From contig NZ_JASFYE010000001.1 in NCBI RefSeq assembly GCF_030055425.1, positions 284,853 through 348,852 of the forward strand: a stretch of 64,000 nucleotides of DNA, read 5' to 3'. Origin of the DNA: Methanothermobacter sp. (lineage in GTDB: Archaea; Methanobacteriota; Methanobacteria; Methanobacteriales; Methanothermobacteraceae). The translations under genes and the position numbers were made by a program. Positions within the stretch are counted from its first letter, which is position 1. Each line of letters starts with the position of its first letter. Under the pieces are notes generated by a model. That model had not been told where the DNA came from. It did not search any database and saw only the letters and a list, made by a program, of their open reading frames with translations. Of this stretch, positions 1 through 64,000 are shown in pieces.

Positions 1-411
1 ATAAATTCCCTGGATGGAGGCTGCCCTGAGCTGATAATCAGGGCACATCACCTCCTCTGTATGAGGGGGTTTCAGGGATATGGCTACAGCATGGAATTCG
101 TTGATAATATGAAGAGGATCCTCAAGTGGATCCATGATAATCCCAAGAAGCCCATGACGATTGTTGATTTTCCAGATGATATCTGTGCCGCATGTCCATT
201 CCTTGATGAATCCGCCTGCCTGAGGGCCGGAGACACCTTGAGGCTCATGGATCAGATGCTCATGGATTTACTGGGTATAAAGAGCGGGGATGAACTGACA
301 TCCACAGAAATCGATGCCCTAATCTCCCCACTCATAGATTCCCCTGAATTAACTGAGATATGCGGTGAATGTTCCTGGATTGACGTCTGCCTGGTACACA
401 GAAATCCCTGA
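1..411 (+). CDS. DUF1284 family cysteine-rich protein (5' end outside window)
   Basis: The frame is open from base 1 with no usable start, so the gene begins upstream of the window. Before the first in-frame ATG at 61 it already encodes LIIRAHHLLC, which runs directly into MRGFQGYGYS. Together these match the opening of DUF1284 as I recall it, so calling the gene from base 61 would cut off a conserved motif. Two cysteine groups follow (CAACP..ESAC near the middle and CGECSWIDVC at the end), suggesting a bound metal or iron-sulfur cluster (inference). The stop at 409-411 overlaps the ribosome binding site of the aldo/keto reductase, so the two are probably co-transcribed. The function of the family is not known to me. 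Confidence 0.75.
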   Translation: MNSLDGGCPELIIRAHHLLCMRGFQGYGYSMEFVDNMKRILKWIHDNPKKPMTIVDFPDDICAACPFLDESACLRAGDTLRLMDQMLMDLLGIKSGDELTSTEIDALISPLIDSPELTEICGECSWIDVCLVHRNP

Positions 412-418
412 GGTGAAA

Positions 419-1531
419 ATGATGATCCGGCGAAAACTCGGTTCAACGGGCATATCTGCTTCGATACTGGGGATTGGGGTCATGCGGTTCCCTGAGGTGA
501 ACGGGAAACTTGAGAGAGGATCTGCAGCGAAAATTATGGAGTTTGCCCTTGAGAGCGGCATAAACTACATTGACACCGGTTACACCTACCATGGCGGTGA
601 AAGCGAGGTCTTCGTTGGGGAATTTCTCTCAGAAAATGATGACTACAGGGACGATGCGATAGTGGCAACCAAGCTTCCCACCTGGCTCGTTAACAGAAGA
701 GAGGACATGTATATGTATTTTGAGGAGCAGATGAAGCGCCTCAGAGGCAAAATTGATATATACCTCCTTCACAACCTCAAAAAGGATTCCTGGCTGGTCC
801 TCAAGGATATGGGGGTCCTTGATTTTCTTGACTCACTCAGGGATGATGGAATCTATGTTGGATTCTCATTCCATGATACAGCCGATGTATTCTTTGAGAT
901 AGCCGACTCATACACCTGGGATGTCATTCAGGTCCAGCACAATATAGTGGATGACCACCAGGCAAACTCCGCCACCCTTGCATATGCCCGTGGGCTTGGT
1001 GCCGGTAATGTGATAATGGAGCCGCTGAGGGGAGGCTCACTTGTACGTAACATCCCACAGGAGGTTCAGGAGATATATGAAATGGCCAGGACTCCCCGAA
1101 AGCCTGTGGAGTGGTGTCTTAAGTATCTATGGGATATGGATGATGTTGACGTGGTTCTAAGCGGTATGGGCAGTGTATCCGAGATCAGGGAAAATGTTGA
1201 AATTGCATTGAACTCACAGGAGCTCACAGAAGACGACTACGAAATTTTGAGGGAAGTTAAAAGGGCCTACCGCATGAGGAAGAGTATCCCCTGTTCAGAA
1301 TGCGGATACTGCATGCCCTGCCCTGAGGGTGTTGACATACCCCGCAACTTCAGGCTTCTGAATGACGTATACCGGTTCATGAGCACTGGGGGAGTGGAAA
1401 CTGAGTACAGGAAAATCATGGATGCCATGGAGCGGGCATCAAACTGTTCAGAATGCGGCTCCTGCATGCCCTGCCCCCAGATGATCGATATACCCTCTGA
1501 ACTCAGGAGGGTCCATGAAAAACTTGGGTAG
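419..1531 (+). CDS. Aldo/keto reductase fused to C-terminal 4Fe-4S ferredoxin domain
   Basis: This is a 370-residue cytoplasmic oxidoreductase. The N-terminal 270 residues are an aldo/keto reductase barrel: RKLGSTGISASILGIG start, YIDTGYTYHGGESE carrying the catalytic Asp and Tyr, VATKLPTW with the Lys, and YLLHNL with the His. The C-terminus carries two cysteine motifs, CSECGYCMPCPEGVDIP near residue 292 and CSECGSCMPCPQMIDIP near residue 343, typical of the ferredoxin-fused AKR family. It probably reduces an unknown carbonyl with electrons from the clusters. I chose ATG 419 because AGGTGA at 411-416 sits just upstream; the longer frame from 365 would overlap the previous gene. The next small gene starts 9 bp after the stop. 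Confidence 0.88.
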   Translation: MMIRRKLGSTGISASILGIGVMRFPEVNGKLERGSAAKIMEFALESGINYIDTGYTYHGGESEVFVGEFLSENDDYRDDAIVATKLPTWLVNRREDMYMYFEEQMKRLRGKIDIYLLHNLKKDSWLVLKDMGVLDFLDSLRDDGIYVGFSFHDTADVFFEIADSYTWDVIQVQHNIVDDHQANSATLAYARGLGAGNVIMEPLRGGSLVRNIPQEVQEIYEMARTPRKPVEWCLKYLWDMDDVDVVLSGMGSVSEIRENVEIALNSQELTEDDYEILREVKRAYRMRKSIPCSECGYCMPCPEGVDIPRNFRLLNDVYRFMSTGGVETEYRKIMDAMERASNCSECGSCMPCPQMIDIPSELRRVHEKLG

Positions 1532-1540
1532 GTGAACCCC

Positions 1541-1738
1541 TTGATTGAAAGGATCAGATACTCAATCAGGATTGCGGTGATACTGGCGGTGCTTGGCTCA
1601 GCCGTCCTCTTTATATGGGGGATGATCGGGAGGATGGCTGTGGACTGGGACGTTCTGAGGTCAGCCCTTGAAGGTTTTGTTGCATTTGGAATATTTGGAT
1701 TCATACTGGGATTTCTGATATATGACCTTGAACCCTAG
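1541..1738 (+). CDS. Small two-helix membrane protein
   Basis: This is a 65-residue protein of unknown function with two hydrophobic segments (IAVILAVLGSAVLFIWGMIG and FVAFGIFGFILGFLIYDL) joined by a short polar loop. The preferred start is TTG 1541, because GGTGA at 1531-1535 is correctly spaced for it; a GTG at 1532 would lie inside that binding site. It follows the aldo/keto reductase closely and is probably in the same transcript. The membrane segments are seen in the sequence; nothing in it indicates a function. Confidence 0.6.
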   Translation: MIERIRYSIRIAVILAVLGSAVLFIWGMIGRMAVDWDVLRSALEGFVAFGIFGFILGFLIYDLEP

Positions 1739-1864
1739 ATTTAAATGGAGTTGCAGAAGGGCAAAATGGGGGGCTAAAATCTCTGATACATGACCCCTTA
1801 ATCATAGCTACATGGATAATGACTTATATATCCCCCAACATAGTATGATAGGGGGTGTGATTTC

Positions 1865-2395
1865 TTGAAGGTTCCTGAAAGTTTCAACCTCATCGTGACC
1901 CTCAGCGGTCAGAAGGGTGGCCCTGCAGGTGAGGAGATAGTTGGCATTGAAGAGATCGAGATGGCGCTTTCAAGGTACGAAGGCGAACTCAGGGTCAGGG
2001 ATTCTGATTTTCCAAATGTCCTGAAATTTGATCTTGATATGGACCCATTTGAGGCTGTTAATATAATCAGAAATTCTCCAACCACTGTAATATCCAAGGT
2101 CGTCCCTGTTGAGGCTGTTGTGAGAACAAGGCTGGACAGTATAATCGAAAGGGTTGCTAGCCTCGTATCTGAGAAGGTTAAGGCAGGGGAGAGTTTCAGG
2201 GTCATCTGTGACCTCAGGGGGAGGAGGTACATAAAGTCTCCAGAGGAGGTCGTTGAAGCAGTTTCAGATTTTTTAATGGAGAGATTTCCAATCAAGGAGT
2301 CCGAGGATCCCAACTGGATTATACAGATAGAGGTTGTGGGTGAGGCAACCGGTGTTAGCGTACTCAAGCCCCATGATGTTCTGAAGAAGGGGTGA
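1865..2395 (+). CDS. THUMP domain-containing protein
   Basis: This is a 176-residue protein that looks like a stand-alone THUMP domain. The recognisable parts are the mid-region NIIRNSPTTVISKVVPVE, the section SLVSEKVKAGESFRVICDLRG, and the ending IIQIEVVGEATGVSVLKPHDVL, which resembles the beta strands of THUMP domains in ThiI and tRNA-modifying enzymes. No catalytic domain is attached, so it may be an RNA-binding partner of a tRNA modification enzyme (inference). The TTG start at 1865 is preceded by GGGGGTGTGAT. A TATA-like element (CTTATATAT, 1823-1831) lies about 35 bp upstream, so this gene probably has its own promoter. Confidence 0.78.
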   Translation: MKVPESFNLIVTLSGQKGGPAGEEIVGIEEIEMALSRYEGELRVRDSDFPNVLKFDLDMDPFEAVNIIRNSPTTVISKVVPVEAVVRTRLDSIIERVASLVSEKVKAGESFRVICDLRGRRYIKSPEEVVEAVSDFLMERFPIKESEDPNWIIQIEVVGEATGVSVLKPHDVLKKG

Positions 2396-2435
2396 AATTC
2401 TCATTAGATACTAGAATATAGAAGGAGGTTTTTTC

Positions 2436-3014
2436 ATGAAAATGAATGCTGGCGTCGTCATGGTTCTTTTTGCTGTGGCTGTCCTGGCTGGAACGGGTTG
2501 TGCTGCAGCTGCTAATGCACCCTTAAAAGTTGCTGTGGCTGGAAATACAACTATAGATGATGGTGTTTACTACACCATCAACGGTGCCATGCCCACTGTA
2601 AAAAGTACAAGGTACACAGCCCCAATTGTCCTCAACAGGACAATGAACATAAAGTACATGATAATCAAAAACGGCACCGTGAAATACGGCATAATAAACC
2701 ACGCCCTAACAGGAAACATCACCAACAGGACATACCCCAAACTGATATTCAACCAGACACCCATCATAGAACTCGAAAACGGCACATACTACAGGATCAA
2801 AAACGGCAACATGACACTCTACAGCGGACCAATCGCCCTGACAGGAAACACGATCCTGAAATACTTCAAAAACAGCACAAACACGACAATGATGGGCATA
2901 ATCAAAAACACACCTGCAATAGCTGTCAAAAAGGCCAAATGGATCAAGGTCAAGGTTAAGAAATGTACAGAAGAGGCGGTAAGTGGAGATACTACTGGAC
3001 CTACAGATGGGTAA
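2436..3014 (+). CDS. Exported chitobiase-like surface protein, C-terminal tail frameshifted
   Basis: The annotated reading is 192 residues: signal peptide (MKMNAGVVMVLFAVAVLAG..AAAANA), then a small beta domain containing GVYYTINGAMPTV..STRYTAPIVLNR. That motif is like the C-terminal chitobiase/hexosaminidase module found on archaeal surface proteins. Many NxT/S sites suggest glycosylation. The end, KKCTEEAVSGDTTGPTDG, is unlike the paralogue at 3433-4095. Inserting one base after 2965 restores KKWYRRGGKWRYYWTYRW and continues to a stop at 3044-3046. The gene therefore appears to carry a 1-bp deletion (TGG to TG), or the sequence has an error there. The start ATG 2436 has GGAGG at 2424-2428. 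Confidence 0.75.
   Translation: MKMNAGVVMVLFAVAVLAGTGCAAAANAPLKVAVAGNTTIDDGVYYTINGAMPTVKSTRYTAPIVLNRTMNIKYMIIKNGTVKYGIINHALTGNITNRTYPKLIFNQTPIIELENGTYYRIKNGNMTLYSGPIALTGNTILKYFKNSTNTTMMGIIKNTPAIAVKKAKWIKVKVKKCTEEAVSGDTTGPTDG
2611..2917 (+). repeat. Direct repeat copy 1 (duplicated surface-protein coding block)
   Basis: About 307 bp here align without gaps to 3632-3938, offset 1021 bp. I count roughly 17 mismatches, so about 94% identity. The flanking signal-peptide regions are much more diverged. The block encodes the chitobiase-like module and the NTTMMGIIKNTPA segment of both paralogues. The pattern suggests tandem duplication followed by gene conversion of the central block. Confidence 0.85.
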
Positions 3015-3046
3015 AGAGGATTTACAGGGAACTCCAGCCAATCTAG

Positions 3047-3432
3047 CTTTCAAACTTTAACCGCCCACTTTCCTTTTTTTATATGTAAAAAAAATCTTAA
3101 ACTGGATGATTTGGAGCTTATATGCTTCATATTGTGGTTTTAAAATAAATATCGATCTCTTTTAGCATTCTATAACTGAATGATGTTTTGATTTATGAAA
3201 GCTTAGATGAGGTCTTCTGATTTTCACCAGCTCAGTGAAGTTTGCAGAGGCACAGGTTATTGCCAAAATGTGTTAGGTTTAAATATAGATTAATTCAAAT
3301 TAATTTTATAATATTTAAACTTGATTTTATTTTAGTATTTAATAGTTTCTAATTATGATTAAATAAAAAATTTTATATATAATTTATGATTAATGTATCC
3401 GAATGTACTACATACTAAAAGGGAGGTTTGGT
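3047..3432. other. AT-rich intergenic region with promoter for second surface paralogue
   Basis: The 386 bp contain no convincing gene. A T7 run near 3074-3080 is a plausible transcription stop for the first paralogue. The sequence then becomes very AT-rich, and a TATA-like element (TTTTATATAT, 3371-3380) lies about 55 bp before the next start. No hairpin RNA or repeat was seen. Confidence 0.6.
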
Positions 3433-4095
3433 ATGAAAAGAACAGCTGGTTTAATTATGGCTGTCTTTGTCGCAATGGTTATTGCTGGAATGGGACAGGC
3501 AGCTGCAACCGATGATATAAGTGTTGGAGAACTGCCAAGAGGGGGTTCCGGGGATTTTGTCGTAACCTCAGCACCCGCCGAAGGTGTTTACTACACCATT
3601 GATGGTTCCATCCCGACAGTTAATAGTACACGGTACACAGCCCCAATTGTCCTCAACAGGACACTCAACATAAAGTACATGATAATCAAAAACGGCACCG
3701 TGAAATACGGCATAATAAACCACGCCCTAACAGGAAACATCACCAACAGAACATACCCTAAACTGATATTCAACCAGACACCAATCATAGAACTCGAAAA
3801 CGGCACATACTACCAGATAGGCAACGGCAACATCACACTCTACAACGGAACAATCGCCCTAACAGGAAACACGATCCTGAAATACTTCAAAAACAGCACA
3901 AACACGACAATGATGGGCATAATCAAAAACACGCCCGCAAAACTGGTCAACAAGGTCAGGATATCAAATGTTAAGGTCAAGAAATGGTACAAAAAATGGT
4001 ACAAGAGAGGCGGTAAGTGGAGATACACTTGGAAATACAAATGGACCTACAGGCAGGTGAAACAGACCTACCAGGAACTTCAGGCCACAGCCTGA
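3433..4095 (+). CDS. Exported chitobiase-like surface protein with Lys/Trp/Tyr-rich tail
   Basis: This is a 220-residue intact paralogue of the preceding gene. It has a signal peptide (MKRTAGLIMAVFVAMVIAG..QAAA), the module GVYYTIDGSIPTV..STRYTAPIVLNR, several NxT/S glycosylation sites, and a 41-residue C-terminal tail at 3970-4095. The tail contains KKWYKKWYKRGGKWRYTWK and KWTYRQVK, extremely rich in Lys, Arg, Trp and Tyr. The same tail type ends the protein at 53857-55038. I infer that it attaches the protein to the pseudomurein wall or another surface polymer. The start is ATG 3433, with GGGAGG at 3421-3426; a longer frame from 3403 ignores this site. A T6 run follows the stop. Confidence 0.8.
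   Translation: MKRTAGLIMAVFVAMVIAGMGQAAATDDISVGELPRGGSGDFVVTSAPAEGVYYTIDGSIPTVNSTRYTAPIVLNRTLNIKYMIIKNGTVKYGIINHALTGNITNRTYPKLIFNQTPIIELENGTYYQIGNGNITLYNGTIALTGNTILKYFKNSTNTTMMGIIKNTPAKLVNKVRISNVKVKKWYKKWYKRGGKWRYTWKYKWTYRQVKQTYQELQATA
3632..3938 (+). repeat. Direct repeat copy 2 (duplicated surface-protein coding block)
   Basis: This is the second copy of the block at 2611-2917, about 94% identical and offset by 1021 bp. Both copies are in the same frame of paralogous genes, so unequal recombination between them would delete or duplicate one gene. Confidence 0.85.
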
Positions 4096-4195
4096 GTTCC
4101 GCACAAATCTCTTTTTTAGTTAATACTGGATTCTGAAAATTTATATTCAGGATCCAAGATAATATACATTCACAGATGATAAAGGAGGTTTAATT

Positions 4196-6301
4196 ATTAA
4201 AAAACTAAGAACACTACCCCTTATTCTCCTCATATCATTCATAATGACAGGCTGCAGCTGCGGTGCAGATTACACCGTGGATAACACAACCTACCTGCAG
4301 ATATTCACAGCCACCGGCGTCTCAGAGAACTTCACCCTCAACGGCACAGATTACACCCTCCAGGATGGAGATACCATCATATTTCTTGAGGGAATATATG
4401 AAAACGTTAACATCCTCATTAACAGGGCCATTAACCTGGTGGCATCTGGCATTGTGCAGCTCAACGGGTTCATTGACGTAAGTTCCTCAGCAAACATAAC
4501 CGGTTTCAGTGTTAATGGATCCATTGAGTTAAACGGTAACAAAAGCTTCCTTAACAGGACAAACATCACAGGCACACTGGTTGTAAACGGCAACTCGTGT
4601 GCAGTCAATGGTTCAGGGATATTCAGCTCCCCCACATCACTTACCGTGAGGGGTGATAATGTAACCATAAGCAACAGTCTCATAAACGCTTCAGCATCAC
4701 ATGGTATCCTTGTGACCGGGAAAAACGCAACAATCACAGGTAACACCATAACGAACAGCAACGGAAGCGGAATTTTAATAAGGGGGAATGACTGTGTGGC
4801 CAGCGGTAACACCATCTACCTCTCAAAGGGGGATGGGATAAGCTCAAATGCATCCGATGTTTCAATAGCAGGCAACAGCATATCCTTCAACTCAGGGCAC
4901 GGTATAAATTCCTCAGGTAATGGTACAAGGATCACCAACAACACGGTGCTCCGTAACAACCTCACGGGAATCCATTCGACAGGCGGATGGGCAAATATAA
5001 CCCAGAATACCGTCAAGTACTCAGGTGCCGACGGTATCTATGTTTCAGGAAACGGATCCACTGTGCAGGGATCCTATGCACAGAACAACACCCGCAACGG
5101 CATACATGTGGCTGGCCCCGGCTGCTCTGTTATCAGTTCATACTCATATTACAACGGTGAAAATGGGGTTTACTCCACAGGTCCAAATGCCTCATTCAGG
5201 TATGTGGATGCAAGTTTCAACAGAAAAAATGGAATATATTCCAGAGGAAGCAATGCTAGCTTCTTCTATATAACCAGCGCATCCTACAATGGCGAGAACG
5301 GTATACTCTCAGCTGGACAGAATTCAAGCATGCAGATAATACTGGACGTCTCCTTAAATTCCAAAAACGGGATCTCAAGCCTCGGTGATAACGCATACAT
5401 ATGGTTCGTTGAGGTTAAGAATAATGGTCTCAACGGTATTTACTCCGCAGGTAAGGACCTTTACCTTTCATATGTGAGGAACTCCACCAACAACACCCTC
5501 AGCGGTATCAACTCAACAGGGATCAATGCAAGGATATTTGACGTCACAGTGAAACTCAACAGGCTACATGGGATCTACGCTTCAGGATACAACACCACGG
5601 TGGCATACTTCGAAGCACTGGAAAACCTCAAAAACGGCATATACCTTACAGGTGCCCGCAGCTACATCGTATCAGGGAACAGCAGTTCAAACCATCAGAA
5701 CGGTGTCCAGGTAAACGGTGCAGATACAATCGTGAGATCCGTGAACGCAACAGACAATGCTGCCGCAGGAATAGCTGTCTATGGTAAGAACTCAATCGTA
5801 TACAACTGCACATCCCTCAGGAACACCGACGGGGTATACACCGCAACAAATTCCAGGATAATCCTGACCAGGGTCTCTGGAAACAGAAACTGCGGTGTAA
5901 ACGCCAGGGGAACAACAGGTGTGGAGGAGAGCACGGTGACAGGTAACAGGTATGGTGTTTATGTCGCCGGTGCCGGTTCAGTTATCTATTCATCCACCAT
6001 AGGCAGCAACAGGGGCTACGGCATATACGTTGGGGGCTCATCTGTAACCATCTACCGTAACACCCTGCAGTACAATGGTGGCGACGGCATAACTGCAAGG
6101 GGAGGCTATGCAAAGATATACTACAACACTGCAAACAGAAATAAGGGTTCAGGTATAAACTCAGCCTCATACAGGGCAGTCATAGCATACAACCGGGCTT
6201 CATACAACAGTTACTACGGCATATACTCCTCAGGCAAGCGTTCAACCCTTGCAAAGAACACAGCATCAGGAAATAAAAAGGGGAATATAAGGAGACTTTA
6301 A
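4196..6301 (+). CDS. Exported right-handed beta-helix (PbH1) surface protein, probable ATT start
   Basis: This is a roughly 700-residue repetitive protein of beta-helix turns, visible as recurring units such as NGIYSAG, GINSTG and DGIYVSGNGSTVQ, which identify a parallel beta-helix (NosD/PbH1 type). The first ATG in frame is 4244, but translating back gives KKLRTLPLILLISFIMTGCS, a complete lipoprotein-like signal peptide. That frame begins at ATT 4196, seven bases after GGAGG at 4184-4188, the same arrangement as the neighbouring genes with ATG. A start at 4244 would remove most of the signal peptide and has no binding site. Initiation at ATT, or a mutated ATG, is therefore likely. Function: cell-surface adhesin-like or polysaccharide-binding (inference). 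Confidence 0.78.
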   Translation: MKKLRTLPLILLISFIMTGCSCGADYTVDNTTYLQIFTATGVSENFTLNGTDYTLQDGDTIIFLEGIYENVNILINRAINLVASGIVQLNGFIDVSSSANITGFSVNGSIELNGNKSFLNRTNITGTLVVNGNSCAVNGSGIFSSPTSLTVRGDNVTISNSLINASASHGILVTGKNATITGNTITNSNGSGILIRGNDCVASGNTIYLSKGDGISSNASDVSIAGNSISFNSGHGINSSGNGTRITNNTVLRNNLTGIHSTGGWANITQNTVKYSGADGIYVSGNGSTVQGSYAQNNTRNGIHVAGPGCSVISSYSYYNGENGVYSTGPNASFRYVDASFNRKNGIYSRGSNASFFYITSASYNGENGILSAGQNSSMQIILDVSLNSKNGISSLGDNAYIWFVEVKNNGLNGIYSAGKDLYLSYVRNSTNNTLSGINSTGINARIFDVTVKLNRLHGIYASGYNTTVAYFEALENLKNGIYLTGARSYIVSGNSSSNHQNGVQVNGADTIVRSVNATDNAAAGIAVYGKNSIVYNCTSLRNTDGVYTATNSRIILTRVSGNRNCGVNARGTTGVEESTVTGNRYGVYVAGAGSVIYSSTIGSNRGYGIYVGGSSVTIYRNTLQYNGGDGITARGGYAKIYYNTANRNKGSGINSASYRAVIAYNRASYNSYYGIYSSGKRSTLAKNTASGNKKGNIRRL

Positions 6302-6304
6302 AAT

Positions 6305-6342
6305 TGACTTTTTTAGGATTAACCTTTCCCCTCATTTTTTAG
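6305..6342 (+). terminator. Poly-T termination region after beta-helix gene
   Basis: Two T6 runs (6309-6314 and 6335-6340) follow the stop of the beta-helix gene in the gap between convergent genes. Archaeal RNA polymerase commonly terminates at such runs. No stable hairpin is evident. Confidence 0.5.
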
Positions 6343-6371
6343 AGGCTCTAACCTCATATGAAGATCATCCA

Positions 6372-7856
6372 CTATTTTTTCATTACGGGATCAAGAACCC
6401 TAATACCCTCCTCCTTAAACATCATGAACTCCTCCCTGTTCCTGGTGTGAATGGGGTATATGGCCTCCGGTTCCACGTCGAGTATCATCTCCACAAGGTC
6501 AGATCTCCCTGCATGACCTGAGGAGTGGAACCTCCTGTACTGTGCTATGCCAAAGTGCCTGAGCCAGTTGCTCTCCCTCTCTGCATCGATCTCCATCTCC
6601 TCATTGAAGGGTTCAGTCTTGGACTTGATGTAGGCCGCGCCCTCGGGTTTGATGTCTATGAACTCCTTGAAGTCAAAGTAGTCGCACTGGAAGAGGTACT
6701 CCCCGGGTTCCTCCTGGAGGTCCCTGTAGGTTATGATGTTGTCCGCTTCAAGGAATTGCCTTTCCCATCCCCTGTAATCCTGAACGATGTATTCCTCAGG
6801 AAGTTCAGCTGCAGGTATCCATTCACCATCAAAGCAGACATACGCATCTTCGCCGATAAGTCCCCACCCTCTCCTTGGAAGGTACACCGCAAGATCCCTG
6901 AGAGACAGGTAGCCCATGTCCTCAAACAGTTTAATGATGTAGGCCTGTTTCAGGCTCACTGCAAGTGTTCTATCAGAGTTCCTGGCGGCCAGATAAAATG
7001 TCAGGAACCTGTCGAGGTCTCTTATGGGGTAATTGACAATGACAAGTCCCCTGTGGTGTGCAGCTATAGCTGCTGTTCTCCTCTCAATATCCTCCTCGAA
7101 GGTACTATTATCCTGGTCTATCCTTGTCCCCTCTGTTATGAGGATGTTTGGGGAAAACTTCCTTGCCTTTTTAACGAATTTTCTGGATTCATGATCCCTT
7201 CGACCCTTAAATCTGATGTCCCCAGTGTATACTATTGCCTCCTCTGATTCTATCAGGTACGCGCAGGAGCCTGGGACCGAATGGTCAACTGGTGCTGGTG
7301 TAATGCTAAATTCACTCGTGTACTGAGTTTTATAGGGTTTAAGAAGATTTATGGGCCTGTTTAATCTGGTATCATCGTCTCTTTTATGTGATGTGTTCCC
7401 TAATTTTCGCTTTTTTTCTACGAAATGAAACCTTGGGTTGTATTGAATGAGATCATGGTTCCCATTTGAAGTTTCTTCTATGGCCTTAAGGACTAGAAAG
7501 CTCTCCTCCGTCATATAGAATGGTATATCGTGGCGTATGTACTTGAGGCATCCTGCATGGTCAAGGTGGGGGTGGCTCAGAAGCACCCCTGATACCGCCG
7601 GCTCCTCCTCAAACTTCATTCCAAGGTACCTCATCTGGTCCTCACGGTAAACCCCCCTTATCCTTGGGAGGGCCCCAAGCTCCATGAGGTCACCGAGACC
7701 ATTGAAGCTCCTTGGCTGCAGGAACTCATCAAAGTAGAGTTTCTCAATGTTGAACCTCATCCCGAAGTCAAGGAATATCCCATCACCGTTGCAGGATACC
7801 TCTATCCTGTTACCACCGATCTCATCAACTCCACCATAAAATTTGAAATCCACCAT
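6372..7856 (-). CDS. RNase J-like metallo-beta-lactamase fold hydrolase
   Basis: This is a 494-residue protein with the metallo-beta-lactamase zinc site LLSHPHLDHAG near residue 95, a second histidine in PVDHSVPGSCAY, the aspartate in VYTGDIRFKG, and an RNase J-like end (FHSSGHAGRSDLVEMI..IYPIHTRN). The arrangement MBL core, middle domain, then SGHA and IYPIHT motifs fits the RNase J/beta-CASP group, so RNA processing or decay is likely (family knowledge). It is longer than classical archaeal RNase J and contains a charged insertion around residues 150-175 and an unusual middle region, so the substrate is uncertain. ATG 7856 is preceded by GGAGG. A small membrane peptide gene lies 30 bp upstream on the same strand. 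Confidence 0.8.
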   Translation of the reverse strand: MVDFKFYGGVDEIGGNRIEVSCNGDGIFLDFGMRFNIEKLYFDEFLQPRSFNGLGDLMELGALPRIRGVYREDQMRYLGMKFEEEPAVSGVLLSHPHLDHAGCLKYIRHDIPFYMTEESFLVLKAIEETSNGNHDLIQYNPRFHFVEKKRKLGNTSHKRDDDTRLNRPINLLKPYKTQYTSEFSITPAPVDHSVPGSCAYLIESEEAIVYTGDIRFKGRRDHESRKFVKKARKFSPNILITEGTRIDQDNSTFEEDIERRTAAIAAHHRGLVIVNYPIRDLDRFLTFYLAARNSDRTLAVSLKQAYIIKLFEDMGYLSLRDLAVYLPRRGWGLIGEDAYVCFDGEWIPAAELPEEYIVQDYRGWERQFLEADNIITYRDLQEEPGEYLFQCDYFDFKEFIDIKPEGAAYIKSKTEPFNEEMEIDAERESNWLRHFGIAQYRRFHSSGHAGRSDLVEMILDVEPEAIYPIHTRNREEFMMFKEEGIRVLDPVMKK

Positions 7857-7886
7857 GATACGCCTCCAGAGTTATCATAGGGTTAC

Positions 7887-7970
7887 TTATGCGAGTATGC
7901 TGAGTATGAAATAAAGCAGAAGTAGGCCAAACACACACCCCAGAACTCCCCTGCAGCAGTCATCATCCAT
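7887..7970 (-). CDS. Small membrane peptide, 27 residues
   Basis: This short gene starts at ATG 7970 behind a strong GGGGGTGATT ribosome binding site (about 7974-7983). It begins MDDDCCRGVLGCV and continues into a single hydrophobic helix (FGLLLLYFILSILA) ending at TAA 7887-7889. There are three cysteines near the N-terminus. It lies 30 bp upstream of the RNase J-like gene and is probably co-transcribed with it. It could be a membrane microprotein that recruits or regulates a partner; function unknown. The strong binding site and clean membrane helix argue against chance, but no homologue check was possible. Confidence 0.55.
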   Translation of the reverse strand: MDDDCCRGVLGCVFGLLLLYFILSILA

Positions 7971-8255
7971 ACAATCACCCCCTTTTTGTTATCCAGAATA
8001 TTCAAGGCTGTGATCCCCCATCATGCTGAAACAGCATGAATCAACTGGTCCTGCATATTAAATATAATTTGTTTATATATTTAAAAATTTCCAATTTTTT
8101 ATGATTTAAAGTTTAATAGAACAGGTTAAAGGTTGAAACTATGGGTGCAAAACGAATGGATTATTGCGTTATATTTCCATATTACGAAGAACATGATAGT
8201 GAGCCTACCTTTTATAATTAATCTAGATCTATAGACCCATAAGGTCTACATTTTA
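7971..8255. other. AT-rich intergenic region with hairpin and possible tiny ORF
   Basis: This gap holds the likely promoter for the leftward peptide/RNase J pair within the AT-rich part at 8050-8100. A short plus-strand ORF lies at 8141-8221 (26 residues, begins MGAKRMDYCV, preceded by AAAGGTTGAAACT), but I see nothing else that supports it. A perfect 6-bp hairpin (TAGACC, loop CATAA, GGTCTA) at 8232-8248 lies just beyond the stop of the HEPN gene and could act as its 3' end. Confidence 0.35.
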
Positions 8256-9155
8256 TCATATACTCCATAAGGCCTCTATTTCATCGTTCCTGAAATCCAA
8301 TTTTTTCAGGAGACATCGTTTAAGAAAGGTTCTGATTTTATAAGGAAGTTCAAAATCAGTTTGTAGGTAATTTAATTCATTATTATGATCGTGTTCTATC
8401 CTACCATGAGAAAGATAGTTCCTAATCTTAACAATTCTGTCCAGTTCCCTTGGTGTGATGTTCATGTCGCTATAATCCTTCAATTCCTTTAACCGGGTCC
8501 TCAGACTAACTTCACCATTAAAATAGATCTTATGATAAGCCTCCAGTCCATTAACATAGCTCAAAAACTCTTCTTCAAGCGACTTACGTGTATTATAAAG
8601 GTGATCCACGTAGAATCCCAAGACATGCTGAAAGGATGAATCAATGGCATTTGAAAGTATATCATGAAACTCACTTTTTATATCAGAAAATTTAATTCTA
8701 AAACTTTCAGGTCCACTTGACATAACTTTACCTGGGGTCACATGAGTTCCGATGTTATTCCATTCTCCATCACTACTTTTTCCCTGAATACATGAAGCAT
8801 AAAATGGTTTTTCGGTTATGAATGACAGAATATTCTCAAATTTGATTAAAAAGTCTTTATAATCCCTATAATCTACAGGATCTCCTGAATGTGGGGATAT
8901 ATATGCAAAAAATTTACCTTTTAATTTAAACATTCGTGTGAGCATATCTGTTTCTAATCTTGTATTGGACTCAATTGAAACATTGAACCCATCTAAAACT
9001 GTGAAAAACAGTTTATTATCTGCTAATTTTATTTTAATCTCATCACCATCTTTGTTAATTTGAAATGGATGAAAATCTATGAAACCATAAAGTAATGGAT
9101 AATGGACCCTCAACTCCTCAAACTTCATGTCCTCTGGATTGTAGAGTGTCAACAT
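8256..9155 (-). CDS. ApeA-like HEPN domain protein, candidate antiviral or toxin RNase
   Basis: This is a 299-residue protein. The C-terminal 130 residues look like the ApeA-type HEPN domain: EFLSYVNGLEAYHKIYF, then IVKIRNYLSHGRIEHD, where RNYLSHG is the Rx4-6H-type catalytic motif of HEPN ribonucleases. The N-terminal half is beta-rich and resembles a short version of the ApeA N-terminal domain (weak). ApeA proteins in bacteria cause abortive infection by cleaving RNA (family knowledge). The gene is more AT-rich than its neighbours and uses more AAA/ATA codons, hinting at acquisition. The start at ATG 9155 has GGGAGGAA upstream. It stands alone next to a decayed peptidase gene, with no paired antitoxin seen. 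Confidence 0.62.
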   Translation of the reverse strand: MLTLYNPEDMKFEELRVHYPLLYGFIDFHPFQINKDGDEIKIKLADNKLFFTVLDGFNVSIESNTRLETDMLTRMFKLKGKFFAYISPHSGDPVDYRDYKDFLIKFENILSFITEKPFYASCIQGKSSDGEWNNIGTHVTPGKVMSSGPESFRIKFSDIKSEFHDILSNAIDSSFQHVLGFYVDHLYNTRKSLEEEFLSYVNGLEAYHKIYFNGEVSLRTRLKELKDYSDMNITPRELDRIVKIRNYLSHGRIEHDHNNELNYLQTDFELPYKIRTFLKRCLLKKLDFRNDEIEALWSI

Positions 9156-9225
9156 ACATTTTTCCTCCCTCAGATGCCAGATGCTTCAAAACATCGAATA
9201 AATGTTCATCGAATCCTTTAATCAT
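9118..9225 (-). CDS. Short ORF overlapping the HEPN gene start (possible leader peptide)
   Basis: A 35-codon ORF starts at ATG 9225, eight bases after a strong AAGGAGG, and reads MIKGFDEHLFDVLKHLASEG before ending at 9118-9120, inside the HEPN gene in another frame. Its sequence covers the HEPN gene's own binding site. It could be a translated leader or small antitoxin coupled to HEPN translation, or the remnant of a longer N-terminus. The binding site is the main support. Confidence 0.35.
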   Translation of the reverse strand: MIKGFDEHLFDVLKHLASEGGKMYVDTLQSRGHEV

Positions 9226-9372
9226 GAGAAGTGCCTCCTTCAGGTATGAGGAAAAGGGATAAAATCATAGCCACCAGTAAGAGAGCCGCCCCCAGTCAAG
9301 ACTGAACCTCAGGGCGGATAGAATGTTCCCGTCTACCTTGTGTATAATCTCAGAGCGGTACTCTGCTTCAAT

Positions 9373-9720
9373 TTAGGTTGATGTTAATGTATCACGTGGG
9401 GTGTCAAGGTCGGCGCATATCACCACCTCCCTCTCTGAGAGGCCCTCAATGGTTCCAATCACGTTCCTGGATGTTTTAACATCATCTGACCTCAGTGAGT
9501 AATATTTGAATTCCCTGACCTCTGTTTTAAGTCCATATTTTCTGAACTGTGCTGCCAGGTAATCTGCAGCCTCTGCCTCTGCATGGGAGCCTGCTGGCCG
9601 CGGCCCTATATCCTTGCTCAGGTACCTCACGTGGCCTGTGAGATTAACTGCTTCCGCAGCATTCAGCTGGTAGAGGACAAGGAGGAGTACAAAAAGTGAG
9701 ATTAGTTCCCTTTTCATCAA
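9373..9720 (-). pseudogene. Truncated M28-type peptidase, signal peptide plus start of domain
   Basis: The 115-residue reading starts with a signal peptide (MMKRELISLFVLLLVLYQLNAAEA) followed by HVRYLSKDIGPRPAGSHAEAEAADYLAAQF and RNVIGTIEG..VVICADLDTP, the opening of M28 aminopeptidases, where the next residues should be the first metal-binding histidine and aspartate. Instead the frame ends in DTLTST and TAA. The same frame stays open about 35 more codons past the stop to roughly 9265 without M28 motifs. No metal-binding site is present, so the gene is broken or reduced to a non-catalytic fragment. The HEPN gene and its leader follow directly downstream. Confidence 0.6.
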
Positions 9721-9877
9721 TGTTTCTATGTTCCCCTGGAACCTTAAATTTTATTCAGGAATTTGCAGGATGGGTGCTGAATTGTCAGAAGATGATGAAT
9801 GGTATTTATAATTTACAGGATAATATCTATTCAGGTGAAATTATGGAGATGACAAGTGTCTCAATGAATGGAATGCG

Positions 9878-10354
9878 GTGGTGGAGGCCCTGGGTGAGGG
9901 TATTCAGACCATCCTTATCAGGAAGTACAGGACGTCGGCTCCGAGGTTCCTCCTCTACCCCACAAAAAGTTATGCCCTGAAGGATGACTTTCTGGGGGCC
10001 TTCAAGGCCGAGTACCATGACTTTGTAAGTGAAAGGAAGCTCCCTGAGATGCAGGGTGATATGGCGGCTGTCAGGTACCTTGCAGAGGTTGTCGATGTTA
10101 TTGAGAGACCCTCAAATCGCCTTGGAAGGTTCAGTGATTATCATATCTGGAGCCCGGAGCACGTCCGATCCTACCTCGGCTCAAGGGGGTATGTTTGGAT
10201 TCTCAGGGTCTTCAGACTGCGGGAGCCCGTCTTCACAGGGAGGACGAGGGGAATGGTCTATGCCAATACCCTGAAACCCGTTGATACATCCGGGGCTGAA
10301 CCTGTTATCGGTGATGATGAGTTCAGTTCAATCCTTGAGGAACTCAGGGGTTGA
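9878..10354 (+). CDS. DUF1802 family protein, probable frameshift at the start
   Basis: The reading from GTG 9878 gives 158 residues of DUF1802 type (VEALGEGIQTILIRKY, FLLYPTKSYAL, WILRVFRL). Function is unknown. The same frame is open back to 9839 and encodes DDKCLNEWNAV just before, which belongs to the family (the usual LKEW.AVVEALG start), but it contains no start codon. A good start, ATG 9843 with AGGTGA at 9833-9838, is in another frame. One inserted base right after ATGGA would join them. So a 1-bp deletion, a sequencing error or an inefficient internal GTG start must be assumed. Confidence 0.6.
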   Translation: MVEALGEGIQTILIRKYRTSAPRFLLYPTKSYALKDDFLGAFKAEYHDFVSERKLPEMQGDMAAVRYLAEVVDVIERPSNRLGRFSDYHIWSPEHVRSYLGSRGYVWILRVFRLREPVFTGRTRGMVYANTLKPVDTSGAEPVIGDDEFSSILEELRG

Positions 10355-10446
10355 ACCATAATTATTACTTAACAACACACTCAGACGTACACTTCAAGTG
10401 TAAAAAAGTACACTTTTTAAGAAGTAGTGCTCTTTTTAGTACCTTT

Positions 10447-10509
10447 AAAAAATAAAAAATAAAAAATAAAAAATAAAAAATAAAAAATAAAAAATAAAAA
10501 ATAAAAAAT
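10447..10509. repeat. Tandem heptanucleotide repeat (AAAAAAT x9)
   Basis: Nine perfect consecutive copies of AAAAAAT fill the gap between the convergent DUF1802 and CobN-like genes. On the minus strand this is nine ATTTTTT units starting 9 bp after the CobN stop, so it can act as a very strong poly-U terminator. It is also a slippage-prone microsatellite. Confidence 0.95.
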
Positions 10510-10518
10510 TAATTAATT

Positions 10519-13500
10519 TTAGTTTCTTCCAGTTCCAAGGAAGTATCCGACGCCAACAAGGGCTACCAGCGCTATAACACCGATTATGGCGTAGACTGGC
10601 ATTCCGGTGCTTGAACTCTGTGATGCAGTTGCCCTGCTCACCTCATAGGCCTTCCCGGCCTCAGCACCAGGTGACTCCTGGGAGGCACTGGTAACCTCAG
10701 AATCCACGCCTGCAGCATCACTGGGCCTTGCATCCGGCCTATCTGATGATGGGGTTCGCCCGGCTGAACTTGACCCTGTATCTGGCTCGCCCGGGTTAGG
10801 GGTTGAGAGGACATCAGGGTTGGATCCACCTGCTGGGGCGAATGCTGAGCTCTTTGTGGCCGCATACAGTTTCTCCTTAACCCTTGCAAGGAGGTCAGGG
10901 TTGAGGTACTGCATGGCCCACTCCATCATTGCAATGTTGCCGCAGCTGCAGTCACAGCAGGCAACACCATTTTCTGCGATGGCCTCTGCCCATGTGGTGG
11001 CTATCAGGCGCCTTGTGGCATCATCAGCATTCCAGTACCCGCGGTGTATTGCGGTGAGCATGGTACCTGTCATGCTTATGAGTGCATAGCTGTTCTTACC
11101 CCTTGAAAGCCATTCCCTGACACCAATGCCATATCTGTCCTTGAGGTAGACATCCACAGTTTCCCTCCACATCCACTCGGAAACCGTCTCAGGACTCATA
11201 ACATTCCATCCCCAGAGGTTGGCAACGAAGTTGTTTGAGATCTCCCTTGCGCCTGCATACCCGCTCTGCATCATCGCCTGTATCCATCGGGGGTTGTAGT
11301 AGCGGGACTGGAGCTCCCTGTAGAGGAACTGTCCAAGGGTCTCTATTCTGGAAGCCGATGGGTTCACCTGGTTTATTATGTACATCCCTGGAATCCTGCC
11401 GCCTGCAGCCTCCACTGCAAGCCTGAAGCCGCCGAGGAACTCGAAGTTGTGGTCCACGTCCAGAACTCCATAGAGATTCGTTGACCTTGAGTGGTAGACG
11501 CCCTCAACGTCCCGTAGCCTCATTGTCAGGACCTCTTCAAGGTCCACTCCCCAGCCATCCTCGCTCAGCGCATACTTCATGCTGTCAATGTAGAGCTTTC
11601 CAAGGTCCAGCCTTTCATCCCACGTCCAGTCCTGCTGAACAGCCTCAGGGAGCCTGGTGCCATAGTTACCGAGGGATGGTCCAAATAGCCTGGATATTGC
11701 GGCGATTCCAGCGTCCTCAGGTTTCATTCCAAGTTTAATGAGCGCCTTAACGTCTGAGAGCCAGTGCCTTGCAATGGGGTTCTTATCAAGTGGGTCGCTG
11801 CCAGGAATGAAGAGACCTGCTTTCTGGATACTTGAAACTGAGGCGTTGAGTGCAGAGATGAGTTTCGTCCTGTTATCGTTTGTTTCCTGATTTATAGCTG
11901 CCATCAGTGTGTTGAAGGATGCTGCAAGTGCCACCCTTGATGCGCGGTCCAGGAGCACTCCCAGAAGCGGGAAGGTCTCCCTGAATATCCCGGACGTGGT
12001 CATCAGGACATCCACCCTTGACCTGTTGAGCTGTGACAGTGGTGTTGCCCTCACACCCATGACAGAACCCCCATATCCATAGATAGGTTCGAGTCCCATG
12101 AGCCTCAGGATGAATGCCACTGTTGCTCCCTTGTCGTTCTGGGTTTCTGTGGCCCATATGACAACACCCAGCTGTTCAGGGGTTGCATTGTATGATCTAA
12201 GGGCTTCATCTGCAAGTTTTGATCCCCTGATCCATGCAGCCTGTGTTGGAAGGAGTGATGGGTCCTCACCATACAGGTTCCCCCCTGTTGGGACTGCTGA
12301 TGGGTTTCTGATCGGGTCTCCCCCTGCTGTGGGTGGTATGTATCCTCCCCCAAGGGCCCTGAGGAGCATCTGCCTCTCCCTTGCACCTGAACCCCTGATG
12401 TTCAGGACATCGTTGAGTGTCAGGTTGAGGGCCGTTATCTCTGTGGCTGTTAGATTTCTTCCAAGTGCCAGCTGAAGTTCAGATATGACCGCCTGAAGTG
12501 ATTTTCCGCCGTAGAAATCCTTTATGATCATATCCACTCCCCTGTTCACCCCTGAAAGTGCCTGTATCACTGATATGAATGTGCTGTTACCGACGGTTAT
12601 CCTGGGTACTGTTGCCATGGATCTGACCATTGTGGTAACCTGGCTCTCATTCCAGTCCCTGCCAAAGACGTAGAGGCCCAACGGCATCATTGTACCCTCA
12701 AGTTCCCTTATGTAGTCGTCTATCCTGTCAACCAGTTCATCGGGGTCCATGTTGAGGTCCATTACTGTCTCAAGGTGGAGTTTGGCTGCCCTCTCCCTTA
12801 TCAGTTTTATCTCCTCTGACCTGTCGCCTGTTGCTGCATGGTACTGGTCTATCAGGGTTTTGAGTGCCGCGATGTCACCGTAGACTCCCGTTGCCTCCAT
12901 TGGTGGGGTCAGATGACTTATGCTCACAGCCAGCCCCCTCCTCTTGGCATGTATGACCTCACCGACACCATCCATGATGTAGATGTATATGCTTGGCACT
13001 TTTCCAAGGCATATGTCAGGGTAGTCTGCCCCTGAGAGGGCTGATTCCTTTCTGGGGAGCCATTCATAGGTTCCGTGTCTTCCGAGGTGTATCATTGCAT
13101 CGGCACAGAATTCCATCTGAAGGTATGCATAGAATGCCAGGTACTGGTGGTGTGGCGGGACTATCTGGCTGTGGTAGAGTTTATCTGCATCGCCCTCCCA
13201 GCCGCGCTGTGGCTGTGGAGCCACAAAGACGTTTCCATAGAACATCCCGGGTATCACCATGTATTTCCTGCCGTTTTTCTCAACGGTCATGATGTTTCCG
13301 GGAGGAGCGCCCCATCCACACAGCCCAGGGACCCTGAGTGCCAGGAACGCTGACTTTACACTGTAGAACTCGTTCCACCTGTTAATGCCGTTTAGGATGT
13401 CCTTAAGGGCGCTGTAAGCCCTTAAAACATGTCTCCTGGCCTCTGATGCCCTGCTGATCTGCATGTCATCTATGGTTGAGATCAGTGACTTCTGCCACCT

Positions 13501-15519
13501 CTCCAGTGTATCCAGTAGTCTGGGGTTGTTAACGCTGTATTTAAAGAGGGCTTCGATGTACCCGAATGGTCCCTCCTCTATCTCCTTTCTTGCAAGTTCA
13601 GGGAGCCTGCTGTACCATTCCATGTACCTCTCCACGTCCCAGAGGATGGTTGCATTGGCAAGTCTCTCGAGTTCCCCTGGAGCCCAGTTTGCAATGTTGA
13701 GGCCACGGTTCATCATCTCTGTTAGGAGTTCATCCACTCCCGCAGGCACATTCCTAACAGTGTAACCGTTCTCCCTCAGGAGCCCCAGTATCTCAAGTAT
13801 TGAGGATGGTCCGTCGAGGTAACTTGCACCTGCAAGGTTCTGTTTCCCTGGAGGGTAGTTGTAGTAGATGAGCGCAACCCTTTTATCCGCGTTCTGTGTG
13901 TACCTGAGTTTAATCCAGGCTGCAATCCTGTCTGCAAAGGTTTCGACCCTCTCATCTATGGGCTGATAGAATTCAACCTCAAGTCCTGTTAATGGATCCA
14001 GTGACTTTCTGGTTGAACTTGTTACCATTGTGAGGATCTGACCCTGGAATTCAGGCAGGACTATCTGACTTGTTATGCTGGTGAAGTCCATTCCTGCGTC
14101 AGAAATGTACCAGGTTTCCTCGGTGTCAGCCACATTGAGGGGTCTGAAGACAAGGATGCTGTTATCAAGGACCATTTTCTCGGCAATCGCTGCGGTTGCA
14201 CCCCCCAGTTTGAATGACTGGAGTGTTATGAGGCCCTGAATTCTTGTCCTGTTCTGTGAGTCCAGGAAGTAGCTTCTCATGGCATTTATGACCGGTGTTC
14301 CGTCAACGGGGTTTCCCTGGGCTATTGTGGCTATAACATTTATACCCCTTGATTCCATTTCACCTATGAGTCTGTCGAGCATCAGGAGGTCCCCGCGTTC
14401 CCATGTGAGGGCCATCCATGATGTTATACCCACCGTTGGTCTTCCTGGAACCAGGAACTGCTCGTAGTCTGTGAAGTTGTAGTAGAGTCTTCCGTTGCGG
14501 TAGAGGGCATACTTTGGCACTATAACTGGTTCGCGGAATGTGTATCCCCTACCCGGGAATGCCAGGGCTATGAGGTACATGAGGCCCTCCTCCCTGTTTT
14601 CTGGGGATGCTGTGTCTGATGTCTTGTATTCCTGGAACTTCAGATAGGATGCCATGGCCGGGTAGGCTGCCTGGAGTTCCCTTAGAACCATGATTGGTGT
14701 CTTGGGGGGTACAGCCCTTGATACTGACTCGAAAATGGCCTGCAGCTGGCTGTCAGTGAGTTCAGTACCGTTTGCATCCACGAATCGTGTGTTGTTTATG
14801 TTTGTAAGCCTTGCAACCGGGAAGCAGTAGTATGGGTTGGGGTAGGCTGCTATTATTTTACCGTTGAGTTTTCCCTGGTTCTTCATTGACATGAGGAGGT
14901 CAGGGACGGGCCCGTTTGGGCCGTTGACGGTCTGGACGTTGCTGATATATATGAGGTCGGCCCATTCAATTAACTGTGCGGTCTCTGTAAGGTTCAGTTT
15001 TGCCTGGTCGGTGTTTCTGACCTTCACTGTGATCTCAGGGTGCTTCTGCATTATGTTCTTAACCGGTTGAAGGAGCTGCCCAGCCTCTGTTGGCCATGAG
15101 ATTATCAGGAATCTTATCTCCGGAGGGTCAACCACCCTCACACCGGAGAGTGCCTCATCCCTATCATCAAAGACACTGTTCCTGTTCAGGTCAGCGTAGA
15201 GCCTTCCTGTTATGGTTGAATTGATGAAGGATGCCTCAAGTACTACATCTCCGGCCCTCAATGATGCATTTGATGATGGGTGCAGTGTCAGTCTCAGTGT
15301 TTCGTTGATTCGATACTTAGCCGGTACTGTCAGTGGGTCCACCCACACAACATGGTTATTATCAGTGACACCAGTGAATGTGAATCGCCCCTCACTGTCT
15401 GTGAGGTTCTCTGGATTTTTAATTTCACCTCCATCAATTTCTGCCGCTACAGCTGATCCCTGTAGAATCACTGTAAAAAAAGCTGCAATCAATAGAATAA
15501 TCAACTGTTTTCTAATCAT
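10519..15519 (-). CDS. Exported, membrane-anchored CobN/magnesium-chelatase-like giant protein 1
   Basis: This is about 1666 residues. In order: signal peptide (IRKQLIILLIAAFFTVILQG), an SdrD/Cna-B-like Ig domain (TGRLYADLNRNSVFDDRDEA), a long CobN/ChlH domain, a Ser/Pro/Ala-rich linker, and a C-terminal membrane helix (YAIIGVIALVALVGVGYFLG). CobN motifs are strong: LCGWGAPPGN, VAPQPQRGW, LYHSQIVPP, MIHLGRHGTYEWLPRKE, GVGEVIHAKRRG. A cysteine cluster CCDCSCGN lies near residue 1540. CobN inserts cobalt into a corrinoid ring in the cytoplasm; this protein must sit outside the membrane, so metal or tetrapyrrole capture at the surface is more likely (inference). ATG 15519 is preceded by AAAGGAGGTGA. 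A paralogue lies at 20561-25282. Confidence 0.9.
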   Translation of the reverse strand: MIRKQLIILLIAAFFTVILQGSAVAAEIDGGEIKNPENLTDSEGRFTFTGVTDNNHVVWVDPLTVPAKYRINETLRLTLHPSSNASLRAGDVVLEASFINSTITGRLYADLNRNSVFDDRDEALSGVRVVDPPEIRFLIISWPTEAGQLLQPVKNIMQKHPEITVKVRNTDQAKLNLTETAQLIEWADLIYISNVQTVNGPNGPVPDLLMSMKNQGKLNGKIIAAYPNPYYCFPVARLTNINNTRFVDANGTELTDSQLQAIFESVSRAVPPKTPIMVLRELQAAYPAMASYLKFQEYKTSDTASPENREEGLMYLIALAFPGRGYTFREPVIVPKYALYRNGRLYYNFTDYEQFLVPGRPTVGITSWMALTWERGDLLMLDRLIGEMESRGINVIATIAQGNPVDGTPVINAMRSYFLDSQNRTRIQGLITLQSFKLGGATAAIAEKMVLDNSILVFRPLNVADTEETWYISDAGMDFTSITSQIVLPEFQGQILTMVTSSTRKSLDPLTGLEVEFYQPIDERVETFADRIAAWIKLRYTQNADKRVALIYYNYPPGKQNLAGASYLDGPSSILEILGLLRENGYTVRNVPAGVDELLTEMMNRGLNIANWAPGELERLANATILWDVERYMEWYSRLPELARKEIEEGPFGYIEALFKYSVNNPRLLDTLERWQKSLISTIDDMQISRASEARRHVLRAYSALKDILNGINRWNEFYSVKSAFLALRVPGLCGWGAPPGNIMTVEKNGRKYMVIPGMFYGNVFVAPQPQRGWEGDADKLYHSQIVPPHHQYLAFYAYLQMEFCADAMIHLGRHGTYEWLPRKESALSGADYPDICLGKVPSIYIYIMDGVGEVIHAKRRGLAVSISHLTPPMEATGVYGDIAALKTLIDQYHAATGDRSEEIKLIRERAAKLHLETVMDLNMDPDELVDRIDDYIRELEGTMMPLGLYVFGRDWNESQVTTMVRSMATVPRITVGNSTFISVIQALSGVNRGVDMIIKDFYGGKSLQAVISELQLALGRNLTATEITALNLTLNDVLNIRGSGARERQMLLRALGGGYIPPTAGGDPIRNPSAVPTGGNLYGEDPSLLPTQAAWIRGSKLADEALRSYNATPEQLGVVIWATETQNDKGATVAFILRLMGLEPIYGYGGSVMGVRATPLSQLNRSRVDVLMTTSGIFRETFPLLGVLLDRASRVALAASFNTLMAAINQETNDNRTKLISALNASVSSIQKAGLFIPGSDPLDKNPIARHWLSDVKALIKLGMKPEDAGIAAISRLFGPSLGNYGTRLPEAVQQDWTWDERLDLGKLYIDSMKYALSEDGWGVDLEEVLTMRLRDVEGVYHSRSTNLYGVLDVDHNFEFLGGFRLAVEAAGGRIPGMYIINQVNPSASRIETLGQFLYRELQSRYYNPRWIQAMMQSGYAGAREISNNFVANLWGWNVMSPETVSEWMWRETVDVYLKDRYGIGVREWLSRGKNSYALISMTGTMLTAIHRGYWNADDATRRLIATTWAEAIAENGVACCDCSCGNIAMMEWAMQYLNPDLLARVKEKLYAATKSSAFAPAGGSNPDVLSTPNPGEPDTGSSSAGRTPSSDRPDARPSDAAGVDSEVTSASQESPGAEAGKAYEVSRATASQSSSTGMPVYAIIGVIALVALVGVGYFLGTGRN

Positions 15520-16026
15520 TTTCACCTCCTTTATTCTTTACAATCAGAGATCTTTCAGAAATTTTATTTAAGAGTTTTTATTAATTTTTTATTACTATTT
15601 TTGAATTGAATCAAATTAATGTAATAATTCAATGGAAAATTAATACATATGATGTGGAAATTTATATGATTTTATAATATTAAATATAATAAAAATATTA
15701 ATTGAAAATTCAAATAGAAATTAAAAGGATTTTTATTAACATTAAAGCCTCTTTTGAAGTTTAATATAAGAATAAAAGCAATAAAATCAGTTATTTTTCA
15801 TATATGAATCATTTACGTTCCCTTTAACTCAAATCTGTGTAATATTAAATTTTAATATGGTGTTAATAGTGCTGGTCCAGATCCCTCAGCTCATCTTCCA
15901 ATCCTGCAAAACTTTATATGCTGCAAAAAGAACTATGTAATATATTACCTTAATATGTAATATATTACCATATGAAGTCAGAGGAAACACCACTGAAACC
16001 TGTGGTATTAAGAGTGAGGTTCCTTG
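15520..16026. other. AT-rich divergent intergenic region between CobN-like gene and marR
   Basis: About 500 bp, extremely AT-rich from 15560 to 15860, with no gene I can support. It must hold the leftward promoter of the CobN-like gene, though several TATA-like elements make it impossible to choose one. The right end carries the promoter and tandem palindromes in front of the MarR gene. Confidence 0.6.
15937..15968 (+). promoter_or_regulatory. Tandem palindromic operators in the marR promoter
   Basis: Two identical perfect 12-bp palindromes, GTAATATATTAC, occupy 15937-15948 and 15957-15968, spaced exactly 20 bp centre to centre (two helical turns). A TATA-like element TTTATATG lies at 15913-15920, which would place transcription start near 15940, inside the first palindrome. 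This is the expected geometry for autorepression by the MarR protein encoded 58 bp downstream. Confidence 0.75.
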
Positions 16027-16524
16027 ATGAAGGATTCAAGAGAAATTGTAAATGAACACGCCGGTTCCCGGGATGCCATGGAGAGGTACATACTGGTGGC
16101 CCTCTTTCTCATTGAGCAGCGCTGGAAATATATAGTGGGACGGGAGTTTCTCCCAGAGAACATAACACCCAAACAGTGGCTTTTTCTTGTGATCCTCGGA
16201 AATGTCTTTGAAAGGCCCCCCTCAATGCAGGAGATGGCTGAGGCCATGAGTACCACGCACCAGAACGTCAAGCAACTCGCAGTACGCCTTGAGGAGAAGG
16301 GTTTCATAAGGATAAAACCGGACAGGGACAGGAGAATACTGCGCCTTGAGACAACCCCCAGATTCCATGAATTCTGGAGTGGAAGGGATGAAAAGGACAG
16401 GGCAGCTGTGGGGTCGCTCTTTGAATCACTGGACGATGATGAGGTGGAGGACCTCTTCAGGATATTCGCAAAGCTTGAAGGGGCCTCAAAACGAAGGTAC
16501 ATGGAATACCGTAAAAGAAGATGA
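16027..16524 (+). CDS. MarR family transcriptional regulator
   Basis: This is a 165-residue winged-helix regulator. ITPKQWLFLVILGN, PSMQEMAEAMSTTHQNVKQL (the recognition helix region) and LEEKGFIRIKPDRDRRILRLE (wing with the DxRR motif) are typical of MarR. The start chosen is ATG 16027 because GAGGT at 16016-16020 is well spaced; a TTG at 16024 is one codon upstream. The tandem palindromes in its promoter suggest autorepression. The DUF6920 gene begins four bases after its stop and a nitroreductase follows, so it probably controls a small redox or stress operon in response to an unknown ligand. Confidence 0.88.
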   Translation: MKDSREIVNEHAGSRDAMERYILVALFLIEQRWKYIVGREFLPENITPKQWLFLVILGNVFERPPSMQEMAEAMSTTHQNVKQLAVRLEEKGFIRIKPDRDRRILRLETTPRFHEFWSGRDEKDRAAVGSLFESLDDDEVEDLFRIFAKLEGASKRRYMEYRKRR

Positions 16525-16528
16525 TAGA

Positions 16529-17248
16529 ATGCTTAAAAAGATGTTTGAGATGGAAGTTGAAGAAGAACTCAAAAATAATACCTCCCTGAATGAGAGGGAG
16601 CTACCCGACCAGATCAGAAGACACCTTGCCCTCTGCAGCCTCCCTGAAGACGCAGAAAACCTCCTGATAAGGTGGGGGGACTCAAGAATAAGGAGGGGTG
16701 AGAGGTGGATGAACATGGACATGTTCCAGTTCAACACCCCCCACACCTTCAGGTGCGTGTACCTGGCCGGCCGTTTTTTCGGGGTCCCCCTGGAGGGCCT
16801 TGACCTCTACTCCAGATGTAAGGGAAGAATGATCATCAGGGCCCTTAAATTCCTGGAGGTTGCAGATGAGCACGGACCTGAAATGGGCCGTTCAGCCCTT
16901 GTAACCGTACTCTCAGAGGCCCTCCTTCTTCCATCCCTTGCCCTATCAGAGTGCATTGAATGGTACGCCCTGGATGATACCACAGTTGAGGCCACCATAA
17001 GGAATCATGGCGTTGAGGCCAGTGGTGTCTTCAGCTTCGATGACCATGGAAGGTTTGTGAGGTTCCAGACAGAGGACCGGCACTGTGCAGAGTTCAACAT
17101 GGAGGCACACCCCTGGAGTGTTGATGTTCTCTCCTACAGGGAACACGATGGGTTCATCTACCCCAGGAGTGCACCGCAACATGGCACCTTCCTGATGGTG
17201 ACCTCAGGTACTTCCAGGGAAGCATTGATGAGGTACACCTCAACATAA
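16529..17248 (+). CDS. DUF6920/DUF6544 family protein
   Basis: This is a 239-residue protein of unknown function. Recognisable family features are RWMNMDMFQFNTP, a GRMIIRALKFLEVADEHGPEM segment, SEALLLPSLALSECIEWYALDDTTVEATI, and FSFDDHGRFVRFQTEDR. The start is ATG 16529, immediately after the marR stop; ATG 16541 is a possible alternative, and neither has a strong binding site, suggesting translational coupling. The adjacent MarR and nitroreductase genes suggest the same regulon. Family name is from memory and moderately certain. Confidence 0.65.
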   Translation: MLKKMFEMEVEEELKNNTSLNERELPDQIRRHLALCSLPEDAENLLIRWGDSRIRRGERWMNMDMFQFNTPHTFRCVYLAGRFFGVPLEGLDLYSRCKGRMIIRALKFLEVADEHGPEMGRSALVTVLSEALLLPSLALSECIEWYALDDTTVEATIRNHGVEASGVFSFDDHGRFVRFQTEDRHCAEFNMEAHPWSVDVLSYREHDGFIYPRSAPQHGTFLMVTSGTSREALMRYTST

Positions 17249-17322
17249 AAACGTTAGGAAAGGACTTGTAGAATGACTGACAGATTATTTATGGAATTTG
17301 GGAATGACAATATGGAGTAAAT

Positions 17323-18057
17323 ATGATGAAGAAACTCTACCCTTTCATTTTCAGGAGAAAATCCACGAGAAGGTATTCGTCGCCTGTATCAGACGATGCA
17401 CTCCATGAGATCAGGGATTACCTTGGTGGACTTGAATCACTTCTTCCCTCCATTCCGTTTGAATTCAGGATAATAGGGGAGAATGATGTCAGTACCAGGA
17501 TGCAGAAACCCGCCCCCCACTACATTGCGGCCTTCTCAGAGGGACACATGGGGCGGCTCAACGTGGGCTTCATGTTGCAGCAGATGGATCTGAAGCTCTC
17601 CTCCATGGGGATTGGAAGCTGCTGGCAGGGGATCCCCAGGGTTAAGGGACATGTGAAATCTGACCTTGAATTCATCATCCTGCTTGCCTTTGGGGTTGCA
17701 GCAGAACCGGTGCACAGGGAGCCATCAGAGTTCAAGAGGAAACCCCTCTGTGAAATAACAGACATTAGGGGAATGGATGATGTGCTTGAGGCTGTGCGCC
17801 TTGCACCATCCGCAGTTAACAACCAGCCCTGGTACCTGAGGGGTGGTGATGGGATTGTCCATGCATACTGCCGGGTCCAGAACCCTGTTAAAAGGCGCCT
17901 TCTTGGGAGGTGGAACCCCATCGATATGGGGATAGCACTGGCCCACCTCAAGATTTCACTTGAGCACCACGGCTACGGGGCTGAATTCAGAATCCTTGAT
18001 AAAACGCCTGAAATTAAAAATTACACCTATAAAGGAACATACATCTATGGAGATTAA
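17323..18057 (+). CDS. Nitroreductase family protein (TM-nitroreductase type)
   Basis: This is a 244-residue flavin-type oxidoreductase. FRRKSTRRYSSPVSDDAL is the usual FMN-contacting N-terminus, LSSMGIGSCWQG the middle motif, and VRLAPSAVNNQPWYL the conserved APSAxNxQPW element. The order places it in the nitroreductase group annotated as TM nitroreductase (Nitroreductase_4). It probably uses FMN and reduced F420 or NAD(P)H, substrate unknown. The start at ATG 17323 is followed directly by a second ATG. It lies 74 bp after the DUF6920 gene and 3 bp before a membrane protein gene. Confidence 0.82.
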   Translation: MMKKLYPFIFRRKSTRRYSSPVSDDALHEIRDYLGGLESLLPSIPFEFRIIGENDVSTRMQKPAPHYIAAFSEGHMGRLNVGFMLQQMDLKLSSMGIGSCWQGIPRVKGHVKSDLEFIILLAFGVAAEPVHREPSEFKRKPLCEITDIRGMDDVLEAVRLAPSAVNNQPWYLRGGDGIVHAYCRVQNPVKRRLLGRWNPIDMGIALAHLKISLEHHGYGAEFRILDKTPEIKNYTYKGTYIYGD

Positions 18058-18060
18058 AAA

Positions 18061-18501
18061 GTGGATAATAATATTCTAAAGGAATTCCTCAGGGACAAGG
18101 AACTAAAAAATCAGGAGTTTTTAGTTGGCATCATAGTGAACATCATACTCCTCTATATTGTGAACAGTGTCATGAACTGGAACCTATCATTTGTAGAGGA
18201 GTCCTTTAGGGAACTGATACCCCTCTTCAATGTTGTGATCGCCGCCAATCTCATTGCAAACGCCGCACTTATAATATACAGAAAACAGTGGCTCTGGACC
18301 TTCGCCCAGATCATTCTGAGTGCCCTTGGTTACCTTCTGGTCTCATCCCTTTACAGTGTCTTCCCATTCACCTTCAGGAACATCTATGTGTTCTACTCTG
18401 TTAAATCTGGACTCCTTGTTGCCATGGTCGTTATGGCTGTGGCTGTGTTTCTGCATGGGCTGAAGTTCGTGCTGAAATTCATCCTGAAGGTTGAGCCCTG
18501 A
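18061..18501 (+). CDS. Four-helix membrane protein of unknown function
   Basis: This is 146 residues, starting at GTG 18061. Four hydrophobic segments are visible: FLVGIIVNIILLYIVNSVMN, LFNVVIAANLIANAALIIY, TFAQIILSALGYLLVSSLY and GLLVAMVVMAVAVFLHGL. No motif identifies it. It follows the nitroreductase stop by three bases, so it is likely the last gene of the MarR-controlled group. Confidence 0.65.
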   Translation: MDNNILKEFLRDKELKNQEFLVGIIVNIILLYIVNSVMNWNLSFVEESFRELIPLFNVVIAANLIANAALIIYRKQWLWTFAQIILSALGYLLVSSLYSVFPFTFRNIYVFYSVKSGLLVAMVVMAVAVFLHGLKFVLKFILKVEP

Positions 18502-18517
18502 GTCCTTAGCAGGGGTT

Positions 18518-18808
18518 TCAGTCCAGAAATATCCTGGAGGCCGTGTTCATTGCAGAGCCCGCCCTGATCAGGGCTGCCACCGCAGCTGCCTCTTTGAGTT
18601 CATCCTCCCCTATTCCTATTTTCAGGGCCTCTGTGGCGTGTTTCTCTGTGCAGGCATCGCACCTTACTGCAACGGCACATGCGACCGCTATCAGCATCTT
18701 TTCACGCTCTGTGAGTTTACCCTCAGACATTACGGCGTTTCTGAATTTCATGAATTTTTCGGATATCTCCGGTGATTCTCCAAGGAATTTATCTGCTCCT
18801 GACCTCAT
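18518..18808 (-). CDS. AhpD-like carboxymuconolactone decarboxylase family protein
   Basis: This is a 96-residue all-helical protein. KLTEREKMLIAVACAVAVRCDACTEKHATEALKIG is, read in two parts, the CMD/AhpD motif with the redox CxxC (CDAC) and the following histidine. Such small proteins act as peroxiredoxin-type disulfide reductants or structural relatives (family knowledge). AAGGA precedes ATG 18808 and an AT-rich promoter (ATATTTAAG) lies upstream, so it is probably transcribed on its own. Its stop faces the end of the membrane protein gene. Confidence 0.82.
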   Translation of the reverse strand: MRSGADKFLGESPEISEKFMKFRNAVMSEGKLTEREKMLIAVACAVAVRCDACTEKHATEALKIGIGEDELKEAAAVAALIRAGSAMNTASRIFLD

Positions 18809-18842
18809 GGTCCTTAACTTGGTATCTTAACTTAAATATTTT

Positions 18843-19238
18843 TCAGGGTATGGGTATCCCGTGGGGGCACCTTGAGGGGTTCCTGAGGTACCTCCTGAGT
18901 GCATCCTCTGTCTCTGTGAAGAGTTCATGCTTCATCCGGGAGGCCTCCTCATAGGATGAGTCTATGTCCATCCCCAGGACCTCATGGAAGAAGCACTCCA
19001 GGAGCATATGTTTTCTGAGGACCTCCTCTGCAAGTTCCCTGCCAGTATCTGTGAGTTCAGCCCCGAGGTATGGGTGGTAGACCACAAGTCCCATTTCATG
19101 GAGTTTCCTGAGCATCTGGGTCACACTGGCCGGTTTAACCTTGAGGCGTGCCGATAGATCCGATGTTCTCACAGTACCCCTTTTCCGTATCCTGTATATT
19201 GTCTCAAGGTAATTTTCCATGCTCCTTGTAAGTTCCAT
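18843..19238 (-). CDS. DtxR/MntR family metal-dependent regulator
   Basis: This is a 131-residue regulator. The winged helix is ENYLETIYRIRKRGTVRTSD with LKVKPASVTQMLRKLHEMGL, and the metal-sensing dimer domain follows (LAEEVLRKHMLLECFFHEVLG, EEASRMKHELF). The C-terminal SH3-like domain is absent, as in MntR and many archaeal members. Conserved His, Glu and Cys residues in the dimer domain fit metal binding. ATG 19238 is preferred over an in-frame TTG at 19250, because a TATA element at 19271-19278 predicts transcription starting near 19248. A perfect 16-bp palindrome at 19251-19266 covers this promoter and is its likely operator. Confidence 0.85.
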   Translation of the reverse strand: MELTRSMENYLETIYRIRKRGTVRTSDLSARLKVKPASVTQMLRKLHEMGLVVYHPYLGAELTDTGRELAEEVLRKHMLLECFFHEVLGMDIDSSYEEASRMKHELFTETEDALRRYLRNPSRCPHGIPIP

Positions 19239-19250
19239 AAGAGACACCAA

Positions 19251-19266
19251 TTGAATATATATTCAA
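19251..19266. promoter_or_regulatory. 16-bp palindromic operator in divergent DtxR-like/TIGR04076 promoter
   Basis: TTGAATATATATTCAA is a perfect palindrome lying between the divergent DtxR-like gene and the TIGR04076 gene. An almost symmetric TATA element (TATTTAAG, 19271-19278) beside it could serve both directions. The site overlaps the expected start of the regulator transcript, fitting metal-dependent repression of the regulator and perhaps of the opposite gene. Confidence 0.65.
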
Positions 19267-19311
19267 AACCTATTTAAGTTTTACCATCCATAATCCATCA
19301 CAGGTGGTCGG

Positions 19312-19605
19312 ATGCTTGAGATACGAGTACATGAGATAAGGGGGAACTGCCCGGTATACAGGGAGGGTGACCGTATCATAATAAATGACCCTGAAATAGA
19401 CCTTGAAAGAACCGATGCCCTGTGCACACATGCCCTATCAACGATACTGCACTACACAACCATCCTGGAGAGGAAATGGTGCCCCGTGGAGCTGGGACTC
19501 ACAGTGGAGGGCGACGATGAGCACGCCTACATGCAGTGCGTTGACCCGGGTGAACCCTACACAGATGGGGGCACCGTCATATTCAGGGTGCAAAGGATTG
19601 AATGA
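19312..19605 (+). CDS. TIGR04076 family protein
   Basis: This is a 97-residue cysteine-containing protein. The opening VHEIRGNCPVYREGDRIII, the ALCTHAL segment and the ending CVDPGEPYTDGGTVIFRV are the TIGR04076 features as I remember them. Function unknown; the four conserved cysteines suggest metal binding. ATG 19312 has AGGTGG at 19303-19308. The stop overlaps the binding site of the next gene, so the two form an operon whose promoter carries the DtxR-type palindrome. Confidence 0.75.
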   Translation: MLEIRVHEIRGNCPVYREGDRIIINDPEIDLERTDALCTHALSTILHYTTILERKWCPVELGLTVEGDDEHAYMQCVDPGEPYTDGGTVIFRVQRIE

Positions 19606-19615
19606 GGTGTTCAGT

Positions 19616-19948
19616 ATGTTCTCAGACTGCCGCTTCGGACTTGTGAAGTACAGGGGGCGTGAATACACATCAGACATTGTAGTCCACGTCGATGGAACCG
19701 TAACCCCAAGGAAGAAGGAGATATCAAGGAGGAAGCATGGAACCTCACACCTCATGGCAGAGGAGGAACTAGAGGAACTTAAAACTGAAAACCCTGACTG
19801 TATAATCATAGGTTCAGGCATTTACGGTGCCCTTGAAACCGAATTCAAATCCGCTGTGGTGCTTCCAACATGTGAGGCTATAGAAAGGTACAATGATGAG
19901 AAGAGAAGGGGCAGAAGGGTTGCAGCCATAATCCACGTGACCTGCTAG
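19616..19948 (+). CDS. Mth938-like domain protein (DUF498)
   Basis: This is 110 residues matching the Mth938-like fold named after the M. thermautotrophicus protein of known structure. Features are FGLVKYRGREYTSDIVVHVD, CIIIGSGIYGALETEF and VVLPTCEAIERYN. Human and bacterial relatives (AAMDC, NDUFAF3) exist but the archaeal role is unknown. GAGGTG at 19604-19609 supports ATG 19616; a longer frame from 19403 overlaps the previous gene. The last four bases overlap the end of the convergent YgjP-like gene. Confidence 0.88.
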   Translation: MFSDCRFGLVKYRGREYTSDIVVHVDGTVTPRKKEISRRKHGTSHLMAEEELEELKTENPDCIIIGSGIYGALETEFKSAVVLPTCEAIERYNDEKRRGRRVAAIIHVTC

Positions 19949-20508
19949 TCGGCGAACCCCTCAAGGTGCAGCCGCACCCAGTAATACCGCAGCATCTCCC
20001 TTCGCTCCCTCCAGTCTGGAATGTAATATTCAAGGATACCCCAGAACCTCCTGCTGTGGTTCATCTCAAGCATATGTGCCAGTTCATGGAGGACCACGTA
20101 CTCCACGAGTTCATCAGGGAGGTATGAGAGGAGTGTGTTGAAGCTCAGGTTACCGAGGGAGCTGCAGCTACCCCACCTTGACCTCATCCTCCTGAACCTG
20201 ACCCTCCCATGCGTCACCCCAAGCTCCCCTGAATAATGGTCAAGGAATCCCAGGACAAGGGACCTGAACTCATCCTCACCCCTCCCCTGGAGTTCAAAGC
20301 CGGATGCAACCCTCACCATCTCCTCATGTTCATCCAGTTTTCTCTCAATCCAGTCCTTTCTGGATAGGATGAGATCCTCTGGCTTTCCCCTGAAATCCCT
20401 GGGGAGTATGAGTCTGATACTCTCGAATCTGAGTTCTATTCTCGGGTTCTTAACATCCCTATAAATTATCTCATAGCTAATTTCTGTACCCCTGATTCTT
20501 ACATTCAT
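19945..20508 (-). CDS. YgjP-like zinc metallopeptidase (M48-related, DUF45)
   Basis: This is a 187-residue protein with the zinc motif VVLHELAHMLEMNHSRRFW near residue 140 and the family signature RRMRSRWGSCSSLGNLSFN just before it. These identify the YgjP/WLM-type metallopeptidase family; the E. coli member is reported as a UTP pyrophosphatase, so the true substrate here is open. ATG 20508 is taken. It converges with the Mth938-like gene and overlaps it by 4 bp. Confidence 0.85.
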   Translation of the reverse strand: MNVRIRGTEISYEIIYRDVKNPRIELRFESIRLILPRDFRGKPEDLILSRKDWIERKLDEHEEMVRVASGFELQGRGEDEFRSLVLGFLDHYSGELGVTHGRVRFRRMRSRWGSCSSLGNLSFNTLLSYLPDELVEYVVLHELAHMLEMNHSRRFWGILEYYIPDWRERREMLRYYWVRLHLEGFAD

Positions 20509-20560
20509 AGAAATAGTGAAGAATCAGAATCCTTATAGATTACTAAAAAAGAAATGGGGT

Positions 20561-23500
20561 TTATGTGCCCCTGGGACCAAGGTAATATCCAAGTCCAATG
20601 AGGCACAGGAGGGAAATTACTCCAACCACCGCATATACAGGTATCTCACTTTTTTCTTCGCTGATTGATTGATGTTTCTTAACCTCGTAGGCCTTTGCAT
20701 TTGATGGTCCTTTCGCTTCACCGACCTCTGATGATTCTGATTCTGCTGAAACTGAGTCCCTGGCTCCACCATTGGCCGAAGTGGATCTTGCCCTTCCAGC
20801 TGAGCTTCCTGAGGTACCTGAACCTGATGTTGCATCACCTGAATTTCCTGGAGTGGATGGTACATCCGGTGTGGATCCATCAGATGAAGGGGCAAATGCT
20901 GAGCTTTTTGTTGCAGCGTAAAGCCTGTTCTTCACTGCCTCCATAAGGTCAGGGTCAACGTACTGGAGGGTCCACGTAACCATGTTTATATCAATGTGTC
21001 CGCCTGTAACACCATTTGCCTTGACAAGTCTTGCCCATGTATTTGCAACGAACCGAATGTCCCCTTCACTTGCTGACCAGAATCCCCTATAGGCTGCCTT
21101 GAGGAACGTCTCTGAAAGTGCTATCATTGAGTATGCGTTGCTGCCCTCTGAAAGCCACCTGCTAACACCGATCCTGTACCTGTCCTTGAGGTATATGTCA
21201 AGAGCATCGTTCCACATTCTGTCATTGATAACCTCTGGTGCAACAACCTGCCATCCCCACATGTTTGAGAAGAAGTCACTGGAAATTGACCTTGCACCGG
21301 CATAACCTTCCTTCATCATAGCCTCTATCCATTCCCTGTTGAAGAACTTGGTGTGAAGATCCCTCATTATGAACTGTGATGCTGTCTCTACTGTTGATGA
21401 TGCTGGGTCCCTCTGGTTCAGGATGAACATGCCTGGTACGCTACCACTGAGGTACTCCACGGCCAGCCTCATGCCACCGAGGAATTCAAAGTTGTGGTCA
21501 AGGTCAAGTATTCCATGGACATTGGTGGACCTTGAATGGTATGCTGCAGTGACCGCTGAGAGTCGCCTTGTGAATATCGCTGTTCCCACAGATTCCCAGC
21601 TATCCTCTGCATACGCAAAGCCCATGTCACTTATGTAACCCCTTGCAAGTTCCCCTCTGTCATCCCATGTATCAGTCATGTGCACGCCTTCACGGACAGT
21701 CTTTGAACCCCATTCCCCACCAGGGGGTCCGAAAACTCTCTGTATTGCGGCCTTTCCCGCTTCTGTCTCATTGATTCCCATTCCAAGGAGATACCTTACA
21801 TCAGATAACCAGTGCCTTGCTATACTGTTCATCTCAAGTGAATCGTTTCCTGGGGTGAACAGTCCTGCCTCCTTTATAGTCTTAACCGCCGAATCAAGGG
21901 CATTGATTATCTTTGACCTCATAGATGGGCTTTCACTGTTAAGTGACTGTACGATGGTGTTGTATGATGCTGCAAGTGCAACCCTGAATCCACGGTCCAG
22001 GAGAACTGCAACCTGAGGGAATGTCTCCCTGAACACGCCTGTTATTGTTACAACAACATCCACCCTAGGTCTGTTGAGCTGTGAAAGTGGCGTGGCTCTG
22101 ACTCCGATGACGTTTGAGCCTCCTGTTCCCCCATAAACGGGTTCAACGCCGAGTAGCCTCATTATAAATGAGACTGTGGCGCCCTGATCCCTCTGTGTCT
22201 CGGTAGCCCACAGTATCACACCAAGCTGCTCTGGAGTTGTATTGAAGCTTCTGAGGGCATCCTCTGCAAGTGCTCGACCCCTTATCCATGCCGTATTGTA
22301 GGGTATCTTCTGCTGGTCGAGGCCATAAAGGTTTCTTCCCGTTGGAAGTGATGCTGGATTCCTGACGGGATCATCCCCTGTCGCTGCTGCAATGTAACGG
22401 CCGTTAAGGGCATCGAGGAGCGATTTTCTCTCCATCATTGGGCTGATGATTATATTCCGCACATAGGTTTCTGTGAGGTTCAGTGCCTTGAGCTCCGTGG
22501 ATGTAAGGTTTCTACCTGTAGCCACCTGTAGGCTGGCGATTATCTCCTGCAGTGATGTCCCTGCTATTATCTGGAGGATTATCGAATCAAGTGACCCGGG
22601 TAAACCTGACAGGGCTTCCTTTGGTGTTAAATACACTGTTCCATTTACGGGTATCACTCGGTTTCTTGTGAGTATGGTGGTTGCAAGTGCCATGACCCTC
22701 TCAGTGGTCCAGTCGACACCAAATGAATGGAGTCCAAGTGGTGTCACCGTATTCTCAAGTCCCTTCAGGTATTCGTCCAGTGCGTCAGCTGATTCATCCA
22801 TATTCTCCTCATCAATCAAGGAAAGAAGGTTAAGGTTCTCTGCAATCCTCCTTATCTCGGTAAAGACAGCAGGTCTTCCCTCATTTGAGGTCAGCATGTA
22901 CTGACCAATGAGGTTCTTGAGCTGGCTCATCTCCTCTGTCAGTGTATATCCTGTGAATGGCTGTGTCAGGTGCCCTATGACCACTGAAAGTCCACGCCTT
23001 TTTGCATGTATGGCCTCGCCGACTCCATCCATGTTGTAAATGTATATGGCAGGTACATTGCCAATGCAGATGTCAGGATAATCTGAACCTGAAAGTGCTA
23101 TGTCCTTTCTGGGAAGCCACTCATATGTTCCATGCTGCCCAAGGTGAATTATTGCGCTTGCATTGATCCTTGTCTGCAGGTAGGCGTAGAATGCAAGGTA
23201 CTGATATGTTGGCGGTATAACCTGGCTGTGGTAGAGCATTGAAGCATCCTCATAGCCTCTCATTGGTTGTGGTCCAATGTAAACTTTACCGAAGCTTATT
23301 ATCGGTAGCACGAAGTACTTTTTTCCGCCTCTTTCAATCACCATTAAATCGCCGGGCGGCTTTCCCCAGCCACAGAGCCCTGGTATCTTCATTTCAAGGA
23401 ATTCTGACTTTGCTCTGCGAAACTCTGCCCATCTGTCCTCACAGTTAACTATCCCCTGAAGTGCACTGTAGGCCCTTTCAAGGAGTTCAAGTGCCCTTTC

Positions 23501-25282
23501 CCTCTGCGTTAGGTTCAGGTAGTTACCCATCTCCCTTATAGCTGATTCAATGCCCTTCTTCCATTCTGTAAGTGTATGTGTAATTAGCTTGTTGAGTTCA
23601 ATAGTTCTCTTGCTGAGTGGAATGGTATATATCCTGGATGCAAGTACCTCAATGTAGCCAAGGGGTCCCTCCTCCATTTCCTTCCTGGTTATATCCGGTA
23701 GTTCCATGAACCATTCCATGAATTCAGATACATCCCAGAGAACCATCCCTGCTGATGCATTCTCAAGTTCACCTGCAAGTTCAAGGTTTCTTCCCCGCCC
23801 CAGCATGGTGGCTATGAGTTCATCAACGTTTGCTGGTACCTCCAGCGTGTAACCGTTTTCCTTAAGTAGCCTGAGGATGCTGAGTATTGATTCAGGGCCG
23901 TTTAGAGAGTTGCCCCCTGCAAGGTTTTCCCTGCCAGGTGGATAGTTGTAGTAGACAAGTGCAACTATTTTTTCAGTGTTATTCATGTATCGAAGTTTCA
24001 GCCAGTTTGAAATCCTCTCACATATTCTTATGAGCCTCTCTGGTATGACATCAGCGACAACCATCTCAAGTCCGGTTACCGGATCCACTGATGTTTTCAT
24101 TGTTGCAATGAGTATCTGTTCAATGTGGCCCTGGGTCTCCTCGATTGCCATCTCAGATCCGAAACTGTAGTCCAAGCCCTGCTGTGAGATCTGCCAGTAA
24201 TCAGTGGTGAGGTAACCGCTTGACCAGACCTGTAGGGGTGAAAACACAGGTACCCCAAAACTTGAGAGGAAGCTAGTTCCATTTGCCTGGCCCATACTTC
24301 CACCGATGAGCCATGCCAGGTTGATTATGGCATCGACCCTTGAGGTGTTCGCTGTTCGATCAATGAAGTATTCATTGATTGCCCTTATAACGTTGAGGCC
24401 GTTTGCGGGGTTACCCTCTGCAACCACGGGTATCGTGTTTATGCCTCTGCTTTCAAGTTCAGTCACAAGTGCGTCCAGAATGTTGCTATCACCCCTTCCA
24501 AGGGTTACATGTCTGTAGGCGATTATTCCAACGGTGGGTCTCCCAGGCTTAACATATGATGAGTAGCTGGCAAAATTTTGGTACTCGGTTCCGTTTCTGT
24601 ATATGACATATGGCTTGGTTGACACTGGTGGTCTGTATGTGAAGCCCCCATCAGGGTACCTGAGGGCAAGGAAGTACATTAAAAGATCCCTTGAAAGGTA
24701 CCTGTACGCCTCAATGTAATTCGCCGCTGCAGGGTACTGGAGTTTCACCTCATCTATCAGGGATGAATTTGCAGTGTAACCCCTGAGCTGCTGGTACATC
24801 AGCTGCATCTGGACATCAGTAAGTGGTTCTTCACTCTGTGATACAAAACGGGTGCCGCCAATATTTGTTATCCTGATGAGCGGAACGTACCATGTGGGCA
24901 TTCCCATGACAACCACTGTCTTGTTGTTCATCCTCCCTTCAGCGTGTAACTCCAGGATACGATCTGAAACTGGACCGCCCTCAATGTTATCCAGGTATAT
25001 GATGTCAGCCCAATCAATGAGTTCAGGGATCTCTGTGAGATTGTTGCCTGCCTGGCTCACAGATCTCGCCTTAAACTTTATGTGGGGGTAATCGGCCGAG
25101 ATGTTATGCATCACCTTTACCATCTGACTGGTTGTCCTGTCTGTTCCTATTACAAGGAAATTTATCTGATCTCCTGTGGTGTTTGAGGAGTTGCTGCTTG
25201 CTGAAACACCTCCAATCAATGTTAAAATTACTGAAATCAGTAGAAATGCTGCTATTATTCCCTGTTTTCTAATTACATTCAC
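20561..25282 (-). CDS. Exported, membrane-anchored CobN/magnesium-chelatase-like giant protein 2
   Basis: This is about 1573 residues and a paralogue of the gene at 10519-15519: signal peptide (VIRKQGIIAAFLLISVILTL), CobN/ChlH domain, Ser/Gly-rich linker, and a C-terminal helix (YAVVGVISLLCLIGLGYYLG). CobN motifs include LCGWGKPPGD, IGPQPMRGYE, LYHSQVIPP, IIHLGQHGTYEWLPRKD and GVGEAIHAKRRG. It lacks the SdrD/Cna-B-like domain and the CCDCSCGN cluster of paralogue 1, which reads GHIDINM here. The start is unusual: the only classical codon, GTG 25282, lies inside the GGAGGTGA binding site, and at the position of the paralogue's ATG there is GTA (25276). A T6 run follows the stop. Role: surface metal or tetrapyrrole binding (inference). 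Confidence 0.88.
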   Translation of the reverse strand: MNVIRKQGIIAAFLLISVILTLIGGVSASSNSSNTTGDQINFLVIGTDRTTSQMVKVMHNISADYPHIKFKARSVSQAGNNLTEIPELIDWADIIYLDNIEGGPVSDRILELHAEGRMNNKTVVVMGMPTWYVPLIRITNIGGTRFVSQSEEPLTDVQMQLMYQQLRGYTANSSLIDEVKLQYPAAANYIEAYRYLSRDLLMYFLALRYPDGGFTYRPPVSTKPYVIYRNGTEYQNFASYSSYVKPGRPTVGIIAYRHVTLGRGDSNILDALVTELESRGINTIPVVAEGNPANGLNVIRAINEYFIDRTANTSRVDAIINLAWLIGGSMGQANGTSFLSSFGVPVFSPLQVWSSGYLTTDYWQISQQGLDYSFGSEMAIEETQGHIEQILIATMKTSVDPVTGLEMVVADVIPERLIRICERISNWLKLRYMNNTEKIVALVYYNYPPGRENLAGGNSLNGPESILSILRLLKENGYTLEVPANVDELIATMLGRGRNLELAGELENASAGMVLWDVSEFMEWFMELPDITRKEMEEGPLGYIEVLASRIYTIPLSKRTIELNKLITHTLTEWKKGIESAIREMGNYLNLTQRERALELLERAYSALQGIVNCEDRWAEFRRAKSEFLEMKIPGLCGWGKPPGDLMVIERGGKKYFVLPIISFGKVYIGPQPMRGYEDASMLYHSQVIPPTYQYLAFYAYLQTRINASAIIHLGQHGTYEWLPRKDIALSGSDYPDICIGNVPAIYIYNMDGVGEAIHAKRRGLSVVIGHLTQPFTGYTLTEEMSQLKNLIGQYMLTSNEGRPAVFTEIRRIAENLNLLSLIDEENMDESADALDEYLKGLENTVTPLGLHSFGVDWTTERVMALATTILTRNRVIPVNGTVYLTPKEALSGLPGSLDSIILQIIAGTSLQEIIASLQVATGRNLTSTELKALNLTETYVRNIIISPMMERKSLLDALNGRYIAAATGDDPVRNPASLPTGRNLYGLDQQKIPYNTAWIRGRALAEDALRSFNTTPEQLGVILWATETQRDQGATVSFIMRLLGVEPVYGGTGGSNVIGVRATPLSQLNRPRVDVVVTITGVFRETFPQVAVLLDRGFRVALAASYNTIVQSLNSESPSMRSKIINALDSAVKTIKEAGLFTPGNDSLEMNSIARHWLSDVRYLLGMGINETEAGKAAIQRVFGPPGGEWGSKTVREGVHMTDTWDDRGELARGYISDMGFAYAEDSWESVGTAIFTRRLSAVTAAYHSRSTNVHGILDLDHNFEFLGGMRLAVEYLSGSVPGMFILNQRDPASSTVETASQFIMRDLHTKFFNREWIEAMMKEGYAGARSISSDFFSNMWGWQVVAPEVINDRMWNDALDIYLKDRYRIGVSRWLSEGSNAYSMIALSETFLKAAYRGFWSASEGDIRFVANTWARLVKANGVTGGHIDINMVTWTLQYVDPDLMEAVKNRLYAATKSSAFAPSSDGSTPDVPSTPGNSGDATSGSGTSGSSAGRARSTSANGGARDSVSAESESSEVGEAKGPSNAKAYEVKKHQSISEEKSEIPVYAVVGVISLLCLIGLGYYLGPRGT

Positions 25283-25461
25283 CTCCTATCATTTTAATTA
25301 CAGGACAACTTTGGTAGAACAACCACTTAAATCTTATACACTTGAAATAAAGTAATAAAAATAATGGAATAAAATACAATTTAATAATACTATAATTCCT
25401 GATAGCATATAATGATGTTTTTATAGTCCTCCCACCTAATATCACTCCGGGAGTGTTAAAC

Positions 25462-26913
25462 ATGAAGGTTCCAAGATGCATGAGTACACAGCATCCAGAC
25501 AACGTGAACCCGCCGTTCTTTGCAGCAGAACCTGAACTCGGTGGTGAAGATGAAATCAGGGAGGCCTACTATGTCTTCTCACACCTCGGCTGTGATGAAC
25601 AGATGTGGGACTGTGAGGGCAAGGAGGTTGACAACTACGTCGTGAAGAAGCTCCTCACAAAGTACCAGGCCTTCTTCCAGGACCATGTGCTGGGGGAGGA
25701 CCTCAGGTTAACCCTCAGGGTCCCCAACCCCACTGTGGAGAGGGCCGAGGCCAAGATACTCCTGGAGACCCTTGAGAGCATACCAAGATCCTATGACACC
25801 GCAAGCCTCTTCTATGGAATGGACACACACCCTGTATTCGAGGTCATACTGCCAATGACCTCCTCCAGCAGCTGCCTCAACAGGATCCACAGCTACTACC
25901 GGGACTTTGTCAAGGGAAAGGAGAAGCTGCAGCTCGCAGATGGTGTAACCGTCAAGGAGTGGATCGGGGAGTTCAGGCCCGATGAGATCAATGTTATACC
26001 CCTCTTCGAGGACTATGAGGGGATGCTCAACGCATCCCGTATAACAGGCGATTACCTCGATGGTAAGGACCTCACAGGGCAGAGGGTCTTCCTTGCAAGG
26101 TCCGACCCGGCAATGAACTACGGTATGGTCTCAGCCACCATACTCAACAGGATAGCCCTCAGAGACTTCAGGGCCCTTGAGGAGGAGAGTGGGGTTAAAC
26201 TCTACCCCATCATAGGTATGGGTTCAGCCCCGTTCAGGGGAAACCTCAGGCCAGATAACGTGAGGGACGTTACAGGGGAATACAGCGGGGCATACACATT
26301 CACTGTCCAGTCCTCCTTCAAGTACGACCATGAACCCTCAGAGGTCATAGGGGGGATAAGGGAGCTGAGGTCAGCAAAACCAGGCAGGGCATCTGAGATT
26401 GACACCGACCGTGCCCTTGAGATAATCTCAGCCTACTGCAGGGAGTACCGGAGGCAGGTCATGGACCTCGTGGATATCATAAACAGGGTTGCAAGGTACG
26501 TCCCGGGCAGAAGGAAGAGGAAGCTCCACATCGGACTCTTTGGATATGCCAGGAGCATGGGTAACGTTTCACTTCCAAGGGCAATAACATTCACCGCGGC
26601 CCTCTACTCCCTGGGGGTTCCCCCTGAGCTTCTGGGCTTCAATGCACTGTCCTCTGAGGACCTTGAATTCATAGAGGATGTCTACCCTGGCCTCAGGCGT
26701 GACCTTGGAGATGCTATGAGGTACGCCAACCCTGACTCACCATTCCTCAGCCCTGAGGTTAAATCCGCGGTTGAGGAGTACATTGAACCTGAATATGACG
26801 AGGACCACCGCAGGGTCACCGATGAAATCATAAGGGCCCTCCGGGTTAACAGGACCGCCAACCTCCAGGAACTCATACTTGAGGCTGCAAGCCAGAGGAG
26901 GTTCCTGGGGTAA
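25462..26913 (+). CDS. ppcA: Archaeal-type phosphoenolpyruvate carboxylase
   Basis: This is a 483-residue enzyme that carboxylates PEP to oxaloacetate, feeding the partial reductive TCA branch of methanogens. The archaeal PEPC family shows in the start MKVPRCMSTQHPDN, in GMGSAPFRGNLRPDN (binding loop), in FGYARSMGNVSLPRAITF, and in the length, about half that of bacterial PEPC. ATG 25462 is chosen because CGGGAG at 25448-25453 is correctly spaced; GTG 25453 would lie in this site. A TATA-like TTTTTATAG is upstream near 25417. Two T-runs, each part of a direct repeat, follow the stop. Confidence 0.93.
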   Translation: MKVPRCMSTQHPDNVNPPFFAAEPELGGEDEIREAYYVFSHLGCDEQMWDCEGKEVDNYVVKKLLTKYQAFFQDHVLGEDLRLTLRVPNPTVERAEAKILLETLESIPRSYDTASLFYGMDTHPVFEVILPMTSSSSCLNRIHSYYRDFVKGKEKLQLADGVTVKEWIGEFRPDEINVIPLFEDYEGMLNASRITGDYLDGKDLTGQRVFLARSDPAMNYGMVSATILNRIALRDFRALEEESGVKLYPIIGMGSAPFRGNLRPDNVRDVTGEYSGAYTFTVQSSFKYDHEPSEVIGGIRELRSAKPGRASEIDTDRALEIISAYCREYRRQVMDLVDIINRVARYVPGRRKRKLHIGLFGYARSMGNVSLPRAITFTAALYSLGVPPELLGFNALSSEDLEFIEDVYPGLRRDLGDAMRYANPDSPFLSPEVKSAVEEYIEPEYDEDHRRVTDEIIRALRVNRTANLQELILEAASQRRFLG

Positions 26914-26922
26914 CCCCCCTCT

Positions 26923-27011
26923 TTTTCAACCCCACGTTACAAAAATATTGAAATAAAGGTTCTGGAACAAATTCCTCCTTTTCAACCCCACGTTACAAAA
27001 TATTAAAATAA
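26923..27011. repeat. Direct repeat of about 33 bp, two copies, downstream of ppcA
   Basis: The copies at about 26923-26956 and 26979-27011 share TTTTCAACCCCACGTTACAAAA and then TATTxAAATAA, with one or two differences and a 56-bp period. Each begins with a T-run after C/T-rich sequence. They may be duplicated terminators of ppcA or protein-binding sites in front of the heliorhodopsin gene. Confidence 0.8.
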
Positions 27012-27044
27012 TTTAAGAAACATAATAAATCCGGGGGTTGTTTT

Positions 27045-27869
27045 ATGGACAATGTTGAAAGACTTAAAATGATTGAGAAGTCCCCTATAAGCTTTGAGGG
27101 ACTCCGTAAACTGAACATTGCGGCCGGGACACTGCACCTCCTGCAGGGTCTCCTGATGGTTGCTCTGGGCTACCTTCTGACCTGGGACAGGGACATATAC
27201 ACGTTCTACCTGAAGTTCAAGGTGATATCCCTGAACCCGCCGTCCTTCCAGGTACTCCCGAACCCGGAGGTGGCTTTCACTGTGAGCTACCTCGGGGTGA
27301 TACTTGCATCGTTTCTGCTGATCTCTGCGGTGGCACACTTCACAATAGCCTTCCTGAGGAATGAGAGTTACGTTGAGAACCTCAGGAGGGGGATGAACCC
27401 CTACCGCTGGTACGAGTATGCGTTCTCCAGTTCAATAATGATCGTCATACTGGCAACCTTTGTGGGTGTGTGGGACCTCTGGTCACTTGTGATGATATTT
27501 GTGCTGAATGCCTCAATGATAATGTTCGGTTATCTCATGGAGAAAATCAACCAGTACACCGAGAAGATCGACTGGTCACCCTACCTGCTTGGCTGTATTT
27601 CCGGTTTCACGCCCTGGATCGTCATTGCAGCATACTTTGTGGCGGCCCTTGGTTCATCAGAGACCCAGCCACCTGACTTCGTGTACCTCGCACTCCTCCT
27701 CTACTTTGTGATGTTCAACACCTTCTCCATCAACATGCTGCTCCAGTATAAGGGTGTCGGTAAGTGGAGGGACTACCTCTACGGTGAGCGGGTGTACATC
27801 ATACTGAGCCTCGTTGCCAAGACCATACTGGCCTGGCTGGTATTCATAGGGGTCTTCTCACCATTCTAA
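27045..27869 (+). CDS. Heliorhodopsin (seven-helix retinal protein family)
   Basis: This is a 274-residue protein with seven hydrophobic helices. Compared from memory with heliorhodopsin 48C12 it matches helix by helix: TLHLLQ (His31), AHFTIA (His98), YRWYEYAFSSSIMIVILA (Arg121, counterion Glu124), NASMIMFGYLMEK, GCISGFTPWI, FVYLALLLY, LLQYKGVGKWRDYL, and YIILSLVAKTILAW with Lys259 in the position of the retinal Schiff-base lysine. Nothing essential is missing. In other organisms heliorhodopsins bind retinal, have slow photocycles and are inverted in the membrane. GGGGGTT at 27033-27039 precedes ATG 27045. No retinal synthesis gene is in the window. The role in a methanogen is unknown. Confidence 0.93.
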   Translation: MDNVERLKMIEKSPISFEGLRKLNIAAGTLHLLQGLLMVALGYLLTWDRDIYTFYLKFKVISLNPPSFQVLPNPEVAFTVSYLGVILASFLLISAVAHFTIAFLRNESYVENLRRGMNPYRWYEYAFSSSIMIVILATFVGVWDLWSLVMIFVLNASMIMFGYLMEKINQYTEKIDWSPYLLGCISGFTPWIVIAAYFVAALGSSETQPPDFVYLALLLYFVMFNTFSINMLLQYKGVGKWRDYLYGERVYIILSLVAKTILAWLVFIGVFSPF

Positions 27870-27920
27870 CCGCCAGTTATTCCAACTATTCTAATTTTAT
27901 TTTTACCCTGAACCGCAAAC

Positions 27921-27930
27921 TATTTATATG
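27921..27930 (+). promoter_or_regulatory. TATA box of the tRNA-Gln(CUG) transcript
   Basis: TATTTATATG lies 49 bp before the mature tRNA 5' end, giving an expected transcript start near 27950. A weaker AT element near 28077-28088 could serve the second tRNA. Confidence 0.6.
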
Positions 27931-27978
27931 GCTTTCACTTAACACTTATTCTGCCGATATGAACTGTTTTTCAGATAC

Positions 27979-28050
27979 AGTCCCGTGGGGTAATGGCAAT
28001 CCTGATGGACTCTGGATCCATCGATAGCGGTTCGACTCCGCTCGGGACTA
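27979..28050 (+). tRNA. tRNA-Gln (anticodon CUG)
   Basis: This 72-nt gene folds as a cloverleaf: acceptor AGTCCCG with CGGGACT, the D arm with GGTAATGGC, anticodon stem ATGGA/TCCAT around loop CTCTGGA, and T stem AGCGG/CCGCT with loop TTCGACT. The loop gives anticodon CTG. The A1-U72 pair is typical of archaeal tRNA-Gln, which is charged through Glu-tRNA amidation by GatDE. CCA is not encoded. Confidence 0.96.
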
Positions 28051-28116
28051 TCCCCCCAAAACCCCCTTTTTATCGAAACCTATTTATTATGAACCTCACC
28101 ACCTATTAACTGTCAT

Positions 28117-28189
<73 letters not shown>

Positions 28190-28214
28190 CAAATCAACTT
28201 ATTCTGTGTCTAGA

Positions 28215-29324
28215 ATGGAAAAACTCCTCATAATAGGCGTCAACACAAGACCCGTTGCTGAATCAGCCTTCAGGGCAGGTTACAGTGTCTACTCTGCATC
28301 CTACTACTGCACCCTGGACTTCCTTGGATACACAGAGAGGAGGTGCATCCTCCAGGAGAGAAGGGGTGAAAGCTGCGGGAGATTCCAGGAGAACTTCAGT
28401 ACAGAGAAACTCCTCGAAGCAGCATCGGATTTCATGGAAATGGCTGATGGCATAATACCCCTCACAGGGGCCCCTGGACTCCCAGAGGATAAGGTGCTGG
28501 GTAACACACGGGCAGACCACGTTGAGGACAAGTACCGCCTCTACCGGAGGATAAAGAACTCATACCCCACTCCAGAGACCCACCTCATCACTGACCCCGA
28601 GGAAGCACTGGAGATCGTATCCGGTGGGGAGAAGAGGTACCTCATAAAACCCGTGAGGGGTGCCGGGGGTTTCGGTGTGATGGATTTCCATGAGGCCAGC
28701 GGCGATTTCCTGCTGCAGGAGTACATTGAGGGCGTGCCTGTGAGTGCCTCGGTGCTATCCACGGGTTCTGAGGCATTGACGGTACTTACAAGCAGACAGA
28801 TCATCAAAAGGGACATCCCTGGATTTGAGGGCCAGTTCATCTACGCCGGTAACATAACACCCGGGCCCCGTGGCGTGATTGAGGAGATGGCAGAGGACCT
28901 CATACTTGACCTCTCACTCAGGGGCTCCAATGGTGTCGACTTCATAATTCAGGGCTCTGAAGTGTATGTTGTGGAGGTGAACCCCCGCATCCAGGGGACC
29001 TTTGAGTGTGCAGAGGCATCTCTTGGTATAAACATGACCGAGGCCCATGTGAGGGCCTGTATGGGTGAGCTCATTGAAAAGCCGGAACCTCTAAGGTATG
29101 CTGTTAAGAGGATACTCTACGCCCCCTCAAGGTGCATGGTGGGTGAGATAAAAATCCCCGGGGTCCATGACCTCCCATTTCCCGGTGCAATAATTGAGGA
29201 GGGCGAGCCCCTAGTAACTGTGCTGGCTGCAGATGAAACCCCTGAAAGGGCACTTTCAGCTGCATCCATGAGGTGCTCAATGGTCCAGGAAAGACTGAAC
29301 CCCGTAATAAGCCTGAAAAAATAG
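28215..29324 (+). CDS. ATP-grasp domain ligase
   Basis: This is a 369-residue ATP-grasp protein. ADHVEDKYRLYRRIKNSYPTP starts the fold, KRYLIKPVRGAGGFGV is the ATP-binding loop, LLQEYIEGVPVSASVL the lid, and VEVNPRIQGTFE holds the Mg2+-binding Glu/Asn pair. The N-terminal 90 residues form a Rossmann-like pre-domain (LLIIGVNTRPVAESAF). Such enzymes join a carboxylate to an amine; the substrate cannot be read from the sequence, but cofactor synthesis is usual in methanogens. A frame upstream of ATG 28215 runs through tRNA-Gln and is not real. No clear ribosome binding site is present, so the message may be leaderless. Confidence 0.85.
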   Translation: MEKLLIIGVNTRPVAESAFRAGYSVYSASYYCTLDFLGYTERRCILQERRGESCGRFQENFSTEKLLEAASDFMEMADGIIPLTGAPGLPEDKVLGNTRADHVEDKYRLYRRIKNSYPTPETHLITDPEEALEIVSGGEKRYLIKPVRGAGGFGVMDFHEASGDFLLQEYIEGVPVSASVLSTGSEALTVLTSRQIIKRDIPGFEGQFIYAGNITPGPRGVIEEMAEDLILDLSLRGSNGVDFIIQGSEVYVVEVNPRIQGTFECAEASLGINMTEAHVRACMGELIEKPEPLRYAVKRILYAPSRCMVGEIKIPGVHDLPFPGAIIEEGEPLVTVLAADETPERALSAASMRCSMVQERLNPVISLKK

Positions 29325-29365
29325 GGTGCACCTGAGTGTTTCTGGTCAGAAAATGAAACCTATAG

Positions 29366-29530
29366 TTATATTATGCCGAGAAGCAGGAGTATCAGTATTA
29401 TGGTGCCTATGGTTATGAGCACTGTGCTCAGAATCATGCCACCTGTCATTAAAAGGAAGAGTTTCGCCCTTCTATCCGGGTCCTTAAGGTACTCCTTAAG
29501 CGGATCCTTACTCACATCATCAACCTCCAT
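29366..29530 (-). CDS. Small single-helix membrane protein (54 residues)
   Basis: The gene starts at ATG 29530, sharing one base with the stop of the UPF0216 gene (TAATG), which indicates translational coupling. The protein has a charged N-terminus (MEVDDVSKDPLKEYLKDPDR) and then hydrophobic stretches GGMILSTVLITIG and TIILILLLLGII. It resembles small conserved methanogen proteins of unknown function. The amphipathic then hydrophobic layout suggests membrane insertion with a cytoplasmic N-terminus. Confidence 0.65.
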   Translation of the reverse strand: MEVDDVSKDPLKEYLKDPDRRAKLFLLMTGGMILSTVLITIGTIILILLLLGII

Positions 29531-29937
29531 TAAAGTTCCCTCACAAGGAATATGTACTGTGTTGCCGTTGGAAACCTCGCCCGTAGCACCCTGATCTCAG
29601 GCCTGTATATGTAGATCTCATCACCCTCATCGTCCCTCCCAAGAACCTCACCTACCACCTTAACCTCAACCTCACCCGCTATCCTTGCACCGGATGTATC
29701 CGATTCTATCTCAATGTAGATGGGTAACCTCAAACGGCGCGCCTCCTGGGGGGTCAGCATGTCCCTGAGCTCCTCAAGTTCAGCCCACTTGAATCTGTGC
29801 CTTGTACCATCAGAACCAATGACGTGGGGTTTGTCCTCCCCCAGGAGCTCCTCCAGGGTCTTTCTCCTGGATGGCAGGTGCCTGTTGAGGTTGAAGATCT
29901 CCTTCTTTATGAGCCTGTCTGACCTGTCACCTCTCAT
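29530..29937 (-). CDS. UPF0216 family protein
   Basis: This is 135 residues matching UPF0216, a family of archaea of unknown function: RHLPSRRKTLEELLGEDKPH, IGSDGTRHRFKWAELEEL and RLRLPIYIEIE are its conserved parts. The basic N-terminus and conserved KPHVIGSDGTRH suggest nucleic acid or nucleotide binding (inference). ATG 29937 is taken. A coupled small membrane protein gene follows. Confidence 0.85.
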   Translation of the reverse strand: MRGDRSDRLIKKEIFNLNRHLPSRRKTLEELLGEDKPHVIGSDGTRHRFKWAELEELRDMLTPQEARRLRLPIYIEIESDTSGARIAGEVEVKVVGEVLGRDDEGDEIYIYRPEIRVLRARFPTATQYIFLVREL

Positions 29938-29998
29938 CGTATAGGCTATGTTTTTATTCTATAAAAGATTAATATCTTAACTGAATGGAGGGTGGACC

Positions 29999-30331
29999 TT
30001 GGATATTGATATAGAGCAGTGCAGGGAAAACGATAAGATAAAAGAGATAATAAGCAGCAGCGGACTCCCCATAAAGTACATAAAACTTCTTCTGAGGCTC
30101 TCCGACGGCATATACATAAATGGGGTTAACTACAACGTTAAGATAACAGATGATGGTGTTTCAATCCTCCTCATATCCTCCAAGCCAGATAACAGGACAG
30201 GCGTATTCAGGACAGGCGCCCTCACCAACATATTCTACCGTATACGTGAAATTGAAAAGGAGAATGAGGAGATTGAAACCGAGACCCGTGTCAGTGACGG
30301 CCTGATAGAGGTGAGGATCCAGTTTAGATGA
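29999..30331 (+). CDS. Conserved hypothetical protein, 110 residues
   Basis: The start is TTG 29999, strongly supported by GGAGGGTGG at 29985-29993. It encodes a small mixed alpha/beta protein (IKYIKLLLRLSDGIYINGVN, DDGVSILLISSK) with an acidic coiled region near the end (REIEKENEEIETE). I do not recognise the family. The stop overlaps the next ATG (ATGATG at 30328), so the two are translationally coupled and may work together. Confidence 0.7.
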   Translation: MDIDIEQCRENDKIKEIISSSGLPIKYIKLLLRLSDGIYINGVNYNVKITDDGVSILLISSKPDNRTGVFRTGALTNIFYRIREIEKENEEIETETRVSDGLIEVRIQFR

Positions 30332-30765
30332 TGGTGGTGGTGATGGATCCAGAGGATTATCAGAGCATCCTTATGGAAATTGCAGATTTCAGTGAAATAG
30401 ACACATCAACCATCGCATCAACCCGGAAGTCCCTCATGGAACTCACTGAGAGGAGAGAACAGCTGCTTGAAATCCAGAAGCGGATCAAGAGGGATATCCG
30501 GGGGGCTGAGCGCTACTACCTGGATCGAATGGCAGAGATAAGAAGTGAGGTTGAGAACCTCAAGGAGAACTCGTCCAGGTTTAAAAGGATAATAACAGGT
30601 AACCCTGCGGCTGCACAGGCAAAGGCCATGAAACAGCTACAGAGAAACCGTGATACCCTTATTGAAACCTACAGGGAACTCCTGGAGTACACCGGGGAGC
30701 TCCTTGAGTACACCGAGGACCTTATGATTGAACTCTATGACTCAATAAAGTCGTTTTTTGGATAA
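30328..30765 (+). CDS. Coiled-coil protein, 145 residues
   Basis: This is almost entirely helical, with heptad-like stretches (RREQLLEIQKRIKRDIRGAE, RMAEIRSEVENLKENSSRF, LIETYRELLEYTGELLEYTE). No family recognised. ATG 30328 overlaps the previous stop; ATG 30343 is an alternative start. It converges on the ATP synthase operon but is on the opposite strand. Confidence 0.65.
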   Translation: MMVVVMDPEDYQSILMEIADFSEIDTSTIASTRKSLMELTERREQLLEIQKRIKRDIRGAERYYLDRMAEIRSEVENLKENSSRFKRIITGNPAAAQAKAMKQLQRNRDTLIETYRELLEYTGELLEYTEDLMIELYDSIKSFFG

Positions 30766-30816
30766 AAGAGCTTTTTACTCTTTGAATTAATATATAAATA
30801 AAAGAACCTTTAAATT

Positions 30817-30823
30817 AAAAAAA
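30817..30823 (-). terminator. Poly-U terminator of the ATP synthase operon
   Basis: A run of seven T on the minus strand begins 4 bp after the stop of the last gene of the operon. No hairpin precedes it, as usual for archaeal termination. Confidence 0.55.
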
Positions 30824-30827
30824 GGAT

Positions 30828-31211
30828 TTAGTGGGTTAGCTCAACAGGGAGGATTATGAGGACTCCCAGGAGGTCGTTCCTGCTTATCTTTCCATCCACT
30901 GCAGCCACAAAGGTCGCGTGGTCAGCCTTACGGTCCATGCTTATGGGTAGGGGTGTCTCCTCCCCTGCCGCTATGGGATGACCCAGGGGGTTCGTGGCGT
31001 AGGCACACATGAAGACTATGTGGTTTGCGGGTATGCTGATCTCCTTTATCTTCACGGGTTTTGCCTCGCCGGCCCTCACCTCAATATCCTCATCTGCAAT
31101 GATGGCCCTGAGGTTGCCGTAGACCTCACCCATCCTGAAGTCAACAAGCTCCCTCTTATACCTCTCCTCGGCCTCACGGACCTGGCCGAGCCTTGTAAGT
31201 ATCCTAACCAT
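30828..31211 (-). CDS. DUF22-like protein at the end of the ATP synthase operon
   Basis: This is 127 residues beginning VRILTRLGQVREAEERYKRE and containing KPVKIKEISIPANHIVFMCA and DHATFVAAVDGKI. I recall this as the archaeal DUF22 family, function unknown. ATG 31211 overlaps the stop of subunit D, so it is translated with the ATPase subunits. A role in ATP synthase assembly or sodium/membrane sensing is a guess from position only. Confidence 0.6.
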   Translation of the reverse strand: MVRILTRLGQVREAEERYKRELVDFRMGEVYGNLRAIIADEDIEVRAGEAKPVKIKEISIPANHIVFMCAYATNPLGHPIAAGEETPLPISMDRKADHATFVAAVDGKISRNDLLGVLIILPVELTH

Positions 31212-31852
31212 CACTCCATCTCCATGGATTTTTTGATCATCTTCAACCTGACGAAGTTCTCCCTCTCCATCTCCTCGAGCCTCATCTCAATGTACTTGAC
31301 GGTGTTCTTGAGTCTCGGGATTATGATGTGCTCAAGGGCGTTGACCCTTCGCTTGGTTGATTCTATCTCACCGGCAAGGAGCCTTATGGTCTTCTCGATT
31401 TCACCGAGTTCTATTATGAGTGCCAGGGACTCCTCGAATTTCCTGGCTGCCTCGTCAAGTTTGACTGATGTGTCCACAAGGCCATAGCCACGCTCAACCA
31501 CCGTCCTCCTGGTTGCACGGGCATCCACGACAGGGACCACGACACCCATTATGCTCCTTGAGTCTATGTCAACCTCCACTGACTCCCTCACTGACATTGC
31601 GGCCCTCTCAACCGCGGCATCACCCATGAGTACCTGGGCCTCTGTGAGGTCCATGAAGGCCTCCCTGAGGTGCTCCTCCACCTTTTCACGGGAACCCTTA
31701 ACCCTCTCAAGGATGTTGAAGAACTCCATGATAAGGGCGTTCCTCTTCTCCTTGAGGAGACTGTAACCCTTAACAGCGAGTTTCTCCCGCTGCTTGAGTT
31801 TCAGGAGCTCCATCCTCGTTGGGTTGATCCCCTCAATCATTTCCTGTGCCAT
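31211..31852 (-). CDS. atpD: A-type ATP synthase subunit D
   Basis: This is the central rotor stalk of the A1 sector, 213 residues. The N-terminus [20 protein letters not shown] and the long helical hairpin ending [20 protein letters not shown] are the V/A-ATPase subunit D signature. ATG 31852 has GGAGAGG upstream. It lies 32 bp after subunit B. Confidence 0.95.
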
Positions 31853-31884
31853 CTGCTACCTCTCCTGAAAAAATATGTTGGGTG

Positions 31885-33276
31885 TTACTCTGCACCCGGG
31901 AGGTACTTGGGTATGTGCTCCTCGCGGACCCTCTTGAGTTCGGATCTTGGCAGGAGTGACAGGAGCTCCCAGCCAAGGTTGAGGGTCTCCTCTATGGAGC
32001 GGTCCTCATCACGTGCCTGGGTGATGAAGCGTTTCTCAAATTCATCGGCGAATTTGAGGAACTTCCTGTCCCTCTCTGTGAGGGCCTCCTCACCCACAAC
32101 AGCCATAAGGTCCCTCAGATCACGACCCTCGGCGTAGGCACTGTAGAGCTGGTCAGAGACACCGCTGTGGTCCTCACGTGTCCTTCCCTCACCGATACCA
32201 CCACTCATGAGCCTGGACAGTGATGGCAGCACATCCACCGGTGGGTATATACCCTTACGGTGGAGGTCACGGCTAAGCACTATCTGGCCCTCTGTGATGT
32301 AACCTGTGAGGTCAGGTATCGGGTGGGTTATGTCGTCCTGTGGCATCACAAGTATTGGCATCTGGGTGATTGAACCCTCCTTGCCAACTATACGGCCTGC
32401 CCTCTCATAGAGGCTTGCAAGGTCGGTGTACATGTAACCCGGGTAACCCCTTCGACCCGGGACCTCCTCCCTTGCAGCTGATATCTCCCTGAGGGCCTCA
32501 CAGTAGTTTGTAAGGTCAGTGAGGATAACGAGCACGTGCATGTCGTGTTCAAAGGCGAAGTACTCTGCTGTTGTCAGCGCCATCCTCGGGGTGATGATAC
32601 GCTCAATGGCAGGGTCGTCTGCCAGGTTCATGAACACTGTAACCCTTTCAAGGGCGCCTGTCCTCTCGAAGTCCCTCATGAAGTAGTTTGCCTCTTCGTG
32701 GGTGATACCCATCGCGGCGAAGATAACCGCAAATTCGCTCTCCTCTGCAAGCACCTTTGCCTGCCTTGCGATCTGTGCGGCCAGTTCGTTGTGTGGAAGC
32801 CCTGAACCTGAGAATATCGGGAGTTTCTGACCCCTCACAAGGGTGTTCATCCCGTCAATGGTTGATATACCTGTCTGTATGAACTCCGCAGGGAACTCCC
32901 TTGCAGCGGGGTTCATTGGGCTACCGTTGATGTCCAGTTCCTTCTCAGGGATGATCTCTGGGCCGCCGTCTATTGGTTTTCCTGTACCGTCGAATATACG
33001 GCCCATCATGTCAAGGGATACGCCGATCTTGGCTGTTTCACCTGTGAACCTTATCTTTGTGGTCTCTGTGTTGAGGTCACTTGTACCCTCAAAGACCTGG
33101 ACGACCGCCAGGTCCTCCTTCACCTCAAGGACCTGTCCCCTTCTCTTCTCACCTGTGGGTGTTTCAATCTCCACTATCTCACTGTAGGCAACCCCTTCAA
33201 CACCCTCAACGATCATCAGAGGCCCTGAAACCTCTGTGACGGTGGTGTATTCTCGGGTTTTGATGTTAACGTTCAT
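31885..33276 (-). CDS. atpB: A-type ATP synthase subunit B
   Basis: This is the regulatory, non-catalytic nucleotide-binding subunit of the A1 hexamer, 463 residues. The P-loop position reads [19 protein letters not shown], which is degenerate and lacks the GKT of subunit A, as expected. [20 protein letters not shown] is the ATPase alpha/beta signature region. ATG 33276 has GAGGTG just upstream; a GTG at 33282 overlaps that site and the end of subunit A. Confidence 0.95.
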
Positions 33277-33278
33277 CT

Positions 33279-35033
33279 TCACACCTCACCACATTCCTTG
33301 ACGATCCTCTCCTGGATCTCCTTGATTCTTGCCGGGAATTCATCTTCGGGTATGTACTTCATACGCCCTATGTCCTCCTTGACCGGGAGGGCTATGATGT
33401 CCGCTGCTGGCGCACCCTTCTCAAGTGCTGCTGTTGCATTCTTGTGGAACATTATGATTGTCCTGAGCATCTCGAACTGCTTTGATGGTGAGCAGTATGT
33501 GTCAACCTCATGGTAGGCGTTCTGCTGGAGGAAGTCCTCCCTTATCATCCTTGTTGTCTCGAGGGTTATCCTCTCCCTGTCTGGAAGTGCGTCGGGTCCA
33601 ACGAGCTGGACGATCTCCTGGAGTTCCGCCTCCTTCTGGAGGAGCGCCATTGCCTCGTCCCTTGTGGCCCTCCATTCAGGGTCAACGTTTTTGGCCCACC
33701 ATTCCTCGACGCTGTCAACGTAGAGTGAGTAGCTCTGGAGCCAGTCAATGGATGGGAAGTGACGCTTGTCTGCAAGGGATGCGTCAAGTGCCCAGAAAAC
33801 CTTACAGATCCTGAGTGTGTTCTGTGTGACAGGCTCTGAGAGGTCCCCACCTGGTGGTGAGACCGCGCCGACGACTGACACGGATGCAACCTTGTCCTCT
33901 GAACCCACGGTTGTAACCCTTCCTGCGCGCTCATAGAACTGGGCGAGCCTGGATGCCAGGTATGCAGGGTATCCCTCTTCACCGGGCATCTCCTCGAGCC
34001 TTCCTGAGATCTCCCTCATGGCCTCCGCCCACCTTGAGGTGGAGTCAGCCATGAGTGCAACATCGTATCCCATGTCCCTGAAGTACTCTGCTATGGTTAT
34101 ACCTGTGTACACACAGGCCTCCCTTGCAGCCACAGGCATGTTTGATGTGTTTGCTATGAGAACCGTCCTGTCCATGAGGGGGTTACCTGTCTTTGGGTCC
34201 TCCAGTTCAGGGAATTCCTTAAGGACCTCTGTCATCTCGTTACCCCTTTCACCACATCCAACGTAGACGATTATGTCTGCGTCGGCCCATTTTGCAAGCT
34301 GCTGCTGGGTAACGGTTTTACCTGAACCAAATGGTCCTGGTATTGCTGCTGTACCACCCTTGGCGACTGAGAAGAATGTGTCCTGTGCCCTCTGACCTGT
34401 TATGAGTGGAACGTCAGGGTCAAGTTTCTTCTTGTATGGTCGGCCCTTCCTCACAGGCCACTTCTGGAGCATCTGCACCTTAACGGTGCCCTTATCGGTT
34501 TCAACCTCTGCTATATCATCAAGAACCGTGTAGTCACCCTGGGGCACTATCCTTGTGAGTTTACCCTCAACGTTTGGTGGGATCATTATCCTGTGGGTTA
34601 TTGAGGATGTCTCCTCCACCTCACCGATTATGTCCCCACCCTTAACCATCTGGCCCTCCTGGGCCAGTGGCTTGAAGGTCCATTTCTTATCCTTTGGGAG
34701 TGATGGTACATCAACTCCCCTCTCGATGTAGTCTCCGGTGAGTGCCTTTATATCCTCCAGGGGCCTCTGTATCCCGTCGAAGATTGAACCCAGTATTCCA
34801 GGTCCGAGTTCCACTGATAGAGGACCGCCTGTTCTCTCAACGGTCTCTCCAGGTTTTATACCTGCTGTTTCCTCGTAGACCTGGATGGTTGCTGTGTCAC
34901 CCTCAAGTTCAATGATTTCTCCTATGAGCTTGTCTTCACCCACCTTGACCATTTCGTACATCTGGGATCCTCTCATCCCCTCGGCGATGATAACAGGACC
35001 CGCTATTTTTATAATCCTTCCTTCCTGTGTCAT
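33279..35033 (-). CDS. atpA: A-type ATP synthase catalytic subunit A
   Basis: This is the catalytic subunit that forms ATP from ADP and phosphate, 584 residues. The Walker A motif [10 protein letters not shown] is at residues 233-242, followed by the GER loop in [14 protein letters not shown] and [19 protein letters not shown]. The non-homologous insert typical of A/V-type A subunits (residues about 115-200) is present. No intein interrupts the P-loop. The start overlaps the end of subunit F by four bases. Confidence 0.96.
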
Positions 35034-35350
35034 TTTACCATCTCAACCCCAATAACTCTTTTAATAAGGTCCCTCAGTGGATCGGTTTCGCGTTCTGAGG
35101 GCCCTGTTTTGTCAGGTATCTCTATTATCATTGGCAGTGCGCTTGAACTTGTGGTTTCCTCAATAAATTCCCTCAGTTCATCCCCAATCTTTTCTGTGAC
35201 GATTATTATGGAGAAGCCTTCACCTATAAGGTTCCTTATGGTCTCCTCTGCCTCGTCAGGTGTCTCCACGACGTAGCCTTCCCTGACGCCTCCGAGTCTG
35301 AACCCTGTCACGGTGTCCCTGTCACCGACCACTGCAATATTTGAACTCAT
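35030..35350 (-). CDS. atpF: A-type ATP synthase subunit F
   Basis: This is a 106-residue central stalk subunit. [18 protein letters not shown] at the N-terminus and a Rossmann-like fold ([18 protein letters not shown]) match the A/V-type F subunit. It overlaps subunit C upstream and subunit A downstream by four bases each, indicating strict translational coupling. Confidence 0.94.
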
Positions 35351-36504
35351 ACCAACATCTCCTTAACCATTGATTCAGGGAACCCTGGCTCCCTCTTGCT
35401 TCTGGCTATGACCTTGAGGTTTCGCACCTCGGTTTCCTTCCTGCTGAGGAATCCTATCATTGGTCCCACCCCGAAGGGCTTCTTGAGTGCGAAGTTCCTG
35501 GCCATCCTGTTGAGGTTGTCCTCAAGGACGCGCTCGAAGACCGCCACTGAACCTGTTGATGTGTACTCTGATAGTGCCTCTGACAGGATCTGGCCATAGT
35601 CTGTCCCCTCAAGGCCGCTTATAACTCCACTGACGTCCTCTGCCTCCATGAGGTCCTTGAGCTTCCACTCCCTCAGCTGGTAGCCCTTGGGTACTATGTA
35701 TGGGCTTATGTCATCGTAGCTGAGGCCGTCTGCCTTTGCACGGAGTATCATCCTGAGGTTCGCCACGTCCACCTGTGTACCGAAGTAGCTGTGCAGAATC
35801 TTTGTGTTGTCATCTGAGGGGCTTCCAACTGACCTTATGAGGTCCTCCAGGAATTTCCTGTCGAGGGCCGCCTCGATTGGGAGCAGCATACCTGTTTCCT
35901 GGTACTGGGAGAGTGCGTCCTCCAGTACCTCCGCATATTCTGTTCCCTCAAGGCCTGTTACGACCTCCTGAACACTTGAGGCATCTACCAGTCCCTCTAT
36001 GACCTCATAGATCTCCCCTGCAGGTACTATCAGGTTCACTGTCTCCTCAGCACTTAGACCAGCGTCCTTTGCTGTTATGAGGCTCTTTATGTTCCTTATA
36101 TCCCACTTCCTGAGGTTTGCCCTGAAGGGGTCCCTTATGGATGCAGGCGCTATCTTTGATACTGTCTCATAGGTCTCTGCAAGCTGACTTTCAAGTGCCT
36201 TCTCAATGGGGAAGCGGTCAACGTAGCCTGCATAGTCCGGGAGTCCCCTCAGGTAGTTTTTGAACTCCTCCATTGACTCTGTCTCAAGGATCTCTGAGAG
36301 CTGTTTCTCGTTTATCAGTCTCCCGATACGTGCCCTGACTCTGGCGTTGGGGTATGCAAAGGGGAATAAATCTAATATAGGCCTTATAGTTGCTATTACG
36401 ACAATAGCACCTATAATTGCCCCTCCAAGGAGGAGTACGCCTATAAAAGATTCTATTGAAGGGAATCCAAGCGCTGTTACAATTGTTGTGATGCTGTCAG
36501 CCAT
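35347..36504 (-). CDS. atpC: A-type ATP synthase subunit C
   Basis: This is the funnel-shaped connector between the A1 stalk and the membrane rotor ring, 385 residues. The repeated pattern of three similar helical units (NLIVPAGEIYEVIEGLVDAS and SPYIVPKGYQLREWKLKDLM) is the vacuolar d/A-type C family. A hydrophobic N-terminal segment (FIGVLLLGGAIIGAIVVIAT) precedes the soluble part, as in methanogen members. GGGGAG precedes ATG 36504. Confidence 0.93.
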   Translation of the reverse strand: MADSITTIVTALGFPSIESFIGVLLLGGAIIGAIVVIATIRPILDLFPFAYPNARVRARIGRLINEKQLSEILETESMEEFKNYLRGLPDYAGYVDRFPIEKALESQLAETYETVSKIAPASIRDPFRANLRKWDIRNIKSLITAKDAGLSAEETVNLIVPAGEIYEVIEGLVDASSVQEVVTGLEGTEYAEVLEDALSQYQETGMLLPIEAALDRKFLEDLIRSVGSPSDDNTKILHSYFGTQVDVANLRMILRAKADGLSYDDISPYIVPKGYQLREWKLKDLMEAEDVSGVISGLEGTDYGQILSEALSEYTSTGSVAVFERVLEDNLNRMARNFALKKPFGVGPMIGFLSRKETEVRNLKVIARSKREPGFPESMVKEMLV

Positions 36505-36519
36505 CTGTTATCTCCCCTT

Positions 36520-37140
36520 TCATTGGAAAAGAACCCTGGCCACCTCTGAACGCAGAGCCTTTCTGAAGCGGGACATCCTGGCCTCTACTGTATTGTTAAC
36601 CTCAACCAGTCCATCCTTTGTCCTTACCACTGCTCCTCCAATGGTCCTGATACTGTCTCCAACCTCCAGGGTTGTTTTTTTGCCTGTTTCGGCTTCCACT
36701 TCAGCTGCGATTTTATCAAGGCCAAGGTCAAGGGAGCCGTCACCCTCCTTCATGCTGACGGTGAGTTCTCCCCCTCCTATCTCAACCGCGGCCTCCTTTA
36801 TCATTGCCTTAAGGGCGCTGACGTATTCATCTGAGGATGCGGATGCCAGCTTTTCAAGTTCCTCCTCGGCCTTCCTGAAGGCCTCCTGTATTACCTCTTC
36901 CCTTGCCTCCAGCTCTGCACGCCTTGCGTTCATCTTGGCCTCTGAGATTATCTGCTGGTACCTCATATCGGCCTGTTTCCTGGCTGATTCCAGGATGCGT
37001 TCGCTGGCCATTCTGGCCCTTTTTTCACCTTCCTCTAGTATACCGGCGGCTTCCTTTTCAGCTTCCTGAATGATGGCGTCTGCCTTTGCCTGAGCCTCTG
37101 ACATTATACTGGAGACAATTTTTTCGGCTCCGGAGCTCAT
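36520..37140 (-). CDS. atpE: A-type ATP synthase subunit E
   Basis: This is a peripheral stator stalk subunit, 206 residues. The N-terminal 100 residues are an alanine/glutamate-rich coiled coil (AQAKADAIIQEAEKEAAGI) and the C-terminal domain (TIGGAVVRTKDGLVEVNNT) contacts A and B. It pairs with subunit H, encoded at the start of the operon. Confidence 0.93.
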   Translation of the reverse strand: MSSGAEKIVSSIMSEAQAKADAIIQEAEKEAAGILEEGEKRARMASERILESARKQADMRYQQIISEAKMNARRAELEAREEVIQEAFRKAEEELEKLASASSDEYVSALKAMIKEAAVEIGGGELTVSMKEGDGSLDLGLDKIAAEVEAETGKKTTLEVGDSIRTIGGAVVRTKDGLVEVNNTVEARMSRFRKALRSEVARVLFQ

Positions 37141-37144
37141 CTAA

Positions 37145-37633
37145 TTAGCCTCCTAGTATTCCGCCGAAGACCATGAGGAGTATGGCAATCAGGAACCCGT
37201 AAATAGCCTGTGTTTCTGAAAGGGCTGAGAATATAATACCCCTCGCAAACATGTCAGGGTCCTCAACAACTGCACCCACTGATGATGCTGATGTTATACC
37301 CTGACCCATACCTGAACCGAGACCTGCGAATCCTATGGCTGCACCTGCACCCACAGCCACAAGTCCGGCTGTTACATCCAGGCCCTTTCCTCCTCCAAGG
37401 AGTCCTGAGAACACCAGGAGAAGTATGGCGATCAGGAACCCGTAGATGGCCTGTGTCTCTGGCAGGGCTGAGAATATAATACCCCTCGCAAACATGTCGG
37501 AGTCCTCTGCAACTGCACCCACACTTCCTGCGGCTGCTATACCCTGACCTAATCCTGATCCAAGACCTGCGAATCCTACTGCAACTCCAGCACCTATTGC
37601 TGCTAAAGCAGTACCTAATGCTATTTCAACCAT
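37145..37633 (-). CDS. atpK: A-type ATP synthase proteolipid subunit K (duplicated hairpin)
   Basis: This is the membrane rotor ring subunit, 162 residues, made of two nearly identical two-helix hairpins. Both halves carry the ion-binding glutamate, Glu59 in FSALPETQAIYG and Glu140 in FSALSETQAIYG. The close similarity of the halves extends to the DNA. The Gln/Glu pattern around the sites is compatible with Na+ as well as H+ coupling; the sequence alone does not decide. GGAGGTAAA precedes ATG 37633. Confidence 0.95.
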   Translation of the reverse strand: MVEIALGTALAAIGAGVAVGFAGLGSGLGQGIAAAGSVGAVAEDSDMFARGIIFSALPETQAIYGFLIAILLLVFSGLLGGGKGLDVTAGLVAVGAGAAIGFAGLGSGMGQGITSASSVGAVVEDPDMFARGIIFSALSETQAIYGFLIAILLMVFGGILGG

Positions 37634-37638
37634 TCTAT

Positions 37639-39615
37639 TTACCTCCTTATCTTAGTGAAGTTTCTTTCAGCACGAAATGCGTTGAATTTGTTTTTTCCAC
37701 CCAGATAGAACTGGGCAAAGAATTCCACATAATGCAGACGAAGTGAGTTTATGAAGGCACCAAGGCTCTGGAAGGCGTTGTTGGCAAGGTGCCCGAACAC
37801 GAATATTATCGGGGCCAGAACGACTCCAATGACCGGTATCATCTCATAGCTCAGTCCTGTGAGGATGTTAACGGTCATCGCTATACCCCCTGTTGATAGA
37901 CAGAGGGCCAGGAGCCTGGCATATGATAGGAGTGTACCCAGGAACCCTGATACATCCATGAGTCCAAAGAGGCCATTGTAGTAGAGCAGCATTGCAGCTG
38001 CCAGGATTATCAATGGCGCCCCCAGGAACATTCCTCCGAAGATGTAGAGGATGATACCCAGTTCAAGTATCAGCCAGACTATCTGTGACCCGAGGGCCTC
38101 CCTCATGTTCCCGAGCCTTATGTTGTTCCTTGCCCCCAGGATTAAACCGAAGTTGATGTGCAGCACACCAACCGTGAGTGCCATTATGAGTATGTTCTGG
38201 GGGTTCACAAATGCATCTATGGCCGGTATGACCGTTGGCAGCTGAATGTTCAGGAACCGTGGGAAGAAGTCCCCTATGAATCCATTGGTGACCATCCCGA
38301 GGATGAAGGCCCATACCCCGCAGGACATCATGATTATACCGAAGTCCCTCATGAACCCGTTGACCTTACCAAGGCCCCGGTAGAGTATGAGTCCTATGAG
38401 TGCATCCAGTATACCGTACCCTGCATCTGTGAGACAGAACCCGAAGAAGAATGGGAACACGAAGGCCATGAAGATCGTCGGGTCGATCTCGTTGTACTTC
38501 AGTGGTGAGTACATCTCCACGAAGTTCTCATAGGGTTTGGCGAATCTGGGGTTGTCCAGAAGCACCGGAACCTCCTCGGGGTTTGGTTCCTCGAGTTCGG
38601 TGACGCAGTGACCCTCGGATGACTCCTCAACAACCTGGATGGCCCTATCTGCCTCCTTGAGGGGCACCCATGCCTCCAGCATCACTGTCTTCTCGGTTTC
38701 GCCGAAGAGTGAGAAAACCTCGTTTCGCTCCTTCTCGATTTCAAGCTGTTCCTTGAGGACAAGGAGTTCGTCCTCCCATTCACTGTTTATCTCCCTCAGC
38801 TTTGAGATGATCTCATTTCTTTCCCCCTCAATTTCCGCAATGCGTGTCTCTGAGGAGGATATGACTTCTGATGGTCTTCCGCTGAGTTCGCTGATCTCGA
38901 ACCTCTCAAATTCCATTCTCCTGAGGAGTGAGGCCACACTGTCCCCATGTTTCCTTAGGGTTATTATTATTAAAATGCGCTCTGCCTTGGTTTCCCCCTC
39001 TGCATCGAAGAGTATCAGTTCATCTGTGATCTCTGAGAGTTTTTCCCGGATTTCATCCAGGTTTTCAGAGGGTATTCTCCCGGCGATTCCAGTTATGTAC
39101 TTTGAAGCATGGAGATCGGCAAAATCAATATCAAATTCTTTCAGTTTCTCTGCAACTGTCAGGCTTGATTCAAGGCTTGCTTTTTCTGAATCAAGCTCAT
39201 TCAATTTTTCCTCCATAACCCTGGTCTCTGATTCGACCTTTCCCAGGAGTTCCTCGGCCCTTTCCAGGAGTGATTCTGTGTCCAGTTCCTCAACCTCCCG
39301 CTTATCAAAGACAGGGGGGTTGATGAACTCCTTCAGGGTATCCTTGATGCCCTTCTCCTGGGCTGCCACTGAGCCAAGGAAGTCCAGGATACCGCTTGTC
39401 TTCATGAGGAGGGATGACACCCTTCCTGTGTATGGTGTTGCCCTCGATGGTTTAAGGATCTGGCGCCACTCTGCATCCTGCTGGATGCGCTCGGAGATGT
39501 CATCGATCTGGGTTATTCCCTCCTCATGCAAGGACCGAACCACTGAATCCGAGTACTGGTCCAGGGTTATGATCTTGAGTTTTCGCATCCTTGCCGGTAG
39601 AAACATGTTACTCAC
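37639..39615 (-). CDS. atpI: A-type ATP synthase subunit I (membrane stator, a-type)
   Basis: This is 658 residues. The N-terminal 350 residues are soluble and coiled-coil; the C-terminal half has about eight membrane helices (for example FMAFVFPFFFGFCLTDAGYG and SYARLLALCLSTGGIAMTV, with the essential arginine region). It forms the ion half-channels against the K ring. The start is GTG 39615, with ATG 39606 an alternative; neither has a strong binding site and coupling to subunit H is likely. Confidence 0.94.
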   Translation of the reverse strand: MSNMFLPARMRKLKIITLDQYSDSVVRSLHEEGITQIDDISERIQQDAEWRQILKPSRATPYTGRVSSLLMKTSGILDFLGSVAAQEKGIKDTLKEFINPPVFDKREVEELDTESLLERAEELLGKVESETRVMEEKLNELDSEKASLESSLTVAEKLKEFDIDFADLHASKYITGIAGRIPSENLDEIREKLSEITDELILFDAEGETKAERILIIITLRKHGDSVASLLRRMEFERFEISELSGRPSEVISSSETRIAEIEGERNEIISKLREINSEWEDELLVLKEQLEIEKERNEVFSLFGETEKTVMLEAWVPLKEADRAIQVVEESSEGHCVTELEEPNPEEVPVLLDNPRFAKPYENFVEMYSPLKYNEIDPTIFMAFVFPFFFGFCLTDAGYGILDALIGLILYRGLGKVNGFMRDFGIIMMSCGVWAFILGMVTNGFIGDFFPRFLNIQLPTVIPAIDAFVNPQNILIMALTVGVLHINFGLILGARNNIRLGNMREALGSQIVWLILELGIILYIFGGMFLGAPLIILAAAMLLYYNGLFGLMDVSGFLGTLLSYARLLALCLSTGGIAMTVNILTGLSYEMIPVIGVVLAPIIFVFGHLANNAFQSLGAFINSLRLHYVEFFAQFYLGGKNKFNAFRAERNFTKIRR

Positions 39616-39616
39616 A

Positions 39617-39931
39617 CTACAAGATACTTTTCACGATAATGCTGGCGGCCTCAGGGACCCTGCCCATTGCCGCTGATTTCATTGTCTCCACTTCACGCTT
39701 TGCCTTCCCTGAAATGCTGATGGCTTCCTTTCTGGCCCTTTCCTCTGCCTCCATTATGAGCTCATCGCCCTTCTCACTGGCCTCCCTTTCAGCCTTTTCA
39801 AGGAGTTCACTGGACCTGGTTCTGGCGTCATCGATTAGCTGGGATGATTTTTCTCTGGCCTCCTGAATTAACCTGTCAGCGTCATTTTCAGCCTTCTTTA
39901 TGGTAGTGATAGCTTCCGATATGGTTGTCAT
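39617..39931 (-). CDS. atpH: A-type ATP synthase subunit H (peripheral stalk)
   Basis: This is 104 residues, almost wholly coiled coil (IKKAENDADRLIQEAREKSS, ELLEKAEREASEKGDELIME), forming the right-handed stator stalk with subunit E. ATG 39931 is chosen since GGGTGATTTAC precedes it; an in-frame GTG three codons upstream belongs to that site. It is the first gene of the operon. Confidence 0.9.
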   Translation of the reverse strand: MTTISEAITTIKKAENDADRLIQEAREKSSQLIDDARTRSSELLEKAEREASEKGDELIMEAEERARKEAISISGKAKREVETMKSAAMGRVPEAASIIVKSIL

Positions 39932-39961
39932 GTAAATCACCCTATTAATGCAAAGGTCTAT

Positions 39962-39972
39962 TTTGGGGTATA
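39962..39972 (-). promoter_or_regulatory. Probable TATA box of the ATP synthase operon
   Basis: The minus-strand sequence GATAAATATACCCC lies about 30-40 bp before the start of subunit H and is the only clear TATA-like element in the gap, so transcription probably starts near 39940. Confidence 0.5.
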
Positions 39973-40153
39973 TTTATCTTTTACTATTTTATTCCAGAGT
40001 TTATGATACTCAACTAAACCTATTCGGTGAACAAAGCCTTTTGAATCCCTCCCTTGGTTCAGTGAATCATATTATGAGATTTAAATGAATTTAAGGGAAT
40101 TTTAATGTTTATTATTTGCTATAAAATGATTTTATGCTGCCTGAAGGTTTCTT

Positions 40154-40996
40154 CTATTCAGGCATTGGTTCAAGGTCTGCGCCGGCAGAGAGGTTCTTCT
40201 CCTCCTCGCCGTCGTAGTGTATTTCTTCGATGTCGAAGAATTTTCTGAAGGCCGGTTCACGCACCTTTTCCTCGTATACGTGGGATATGAGTCCTGGGAG
40301 CCGTCCTATCATGAACACCCCTGCACCTGTGCGCCAGTCAAAACCCATATCTGAGAGTATTCCGGCGTTGGCACCATCAACGTTCATCCTGACACCCTTA
40401 CGCTCAAGGAGTACGTTCTGAACCTCAACCGCAAGCCTCGTGTGGGGGCCGACACAGTCGTACTCCTCTGCAAGGTCCAGGAGCCGCACAGCACGGGGAT
40501 CCGCATTATGATACCTGTGCCCGAAACCCGGGACCTTCCTGTTCCTCCGCAGATGATCATCCACCAGCCTCACAGCAGCCTCAGGAATCTCATCCTCAGA
40601 CTCACACCCTGAAACAGTCTCCTGGAAAAGCTTCATGGACCTCTCGATGGCCCCTGCATGATTCTTACCAAAGGCCAGAAGACCACCGGCAATACAGGCA
40701 TGCACCGGAGAACCAGCAGAGGCAATCATACGGGCAGCCTGCGTACTGGGCGGAGTCACCCCATGATCACAGAAAGACACAAGGACAGCCTCCAGCATCC
40801 TCGCAACATTACCAGGCGGAAGCTCACCCCGAATCAACAGGTAAACCATCTCAGAAAAAGAAACACCACCAATCAAATCCTCCTGAGAATAACCCCTGGT
40901 AACAATCCGATTAGGCTCAACCCTAGTAATGGAAGTCCTCCACTTCGGGGAACCCATCCTGAATACATTTTCAAGTGAATCCTTTCCTATAGCCAT
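40154..40996 (-). CDS. Short citrate synthase / citryl-CoA lyase family protein
   Basis: This is 280 residues, against about 370-430 for classical citrate synthase. The core is present: SFCDHGVTPPSTQAAR, PGFGHRYHNADPRA with the catalytic histidine, and VRMNVDGANAGILSDMGFD with the aspartate. Short forms of this family include citryl-CoA lyases and condensing enzymes with other acyl-CoAs. Its neighbours are fumarase and an MmgE/PrpD protein, so it may form or split a citrate-like tricarboxylate such as 2-methylcitrate (inference). GAGGTGAATGA precedes ATG 40996. Confidence 0.85.
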   Translation of the reverse strand: MAIGKDSLENVFRMGSPKWRTSITRVEPNRIVTRGYSQEDLIGGVSFSEMVYLLIRGELPPGNVARMLEAVLVSFCDHGVTPPSTQAARMIASAGSPVHACIAGGLLAFGKNHAGAIERSMKLFQETVSGCESEDEIPEAAVRLVDDHLRRNRKVPGFGHRYHNADPRAVRLLDLAEEYDCVGPHTRLAVEVQNVLLERKGVRMNVDGANAGILSDMGFDWRTGAGVFMIGRLPGLISHVYEEKVREPAFRKFFDIEEIHYDGEEEKNLSAGADLEPMPE

Positions 40997-41013
40997 TCAT
41001 TCACCTCAGAGAT

Positions 41014-41856
41014 CTACAGTTTTATTGTCGCCCTTCTCGGCTCCACACAGCATGCCAGCCTCATTGAGACTATTCTGACGCCGCTGGCCCTCTGAGGCCC
41101 CACATTCACCAGGGAACCAAGGGCTGTTGTGGATCCCCCAAGACCCAGGGGCCCTGTTCCGGTACTGTTAAGGGATTCTGTAATGTAATCCTCAATTTCA
41201 GACTGCTCATCAAGGCTTCCAGTGGCCATTGCCCTGAGCATAAGGCTCGTGGCCTCAAAATGAGTTCTCCCAATACCTATAACAGGTATGCACGGGGTGC
41301 ATCCAAGTAAAGGGACCTCTGTTTTCATCCATGTCAGAACTTCCTCAAATACTTTTCTATAGCTGTGTCTGTGAAAAACCCTTCTGGTCCTTGCCCTTAT
41401 CTCGGGGCCGCCCCCAAGGAGGAGAACATGGATTCTGACCTCGTCTCCCGGGACTGAGTCAACAAGGAAGGGTGCTGGGGGAAGTTTTGACGGGTCACTG
41501 TAGAGGCCCCGGCTCTGCTCTATCCTCTCAATCTCATCGCCCCGCACAGCCATGGGTCTTCCTGGAAGTTTAAGGAGGCCCTCAGCAATCCCCCTCCTTA
41601 TGAGGTTGAAGAAGCCACCATGGAGGAAGGCATCTTCACCCACCTCAACGATGACGTGGGGTATTCCTGTGTCATCACAGAGGGGTCTGCCGCTTTCTTC
41701 GGCTATCCTGGCGTTTTTAATTAGAAGTTCAAGGATCCATGCTGCCTTTTCATCCTCTTCCCTCTCAAGGGCCCGCTTATATGCCCGCATAACATCCGGT
41801 GATGTGGTTGTACCCGCCCTTACAAGGGCATCCCTCACCCGTGCCGCTATATCCAA
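41014..41856 (-). CDS. Class I fumarate hydratase, N-terminal (alpha) subunit
   Basis: This is a 280-residue iron-sulfur hydratase subunit. Cysteines for the [4Fe-4S] cluster are in GRPLCDDTGIPHV, PLLGCTPCIPVIGIGRTHFE and the C-terminal MRLACCVEPRRA. It interconverts fumarate and malate together with a beta subunit that is not encoded nearby. The start is TTG 41856, supported by GGGGGG nine bases upstream within the end of the preceding gene. Tartrate dehydratase is the main alternative, less likely in this metabolism. Confidence 0.85.
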   Translation of the reverse strand: MDIAARVRDALVRAGTTTSPDVMRAYKRALEREEDEKAAWILELLIKNARIAEESGRPLCDDTGIPHVIVEVGEDAFLHGGFFNLIRRGIAEGLLKLPGRPMAVRGDEIERIEQSRGLYSDPSKLPPAPFLVDSVPGDEVRIHVLLLGGGPEIRARTRRVFHRHSYRKVFEEVLTWMKTEVPLLGCTPCIPVIGIGRTHFEATSLMLRAMATGSLDEQSEIEDYITESLNSTGTGPLGLGGSTTALGSLVNVGPQRASGVRIVSMRLACCVEPRRATIKL

Positions 41857-41857
41857 T

Positions 41858-42757
41858 CTACATTCCCCCCACAGGTACCGCGAGGTCCTTCCCGGATGAG
41901 AACACGGCTTCAGGGTAGTAACGCTCTATCATGTCCCTCACAAGCACAACCTGCCTTATCCTCTCACGGGCCTGTGACTCTGTGGTATCCCATCCATGGT
42001 GTCCCGCAACGGATCCCCCTGTTTTGAGGTAAACCGGGGATGCGTACCTTATGATATCAGGGACCTCGTAGTGTCTTATGAATCCACCGGATGACTTGGG
42101 GTTCTCTGTGTGGACATCGATTGAAATGTCAATGGCCTCCCTTATTGCTGCAAGCATGGGTATCTGGAGGTCCCTCACAGGGTTGAGGGAATCGGCGCCC
42201 ATATCCTGAAGGAGCCGTGCTGATGCAGGGTTGCCGTGCCCGCAGTGGGCTGAGACCTTGAAGTGGAGGTCAGCTGGCAGTTCACCGTCGCCTCGCATCC
42301 TCCCGAGAACCCAGAGGAGTCCCTCATCGTAGACCACTATGCCCCTTACACCGAGTTCAGCAGCCCTCCGCACATCCTCAACCGCATAGACCAGGTTGTC
42401 GTATCCCCTGAGCCTGTAACCTATCCTTGAACCCTCCGGGGTCCTTGCAGATGCACTTGTATCATAGGTTGCCCTGGGACCCACACTCAGGAAGAGTTCG
42501 ATGCCGGCTTCACGGGCCAGTTCAGCCATCTCCTCAATTTCACCGTCGGTGAGGAGCATTATACCCTTTGTCTGGGTTACCCTGTGGACCCTGACGTCAT
42601 GTTCTTCCATGGCATCCAGGAGGGCCCTCATGGCCCCGGGCCTCTGTATCCCTGGGACCTCAAAGCGGTACTGTCCGCCATCACTGAATCTCTTCTCTGA
42701 TTCACCTTCGGGGACTCCTATTCCGATTCTATCAAGGTATCTACGGGTTTTTTCCAA
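41858..42757 (-). CDS. U32-like TIM-barrel protein
   Basis: This is 299 residues that look like a peptidase-U32-related barrel: AELGVRGIVVYDEGLLWVLG, LHFKVSAHCGHGNPASARLL and ADSLNPVRDLQIPML. The peptidase U32 cysteine signature (CxxxxGxC near a Glu) is not visible, so protease activity is doubtful; related proteins act in hydroxylation and tRNA modification. GTG 42766 would overlap GGAGGTGA, so TTG 42757 is preferred. It is the gene before the fumarase in the operon. Confidence 0.6.
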   Translation of the reverse strand: MEKTRRYLDRIGIGVPEGESEKRFSDGGQYRFEVPGIQRPGAMRALLDAMEEHDVRVHRVTQTKGIMLLTDGEIEEMAELAREAGIELFLSVGPRATYDTSASARTPEGSRIGYRLRGYDNLVYAVEDVRRAAELGVRGIVVYDEGLLWVLGRMRGDGELPADLHFKVSAHCGHGNPASARLLQDMGADSLNPVRDLQIPMLAAIREAIDISIDVHTENPKSSGGFIRHYEVPDIIRYASPVYLKTGGSVAGHHGWDTTESQARERIRQVVLVRDMIERYYPEAVFSSGKDLAVPVGGM

Positions 42758-42863
42758 ACTTTTCACCTCCAGTTTTAATTATACCCTTTAATCAGTAGCC
42801 CAGAGGAGTGTTCTGAGCATATCTCAATCAAGCCAGTATCAAGCAGGAGCTCCGCCCAATGTA

Positions 42864-44159
42864 TCAGTCAAGGACCTGAGAGATTATCTCTGAGATACTC
42901 TCTGACCATGCCCCCCTCAGGATATCCAGTTTATCTGTCCTGTAACCAGGGTTCAGGAGTTTGAACTTCTCAAGGATGTCCTCCCAGGTGTAGGGGTCCT
43001 CTGGTTCCCCTGATGGGAGTTCTCTGAAGGCTGTGTGGACACTGCCGTCCCTTAGCCTCACTGTGACACGTGCCGGTCTCCTGTTCTTCATACCCTGCAT
43101 CTCTGGATCCACCATTATTCTGATCTTTGATGCAGTCTCCCTGACATCAGGGACCATATCAAGGTCCTCAACCCTGAGATCCCCTTTCTCGAGGATTATA
43201 GCCAGTGAAACAGGCAGGCTCTGCCTCACCGCCTCAACAGTTTTCGGGGAATAGCTGTCGTGTTCTGCTGCAATCTCATAGGTCTCCACGAGGACCTCAT
43301 CTATATCTGATGCCTGAAATCCAGTCATCCCAAATATTTCAAGGGCGCAGTCAAGGGTGGAGTGAAGGTGCCTGCAGACAGGGTACCTCTTGAGGTAAAC
43401 GTCTCCTATGTGGAAGACGCCAGTTTCAGGTACCTCTGACGGGGGCTGGCACATTGCATTGAGGAACCCCTCCTTTCCCTCAATTATGGACTCTGCCCCT
43501 GTGAAACCCTCCAGTGCAAGCTTTGCAGATATGAGTCCTGACTGGGCCGCCCTCCCGGCGTGCAGGTGCTTGCCCATTGACCCGGCATGGTCTGATTCAA
43601 GGAGTCCTGCTGCCTGGGTCCCTGCAAGTCCCAGTGCATTGACTGTCTCCTCACAGTCAAGGCCCATTAAGCTGGCTGCGGCTGCGGCGGCCCCGAATGT
43701 GCCACAGGTACCTGTGGTGTGGAAGCCCCTCTTCCTGTGGCCCGGGTTTGCGAGGAGGCCCATGAAGATGGCCACCTCATAACCTGCCACAATCCCTGCT
43801 ATGAACTCCCTGAACTCTGCATCCAGGGCCTCTGCAGCTGCGAGGGCCGCGGGGATCACGCATGCCCCTGGATGCAGCTGGGCCCCCCTGTGGCCGTCAT
43901 CAAGGTCAAGGTTATGGGCAAATATGCCATTGAGGAGGGCAGCCCTTTCATCAGAACCCCTTCCATGGCCTATGACCGTCGAATTTCCCTCGCCGGTGCC
44001 CAGTGCCCTGAGTGCCACAAGGCCGCTCCTCTCCCCTGAACCCCTGAGTGAGACGCCCAGAAAGTCCAGGACGCATATATTTGCCCTTTCAATGATCTCA
44101 GGAGGGAGGTCCCTGTATGAGAGTGATGATACAAATTCTGCAAGCCTTCCTGTCATCAT
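42864..44159 (-). CDS. MmgE/PrpD family protein (2-methylcitrate dehydratase-like)
   Basis: This is a 431-residue protein of the MmgE/PrpD fold, metal-independent hydratases or decarboxylases (2-methylcitrate dehydratase, cis-aconitate decarboxylase). HNLDLDDGHRGAQLHPGACV and GKHLHAGRAAQSGL are the conserved helical-domain motifs, and YPVCRHLHSTLDCAL the middle one. The TATA element TTATATTTAAAGG near 44190 predicts a transcript start near 44165, so ATG 44159 is the preferred start; the longer frame from 44213 would lie upstream of it. It shares strand and region with the citrate synthase-like gene. Confidence 0.85.
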   Translation of the reverse strand: MMTGRLAEFVSSLSYRDLPPEIIERANICVLDFLGVSLRGSGERSGLVALRALGTGEGNSTVIGHGRGSDERAALLNGIFAHNLDLDDGHRGAQLHPGACVIPAALAAAEALDAEFREFIAGIVAGYEVAIFMGLLANPGHRKRGFHTTGTCGTFGAAAAAASLMGLDCEETVNALGLAGTQAAGLLESDHAGSMGKHLHAGRAAQSGLISAKLALEGFTGAESIIEGKEGFLNAMCQPPSEVPETGVFHIGDVYLKRYPVCRHLHSTLDCALEIFGMTGFQASDIDEVLVETYEIAAEHDSYSPKTVEAVRQSLPVSLAIILEKGDLRVEDLDMVPDVRETASKIRIMVDPEMQGMKNRRPARVTVRLRDGSVHTAFRELPSGEPEDPYTWEDILEKFKLLNPGYRTDKLDILRGAWSESISEIISQVLD

Positions 44160-44288
44160 TGATGCTACTATGTTGCCTTTAAATATAACAGTGATTGTTA
44201 TAAAGGTTCCCATTTTTTATTAATTCAGAGGAATAACAGCCGCCAGAAATTTCCATGCCCTACCTCACCAGATGGCTAAAGACATCCA

Positions 44289-45587
44289 TCAATCCCCATT
44301 CTTAAACCGACCAGATGGGTAAGAGCCGCCAGAGATTCCCATCCTCACAAGCTGCTTTGAGAGGTGTCTTCTGGCGCAGGTGGGGACCTCATAGTAGCCC
44401 TCCCTCAGTGGCCTCTCAAGTACCCTTTTAACCTTTCTGGAATTTCTTACCCTCCGCCCACATGAGGGACACTTGAACCCCTTATTTCTGCCTGCGGATT
44501 TCATGCGCCTTCCACAGGTGCAGAGGGGGTTTTCCTCCACATAGAGCTCAGCAGCCCTCTCAAGGTGTATCTTTTCAATGTTCAGTGTCCCCTGGGCCCC
44601 GATACCCCCATAAACGGTGACCCTGTCCCCTGGTATGAGTTCAAGGATGACCTTCCTGAAGTCCTTTGTTGGTTCATAGGCACCGCATTCGATTTCACCG
44701 GAGTCGTCGCCAAGGGTGAAGAATACGTGGCCCCCCTCAATCACCCTTGGCCTGTCAAGCACCTCACCGCTGATGCGGTAGCAGCCGAATTTTTCCATCT
44801 CAGCTATGCTGTCTGCATCCTGGATGTGCTGGTCTGTGTGCTGGTTTGTCTCGAAGATGCAGAACCTCTCTATCTCCTCAGAGACACGAACCATCTCCAT
44901 GGCCCTCAGGAGGACCTCAGGGGATTCGCCGCGTATACCATAGAGTATTGGGCAGGGTGTATGTGGCTCTATTGCAATGTAGTCACCATCAATGTTATCA
45001 AAGGTCTCACTGCCTGTTTCAATGTCCATGATCCTCACAGATTCTATGTCTATCTGGCGGGGTTTTCCGTAGTTTTCAGGGACCCTGTAGGTGAGAAGTT
45101 CATATGTCCTGTCCTCAAGGGGACAACCGATGGCTGCAAGGGCCCCTATGATCCCCCTCCCCCTTTTGAATCCATGAACCTCTGCCCCCACCTCCTCTGC
45201 AACCCTCATGGCATCTTCAATTTTGAGTATTCTCCTTATGGCTGATACGGCGAATTCCCTCATGGAATATGTGATCTCACCGGTATAGAAGACAACCCCG
45301 GGGTTTGTCCCCTCATTATCAAGCTCCGCGAGCCCCTCAACACTGCGAATGACGATATCCCTGATATCATCAATTTCATCCTCTGATTCGGCCCTCACGG
45401 TGAATGCCACTGCACCGTTACCCCGGGTCTTGTGGGGTGCAAAGGGGTTAAGTCTTATGAGCCGCGGGTAACCCTCAGTGGTGAAACCGCAACTTTTAAG
45501 TTCATGGATTATAAAGCATGATATATAGGTTGTGCACATCCCATCGGGGGAATCGGTATCATCTATACCCACATGAATTCTGTACAT
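44289..45587 (-). CDS. tiaS: tRNA(Ile2) 2-agmatinylcytidine synthetase
   Basis: This is 432 residues. TiaS converts C34 of the AUA-reading tRNA-Ile to agmatidine using agmatine and ATP, essential in archaea. MYRIHVGIDDTDSPDGMCTT is its kinase-like start, PFAPHKTRGNGAVAF follows, an OB-fold occupies the later part (GEVLDRPRVIEGGHVFFTLG), and a zinc ribbon (CTCGRRMK..FKCPSCGRR) ends it. GGTGATTTA precedes ATG 45587. It is divergent from the HTH regulator gene, 20 bp away. Confidence 0.95.
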   Translation of the reverse strand: MYRIHVGIDDTDSPDGMCTTYISCFIIHELKSCGFTTEGYPRLIRLNPFAPHKTRGNGAVAFTVRAESEDEIDDIRDIVIRSVEGLAELDNEGTNPGVVFYTGEITYSMREFAVSAIRRILKIEDAMRVAEEVGAEVHGFKRGRGIIGALAAIGCPLEDRTYELLTYRVPENYGKPRQIDIESVRIMDIETGSETFDNIDGDYIAIEPHTPCPILYGIRGESPEVLLRAMEMVRVSEEIERFCIFETNQHTDQHIQDADSIAEMEKFGCYRISGEVLDRPRVIEGGHVFFTLGDDSGEIECGAYEPTKDFRKVILELIPGDRVTVYGGIGAQGTLNIEKIHLERAAELYVEENPLCTCGRRMKSAGRNKGFKCPSCGRRVRNSRKVKRVLERPLREGYYEVPTCARRHLSKQLVRMGISGGSYPSGRFKNGD

Positions 45588-45607
45588 TAAATCACCCGGT
45601 GATCCAG

Positions 45608-46543
45608 TTGGATAAATCTGTTAAAAGGGAAGATGTATTAAGGGAGATACATGAACTTCTTACCAGCAACGGATTTGAAACATCCCACATATATGAAAGG
45701 AGCTGCTTTGACCTCATGGCCAGGAGAAAGCTCCTTCTACTTCTACTTAAGGTCCTTGTGAACATTGATGGTATAAATAGTTTGCAGGCCCATGAGATAA
45801 AAACCCTTGCACACACGTTCCTGGCATCACCACTCCTCATCGGTATAAGGTCAAAGACAGAGTACCTTGAGGAGGATGTTGTCTATGAAAGGCACGGTAT
45901 CCCCGTCGTTGCCCCTGAGACCTTCAGGACCATGGTGGTTGATGGAGAGTACCCTGAGGTTATAGCTGACCGTGGCGGTTACTATGTGCAGATAGACGGG
46001 AGAACCCTGAGGGAGGTCCGTGAGGAATATAACCTCTCACTAAAGGACCTTGCTGACCTGGCCCATGTATCCCGCAAGACCATCTACAAGTATGAGAATG
46101 GGCTTGCAAGGGCCTCGCCTGAAACAGCCATGAAACTCGAGGAGATACTCAACATAAGGATAACACTCTCAATTGACATCTTGAGTGTCCCTGAGAGGGA
46201 TGAAGTTGAAATAAGACCAAAGGGAAGGCTGGGTGATATTGGCTTCGGGATGATCGAGACCCAGAGGACCCCCTTTGATGCCGTTGCAAAGGAACTGAAA
46301 TTTGAGAGTACCGTCATAACTGACCTTGAGAAGGGGAGGGATTCAAGGACCCTCCGGAGGATGGCTGTGCCTCTGAGGGACCTGTCACTTGTAAGTGGTT
46401 CAGAATCTGTTTTTATCATTGATAACCCCCGTATAAGTGAGAACCTCGAGGGTGTGCCTGTGATCAAGAGCTGGGAGATAGGTGAGATGGAGAGCAGCAG
46501 GGAGTTCCTGAAGGTGATAGCGGAAAGGAAGACCTGTAGCTGA
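45608..46543 (+). CDS. Archaeal HTH-type transcriptional regulator
   Basis: This is 311 residues with an HTH domain of the XRE type, LREVREEYNLSLKDLADLAH followed by VSRKTIYKYENGLARASPE, in the middle of the protein. The N-terminal part (LLTSNGFETSHIYERSCFDL) and the C-terminal part are specific to a conserved archaeal regulator family. TTG 45608 is preferred because GGTGAT at 45599-45604 serves as its binding site; GTG 45599 would coincide with that site. A TATA-like GATATATAG near 45520 lies in the divergent tiaS gene. Targets unknown. Confidence 0.85.
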   Translation: MDKSVKREDVLREIHELLTSNGFETSHIYERSCFDLMARRKLLLLLLKVLVNIDGINSLQAHEIKTLAHTFLASPLLIGIRSKTEYLEEDVVYERHGIPVVAPETFRTMVVDGEYPEVIADRGGYYVQIDGRTLREVREEYNLSLKDLADLAHVSRKTIYKYENGLARASPETAMKLEEILNIRITLSIDILSVPERDEVEIRPKGRLGDIGFGMIETQRTPFDAVAKELKFESTVITDLEKGRDSRTLRRMAVPLRDLSLVSGSESVFIIDNPRISENLEGVPVIKSWEIGEMESSREFLKVIAERKTCS

Positions 46544-46563
46544 ACCCTGTCCATTATCAGCTT

Positions 46564-47031
46564 TCAGTAGTAATCCCACACCGTGACCTTCCAGTCCCTG
46601 ATTTCGTTTGCATAAACCGCGATGCAGTATTCTCCAGGGCTCCCCTCAACCTCAAGGGTTCTCTTCTTTCTTGCAGGTGACTCTGTGGGTCCCCAGTCCA
46701 CGGTGTCAGTGGCCACAGTGTATCCGTCCCTGAGGACATCCACGGTGATGCTGTTCACATCGTAATTCACCAGAGGAGTCGCTGAAAAAACAACGCGTAG
46801 CCTGTTGCCCCTGATGTTAACATAGCGGTAATCCGATTCAGAGCCTGTGAATGTCATGACCCTGTGCCAGCTGGGACCTGAAGACCCACCACCTTCTGTA
46901 TCGCCGGTGATGGTCACATTGTAGTACTGATTCCCGCCGTGGGGTGACTTGAGGAACATCCCTGAGATAAAGCCAAGGGCCCCTATGAGAATAAAACAGA
47001 TTACAACAAGCACCTTTGTCGCAGTATCCAT
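46564..47031 (-). CDS. Exported or membrane-tethered small beta-sandwich protein
   Basis: This is 155 residues. A single N-terminal membrane helix (VLVVICFILIGALGFISGMF) is followed by a Gly/Ser linker and an apparent beta domain (YRYVNIRGNRLRVVFSATPL, GEYCIAVYANEIRDWKVTVW). It looks like an anchored extracytoplasmic domain of unknown function, similar in style to archaeal membrane-tethered immunoglobulin-like modules. ATG 47031 is preceded by GGGGTGTGG. Confidence 0.65.
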   Translation of the reverse strand: MDTATKVLVVICFILIGALGFISGMFLKSPHGGNQYYNVTITGDTEGGGSSGPSWHRVMTFTGSESDYRYVNIRGNRLRVVFSATPLVNYDVNSITVDVLRDGYTVATDTVDWGPTESPARKKRTLEVEGSPGEYCIAVYANEIRDWKVTVWDYY

Positions 47032-47194
47032 AACCACACCCCATATACACTGAGCGGATGGGAGTCCATTCATGAACAATGGAAGGTGTCCTCCAACATG
47101 TTAATGTTAAAACATTAACTTCTATTTTACGATTTCATTCCTATAGAAAATATTAAATATAATGATAGGGTGGTGGGAGATCATGCTGGCAATA

Positions 47195-47932
47195 TCATAA
47201 CCTGAAGAGTTCCCCGAATGTCTCCTTCACTTCAGGAACAGATGCCGCGCCCACAGTGACCATGTCAACGTAGTCAGCACCCTCAAGGAATTTAAAGGCC
47301 TCCCCTGGTGAGAGTATCCCCGCTGCAAGTACCTTCTCGGCGACAACAACCTTTCCAAGTTCAAGGAGCAGATCCCTGAGTTTTGCCCGTTCATCCTCAA
47401 GGAAAACCGGGAAATCCATCATATAACCCAGCCTGTTGAGGGGTATCATGTAAAGCTGGAAGTTATCAACCCCCTCATCAATGAGCCGCCGGGTGGTGGC
47501 CCCTGGCATTGTGGTTATGAGGCCGGATATGACCTCAATATCATCAAGGATCTCAGCCACCTCACCGGCTGGTAGAAGATCCGTGTAGTGCTCATCAAGG
47601 AGAACAGCGCAGGCACCAAGATCCATGAGTGTCCTGAGGTCCTCCTCAAGCCGCCCCTCCCGAAGTGTACCCATTAGTATGAAACGGCACCCGGCATCAA
47701 CTGCCATTTCAAGTGCTTCAAGCACAGAGCCCTCAGGGATGACCTGGAATCCCCTCACACCCACATCATATGCCCCCATGAGCACCTCCGCAATGTTTTC
47801 AGGCCTCCTTTTGAGGTCCATCTCATACAGCCTTGAGCGGTGCCCAAAGTAGGGTGCTGCGGTGAACGGTGCGCTTCCCAGGAATGCCTCCGGAAGCTCA
47901 ACTCCATCAACAGTAACTGAACCAGTGAACAT
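47195..47932 (-). CDS. Conserved TIM-barrel-like protein
   Basis: This is 245 residues beginning MFTGSVTVDGVELPEAFLGS. Alternating strand and helix segments (FQVIPEGSVLEALEMAVDAG, CRFILMGTLREGRLEEDL, VEVISGLITTMPGATTRRL read as parts, YVDMVTVGAASVPEVKETFG) suggest a TIM barrel like aldolases or dihydropteroate-type enzymes, but I do not recognise the family. ATG 47932 is preferred over 47995 because GGAGG lies eight bases before it. A divergent promoter is shared with serA. Confidence 0.6.
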   Translation of the reverse strand: MFTGSVTVDGVELPEAFLGSAPFTAAPYFGHRSRLYEMDLKRRPENIAEVLMGAYDVGVRGFQVIPEGSVLEALEMAVDAGCRFILMGTLREGRLEEDLRTLMDLGACAVLLDEHYTDLLPAGEVAEILDDIEVISGLITTMPGATTRRLIDEGVDNFQLYMIPLNRLGYMMDFPVFLEDERAKLRDLLLELGKVVVAEKVLAAGILSPGEAFKFLEGADYVDMVTVGAASVPEVKETFGELFRL

Positions 47933-48032
47933 CACATCTTCCTCCATGACACCAATAATTATAATATACCCTACCTCTATAGATTCCTCTATCATTCTAT
48001 AAGATCTTCATTGTGATAAGTGTGGTGAAATT

Positions 48033-49610
48033 ATGCCAGATATGAAAGTGCTTATTGCTGATTCCATCAATGAAAAGGGAATATCTGAACTTGAAGAGGT
48101 GGCGGAGGTTGTGGTTAACACAACCATAACACCCGAGGAGCTCCTTGAGGCCATAAAGGACTTCGATGCCATAGTTGTCAGGAGCCGGACCAAGGTCACA
48201 AGGGAAGTCATAGAGGCAGCCCCCCACCTCAAGATAATCGCAAGGGCGGGTGTGGGCGTTGACAACGTGGATGTTAAGGCCGCCACAGAGAGGGGTATAA
48301 TGGTCATAAACGCCCCGGAGTCAACATCCATAACAGTTGCCGAACATTCAATAGGCCTCATGCTGGCCCTCGCAAGGAAGATCTCCCTTGCAGATAAATC
48401 CGTCAAGGAGGGTAAATGGGAGAAGAACAGGTTCATGGGTATAGAGCTAAACGGCAAAACCCTCGGTATAATAGGTATGGGCCGTATAGGTTCACAGGTT
48501 GTTGTGAGGACAAAGGCCTTCGGAATGGACATACTGGTATATGACCCCTACATAAGCAGGGAGGCCGCCGAGGAAATGGGTGTAACCGTCACAGACCTTG
48601 AAACACTCCTGAGGGAATCCGACATTGTGACCATACACGTACCCCTCACCCCAGAGACAAGGCACCTCATCTCAGAGGATGAATTCAAACTGATGAAGGA
48701 AACCGCATTCATAGTTAACTGTGCCCGTGGAGGTATAATCGACGAGGAAGCCCTCTACAGGGCCCTCAGGGATGGTGAAATAGCAGGGGCGGCCCTTGAT
48801 GTATTCGAGGAGGAGCCCCCGGAGGGCAGTCCGCTACTTGAACTTGAGAACGTTGTCCTCACACCACATATAGGCGCCTCAACAGCTGAGGCCCAGAGGG
48901 ACGCTGCAATAATAGTTGCAAATGAGATAAAAACAGTTTTCCAGGGGGCTTCACCCAGGAACGTCCTTAACATGCCAGTGCTGGACCAGGAAACCTACAA
49001 GTCCCTCAGACCCTACACCGAGATCGCAGAGAAACTGGGAAGCATCATCACACAGGCCCTCCCAGGTAACATAGAGAAACTGGACGTCACCTACTGCGGT
49101 GAACTTGCAGATATGCAGTTCGATATACTCACAAGGACCATGCTGCAGGCCATCCTCAACCCCATACTCACAGAACCCGTGAACCTAATAAATGCGCCGG
49201 CAATTGCAAAGAAGAGAGGTATCGTGGTTACAGAGGCCAAGAGGTCAGAGGCTGGTGGCTACAGGTCCATAATAATGGTAAAGGCTGTTTCTGACAGGGG
49301 CGAGTTCAGCGTGGAGGCCACCCATATCAAGGAGCCCACAATAATCGGTATCAACGGATACAGGGTGGATGTGAAGCCAGAGGGTACAATGATAATAGCA
49401 CGCTACAGGGACCTCCCAGGTACCATAGGTGCCATCGGAACCAAGCTGGGCGAGCACCAGATAAACATAGCCACCATGCAGGTTGGAAGGAAGGAGATCG
49501 GTGGCGAGGCCGTCATGGTCCTCAAGGTTGACCAGAGTGTCCCGGCTGAAGTCATAGATGAGGTAAAGAAACTTGAGAACGTGGACGATGCTGTTGCAAT
49601 AGAAATATAA
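48033..49610 (+). CDS. serA: D-3-phosphoglycerate dehydrogenase
   Basis: This is a 525-residue enzyme of serine synthesis oxidising 3-phosphoglycerate with NAD+. [20 protein letters not shown] is the nucleotide-binding loop, [13 protein letters not shown] and [15 protein letters not shown] carry the catalytic Glu/His pair. The intervening ASB domain and a C-terminal ACT domain ([20 protein letters not shown]) give allosteric serine control, typical of long SerA. GGTGA at 48022-48026 precedes ATG 48033. A T7 run near 49641 ends the transcript. Confidence 0.95.
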
Positions 49611-49694
49611 GTCCACCAACAATTAGACCTAAACATCTCCCTTTTTTTATAATTTATAAGCCAGACCCAATCCCAAAAACAAAACATTCCTTTT

Positions 49695-50141
49695 TTAAAC
49701 AATCTCAAACCCCACAGGTACACCCTGCCTTGTATAGGCTGCAACCATTTCCACAGTGTAGGGGTGTGCTACTATCATATGGAAGAGACCATTCTTTGAG
49801 AAGAACTGCATATCAGCACCTGATGGTAAATTGCTGGGGCCCGGATGGGAGTGCACCGACCCCACCGTACCTGTAAATGGGGGGAGCATCAGAACATCCA
49901 TAACAGCCCCCTCATCAGAGGTCCTTGATGGCAGGAATATAAGGCCAGTGATGTGAAGGGCATCACCCTCCTGTTTTCCCTCAAGGAGCGCCACAAATTC
50001 ATGGGGATGTGACCTTTTTGCGATCTCCAGGGCCTCCTCAATGACATCGGAATCAATCAGCACCCTCCTTACCGGTTTTACACCCATAAAATCAAGGATC
50101 CTTTCAATTAAACCCATTCTATCAGGCGCTCTCTTGTCCAT
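49695..50141 (-). CDS. JAMM/MPN-type metalloprotease domain protein
   Basis: This is 148 residues. The JAMM zinc motif ExnHxHx10D is clear: glutamate in HPHEFVALLEG, then SVHSHPGPSNLPSGADMQFF with the two His and the Asp. Prokaryotic JAMM proteases remove ubiquitin-like (SAMP) modifiers or process sulfur-carrier proteins (family knowledge). The ATG at 50141 overlaps the previous gene and has AAGGA upstream; ATG 50117, which begins MGLIERIL, is an alternative. Located in the Thg1/NadX operon. Confidence 0.85.
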   Translation of the reverse strand: MDKRAPDRMGLIERILDFMGVKPVRRVLIDSDVIEEALEIAKRSHPHEFVALLEGKQEGDALHITGLIFLPSRTSDEGAVMDVLMLPPFTGTVGSVHSHPGPSNLPSGADMQFFSKNGLFHMIVAHPYTVEMVAAYTRQGVPVGFEIV

Positions 50142-50880
50142 TGTGTTCCTTCAAACCCTGAAGTCCTTCAAAAAATTCTTCTGTAAAGAGGGGGAGTTCC
50201 ATGTCAACCTTCACCCTCATCCTCACCGCAGAGACCTCCCTCTCAGTTATGGGATTGTAGCCCCTCACCTTCACCGGAGCCCTGTAGACCCCGATACCCC
50301 TCCGCTGCCAGGCAGGAACCTCTGAGATGTTCAAACCCCTCTCAAAGAGCATCTCATGGAGGGAATCCGATTTCATCCCATTAAGGGTTCTCGCGGCATC
50401 ATCTCTATCCATTTCATCCCTCAGTGTCCAGTATGCATAGCTGTTGAGGCAGTTCCTCCAGGCCTCATCCTGCCTTGACCTGAAGTACCTCCAGACCATG
50501 TCTCTACCCAGTGGTATAACCCTGCAGTCAAATGAAACAGGTTTGTAAAGTGATAAACCCCTTTTTATGGCGTTAAGTGTGAATGATGACGATGCAAAAG
50601 CCGGGAAGACCGAGTCAAGCTTCTCAACCCTCCCTGAGAATGGGACAGAGTCAAGGAGTACGTTGATCTCATCAGAGAAGGTGTATATGAGTGATGGGCT
50701 GAACTCATTCATGATCTCAAGGCACGCTGAAACCATGAGGTCACGGAAGACATCATCATAGGGCCTCCTAAACCCTGCCTTTGCTGTTAGCCTGTGAAAG
50801 CCCCTCCCATCAAGCCTCAGTACTATGCGGGAGGACGGTGGCACCCTGAGGTTTGAGTAGATTTCATGTTCCCTCATCAT
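50122..50880 (-). CDS. thg1: tRNA(His) guanylyltransferase, Thg1 family
   Basis: This is about 252 residues. Thg1 adds the essential G-1 to tRNA-His and can repair tRNA 5' ends in the 3'-5' direction. Key motifs are RIVLRLDGRGFHRLT (metal Asp), SLIYTFSDEINVLL (second metal Asp/Glu) and SRQDEAWRNCLNSYAYWTLR. ATG 50880 is chosen since family members begin MREHEIYSNLRVPP; a longer frame to 50910 overlaps the aspartate dehydrogenase. No tRNA-His gene is in the window. Confidence 0.92.
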   Translation of the reverse strand: MMREHEIYSNLRVPPSSRIVLRLDGRGFHRLTAKAGFRRPYDDVFRDLMVSACLEIMNEFSPSLIYTFSDEINVLLDSVPFSGRVEKLDSVFPAFASSSFTLNAIKRGLSLYKPVSFDCRVIPLGRDMVWRYFRSRQDEAWRNCLNSYAYWTLRDEMDRDDAARTLNGMKSDSLHEMLFERGLNISEVPAWQRRGIGVYRAPVKVRGYNPITEREVSAVRMRVKVDMELPLFTEEFFEGLQGLKEHNGQESA

Positions 50881-50884
50881 AACA

Positions 50885-51649
50885 TCATGTTCCAATGTGC
50901 ATGTTCTCACTGAGGGATTTAAGGAGTCTTATGGCGGAATAGGCGGCCATCACACTTGTCTTGGGGTTTATGGAGCACCTGACATTCTCTGTTATAGTCT
51001 TGAACTCCCCGAAGTCCCCCTTAACGGTTACCTCATGGACGTTACGGTCAACTGCCGGGTCCGCTATTATCTCAACATCAATATCCCGTCCGCAGGCGAG
51101 ACTGAGGGCTGCTGCCACATTTATGTTGAGTGGAAACCTCTTAACGGCCTCTGATGCCTTACCTGTGTAGAGGACCTTCTTCTCATCCATGCTGATACCC
51201 AGAGACCTTGGGGGTTTCCTTGTAACAAGTTTAACTGACCTTATACTGCCCATGGATGCTGCCTTCAGGCCATCGAGGCCCACTATGGCCCCTGAGGGTA
51301 CATGTATCTTGGCATTATTCTCTGAGGCCTTCCTCTCAAGCAGGCTCCTTAATTCAGGGTCCATGAGGGCGCCGACACTCATAACGACGACGTCACTGCC
51401 TGCCTCAAGTATTCCGGGGACCAGTTCCCTTACAGCCTCAGGTGATGCGGCCTCCACCACAAGATCAACGTGGGGGAGCATATCCGCAACATCAAGGACC
51501 GCGGTCCCGTCCACCATGGACGCCAGGTTCTCTGCCCTCTCAAGGTCCCTGTCATAGAAGAATCCCAGTTCAACGGGTACCTTACCATCCCTCACAAAAC
51601 CCGTTATAAGGTTGGCTATTGCGCCGCAGCCCACTATACCCACGATCAT
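50885..51649 (-). CDS. nadX: L-aspartate dehydrogenase
   Basis: This is 254 residues. It oxidises L-aspartate to iminoaspartate for quinolinate and NAD synthesis. The N-terminal NAD loop [37 protein letters not shown] and [20 protein letters not shown] are family motifs, and [20 protein letters not shown] follows. It is the upstream partner of thg1 in an overlapping gene row. Confidence 0.92.
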
Positions 51650-51667
51650 ACCATCACACAGAAAAAA

Positions 51668-51997
51668 TCAGGATTCAATGGGGTTTACCTTTTTCTCCAC
51701 TGAAACATCCGGAGATATTATGAGTATATCTCCAACCGCCTGGACACGTTCATAGTTTATGTCGATTATGCCCTCCTCCTGTATGGGTCTTATCTCATCT
51801 GATTCAGGGACTATCCTTATGCTGGTCTTGAGGACATCCTTTATACCCACATTCTTCTTATCGTGTCTCATTGGACGGACCTTCAGTGTTGAGACACGTC
51901 CCTTCTTGATGTTGAGGACAACGTCCTGAACCCTTCCAACGTACTTACCCCTTGACGTGTATATTTCAAGTCCATATAGACTGGATAATTCAACCAT
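51668..51997 (-). CDS. PRC-barrel domain protein
   Basis: This is 109 residues with a PRC-barrel: LYGLEIYTSRGKYVGRVQDV at the N-terminus and the later RIVPESDEIRPIQEEGIIDI strand. Stand-alone PRC-barrel proteins are common in archaea and act in RNA or membrane complexes; function is not known here. GGTGGTGGAAAA precedes ATG 51997. It sits 18 bp upstream of nadX. Confidence 0.85.
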   Translation of the reverse strand: MVELSSLYGLEIYTSRGKYVGRVQDVVLNIKKGRVSTLKVRPMRHDKKNVGIKDVLKTSIRIVPESDEIRPIQEEGIIDINYERVQAVGDILIISPDVSVEKKVNPIES

Positions 51998-52164
51998 TTT
52001 TCCACCACCGGACAGTTAAACATGTAGCGCTGCTGCATAACCCTACTGTTGGTTAATATTATTGTTTATAGCTTAAATAGTTATAGGGAAATAACAGATT
52101 ACTGCAGTGGCAGAAAGAAAAGGCTGTTACTGGAATTAAAAAATGATTCTGGATTGTGATTGAA

Positions 52165-52887
52165 ATGTGGGACACCAGTAAGGATTACAGGCTCATGGTT
52201 GCAGTTAAGGCAGTTGACCTCTTCAGGAGGGCCCTTGAGGCAGGTGGTTTCAGGGGCCAGTGGAAGAAGAAACCCGCAATCCAGGCCGCCTCTGAGATTG
52301 AAAGGACACTTCAGAGCATCATATACTCATACCTTGAACCTGAGGACCTTGCAGCAAGTCCAGAGATGATGGGCATTGAGGAAAAACTTAAGGTGATAAC
52401 TGATGCCCTGGGGGGTGAGGACTGGAGCCGTAAGTTCCTTGATGAGGCCTCAAGGGATGAGAGGGAGAGGGTTGAGGAGAACATAGCAAAGGTGAAGTTC
52501 TTCCTGAACACCATTGGAAACCTCAGGGGTCGGCTGATGCTTGGGAAGATATCAGACCCTGTTATTGCAGTTGATATAGTTGCAGGTGAGGTTATGAGTG
52601 TTGGGGGACACCCTTCCGCGGATAAACTTCAGATCTGCAATGTCAATGTGGGTGGGAGGTCCATAAAGGTGGTCACAAATGACCCTGATGTGAGGGAGAA
52701 GGACGGGGTGGCCGTGGCCCTTTTGCCGCCCCAGAACTTCATGGGTGTGGTGAGTGAGGGTATGTTCCTTGGTGCCGATGGTGTTCTGAGGGACGTTAAA
52801 GGAAACCCCGGGGAAATGCCAAGGGGGATACCCCTTGAGGCCCTCAACGAGACAAGGAACCTGGTCGAGGAGTTCCTGGCTGGTTAA
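52165..52887 (+). CDS. tRNA-binding (EMAP/CsaA-like) domain protein
   Basis: This is 240 residues. The N-terminal 120 residues are helical (IERTLQSIIYSYLEPEDLAA) and of unknown type; the C-terminal half is a tRNA-binding OB fold as in MetRS C-termini and CsaA (EVMSVGGHPSADKLQICNVN, GVAVALLPPQNFMGVVSEGM). The start is ATG 52165, behind GTGATTGA; GTG 52156 would be within this site. It probably binds structured tRNA and may assist a synthetase or chaperone (inference). Confidence 0.82.
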   Translation: MWDTSKDYRLMVAVKAVDLFRRALEAGGFRGQWKKKPAIQAASEIERTLQSIIYSYLEPEDLAASPEMMGIEEKLKVITDALGGEDWSRKFLDEASRDERERVEENIAKVKFFLNTIGNLRGRLMLGKISDPVIAVDIVAGEVMSVGGHPSADKLQICNVNVGGRSIKVVTNDPDVREKDGVAVALLPPQNFMGVVSEGMFLGADGVLRDVKGNPGEMPRGIPLEALNETRNLVEEFLAG

Positions 52888-53798
52888 CCCCTCCATGGCT
52901 CCCTGAGAATCGCCCTGCACACTTCATTGCTGCAGCTTCCACAGTCCCTTGGGAGACTGCACCCTGCTTTTCTCAGACGGTCCTCAAGCTTTAATTCTGA
53001 TAGGGGGTAGTAGCCAGAATAATCAACCCTCTCAAGGCCCTCTGCCCTGCACTCATCCACCAGCTTCTCCATCAGTTTTCTGTCAGGTCCCCTGTGGTAG
53101 TAGAGGAGGAAGTTGGGTCTGAAACCTATCAGGCGGTAGGGGATCTCGGGATTTATTTCTGCAATGAATGATGCTATTTCCCTTATCTCATGGTGGTTTA
53201 TGCCGGGTATCACGACCGTCCTGAAGACCCTTATCTTTTCAGGAAATTTCTCTGCAAGGTAGGCTGCGTTCCGGAGTACAGGAGCCACGGGTGCCCCTGT
53301 CAGGTTTCTGTGGAGTTCATCTGAAAGGGCCTTTATCTCAAAACTGAAGAGTGAGGTAAACCTTATGATGCGCTTTAAAGTCTCGGGTGTCTGGAATCCA
53401 TTTGTTGCCACTATGACATCAACATCACCTTCACCCTTTATTTCATGCAGCATCCTTTCGATGTAGGGTGTGTGTATTGTGGGTTCACCGCCAGTGAAGC
53501 TCAGATTTGATATGCCATGTGATTCAAGTTCCCTGAGAGCCTCCAATGCCAGATCCTCAGGTTTCACATGACCCCTGTAAACCCACCCTGAGTGGGGGTA
53601 CTGTGAGATCCTGTAGGCATTGCAGTAGGCACACCGGAAGGGGCATGAGAGGAGGGTTATTGAGTAACTTTTCAGAACATCTGTAATTGATGTGTATGCG
53701 ATTTCGGTCTCCGCGGCCCCGCAGACGCCCTTCTCACCTGCAGAACGGTTTGCCCCGCACCTCCATTCGCATAGCCTGCAGTTCATGAGTTCATCCAT
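52884..53798 (-). CDS. Radical SAM protein
   Basis: This is 304 residues. The SAM cluster motif is CPFRCAYCN near residue 50, followed by SFTGGEPTIHTPY (GGEP motif). An N-terminal CRLCEWRCGANRSAGEKGVC and a C-terminal CGSCSNEVC add cysteines for a second cluster, as in glycyl radical-activating and AmmeMemoRadiSam-related enzymes. Substrate unknown. ATG 53798 is taken because the TTG at 53837 lacks a sensible leader. It overlaps the convergent tRNA-binding gene by 4 bp at its end. Confidence 0.85.
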   Translation of the reverse strand: MDELMNCRLCEWRCGANRSAGEKGVCGAAETEIAYTSITDVLKSYSITLLSCPFRCAYCNAYRISQYPHSGWVYRGHVKPEDLALEALRELESHGISNLSFTGGEPTIHTPYIERMLHEIKGEGDVDVIVATNGFQTPETLKRIIRFTSLFSFEIKALSDELHRNLTGAPVAPVLRNAAYLAEKFPEKIRVFRTVVIPGINHHEIREIASFIAEINPEIPYRLIGFRPNFLLYYHRGPDRKLMEKLVDECRAEGLERVDYSGYYPLSELKLEDRLRKAGCSLPRDCGSCSNEVCRAILREPWRG

Positions 53799-53856
53799 AA
53801 AATAAGTATATGTAACTCTTTTAATGCATTTTTCCAAAAATGTAAAAATAAAGGTA

Positions 53857-55038
53857 TCAGGTTATCTGCCAGTAGCTGCTGGTCCTCTTAACGTACCTGT
53901 AGGTCCAGTAGTACCTCCACCTGTATCTCCATTTGCCCATGTACCTGTACCATTTTCTGTACCATTTCTTGACCTTCACCTTGACGTAGTAGCTGAGGGT
54001 TACCGGTTTCATGACAGTGTAACTGGCTGATGAAACTGCAGAGGATGCTCCGTTAACAACGGCTATGAATTTGAGTGTCGCTGATTTTGTGAGAAGGATT
54101 GGTGCTGTGTATCTTGTGCTGTTAACAGTTGGATTTGATCCGTTAAGAGTGTAGTATATCACTGAACCTTCTGGACCTGCAAGGGTCACAGTTACATTGT
54201 TCCTGTAGATGCCTGGAGCAGGTGATGCTGTAGGTACTGAGGGGGTTGATGTGACACTCACAGGTGCCAGATCATTGACTCTAACATTGTATAGCCCTGC
54301 TGGCAGCGTATAAGTGAATGTTACCGTGACTGTTTCACCTGTTAAGACATTCACAGTTTCTGTATCCTTCACATCACCGTTGATTCGGAGTTCTGCTGTG
54401 AAGTCGTCTTCAACACCGGTATTTGTGATCTTAACAGTGACGGTTATATCCAGGGGTGCGCTGCCGGCTACGGGTGTGACCGTCAGGTTTTCCAGGGTGA
54501 AGTGTGGCTGGAGGTCCACTGTGAGCTGGGTTGAGTTGAGCACGGTTTCATTTTCAGGTCCGTCGGGGCCCATCTGGAAGGCTGTTGAGTTTGCCCTCAC
54601 CGTGAATACCTTGCCTTTTGCGTTTTCAATGACAAAGAGCCACCTGTAGTTTTTACCATCCTCCATGTACAGTTTTGCCTCTCCCTGAGGTACCGGTGCA
54701 TTTGTGAATGAACTGAGCCAGACTACGTTGACCCCCTCAGGGACAGTGTAATTTGCGAAGGGGCCGTTCAGATCGCCGGTGTAGTACCATTTTATTTCTG
54801 AGCCCGTTATGTTGCCGCTTAAGAGTTCAAGTTTTGCATCGACAGCTATAGTTGGATCAACATCCTGAAGGTCGTCACTGTAGTTCACATCCACAATTAT
54901 CTGTGCCGGGTCAGATGCATTCTGCTGCATCGTCAGGTTCACGGCATTCTGTGTTATTTCTGCCGCCGATGCCCCTGAGATGCCCGCTACAATTGCAACC
55001 AGGAGCATCAATGACAGTACTTTATATTCACATTTCAA
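53857..55038 (-). CDS. Surface protein with CARDB, chitobiase-like module and Arg/Trp/Tyr tail
   Basis: This is 393 residues. Signal peptide (YKVLSLMLLVAIVAGISGAS), an N-terminal beta region, a CARDB-like adhesion domain at about 180-275 (VTPVAGSAPLDITVTVKITN), a chitobiase-like module (GSVIYYTLNGSNPTVNSTRY), and a C-terminal 44-residue tail (53857-53991) with KVKKWYRKWYRYMGKWRYRW and YYWTYRYVKR. The tail clearly matches those of the genes at 2436 and 3433. The start is TTG 55038 behind GGAGGTGAAAA. Likely anchored at the pseudomurein wall (inference). Confidence 0.85.
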   Translation of the reverse strand: MKCEYKVLSLMLLVAIVAGISGASAAEITQNAVNLTMQQNASDPAQIIVDVNYSDDLQDVDPTIAVDAKLELLSGNITGSEIKWYYTGDLNGPFANYTVPEGVNVVWLSSFTNAPVPQGEAKLYMEDGKNYRWLFVIENAKGKVFTVRANSTAFQMGPDGPENETVLNSTQLTVDLQPHFTLENLTVTPVAGSAPLDITVTVKITNTGVEDDFTAELRINGDVKDTETVNVLTGETVTVTFTYTLPAGLYNVRVNDLAPVSVTSTPSVPTASPAPGIYRNNVTVTLAGPEGSVIYYTLNGSNPTVNSTRYTAPILLTKSATLKFIAVVNGASSAVSSASYTVMKPVTLSYYVKVKVKKWYRKWYRYMGKWRYRWRYYWTYRYVKRTSSYWQIT

Positions 55039-55438
55039 TTTTTCACCTCCATATAACTGTAAAAATATGTATATGTGTAATTAATATAAAAGTTTTTTTA
55101 AATATATAAAATAGTAAATTTTAAATTTATTGATTGATAAAAATATTATTATATTGATTTTATTATGGTTAAGTCAATTTAAAAATTTATAATCAGACCA
55201 TATAATTAACAGTAAATTAAAATATGGTCCTATTCATTTTCAGTTAAAATCATTAATACAATTGATTCAACAAACCATTCACCTTTATATTAAAAATTGG
55301 CCAACAATGTTTTTTATTAAAATTAGAAATAAGAAATGCAATTTTTCAGATATTAAAGCGGTCATAATCCTTATTTCATTAATAATAGCAATAATCAACC
55401 GGTTAATCACTTAATGTTAAATTGTGGAGGGCCTATAA
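55039..55438. other. AT-rich intergenic region upstream of the surface protein gene
   Basis: The 400 bp are extremely AT-rich and contain no gene or RNA that I can support. They must hold the promoter of the leftward surface gene; many TATA-like sequences prevent a choice. The right end follows the stop of the aldehyde dehydrogenase gene. Confidence 0.6.
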
Positions 55439-56851
55439 TCATCTACTGTTTAAAATAACAAGTTTTGTCCTGGTCATATCCTCTATGGCGTACTTAACGC
55501 CCTCCTTACCCATTCCACTGCACTTGAACCCACCGAATGGCATATGGTCCACCCTGAAGGTCGACTGTTTGTTCACAAGAACCGTGCCGGCCTCGATTTC
55601 AGACGCCATCCTCAGGGCGGTTCCTATGTTCTCAGTGAAAACCCCTGCCTGAAGTGCATAGCATGTCCCATTGGCAATCCTTAAGGCCTCATCAGTATCA
55701 TCAAACCTTATAATCGGTGACACTGGCCCGAAGGTTTCCTCTGCAACAACCTCCATCTCAGGACGCACATGGTCCAGGACGGTGGGCTCAACAAAGTTGC
55801 CACTCCTTGACCCTCCATGGAGGAGCTCGGCACCATCCTCAATGGCATCCTCAATTCGCCTCTCAACCTCAATGGCCGCCTCCTCATTTATAAGTGGCCC
55901 TATATCAGTTTTCGGATCAAGTGGATCCCCTGACCTTAATCTGCGGGTCTTATCCACAAGTTTATCTGCAAATTCGTCGGCCACATCTCTATGGACTATC
56001 ATCCTCTTAACCGCGATGCAGACCTGTCCGGAGTAGAGATAGGAACCCCTAACCGCGGCCTCAACTGCAGAGTCAATGTCAGCGTCATCCATGACAATGA
56101 GGGGGTCGTTGCCCCCCAGTTCAAGGGTTACCTTCTTCATTGAGGCTCTGCCGGATATGTATCTTCCAACCTCCACACTGCCGGTGAATGTTATCTTATC
56201 CACGATGGGGCTATCTATTATAAGATCACCCACCTCCCGGCCCCTCCCTGTTAGAGCATTAACAGCCCCCTCCGGGAAGTGTTCATTCAGTATCTCACAG
56301 AGTCTCAGAGCAGAAAGAGGTGCCTCAAGTGAAGGTTTTAGAACCGTGGTGTTCCCGGCTGCCAGTGCAGGTCCAACCTTATGGATTGCAAGATTGAGCG
56401 GATAGTTAAATGGGGTTATTGCAGCCACAACACCAATTGGAAGCCTTAAAGTGAATCCAATAAGCCCCTTTCCGCCAATACCTGCATCCATGGGTATTGA
56501 TTCCCCATAAAGCCTTCCCGCCTCCTCTGCACATAGACGTGCGGTTTCAACTGACCTTTTAACCTCATCACGTGAGAACCTTATGGGCTTACCTGACTCC
56601 AAGGTTATGAGGCGGGCAAGTTCATCCATCTCCTCCCTGAGTTCATCAGCAACATCATAGAGGCCCTCAGAGATGCGCCTGGCAGAAAGATCAGACATGG
56701 CACCCTTTGCACGGTGGGCCGCCTCAAGAGCCCTTAAAACATTATCCCTGCCTGCAAGGGGTACAGTATCAACCTCCTCGCCGTTGAAGGGATTCCTGAC
56801 ACTGAAACGGTTATCTCCCCCAACGTGCTCACCATCAATGATCATGTCCAT
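55439..56851 (-). CDS. cofA: NAD(P)-dependent aldehyde dehydrogenase, lactaldehyde dehydrogenase type
   Basis: This is 470 residues. It oxidises lactaldehyde to lactate for the side chain of coenzyme F420 (assigned by similarity to the methanogen CofA family). Catalytic motifs are VTLELGGNDPLIV (general base Glu) and YSGQVCIAVKRMIV (nucleophile Cys), with FNYPLNLAIHKVGPALAAGN and GFKCSGMGKEGVKY. Other aldehyde substrates cannot be excluded by sequence. ATG 56851 is taken. Confidence 0.85.
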   Translation of the reverse strand: MDMIIDGEHVGGDNRFSVRNPFNGEEVDTVPLAGRDNVLRALEAAHRAKGAMSDLSARRISEGLYDVADELREEMDELARLITLESGKPIRFSRDEVKRSVETARLCAEEAGRLYGESIPMDAGIGGKGLIGFTLRLPIGVVAAITPFNYPLNLAIHKVGPALAAGNTTVLKPSLEAPLSALRLCEILNEHFPEGAVNALTGRGREVGDLIIDSPIVDKITFTGSVEVGRYISGRASMKKVTLELGGNDPLIVMDDADIDSAVEAAVRGSYLYSGQVCIAVKRMIVHRDVADEFADKLVDKTRRLRSGDPLDPKTDIGPLINEEAAIEVERRIEDAIEDGAELLHGGSRSGNFVEPTVLDHVRPEMEVVAEETFGPVSPIIRFDDTDEALRIANGTCYALQAGVFTENIGTALRMASEIEAGTVLVNKQSTFRVDHMPFGGFKCSGMGKEGVKYAIEDMTRTKLVILNSR

Positions 56852-56866
56852 ATGACCACCCTAAAA

Positions 56867-57061
56867 TTAGAACTTGTTCTTGAGCCCTTTAATTGAGTTG
56901 GTGACGTTCTGAACATCAGAGTTCATTGCAGTCTCAGATGACCTCACATAGTTGCGGTACCATACCACAGCAAAGGTCACGATGACTATTATACCACCAA
57001 ACACAAGTATCAGCTCGGCTGACCCCTGACCTGAATCATCAGCAATTAAACCCCCAGACAA
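56867..57061 (-). CDS. Class III signal-peptide pilin-like protein
   Basis: This is 64 residues. DDSGQGSAELILVFGGIIVI is the QxSxE motif followed by a hydrophobic helix, cut by the peptidase EppA, as in methanogen type IV pilins. The rest (NYVRSSETAMNSDVQNVTNS) is a short soluble part. Start TTG 57061 has GGAGGTTAAGG before it. The TadC-like gene lies 13 bp upstream in the same transcript. Confidence 0.82.
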   Translation of the reverse strand: MSGGLIADDSGQGSAELILVFGGIIVIVTFAVVWYRNYVRSSETAMNSDVQNVTNSIKGLKNKF

Positions 57062-57073
57062 AACCTTAACCTC

Positions 57074-58015
57074 CTATGGTGCCATGCTTCCAACAAGGCT
57101 CAGTCCAAATTTTCCTATGACATAGAATATGGAGTAGGCCACAATTGATAGTGGCACAGAGAACTTAACACCCTTCCTTGCGCTCCCATACATTATGATT
57201 CCGATGAGTAGCCCTGCGATTATGGAGTGTATTATGATGTAGCCTGAAGCTGCGATCTGTGCTGCCCCAAGGATTGGGTTGGGTTTCCCCACAGACTCCA
57301 TGAACCCTGAGTAGACCATTATCATTCCAAGGGCGAATGGCGCCGCGATTATGGCGGCGACAATAAGGAACATCACTGACATCATAACATTGGCTTTCCT
57401 CTCCCTCTTGAGTGCCAGAACCGCCCTGAGATCCTCTGCAACCGTCTCAATGACATCCGAAAGGCTCCCACCGGCCCTTCTGCCCTCAAGGATCATCCTG
57501 AAGGTTCTGTCAAGGTTCTGGGATTTGAGCCTTTCACTCATGGAGAGGATGGCGTCATCGAATGTTCGCCCGATTTTTATTTCAATAACCGCCCTCTTGA
57601 GTTCATCGTAGAGTGGCCCCTCCCCCTGTTTGGATACATCCTCCAGTGCCGATTCAAGGCCCACCCCTGCCCTCAGCAGTGATGCTATCTGTCTGAGGAA
57701 GTCAGGTGTTGACTGCTCAATGGCGTCAACACGCCGCTCCATCATGACAAAGATGTATGCCCCGAGAAGAATGGATGGCATGAAAAATCCAACAATGACT
57801 GCAAGGATAACATTCAGACCTGCTACTGCAGCTACAACTGATCCAAGAACAGCAAAGAGTGCCCCTGCGAGAAATGCCAGGGTTATTATCTCAGATGCCT
57901 TCACATAAAGCCCTGTCCTTATGAGCGTCTCCTGCACCCTGATGAGCAGTTTATCAGGTAATATACTCTCCAGGGCCTCGCTTACAGGTTTCAATGCTGC
58001 CGGTAATACTGCCAT
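57074..58015 (-). CDS. TadC/type II secretion system F-like membrane protein
   Basis: This is about 313 residues with a core of membrane helices ([33 protein letters not shown], plus three near the C-terminus) and the F-domain motif [20 protein letters not shown]. It is the inner-membrane platform of archaeal pili. The partner ATPase (TadA-like) is not encoded nearby. ATG 58015 is preferred over GTG 58021, which is part of the GTGGTGTG binding site. Confidence 0.85.
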
Positions 58016-58132
58016 CTGCACACCACTTGAAGTCCTTACTGTTACTAATTATTTACAGCCTATTATTTATACTATTATTTTTACAGTGCCACATAGTAGA
58101 AAGTCACAGTAGGTCAGTGCCACCTGCACTCT

Positions 58133-59122
58133 CTACTCTGGGTGATCAGGTAGGCGGTTCATTACTCCACCACCCACCACGAACATGTCCTCAACCCTCA
58201 CACCGAATTCTCCTGGAAGATATATCCCCGGTTCAATGGTGAGGACCATTCCCTTAGCGAGAACCGTTTTATCGTCGGCTGAAAGTGATGGCCTCTCATG
58301 GACCTCAAGTCCAACACCATGGCCGCTTGAGTGTATAAAGTTATCAGCGTATCCATATTCCTCTATAACACTCCTCACTGCACTGTCAACCTCACATGCC
58401 CTCACGCCAGGTTTAGCTACCTTCAAACCCTCCCTTCTGGCTTCAATCAATATATCAAGGATCTCATGTTCCCTTTCACTCTCCACCAGTGTCCTTGTGG
58501 TGTCAGAGTGGTAGCCACTGTAAACAGCGCCCCAGTCAACCAGTAAAGGGGAGCCTAAATCGTTAGATGTGGGTACCGCATGGGGTATGCTTGACCTTGA
58601 GGCCGATGTTACGATGGTGTCGAATGAAACTCCCTCTGAACCTCCAAGACGCATAAGGTAGTCCAGTCTGGCGGCTACCTCAGATTCACTGCCCCTGAAT
58701 TCAATTTTCTTAAATGATTCCTCGGCAATTTTAAGGGCTGCCTTTATCATTCTTATCTCCTCCCTGTCCTTAACCATCCTGAGATCTGCGATGGGATCCA
58801 TCACCTGAAAGTCCCTCCCAAGGCCGATTCTCTCAATGAGGCCCACTGGCATGGAGGGTTCAACCGCGATGACCCTTAGTTCAACCATATCAGGGACATC
58901 AGATACCTTCTTAAAGACCTCAACACGAACCTCACACCCCTCTGCTGACTCAAGGTCCATCTCATTTACAAAGAGGACCGGTTCATCACTCAGAAACAGA
59001 AAAGCAGTGACTGTTGGCATGAATCCTGTGAGATAGTATATATTCTCCCTTTTTGTTATGATTGCTCCCTCAGCTTTACCAGATATGGCTTCAAGTGCCC
59101 CTTCAATCCTTTCCAAGTACAT
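58133..59122 (-). CDS. M24 family aminopeptidase (Xaa-Pro type)
   Basis: This is about 329 residues with the pita-bread fold. Metal ligands are seen in PLLVDWGAVYSGYHSDTTRT (two Asp), IHSSGHGVGLEVHERPS (His) and LTIEPGIYLPGEFGVRVEDM (two Glu), all intact. Removes N-terminal residues next to proline. Start ATG 59122 overlaps the HIT gene end; TTG 59116 is an alternative. Confidence 0.88.
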   Translation of the reverse strand: MYLERIEGALEAISGKAEGAIITKRENIYYLTGFMPTVTAFLFLSDEPVLFVNEMDLESAEGCEVRVEVFKKVSDVPDMVELRVIAVEPSMPVGLIERIGLGRDFQVMDPIADLRMVKDREEIRMIKAALKIAEESFKKIEFRGSESEVAARLDYLMRLGGSEGVSFDTIVTSASRSSIPHAVPTSNDLGSPLLVDWGAVYSGYHSDTTRTLVESEREHEILDILIEARREGLKVAKPGVRACEVDSAVRSVIEEYGYADNFIHSSGHGVGLEVHERPSLSADDKTVLAKGMVLTIEPGIYLPGEFGVRVEDMFVVGGGVMNRLPDHPE

Positions 59123-59585
59123 CACCCATCCTTTCCATGACAGCTCTTTTCATGACCAGTTCAAGTTCATCCATAACCTCATCGGGTGCCCTGAACTCAA
59201 TGGGCAGAGGTATGTGGCCAAAGTCCGGGTCCCTGAAGACCTCACCCCCAAATTTCACGGGCCTGCTGTAGCGGGGAATGAAGTGCCAGTGGACCTCAGG
59301 GTCCGGGTTTTCAGACCTGAAAGCCGAATTTTTAAAGCAGCTCCAGTTGAAGAGTTCCGGTCCAAAAAGGTCGCGCACAGCGGATTCAAGTACCCTCACC
59401 ACCACTGCAAAGTCAGCCCACTCCTCTGTTTTGAGTTCAGAGAGGTCCCTGCATTTCCTCCGGAGGGCCACCACACAGGTTCCAAGGTAGCGCTGGCTCG
59501 GTGCAAGGTAAACAATCCATTTGTCTGTGCCGGCAATTTCACGACCATAATAACCGTCAGCCCCACAGTACTCACAGACCGCCAC
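59103..59585 (-). CDS. HIT-like protein
   Basis: This is about 160 residues. VHWHFIPRYS is the HxHxh motif of the histidine triad family; CEYCGADGYYG at the start could bind zinc. Substrate is a nucleotide conjugate such as Ap4A or an adenylate (family knowledge). GTG 59585 is chosen since the TATA element (CTAATATAAACC) close to 59630 would put the transcript start downstream of the TTG at 59624. The end overlaps the M24 peptidase gene. Confidence 0.75.
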   Translation of the reverse strand: MAVCEYCGADGYYGREIAGTDKWIVYLAPSQRYLGTCVVALRRKCRDLSELKTEEWADFAVVVRVLESAVRDLFGPELFNWSCFKNSAFRSENPDPEVHWHFIPRYSRPVKFGGEVFRDPDFGHIPLPIEFRAPDEVMDELELVMKRAVMERMGDVLGKD

Positions 59586-59695
59586 ATGACCACCGTTAAA
59601 ATCTATGTACAGGGTAATACTCAAGGTTTATATTAGTCATTAAACCTAATTTATATGTATATACTGCCTGACCGGTATCTTCACACGTGGTTAAG

Positions 59696-60838
59696 ATGGG
59701 GGAGCTTCGAAAGTTTGTGACAGCAGAATTTGTTTTTGGAAATGGAGCCAGGTTCCTGGCGGGAAGATACGCCTCAAACCTCGGGGCCAGAAGGGTCCTC
59801 CTTGTAACAGACCATGGTATAATGAAGACCGGTCTCGTGGATGACGTTACAGGTAGCCTCAGTGATGAGGGCCTTGATTATGTCATATTCAATGATGTAA
59901 CACCAAACCCCCGCGACCACGAGGTCATGGAGGGTGCAGGGGTCTTTGATGCAGAGGAGTGCAACATGATAGTTGCGCTGGGTGGCGGAAGCCCCATTGA
60001 CTGTGCAAAGGCCATGGGTGCTGTTGTATCCAACAGGATGAACGTCCTTGAATTTGAGGGCGTTGACCGCATCCCAGTACCCTCGGTTCCCATAATATGC
60101 ATCCCTACAACCGCCGGCACAGGTGCAGATGTATCCCAGTTTGCGATAATCATGGATACCCATAGAAGGGTCAAGATGGCCATCGTAAGCAAGACAATGG
60201 TACCTGATGCATCCCTCATAGACCCGGAAACCACCCTCACCATGGATAGGGAGCTGACAGCTGCAACAGGTATGGATGCACTGGCACACGCCATTGAGGC
60301 ATACGTATCCAATGCAAGCTTCCACCTTACCGACCTCAACGCCCTCGACTCAATAGGCATCATAAACCGCGCCCTCCCCCGGGCCGTGCTTGAACCGGAT
60401 AATATGGATTACCGTGAGGATATGATGCTCGCAAGCCTTGAGGCAGGCCTTGCATTTTCCAACGCCAGCCTTGGACTTGTGCATGCCATGGCACACAGCC
60501 TCGGTGGGATGCTGGACATACCCCATGGTGAGGCAAATGCCCTCCTCCTTGAATACGTTATTGAATTCAACTTCAAAACCGCGAGGAATAGGTACCTCAA
60601 GATCGCAGAGGTCATGGGACTCAGTGGTTCGGGGCTTGAGGAACTCAAGGAACACATAAGGGAATTTCGGGAGACCCTGGGAATTGATATGACACTTGGG
60701 GACCTTGGTGTTGCTGAGGAGGACATACCCTCCCTTGCAGAGACATCAATGAGGGATCCCTGCATAGTTACAAACCCTGTCCGGCCAAAAAAGACGGATG
60801 TTGAGGAGATATTCAGAAGGGCCCTCCATGGGACTTGA
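59696..60838 (+). CDS. Iron-containing alcohol dehydrogenase
   Basis: This is 380 residues of the group III dehydrogenase family. ALGGGSPIDCAKAMG binds the nucleotide, PIICIPTTAGTGADVSQFA is the conserved middle, and HAMAHSLGGMLDIPHGEANA holds the metal-binding histidines. ATG 59696 follows a TATA box (TTATATGTAT, 59651-59660). The neighbouring histidine kinase gene starts 11 bp beyond its stop. The physiological alcohol is unknown; a role with lactaldehyde in F420 synthesis is a guess. Confidence 0.9.
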   Translation: MGELRKFVTAEFVFGNGARFLAGRYASNLGARRVLLVTDHGIMKTGLVDDVTGSLSDEGLDYVIFNDVTPNPRDHEVMEGAGVFDAEECNMIVALGGGSPIDCAKAMGAVVSNRMNVLEFEGVDRIPVPSVPIICIPTTAGTGADVSQFAIIMDTHRRVKMAIVSKTMVPDASLIDPETTLTMDRELTAATGMDALAHAIEAYVSNASFHLTDLNALDSIGIINRALPRAVLEPDNMDYREDMMLASLEAGLAFSNASLGLVHAMAHSLGGMLDIPHGEANALLLEYVIEFNFKTARNRYLKIAEVMGLSGSGLEELKEHIREFRETLGIDMTLGDLGVAEEDIPSLAETSMRDPCIVTNPVRPKKTDVEEIFRRALHGT

Positions 60839-60849
60839 GGTGTGATGAA

Positions 60850-61959
60850 ATGTCTGATAGGGACTGGGAAACCCTAAGGGAGAAGATAATAGGGTTTGGT
60901 GAAAAATCCATAAGGAAGAGCTACTATCCCCGTCTTCAGGAGTCACTCGCCGAACTCAGAAGGTTCAGGAAACTCCTTGACTGTACAGATGACGCCATAT
61001 TCCTTGTTAAAACGCCTGGAGGGGAACTTACAGACGCCAACCGCTCAGCATGCACCAGGCTGGGGTATTCAACCCGTGATATACCCGGACACAGGATCTA
61101 TGATCTTCTGCCTGAGGACATGCATTCCCGCTTCAAAGGGATCCTTGAGGGCAACGATGAAAGAATAACAATGGAGGGGCAACTTATAAAAAGGAACCGT
61201 GAAATGATACCTGTTGAGATAAAGGTAGATATGGTTGATTTTGATGGTGAAAGGTACGCTGTCCTGGTGGCCAGGGATATAACCGAGAGGCTGAAGATGG
61301 AGGCGGAACTCAGGAGGTCACTGAGGGAGAAGGAGGTACTTCTGAGTGAGATACACCACAGGGTCAAGAACAACCTCCAGATAATTTCCAGTCTTCTGAG
61401 CCTTCAGAGCCACAGCATCAATGATCCCACATGCAGGGATATCCTTGAGGAAAGCCAGGACAGGATAAGGTCAATGGGACTCATACATGAGCAGCTATAC
61501 CGTTCAGGTGATTTCAGCTCCATAGACTTTGGAGTGTACGCCTCCAGACTCCTCAAGAACCTCCAGAGGTCATATTCCCATGGAAAGGATATAGAATTCT
61601 CGCTTGAAGCCAATGATATAAAGGTGAGCCTTGAAACCTCAATTCCCCTGGGCCTCATACTGAGTGAACTGGTAACCAATGCGCTCAAACACGCCTTCAG
61701 AGGAAGGGATAGGGGGAGTATCACAGTGAGATTTAAAAGGAGGGACTCTGCCTGTATTCTTGAGGTGATGGACGACGGTGTGGGGTTCATTGAGGAGGAT
61801 CTCAGGAACAGCAAGTCCCTTGGCTTCAAACTTGTTGAAATCCTCACAGAACAGCTTGAGGGAACCCTCACCTTTTCAGGGTCGAACGGCGGACTTTTCC
61901 GGATAGAATTCAGGGAACCCCCCTACACCAACAGGATATCATTGGATTCTAAAAAATAA
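60850..61959 (+). CDS. PAS domain sensor histidine kinase (HisKA_2 type)
   Basis: This is 369 residues: a PAS domain at about 40-150 (LLDCTDDAIFLVKTPGGELT, YSTRDIPGHRIYDLLPEDMH), the HisKA_2 dimer motif LLSEIHHRVKNNLQIISSLL with the phosphorylated His, and the ATPase domain (LSELVTNALKHAFRGR, VMDDGVGFIEEDL). No membrane helix, so a cytoplasmic sensor. ATG 60850 has GAGGTG upstream. No receiver protein is encoded in the window, so its partner is elsewhere. Confidence 0.9.
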   Translation: MSDRDWETLREKIIGFGEKSIRKSYYPRLQESLAELRRFRKLLDCTDDAIFLVKTPGGELTDANRSACTRLGYSTRDIPGHRIYDLLPEDMHSRFKGILEGNDERITMEGQLIKRNREMIPVEIKVDMVDFDGERYAVLVARDITERLKMEAELRRSLREKEVLLSEIHHRVKNNLQIISSLLSLQSHSINDPTCRDILEESQDRIRSMGLIHEQLYRSGDFSSIDFGVYASRLLKNLQRSYSHGKDIEFSLEANDIKVSLETSIPLGLILSELVTNALKHAFRGRDRGSITVRFKRRDSACILEVMDDGVGFIEEDLRNSKSLGFKLVEILTEQLEGTLTFSGSNGGLFRIEFREPPYTNRISLDSKK

Positions 61960-62094
61960 TTACTTTAAAAAAGCATTTTAATTTTTCCAGACATTAAAAT
62001 CGAGATATTGCCCTTAAATCTCTCATGTAACAGAAAGGCAGACACAATCCAGCAATGGAAAGCATTATAAGCCCTATCCCATGTTAATATAAAC

Positions 62095-62670
62095 ATGGTC
62101 AGATTCAGTAAGGGAGAGGTAAGGGATATCCTTATCTCAATGGTCGTGATCGCCGGAGTATTTGCCTATGTGTTCTCAGGTAGAAATCTGCAGGTAGCAC
62201 TGATTCTGCTTCCGGCAACCCTCGTTACTGTGGGGCTCGGATTTGTCCTCCATGAGATCGCCCATAAGTTAATGGCAATAAGGTATGGATTCTGGGCCGA
62301 ATACAGGCTGTGGCTCGAGGGCCTCATACTGGCGCTTGTAACATCCTACTTTGGATTCGTATTCGCAGCCCCAGGGGCCGTTTACATTCATGGAAACTAC
62401 ATTGACAGGGACGTTAACGGGAAGATATCCATTGCAGGACCCCTCACCAACATAATGCTGGCTCTAATATTTCTCATGGCATCATCTGTGCTTCCATCTC
62501 CACTTCGCGATGTTGCTGTACTCGGATACGCCGTTAACAGCTTCCTTGCCCTCTTTAACCTCATACCCATCGCCGTGCTTGATGGTGCCAAGGTTTTCAG
62601 ATGGAACCCCCTCATATGGCTCATTGCAGCCGCATCTGCATTTGCACTCACATTCAACAGCATGTTCTAA
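62095..62670 (+). CDS. M50 family site-2 protease-like membrane protein
   Basis: This is 191 residues with about five membrane helices. [16 protein letters not shown] carries the zinc motif HEIAH within the membrane, and [17 protein letters not shown] is the LDG motif. It cleaves within membranes. No ribosome binding site is seen; a TATA element (ATTATAAG) near 62064-62071 suggests a leaderless transcript. The YcaO gene starts nine bases after its stop. Confidence 0.86.
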
Positions 62671-62679
62671 GTGATCGAG

Positions 62680-63870
62680 ATGTTCCAGGATATTCCTGTT
62701 AAGTATGTTGGATGCACCCACCGGGCCATGAAACCCTCAGAGACACTCCGGGCATTCCGGGAAAAACTCAGGGACATAGGTGTCACACGGATAACCGAGA
62801 TAACGCACCTCGACCGTATAGGCATACCTGTATTCTCAGCCATAAGGCCAACAGCGGAGGAGGGTGCCGTTAGCATATACGCGGGTAAGGGCGCCACAAG
62901 GAAACAGGCACGGGCCTCTGCAATGATGGAGGCCTTTGAAAGGTACTCTGCTGAGAGGAGTGCCATGGACGAAACACTGAGGGCCCATCCATCGGAGATG
63001 GATAAATGCCTGGACCCTGAAGTACTTATTCTTCCACCAAACGCTGATACAGACTCTGAAGTTGAGTGGATAATTGCAGAGGATATAAAAAGCCAGGACA
63101 GGATTCACGTACCTGCAAATGCAGTTTTTCACCCTTACAATCCCCCTGAGGGCTGTGTGAGTCTCTTCAGGTCAAACACCAATGGCCTTGCATCCGGGAA
63201 CGTCCTGGAGGAGGCCATATTCCACGGCCTCATGGAGGTGATAGAGAGGGACGCCTGGAGCCTCTTTGAGGCGAGAAGGGGTCCCCGAATAGAAATTGAT
63301 TGTTCGGGGACAGATAACAGGATTATAACGTGTCTCCTTGAAAGGTTCCAGCGGGCAGGGGTTGAGATAACGCTTGTGGATCTCACCGCTGACACTGGCG
63401 TTGCAACGGTTGCTGCGGTTGCAGATGATGTTGTGCTCAGGGACCCTGCACTCCTCACCATGGGCGTGGGGACCCACCTTGACCCTGAAATTGCAGTTAT
63501 AAGGGCCCTCACAGAGGTTGCCCAGAGCCGGGCCACCCAGATACACGGTACAAGGGAGGACACCGTAAGGGCGGAGTTCATGAGGAGGGCTGGCTATGAG
63601 AGGATGAAGAAGCTAAACAGACACTGGTTCTCTGAGCCCGATGATACCATTGCACTTGAGGATATGGAGGACCTCTCAACAAGGTCATTCCAGAGGGACC
63701 TTGAGATTACCCTGGATAAACTGAAGAGGGCGGGCCTGAAGCAGACATTATATGTGGATCTAACCCGTGAGGTTGGTGTTCCCGTTGTAAGGGTCATTGT
63801 ACCTGGACTTGAGGTTTTCTCTGTTGACCCTGAAAGGGTGGGGGGGCGCATAAGGTCCTCCCGCAGATGA
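62680..63870 (+). CDS. YcaO-type ATP-dependent enzyme, methanogenesis marker 1
   Basis: This is about 396 residues. [20 protein letters not shown] holds the conserved Glu pair binding Mg-ATP, and [20 protein letters not shown] and [10 protein letters not shown] are typical. Methanogen YcaO makes thioglycine in McrA, the active subunit of methyl-coenzyme M reductase (family knowledge); the sulfur partner TfuA is not in the window. ATG 62680 is preferred over GTG 62671, part of the AAGTGATC binding site. Confidence 0.88.
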
Positions 63871-63890
63871 AAAAATCACAAGGTCCCTCA

Positions 63891-64000
63891 CAGATGAAAT
63901 GATTAAGTGACCCAAGGCACTAGATAATCCATATGCACAGCAGAGATCATAATCAGATGAAATGATTAAGTGACCCGAGGCACTAGATAATCCATATGCA
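63891..64000. repeat. 47-bp direct repeat, two copies, running off the window edge
   Basis: Copies at 63891-63937 and 63954-64000 differ at one position (CCCAAGG against CCCGAGG), with 16 bp between and a 63-bp period. The repeat starts CAGATGAAATGATTAAGTGA and ends in CCATATGCA. Since the second copy ends exactly at the window edge, the array may continue. Confidence 0.9.

Follow-up and report, generated by a model that had tools for sequence, protein, structure and literature searches.

A canonical heliorhodopsin in Methanothermobacter and the photolyase, carotenoid and SOUL genes that keep it company in Methanobacteriales

The window, that is the whole stretch of 64,000 nucleotides of a Methanothermobacter genome that was analysed, harbours a gene for a heliorhodopsin of 274 amino acids which begins with an ATG start codon and was assigned by profiles, solved relatives and an AF2 model. 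Heliorhodopsins are a family of membrane proteins that sense light. The gene is situated between an upstream neighbour encoding PEP carboxylase and two downstream tRNA genes, and is preceded by two direct repeats and a candidate promoter element:

25453..26913, forward strand: gene for an archaeal-type PEP carboxylase (PF14010), the upstream neighbour in the genus
26922..26948, forward strand: direct repeat, copy 1 (0 matches in 100 shuffles)
26978..27004, forward strand: direct repeat, copy 2 (0 matches in 100 shuffles)
27003..27010, forward strand: putative TATA-like box TTAAAATA, 34 bases 5' of the ATG
27045..27869, forward strand: heliorhodopsin gene
27979..28050, forward strand: tRNA-Gln (CTG), downstream neighbour outside the heliorhodopsin system
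28116..28190, forward strand: tRNA-Gln (TTG), downstream neighbour outside the heliorhodopsin system

A preliminary description of this DNA had recognised a heliorhodopsin with K259 as Schiff-base lysine and E124 as counterion, and the family as well as both residues have been confirmed. The protein scores 317.2 bits against PF18761 (cut-off 26.7) and 349.6 bits against NF038020, 'heliorhodopsin HeR' (cut-off 100); the six solved relatives found are all named heliorhodopsin, with TaHeR (6is6) as the best match (E 2.8e-57). Equally, with the AF2 model (mean pLDDT 81.5), Foldseek at E <= 0.001 retrieved ten matches, all of them heliorhodopsins and 7u55, 7clj and 6is6 among them, and the model displays the seven-helix fold with a long beta ECL1 loop (strands 49-63 and 66-80). 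In the alignment with the solved heliorhodopsins, K259 within LSLVAKTILAW coincides with their lysine and, together with S255, constitutes the SxxxK motif of helix 7, while E124 within RWYEYAFSSS coincides with their glutamate. The aromatic residues sandwiching the retinal, reported as Y108 and F206 in 48C12 (PMC6951262), are Y125 and F224 here. E124, Y125, F224 and K259 are invariant throughout 19 Methanobacteriales rows, representing 18 genomes as L048 duplicates G140, and 71 other rows. The colour-tuning positions, by our own mapping from the alignment with the solved heliorhodopsins, are occupied by M165, M231 and A258, a combination of M, M and A reported for heliorhodopsins with maxima below 540 nm (PMC7807009), and an absorption maximum below about 540 nm is predicted from these residues. 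Expressed heliorhodopsins from the anaerobes Thermococcus sp. 2319x1, Mesotoga and Dehalogenimonas are described in the same source to have taken up retinal, at 530-539 nm (PMC7807009). The gene product is a canonical, TaHeR-like heliorhodopsin with an intact retinal site and as such an ordinary member of the family; the novelty is the company that it keeps in methanogens.

The two direct repeats had been put forward as possible regulatory elements. They exist, as judged by the shuffles, but are not conserved beyond the own genome. The 14-base repeat core is present in one of 29 loci, which is the locus of the window itself, and the region 5' of the heliorhodopsin gene scarcely aligns within the genus (8 genomes), for which reasons a conserved operator was rejected. 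The best-kept upstream part in the alignment of the 8 genomes is the TATA-like box, with a variant in G149. Scans near the heliorhodopsin gene with models unsuited to an archaeon gave one sigma-70 promoter-like site, as compared to 1.7 in shuffles, and no terminator. The PEP carboxylase gene presumably does not belong to the heliorhodopsin system. Heliorhodopsin has reportedly been found paired with glutamine synthetase (PMC9529153); a glutamine link via the two tRNA-Gln genes was considered and rejected, as this neighbourhood is limited to the genus and other genera differ. On the reverse strand, the window encodes at 20561-25282 a CobN/Mg-chelatase-like protein of 1573 amino acids, which, judged by eye, seems to start with a signal sequence and to end in a membrane anchor and is therefore probably located at the cell surface.

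The methanogen host is borne out. Occurrence of the gene is not a one-strain oddity, as in the profile search PF18761 matched 19 of the 150 genomes of the order, 18 of them with an intact gene. Intact heliorhodopsin genes are present in all 8 genomes of the genus, in three of four genomes of family f2 and, within family f3, in 7 genomes that belong to 5 genera. The preliminary description had left undecided whether methanogen members had been reported before; they are annotated in public databases. A protein search gave 3868 homologues and, among the 120 matches listed, annotated heliorhodopsins are found in Methanobacterium oryzae, M. petrolearium and Ca. Methanosuratincola. Species genomes were scanned as well and provided 325 relatives; the 79 loci retained from these span Methanobacteriaceae, Methanomethylicia, Bathyarchaeota, Thorarchaeota, Lokiarchaeota, Hodarchaeota and Chloroflexi and include also one Thermococcales and one Methanomassiliicoccales. 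The full-text literature, which mostly does not cover subscription papers, contained no co-mention of heliorhodopsin and Methanothermobacter, and co-mentioned heliorhodopsin and Methanobacteri- in one paper, via a reference entry. Heliorhodopsin and methanogen occur together in 11 papers, and heliorhodopsin and the word SOUL in one, an optogenetics review.

A tree with archaeal members, as had been suggested at the outset, placed the methanogen proteins among Bathyarchaeia. In this tree of 83 rows, with a midpoint root for drawing only, 12 Methanobacteriales rows, three Methanomethylicia and one Bathyarchaeota record constitute one clade (support 100/99); its union with a Thermoproteota record has a support of 99/96. 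Duplicates (L044, L046, L051, L071) and truncated sequences (L078, L090, L091) were omitted from the tree; the order genomes G148, G139, G146, G008, G141, G002 and G004 were included in the dN/dS comparison and the residue alignment instead. The natural reading of the topology would be an exchange of heliorhodopsin between anaerobic archaea. Within the genus, dN/dS of the gene ranges from 0.018 to 0.096 (six pairs); the gene is under purifying selection and, because of these low values, functional. Equally, the pairs G002/G003, G138/G139 and G138/G140 show values of 0.033-0.071; the pair G002/G004 gave 0.67, yet at a dS of merely 0.017, and two pairs were saturated. On the other hand, the heliorhodopsin gene of G001 has been ruined by stops and frame breaks, with 83% nucleotide identity to G002 across the aligned stretch.

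A dark-living methanogen had been considered in the preliminary description to have no obvious use for light. This notion is contradicted by the own genome, which contains a class II CPD photolyase gene, a putative acyclic C50 carotenoid gene set and a SOUL gene, and by the confinement of all three within the order to heliorhodopsin-bearing genomes. Photolyase (PF00875, matching 8 of 14 control genomes) was found in 16 of the 150 order genomes, namely in all 8 genomes of the genus, in G002-G004 and in G137-G141, and the same 16 genomes were recovered upon repetition of the search on the 151 genomes of the whole phylum set. All 16 possess an intact heliorhodopsin gene, and photolyase occurs in none of the 131 genomes without a heliorhodopsin gene. 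The association, with a Fisher p of 1e-19 when phylogeny is ignored and of 0.0018 on genera when their kinship is ignored (1e-14 to 1e-19 across photolyase, SOUL and carotenoid markers, phylogeny ignored), covers light-related families only and may rest on few independent losses. Intact heliorhodopsin without a photolyase match is seen in G008 (490 contigs) and G142 (200 contigs). A closer tie of heliorhodopsin to photolyase than to pigment or SOUL is indicated best by the pattern in family f2, where G002-G004 have kept heliorhodopsin and photolyase while SOUL and carotenoid markers were not found, and G001 with its broken heliorhodopsin gene gave no photolyase match, an absence which is not firm in a draft genome that is 94% complete in 170 contigs.

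The photolyase match of the own genome (G000:C1:282816-283286) scores 606.7 against TIGR00591 (cut-off 550.05), and all three photolyases scanned exceed this cut-off and are thus assigned to class II CPD photolyases by what is a 'superfamily' model. The gene resides on the same contig as the heliorhodopsin gene and ends about 0.8 kb before the start of the window. Throughout the 8 genomes of the genus both matches lie on one contig with a match-to-match distance of 23-43 kb, which is 29.1 kb in the own genome. The two genes do not share an operon, being about 28 kb apart in the own genome, and a photolyase gene adjoining heliorhodopsin in other genomes was sought in the flanks of the 79 loci and rejected (0/79). 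Within these loci, in raw counts without a random-neighbourhood baseline and in part inflated by close relatives, the UV endonuclease UvdE is located near heliorhodopsin in 10 (one a partial match), with a distance of 9 bp on the same strand in L098; a YbgA-like desulfurase gene, situated 5' of photolyase in the own genome, is found in six, and a Pyridox_ox_2 protein (PF12900) in 14. The neighbour clustering itself took 85 loci, with several duplicates and with near-identical Lokiarchaeal loci inflating it; the counts reported refer to the 79 loci. As a separate observation, no other small protein recurs as frequently beside archaeal heliorhodopsins as the PF12900 pyridoxamine-phosphate-oxidase-like protein, whose gene often lies no more than 100 bp away (e.g. 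L063, 8883-9359).

These distributions bear on the proposal that the protein is a light-independent apo-opsin whose role is structural or concerns a lipid or ligand, with the photolyase link a consequence of shared ancestry. A habitat that is likely dark, the failure to find retinal synthesis and a co-occurrence test that ignores phylogeny would all be compatible with such an apo-opsin, but the lysine and the counterion, which are required for a chromophore, are invariant in the 18 order genomes, and breakage of the gene in G001 coincides with an absent photolyase, so that this proposal is considered distinctly unlikely. The light-independent role mentioned in the preliminary description has accordingly become less likely, as photolyase, C50 and SOUL genes occur in the order only together with the heliorhodopsin gene.

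With respect to the chromophore, the earlier statement that retinal synthesis is not known agrees with the searches performed. Blh (PF15461) was over cut-off in none of the 150 order genomes and in none of 50 genomes from other groups that carry heliorhodopsin, where one match fell below, with no control genome matching; RPE65 (PF03055) was not found in the own genome, the sole genome searched (2 of 14 controls match), and the CarR/CrtYcd-type lycopene cyclase domain (TIGR03462), the type covered without the CrtY/CrtL and CruA families, was not found in any of the 150 order genomes (3 of 14 controls match). Retinal is therefore probably scavenged from outside. Equally, as the carotene cleavage enzymes Blh and RPE65 use oxygen, scavenging would be the simplest way for a strict anaerobe.

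Candidate genes for carotenoids as such are present. The squalene/phytoene synthase family (PF00494) is found in 13 of the 150 genomes; these 13 all possess heliorhodopsin and also exceed the cut-off for CruF (TIGR03460), of which G140 gives a weak further match; the Fisher p of these carotenoid markers against heliorhodopsin is 0.0018 on genera with their kinship ignored. In the own genome a putative bacterioruberin-type cluster (L023, 5144-9365; G000:C6, about 63.1-67.4 kb) combines CruF (TIGR03460 237.6, cut-off 154.7), a LyeJ-like UbiA relative (NF009516 391.6, cut-off 205; a model named only prenyltransferase, which we take to be lycopene elongase), the PF00494 family gene (182.6, below every NCBIfam phytoene synthase cut-off) and CrtI/CrtID (NF058655 678.6, cut-off 640). 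Outside the carotenoid cluster lies another CruF-like gene with a weaker match (L040, 7095-7928; G008, G138-G141), which encodes a membrane protein of about 277 amino acids and beside which no cleavage enzyme was recognised by eye. With this gene set in the own genome, with two of its markers restricted to 13 heliorhodopsin-bearing genomes and with no CarR-type lycopene cyclase, it can be imagined that the cell cleaves its own C40/C50 carotenoids and that the resulting acyclic apo-carotenal, or such a carotenoid bound as an antenna, replaces scavenged retinal. However, G002-G004 possess intact heliorhodopsin without the carotenoid markers, no cleavage enzyme was found and the retinal site is the same as in retinal-binding heliorhodopsins; such a replacement is regarded as highly improbable.

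The haem-binding family SOUL (PF04832) was detected in 15 of the 150 genomes, 14 of them over cut-off; all 15, the own genome included, have a heliorhodopsin gene (Fisher p = 0.0003 on genera, their kinship ignored). In 11 of the 79 loci, of which four are from Methanobacteriaceae and the other seven are Bathyarchaeia-type, SOUL is situated near heliorhodopsin in a divergent, an upstream co-directional or a downstream co-directional arrangement. An intact SOUL gene adjoins heliorhodopsin on the opposite strand in G008, G138 and G141, while in G139 and G140 this adjoining copy is either broken or fragmentary, and in G142 it contains a stop. In the genus, SOUL resides away from heliorhodopsin in a block of genes for a pseudomurein-binding-repeat protein, a SagB-like nitroreductase, SOUL and a radical SAM protein (TIGR04083); G138 has the same block, with the equivalence of the nitroreductase judged by eye, and with heliorhodopsin between the SOUL and the radical SAM gene. 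The block as such, with its peptide-modifying TIGR04083 member, is an observation common to the genus and G138 (L159, 4882-8756, and L032, 691-10059). Methionine sulfoxide reductase is found near heliorhodopsin in six of the 79 loci, and TspO/MBR genes have been noticed in the heliorhodopsin neighbourhood of G138 (L032, 13211-13696) and beside the desulfurase-photolyase pair of G137 (L155, 52-423).

The chief rival to a role in DNA repair arises from these data, namely that heliorhodopsin is a light sensor for photo-oxidative (tetrapyrrole) stress, acting via SOUL without touching photolyase, which would just share the need for light. The restriction of SOUL to genomes with a heliorhodopsin gene, its proximity in several arrangements, a nitroreductase-SOUL-radical SAM block that is kept in the genus without heliorhodopsin and has heliorhodopsin inside in G138, and the nearby methionine sulfoxide reductase and TspO/MBR genes would fit a stress sensor. 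On the other hand, three f2 genomes with intact heliorhodopsin give no SOUL match, the adjoining SOUL copy is damaged in three genomes and the neighbour counts come without a random-neighbour baseline. Altogether this sensor is judged to be unlikely.

The reading that is tentatively preferred, with a probability approaching but not reaching an even chance, is that heliorhodopsin serves as a light-dependent helper of the class II CPD photolyase with retinal taken up from outside. This role is proposed because TfHeR of Trichococcus flocculiformis has been reported to bind class II CPD photolyase with a dissociation constant of about 22 micromolar, to raise photolyase repair about 3-fold and to extend repair to green light (PMC9769723), because genes for photolyase, UvdE and carotenoids adjoin the Znf-HeRs of Thermoplasmatales (Bulzu 2021, PMC8612252) and because the same company is found here by co-occurrence. 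Absorbed light would isomerise the retinal, presumably acquired by uptake, which would be bound on K259; heliorhodopsin would change its shape on the cytoplasmic side, this side might bind or tune the photolyase and UV damage would be mended once the cell reaches light. As every photolyase genome among the 150 has also heliorhodopsin, these supposedly dark-living methanogens likely respond to light. A wider photobiology of methanogens, in which heliorhodopsin, class II photolyase, the acyclic C50 pathway and SOUL would be one light-response set gained and lost together, and SOUL a new signalling partner that reads the light signal of heliorhodopsin via a bound tetrapyrrole, is deemed unlikely.

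Heliorhodopsins are widespread, mostly without a known job, and with photolyase assistance as a candidate their function can here be tested in organisms that can be cultivated. Strict anaerobes without a recognised retinal pathway keep an intact retinal site alongside a gene for light-driven DNA repair. If true, some methanogens cope with light and may produce bacterioruberin-like pigments; in a 2022 review, methanogens are listed as unstudied for carotenoids (PMC9410494).

Among known systems, TaHeR of the Thermoplasmatales archaeon SG8-52-1 (6is6, 7u55) shares family and fold with the methanogen protein, the two being about 42% identical as aligned by Foldseek, with the counterion and the Schiff-base lysine aligned; its structure has been solved with retinal, whereas the methanogen protein is known from sequence and model and resides in another genome setting. 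Bathyarchaeota heliorhodopsins are the nearest larger clade in the tree, many members having 65-75% identity; light sensing with exogenous retinal analogues has been proposed for them in an account which, in its available part, does not deal with methanogen heliorhodopsins (PMC7110647). The haloarchaeal bacterioruberin pathway with LyeJ, CrtD and CruF (PMC9410494) is resembled by the CruF, CrtI/CrtID and UbiA relatives above cut-offs, the difference being that the host here is a methanogen and the pathway is predicted from its genes. The Znf-HeRs are likewise accompanied by genes for UV repair and carotenoids, while the methanogen heliorhodopsin is devoid of an N-terminal zinc ribbon and its hosts are strict anaerobes; SOUL and methanogens are not named in the accessible portion of that account (PMC8612252). 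Finally, like Trichococcus with TfHeR, the methanogen combines heliorhodopsin and class II photolyase in one genome (PMC9769723), yet while both genes belong to one operon in Trichococcus, about 28 kb separate those of the methanogen, and their link is that they co-occur in a series of genomes.
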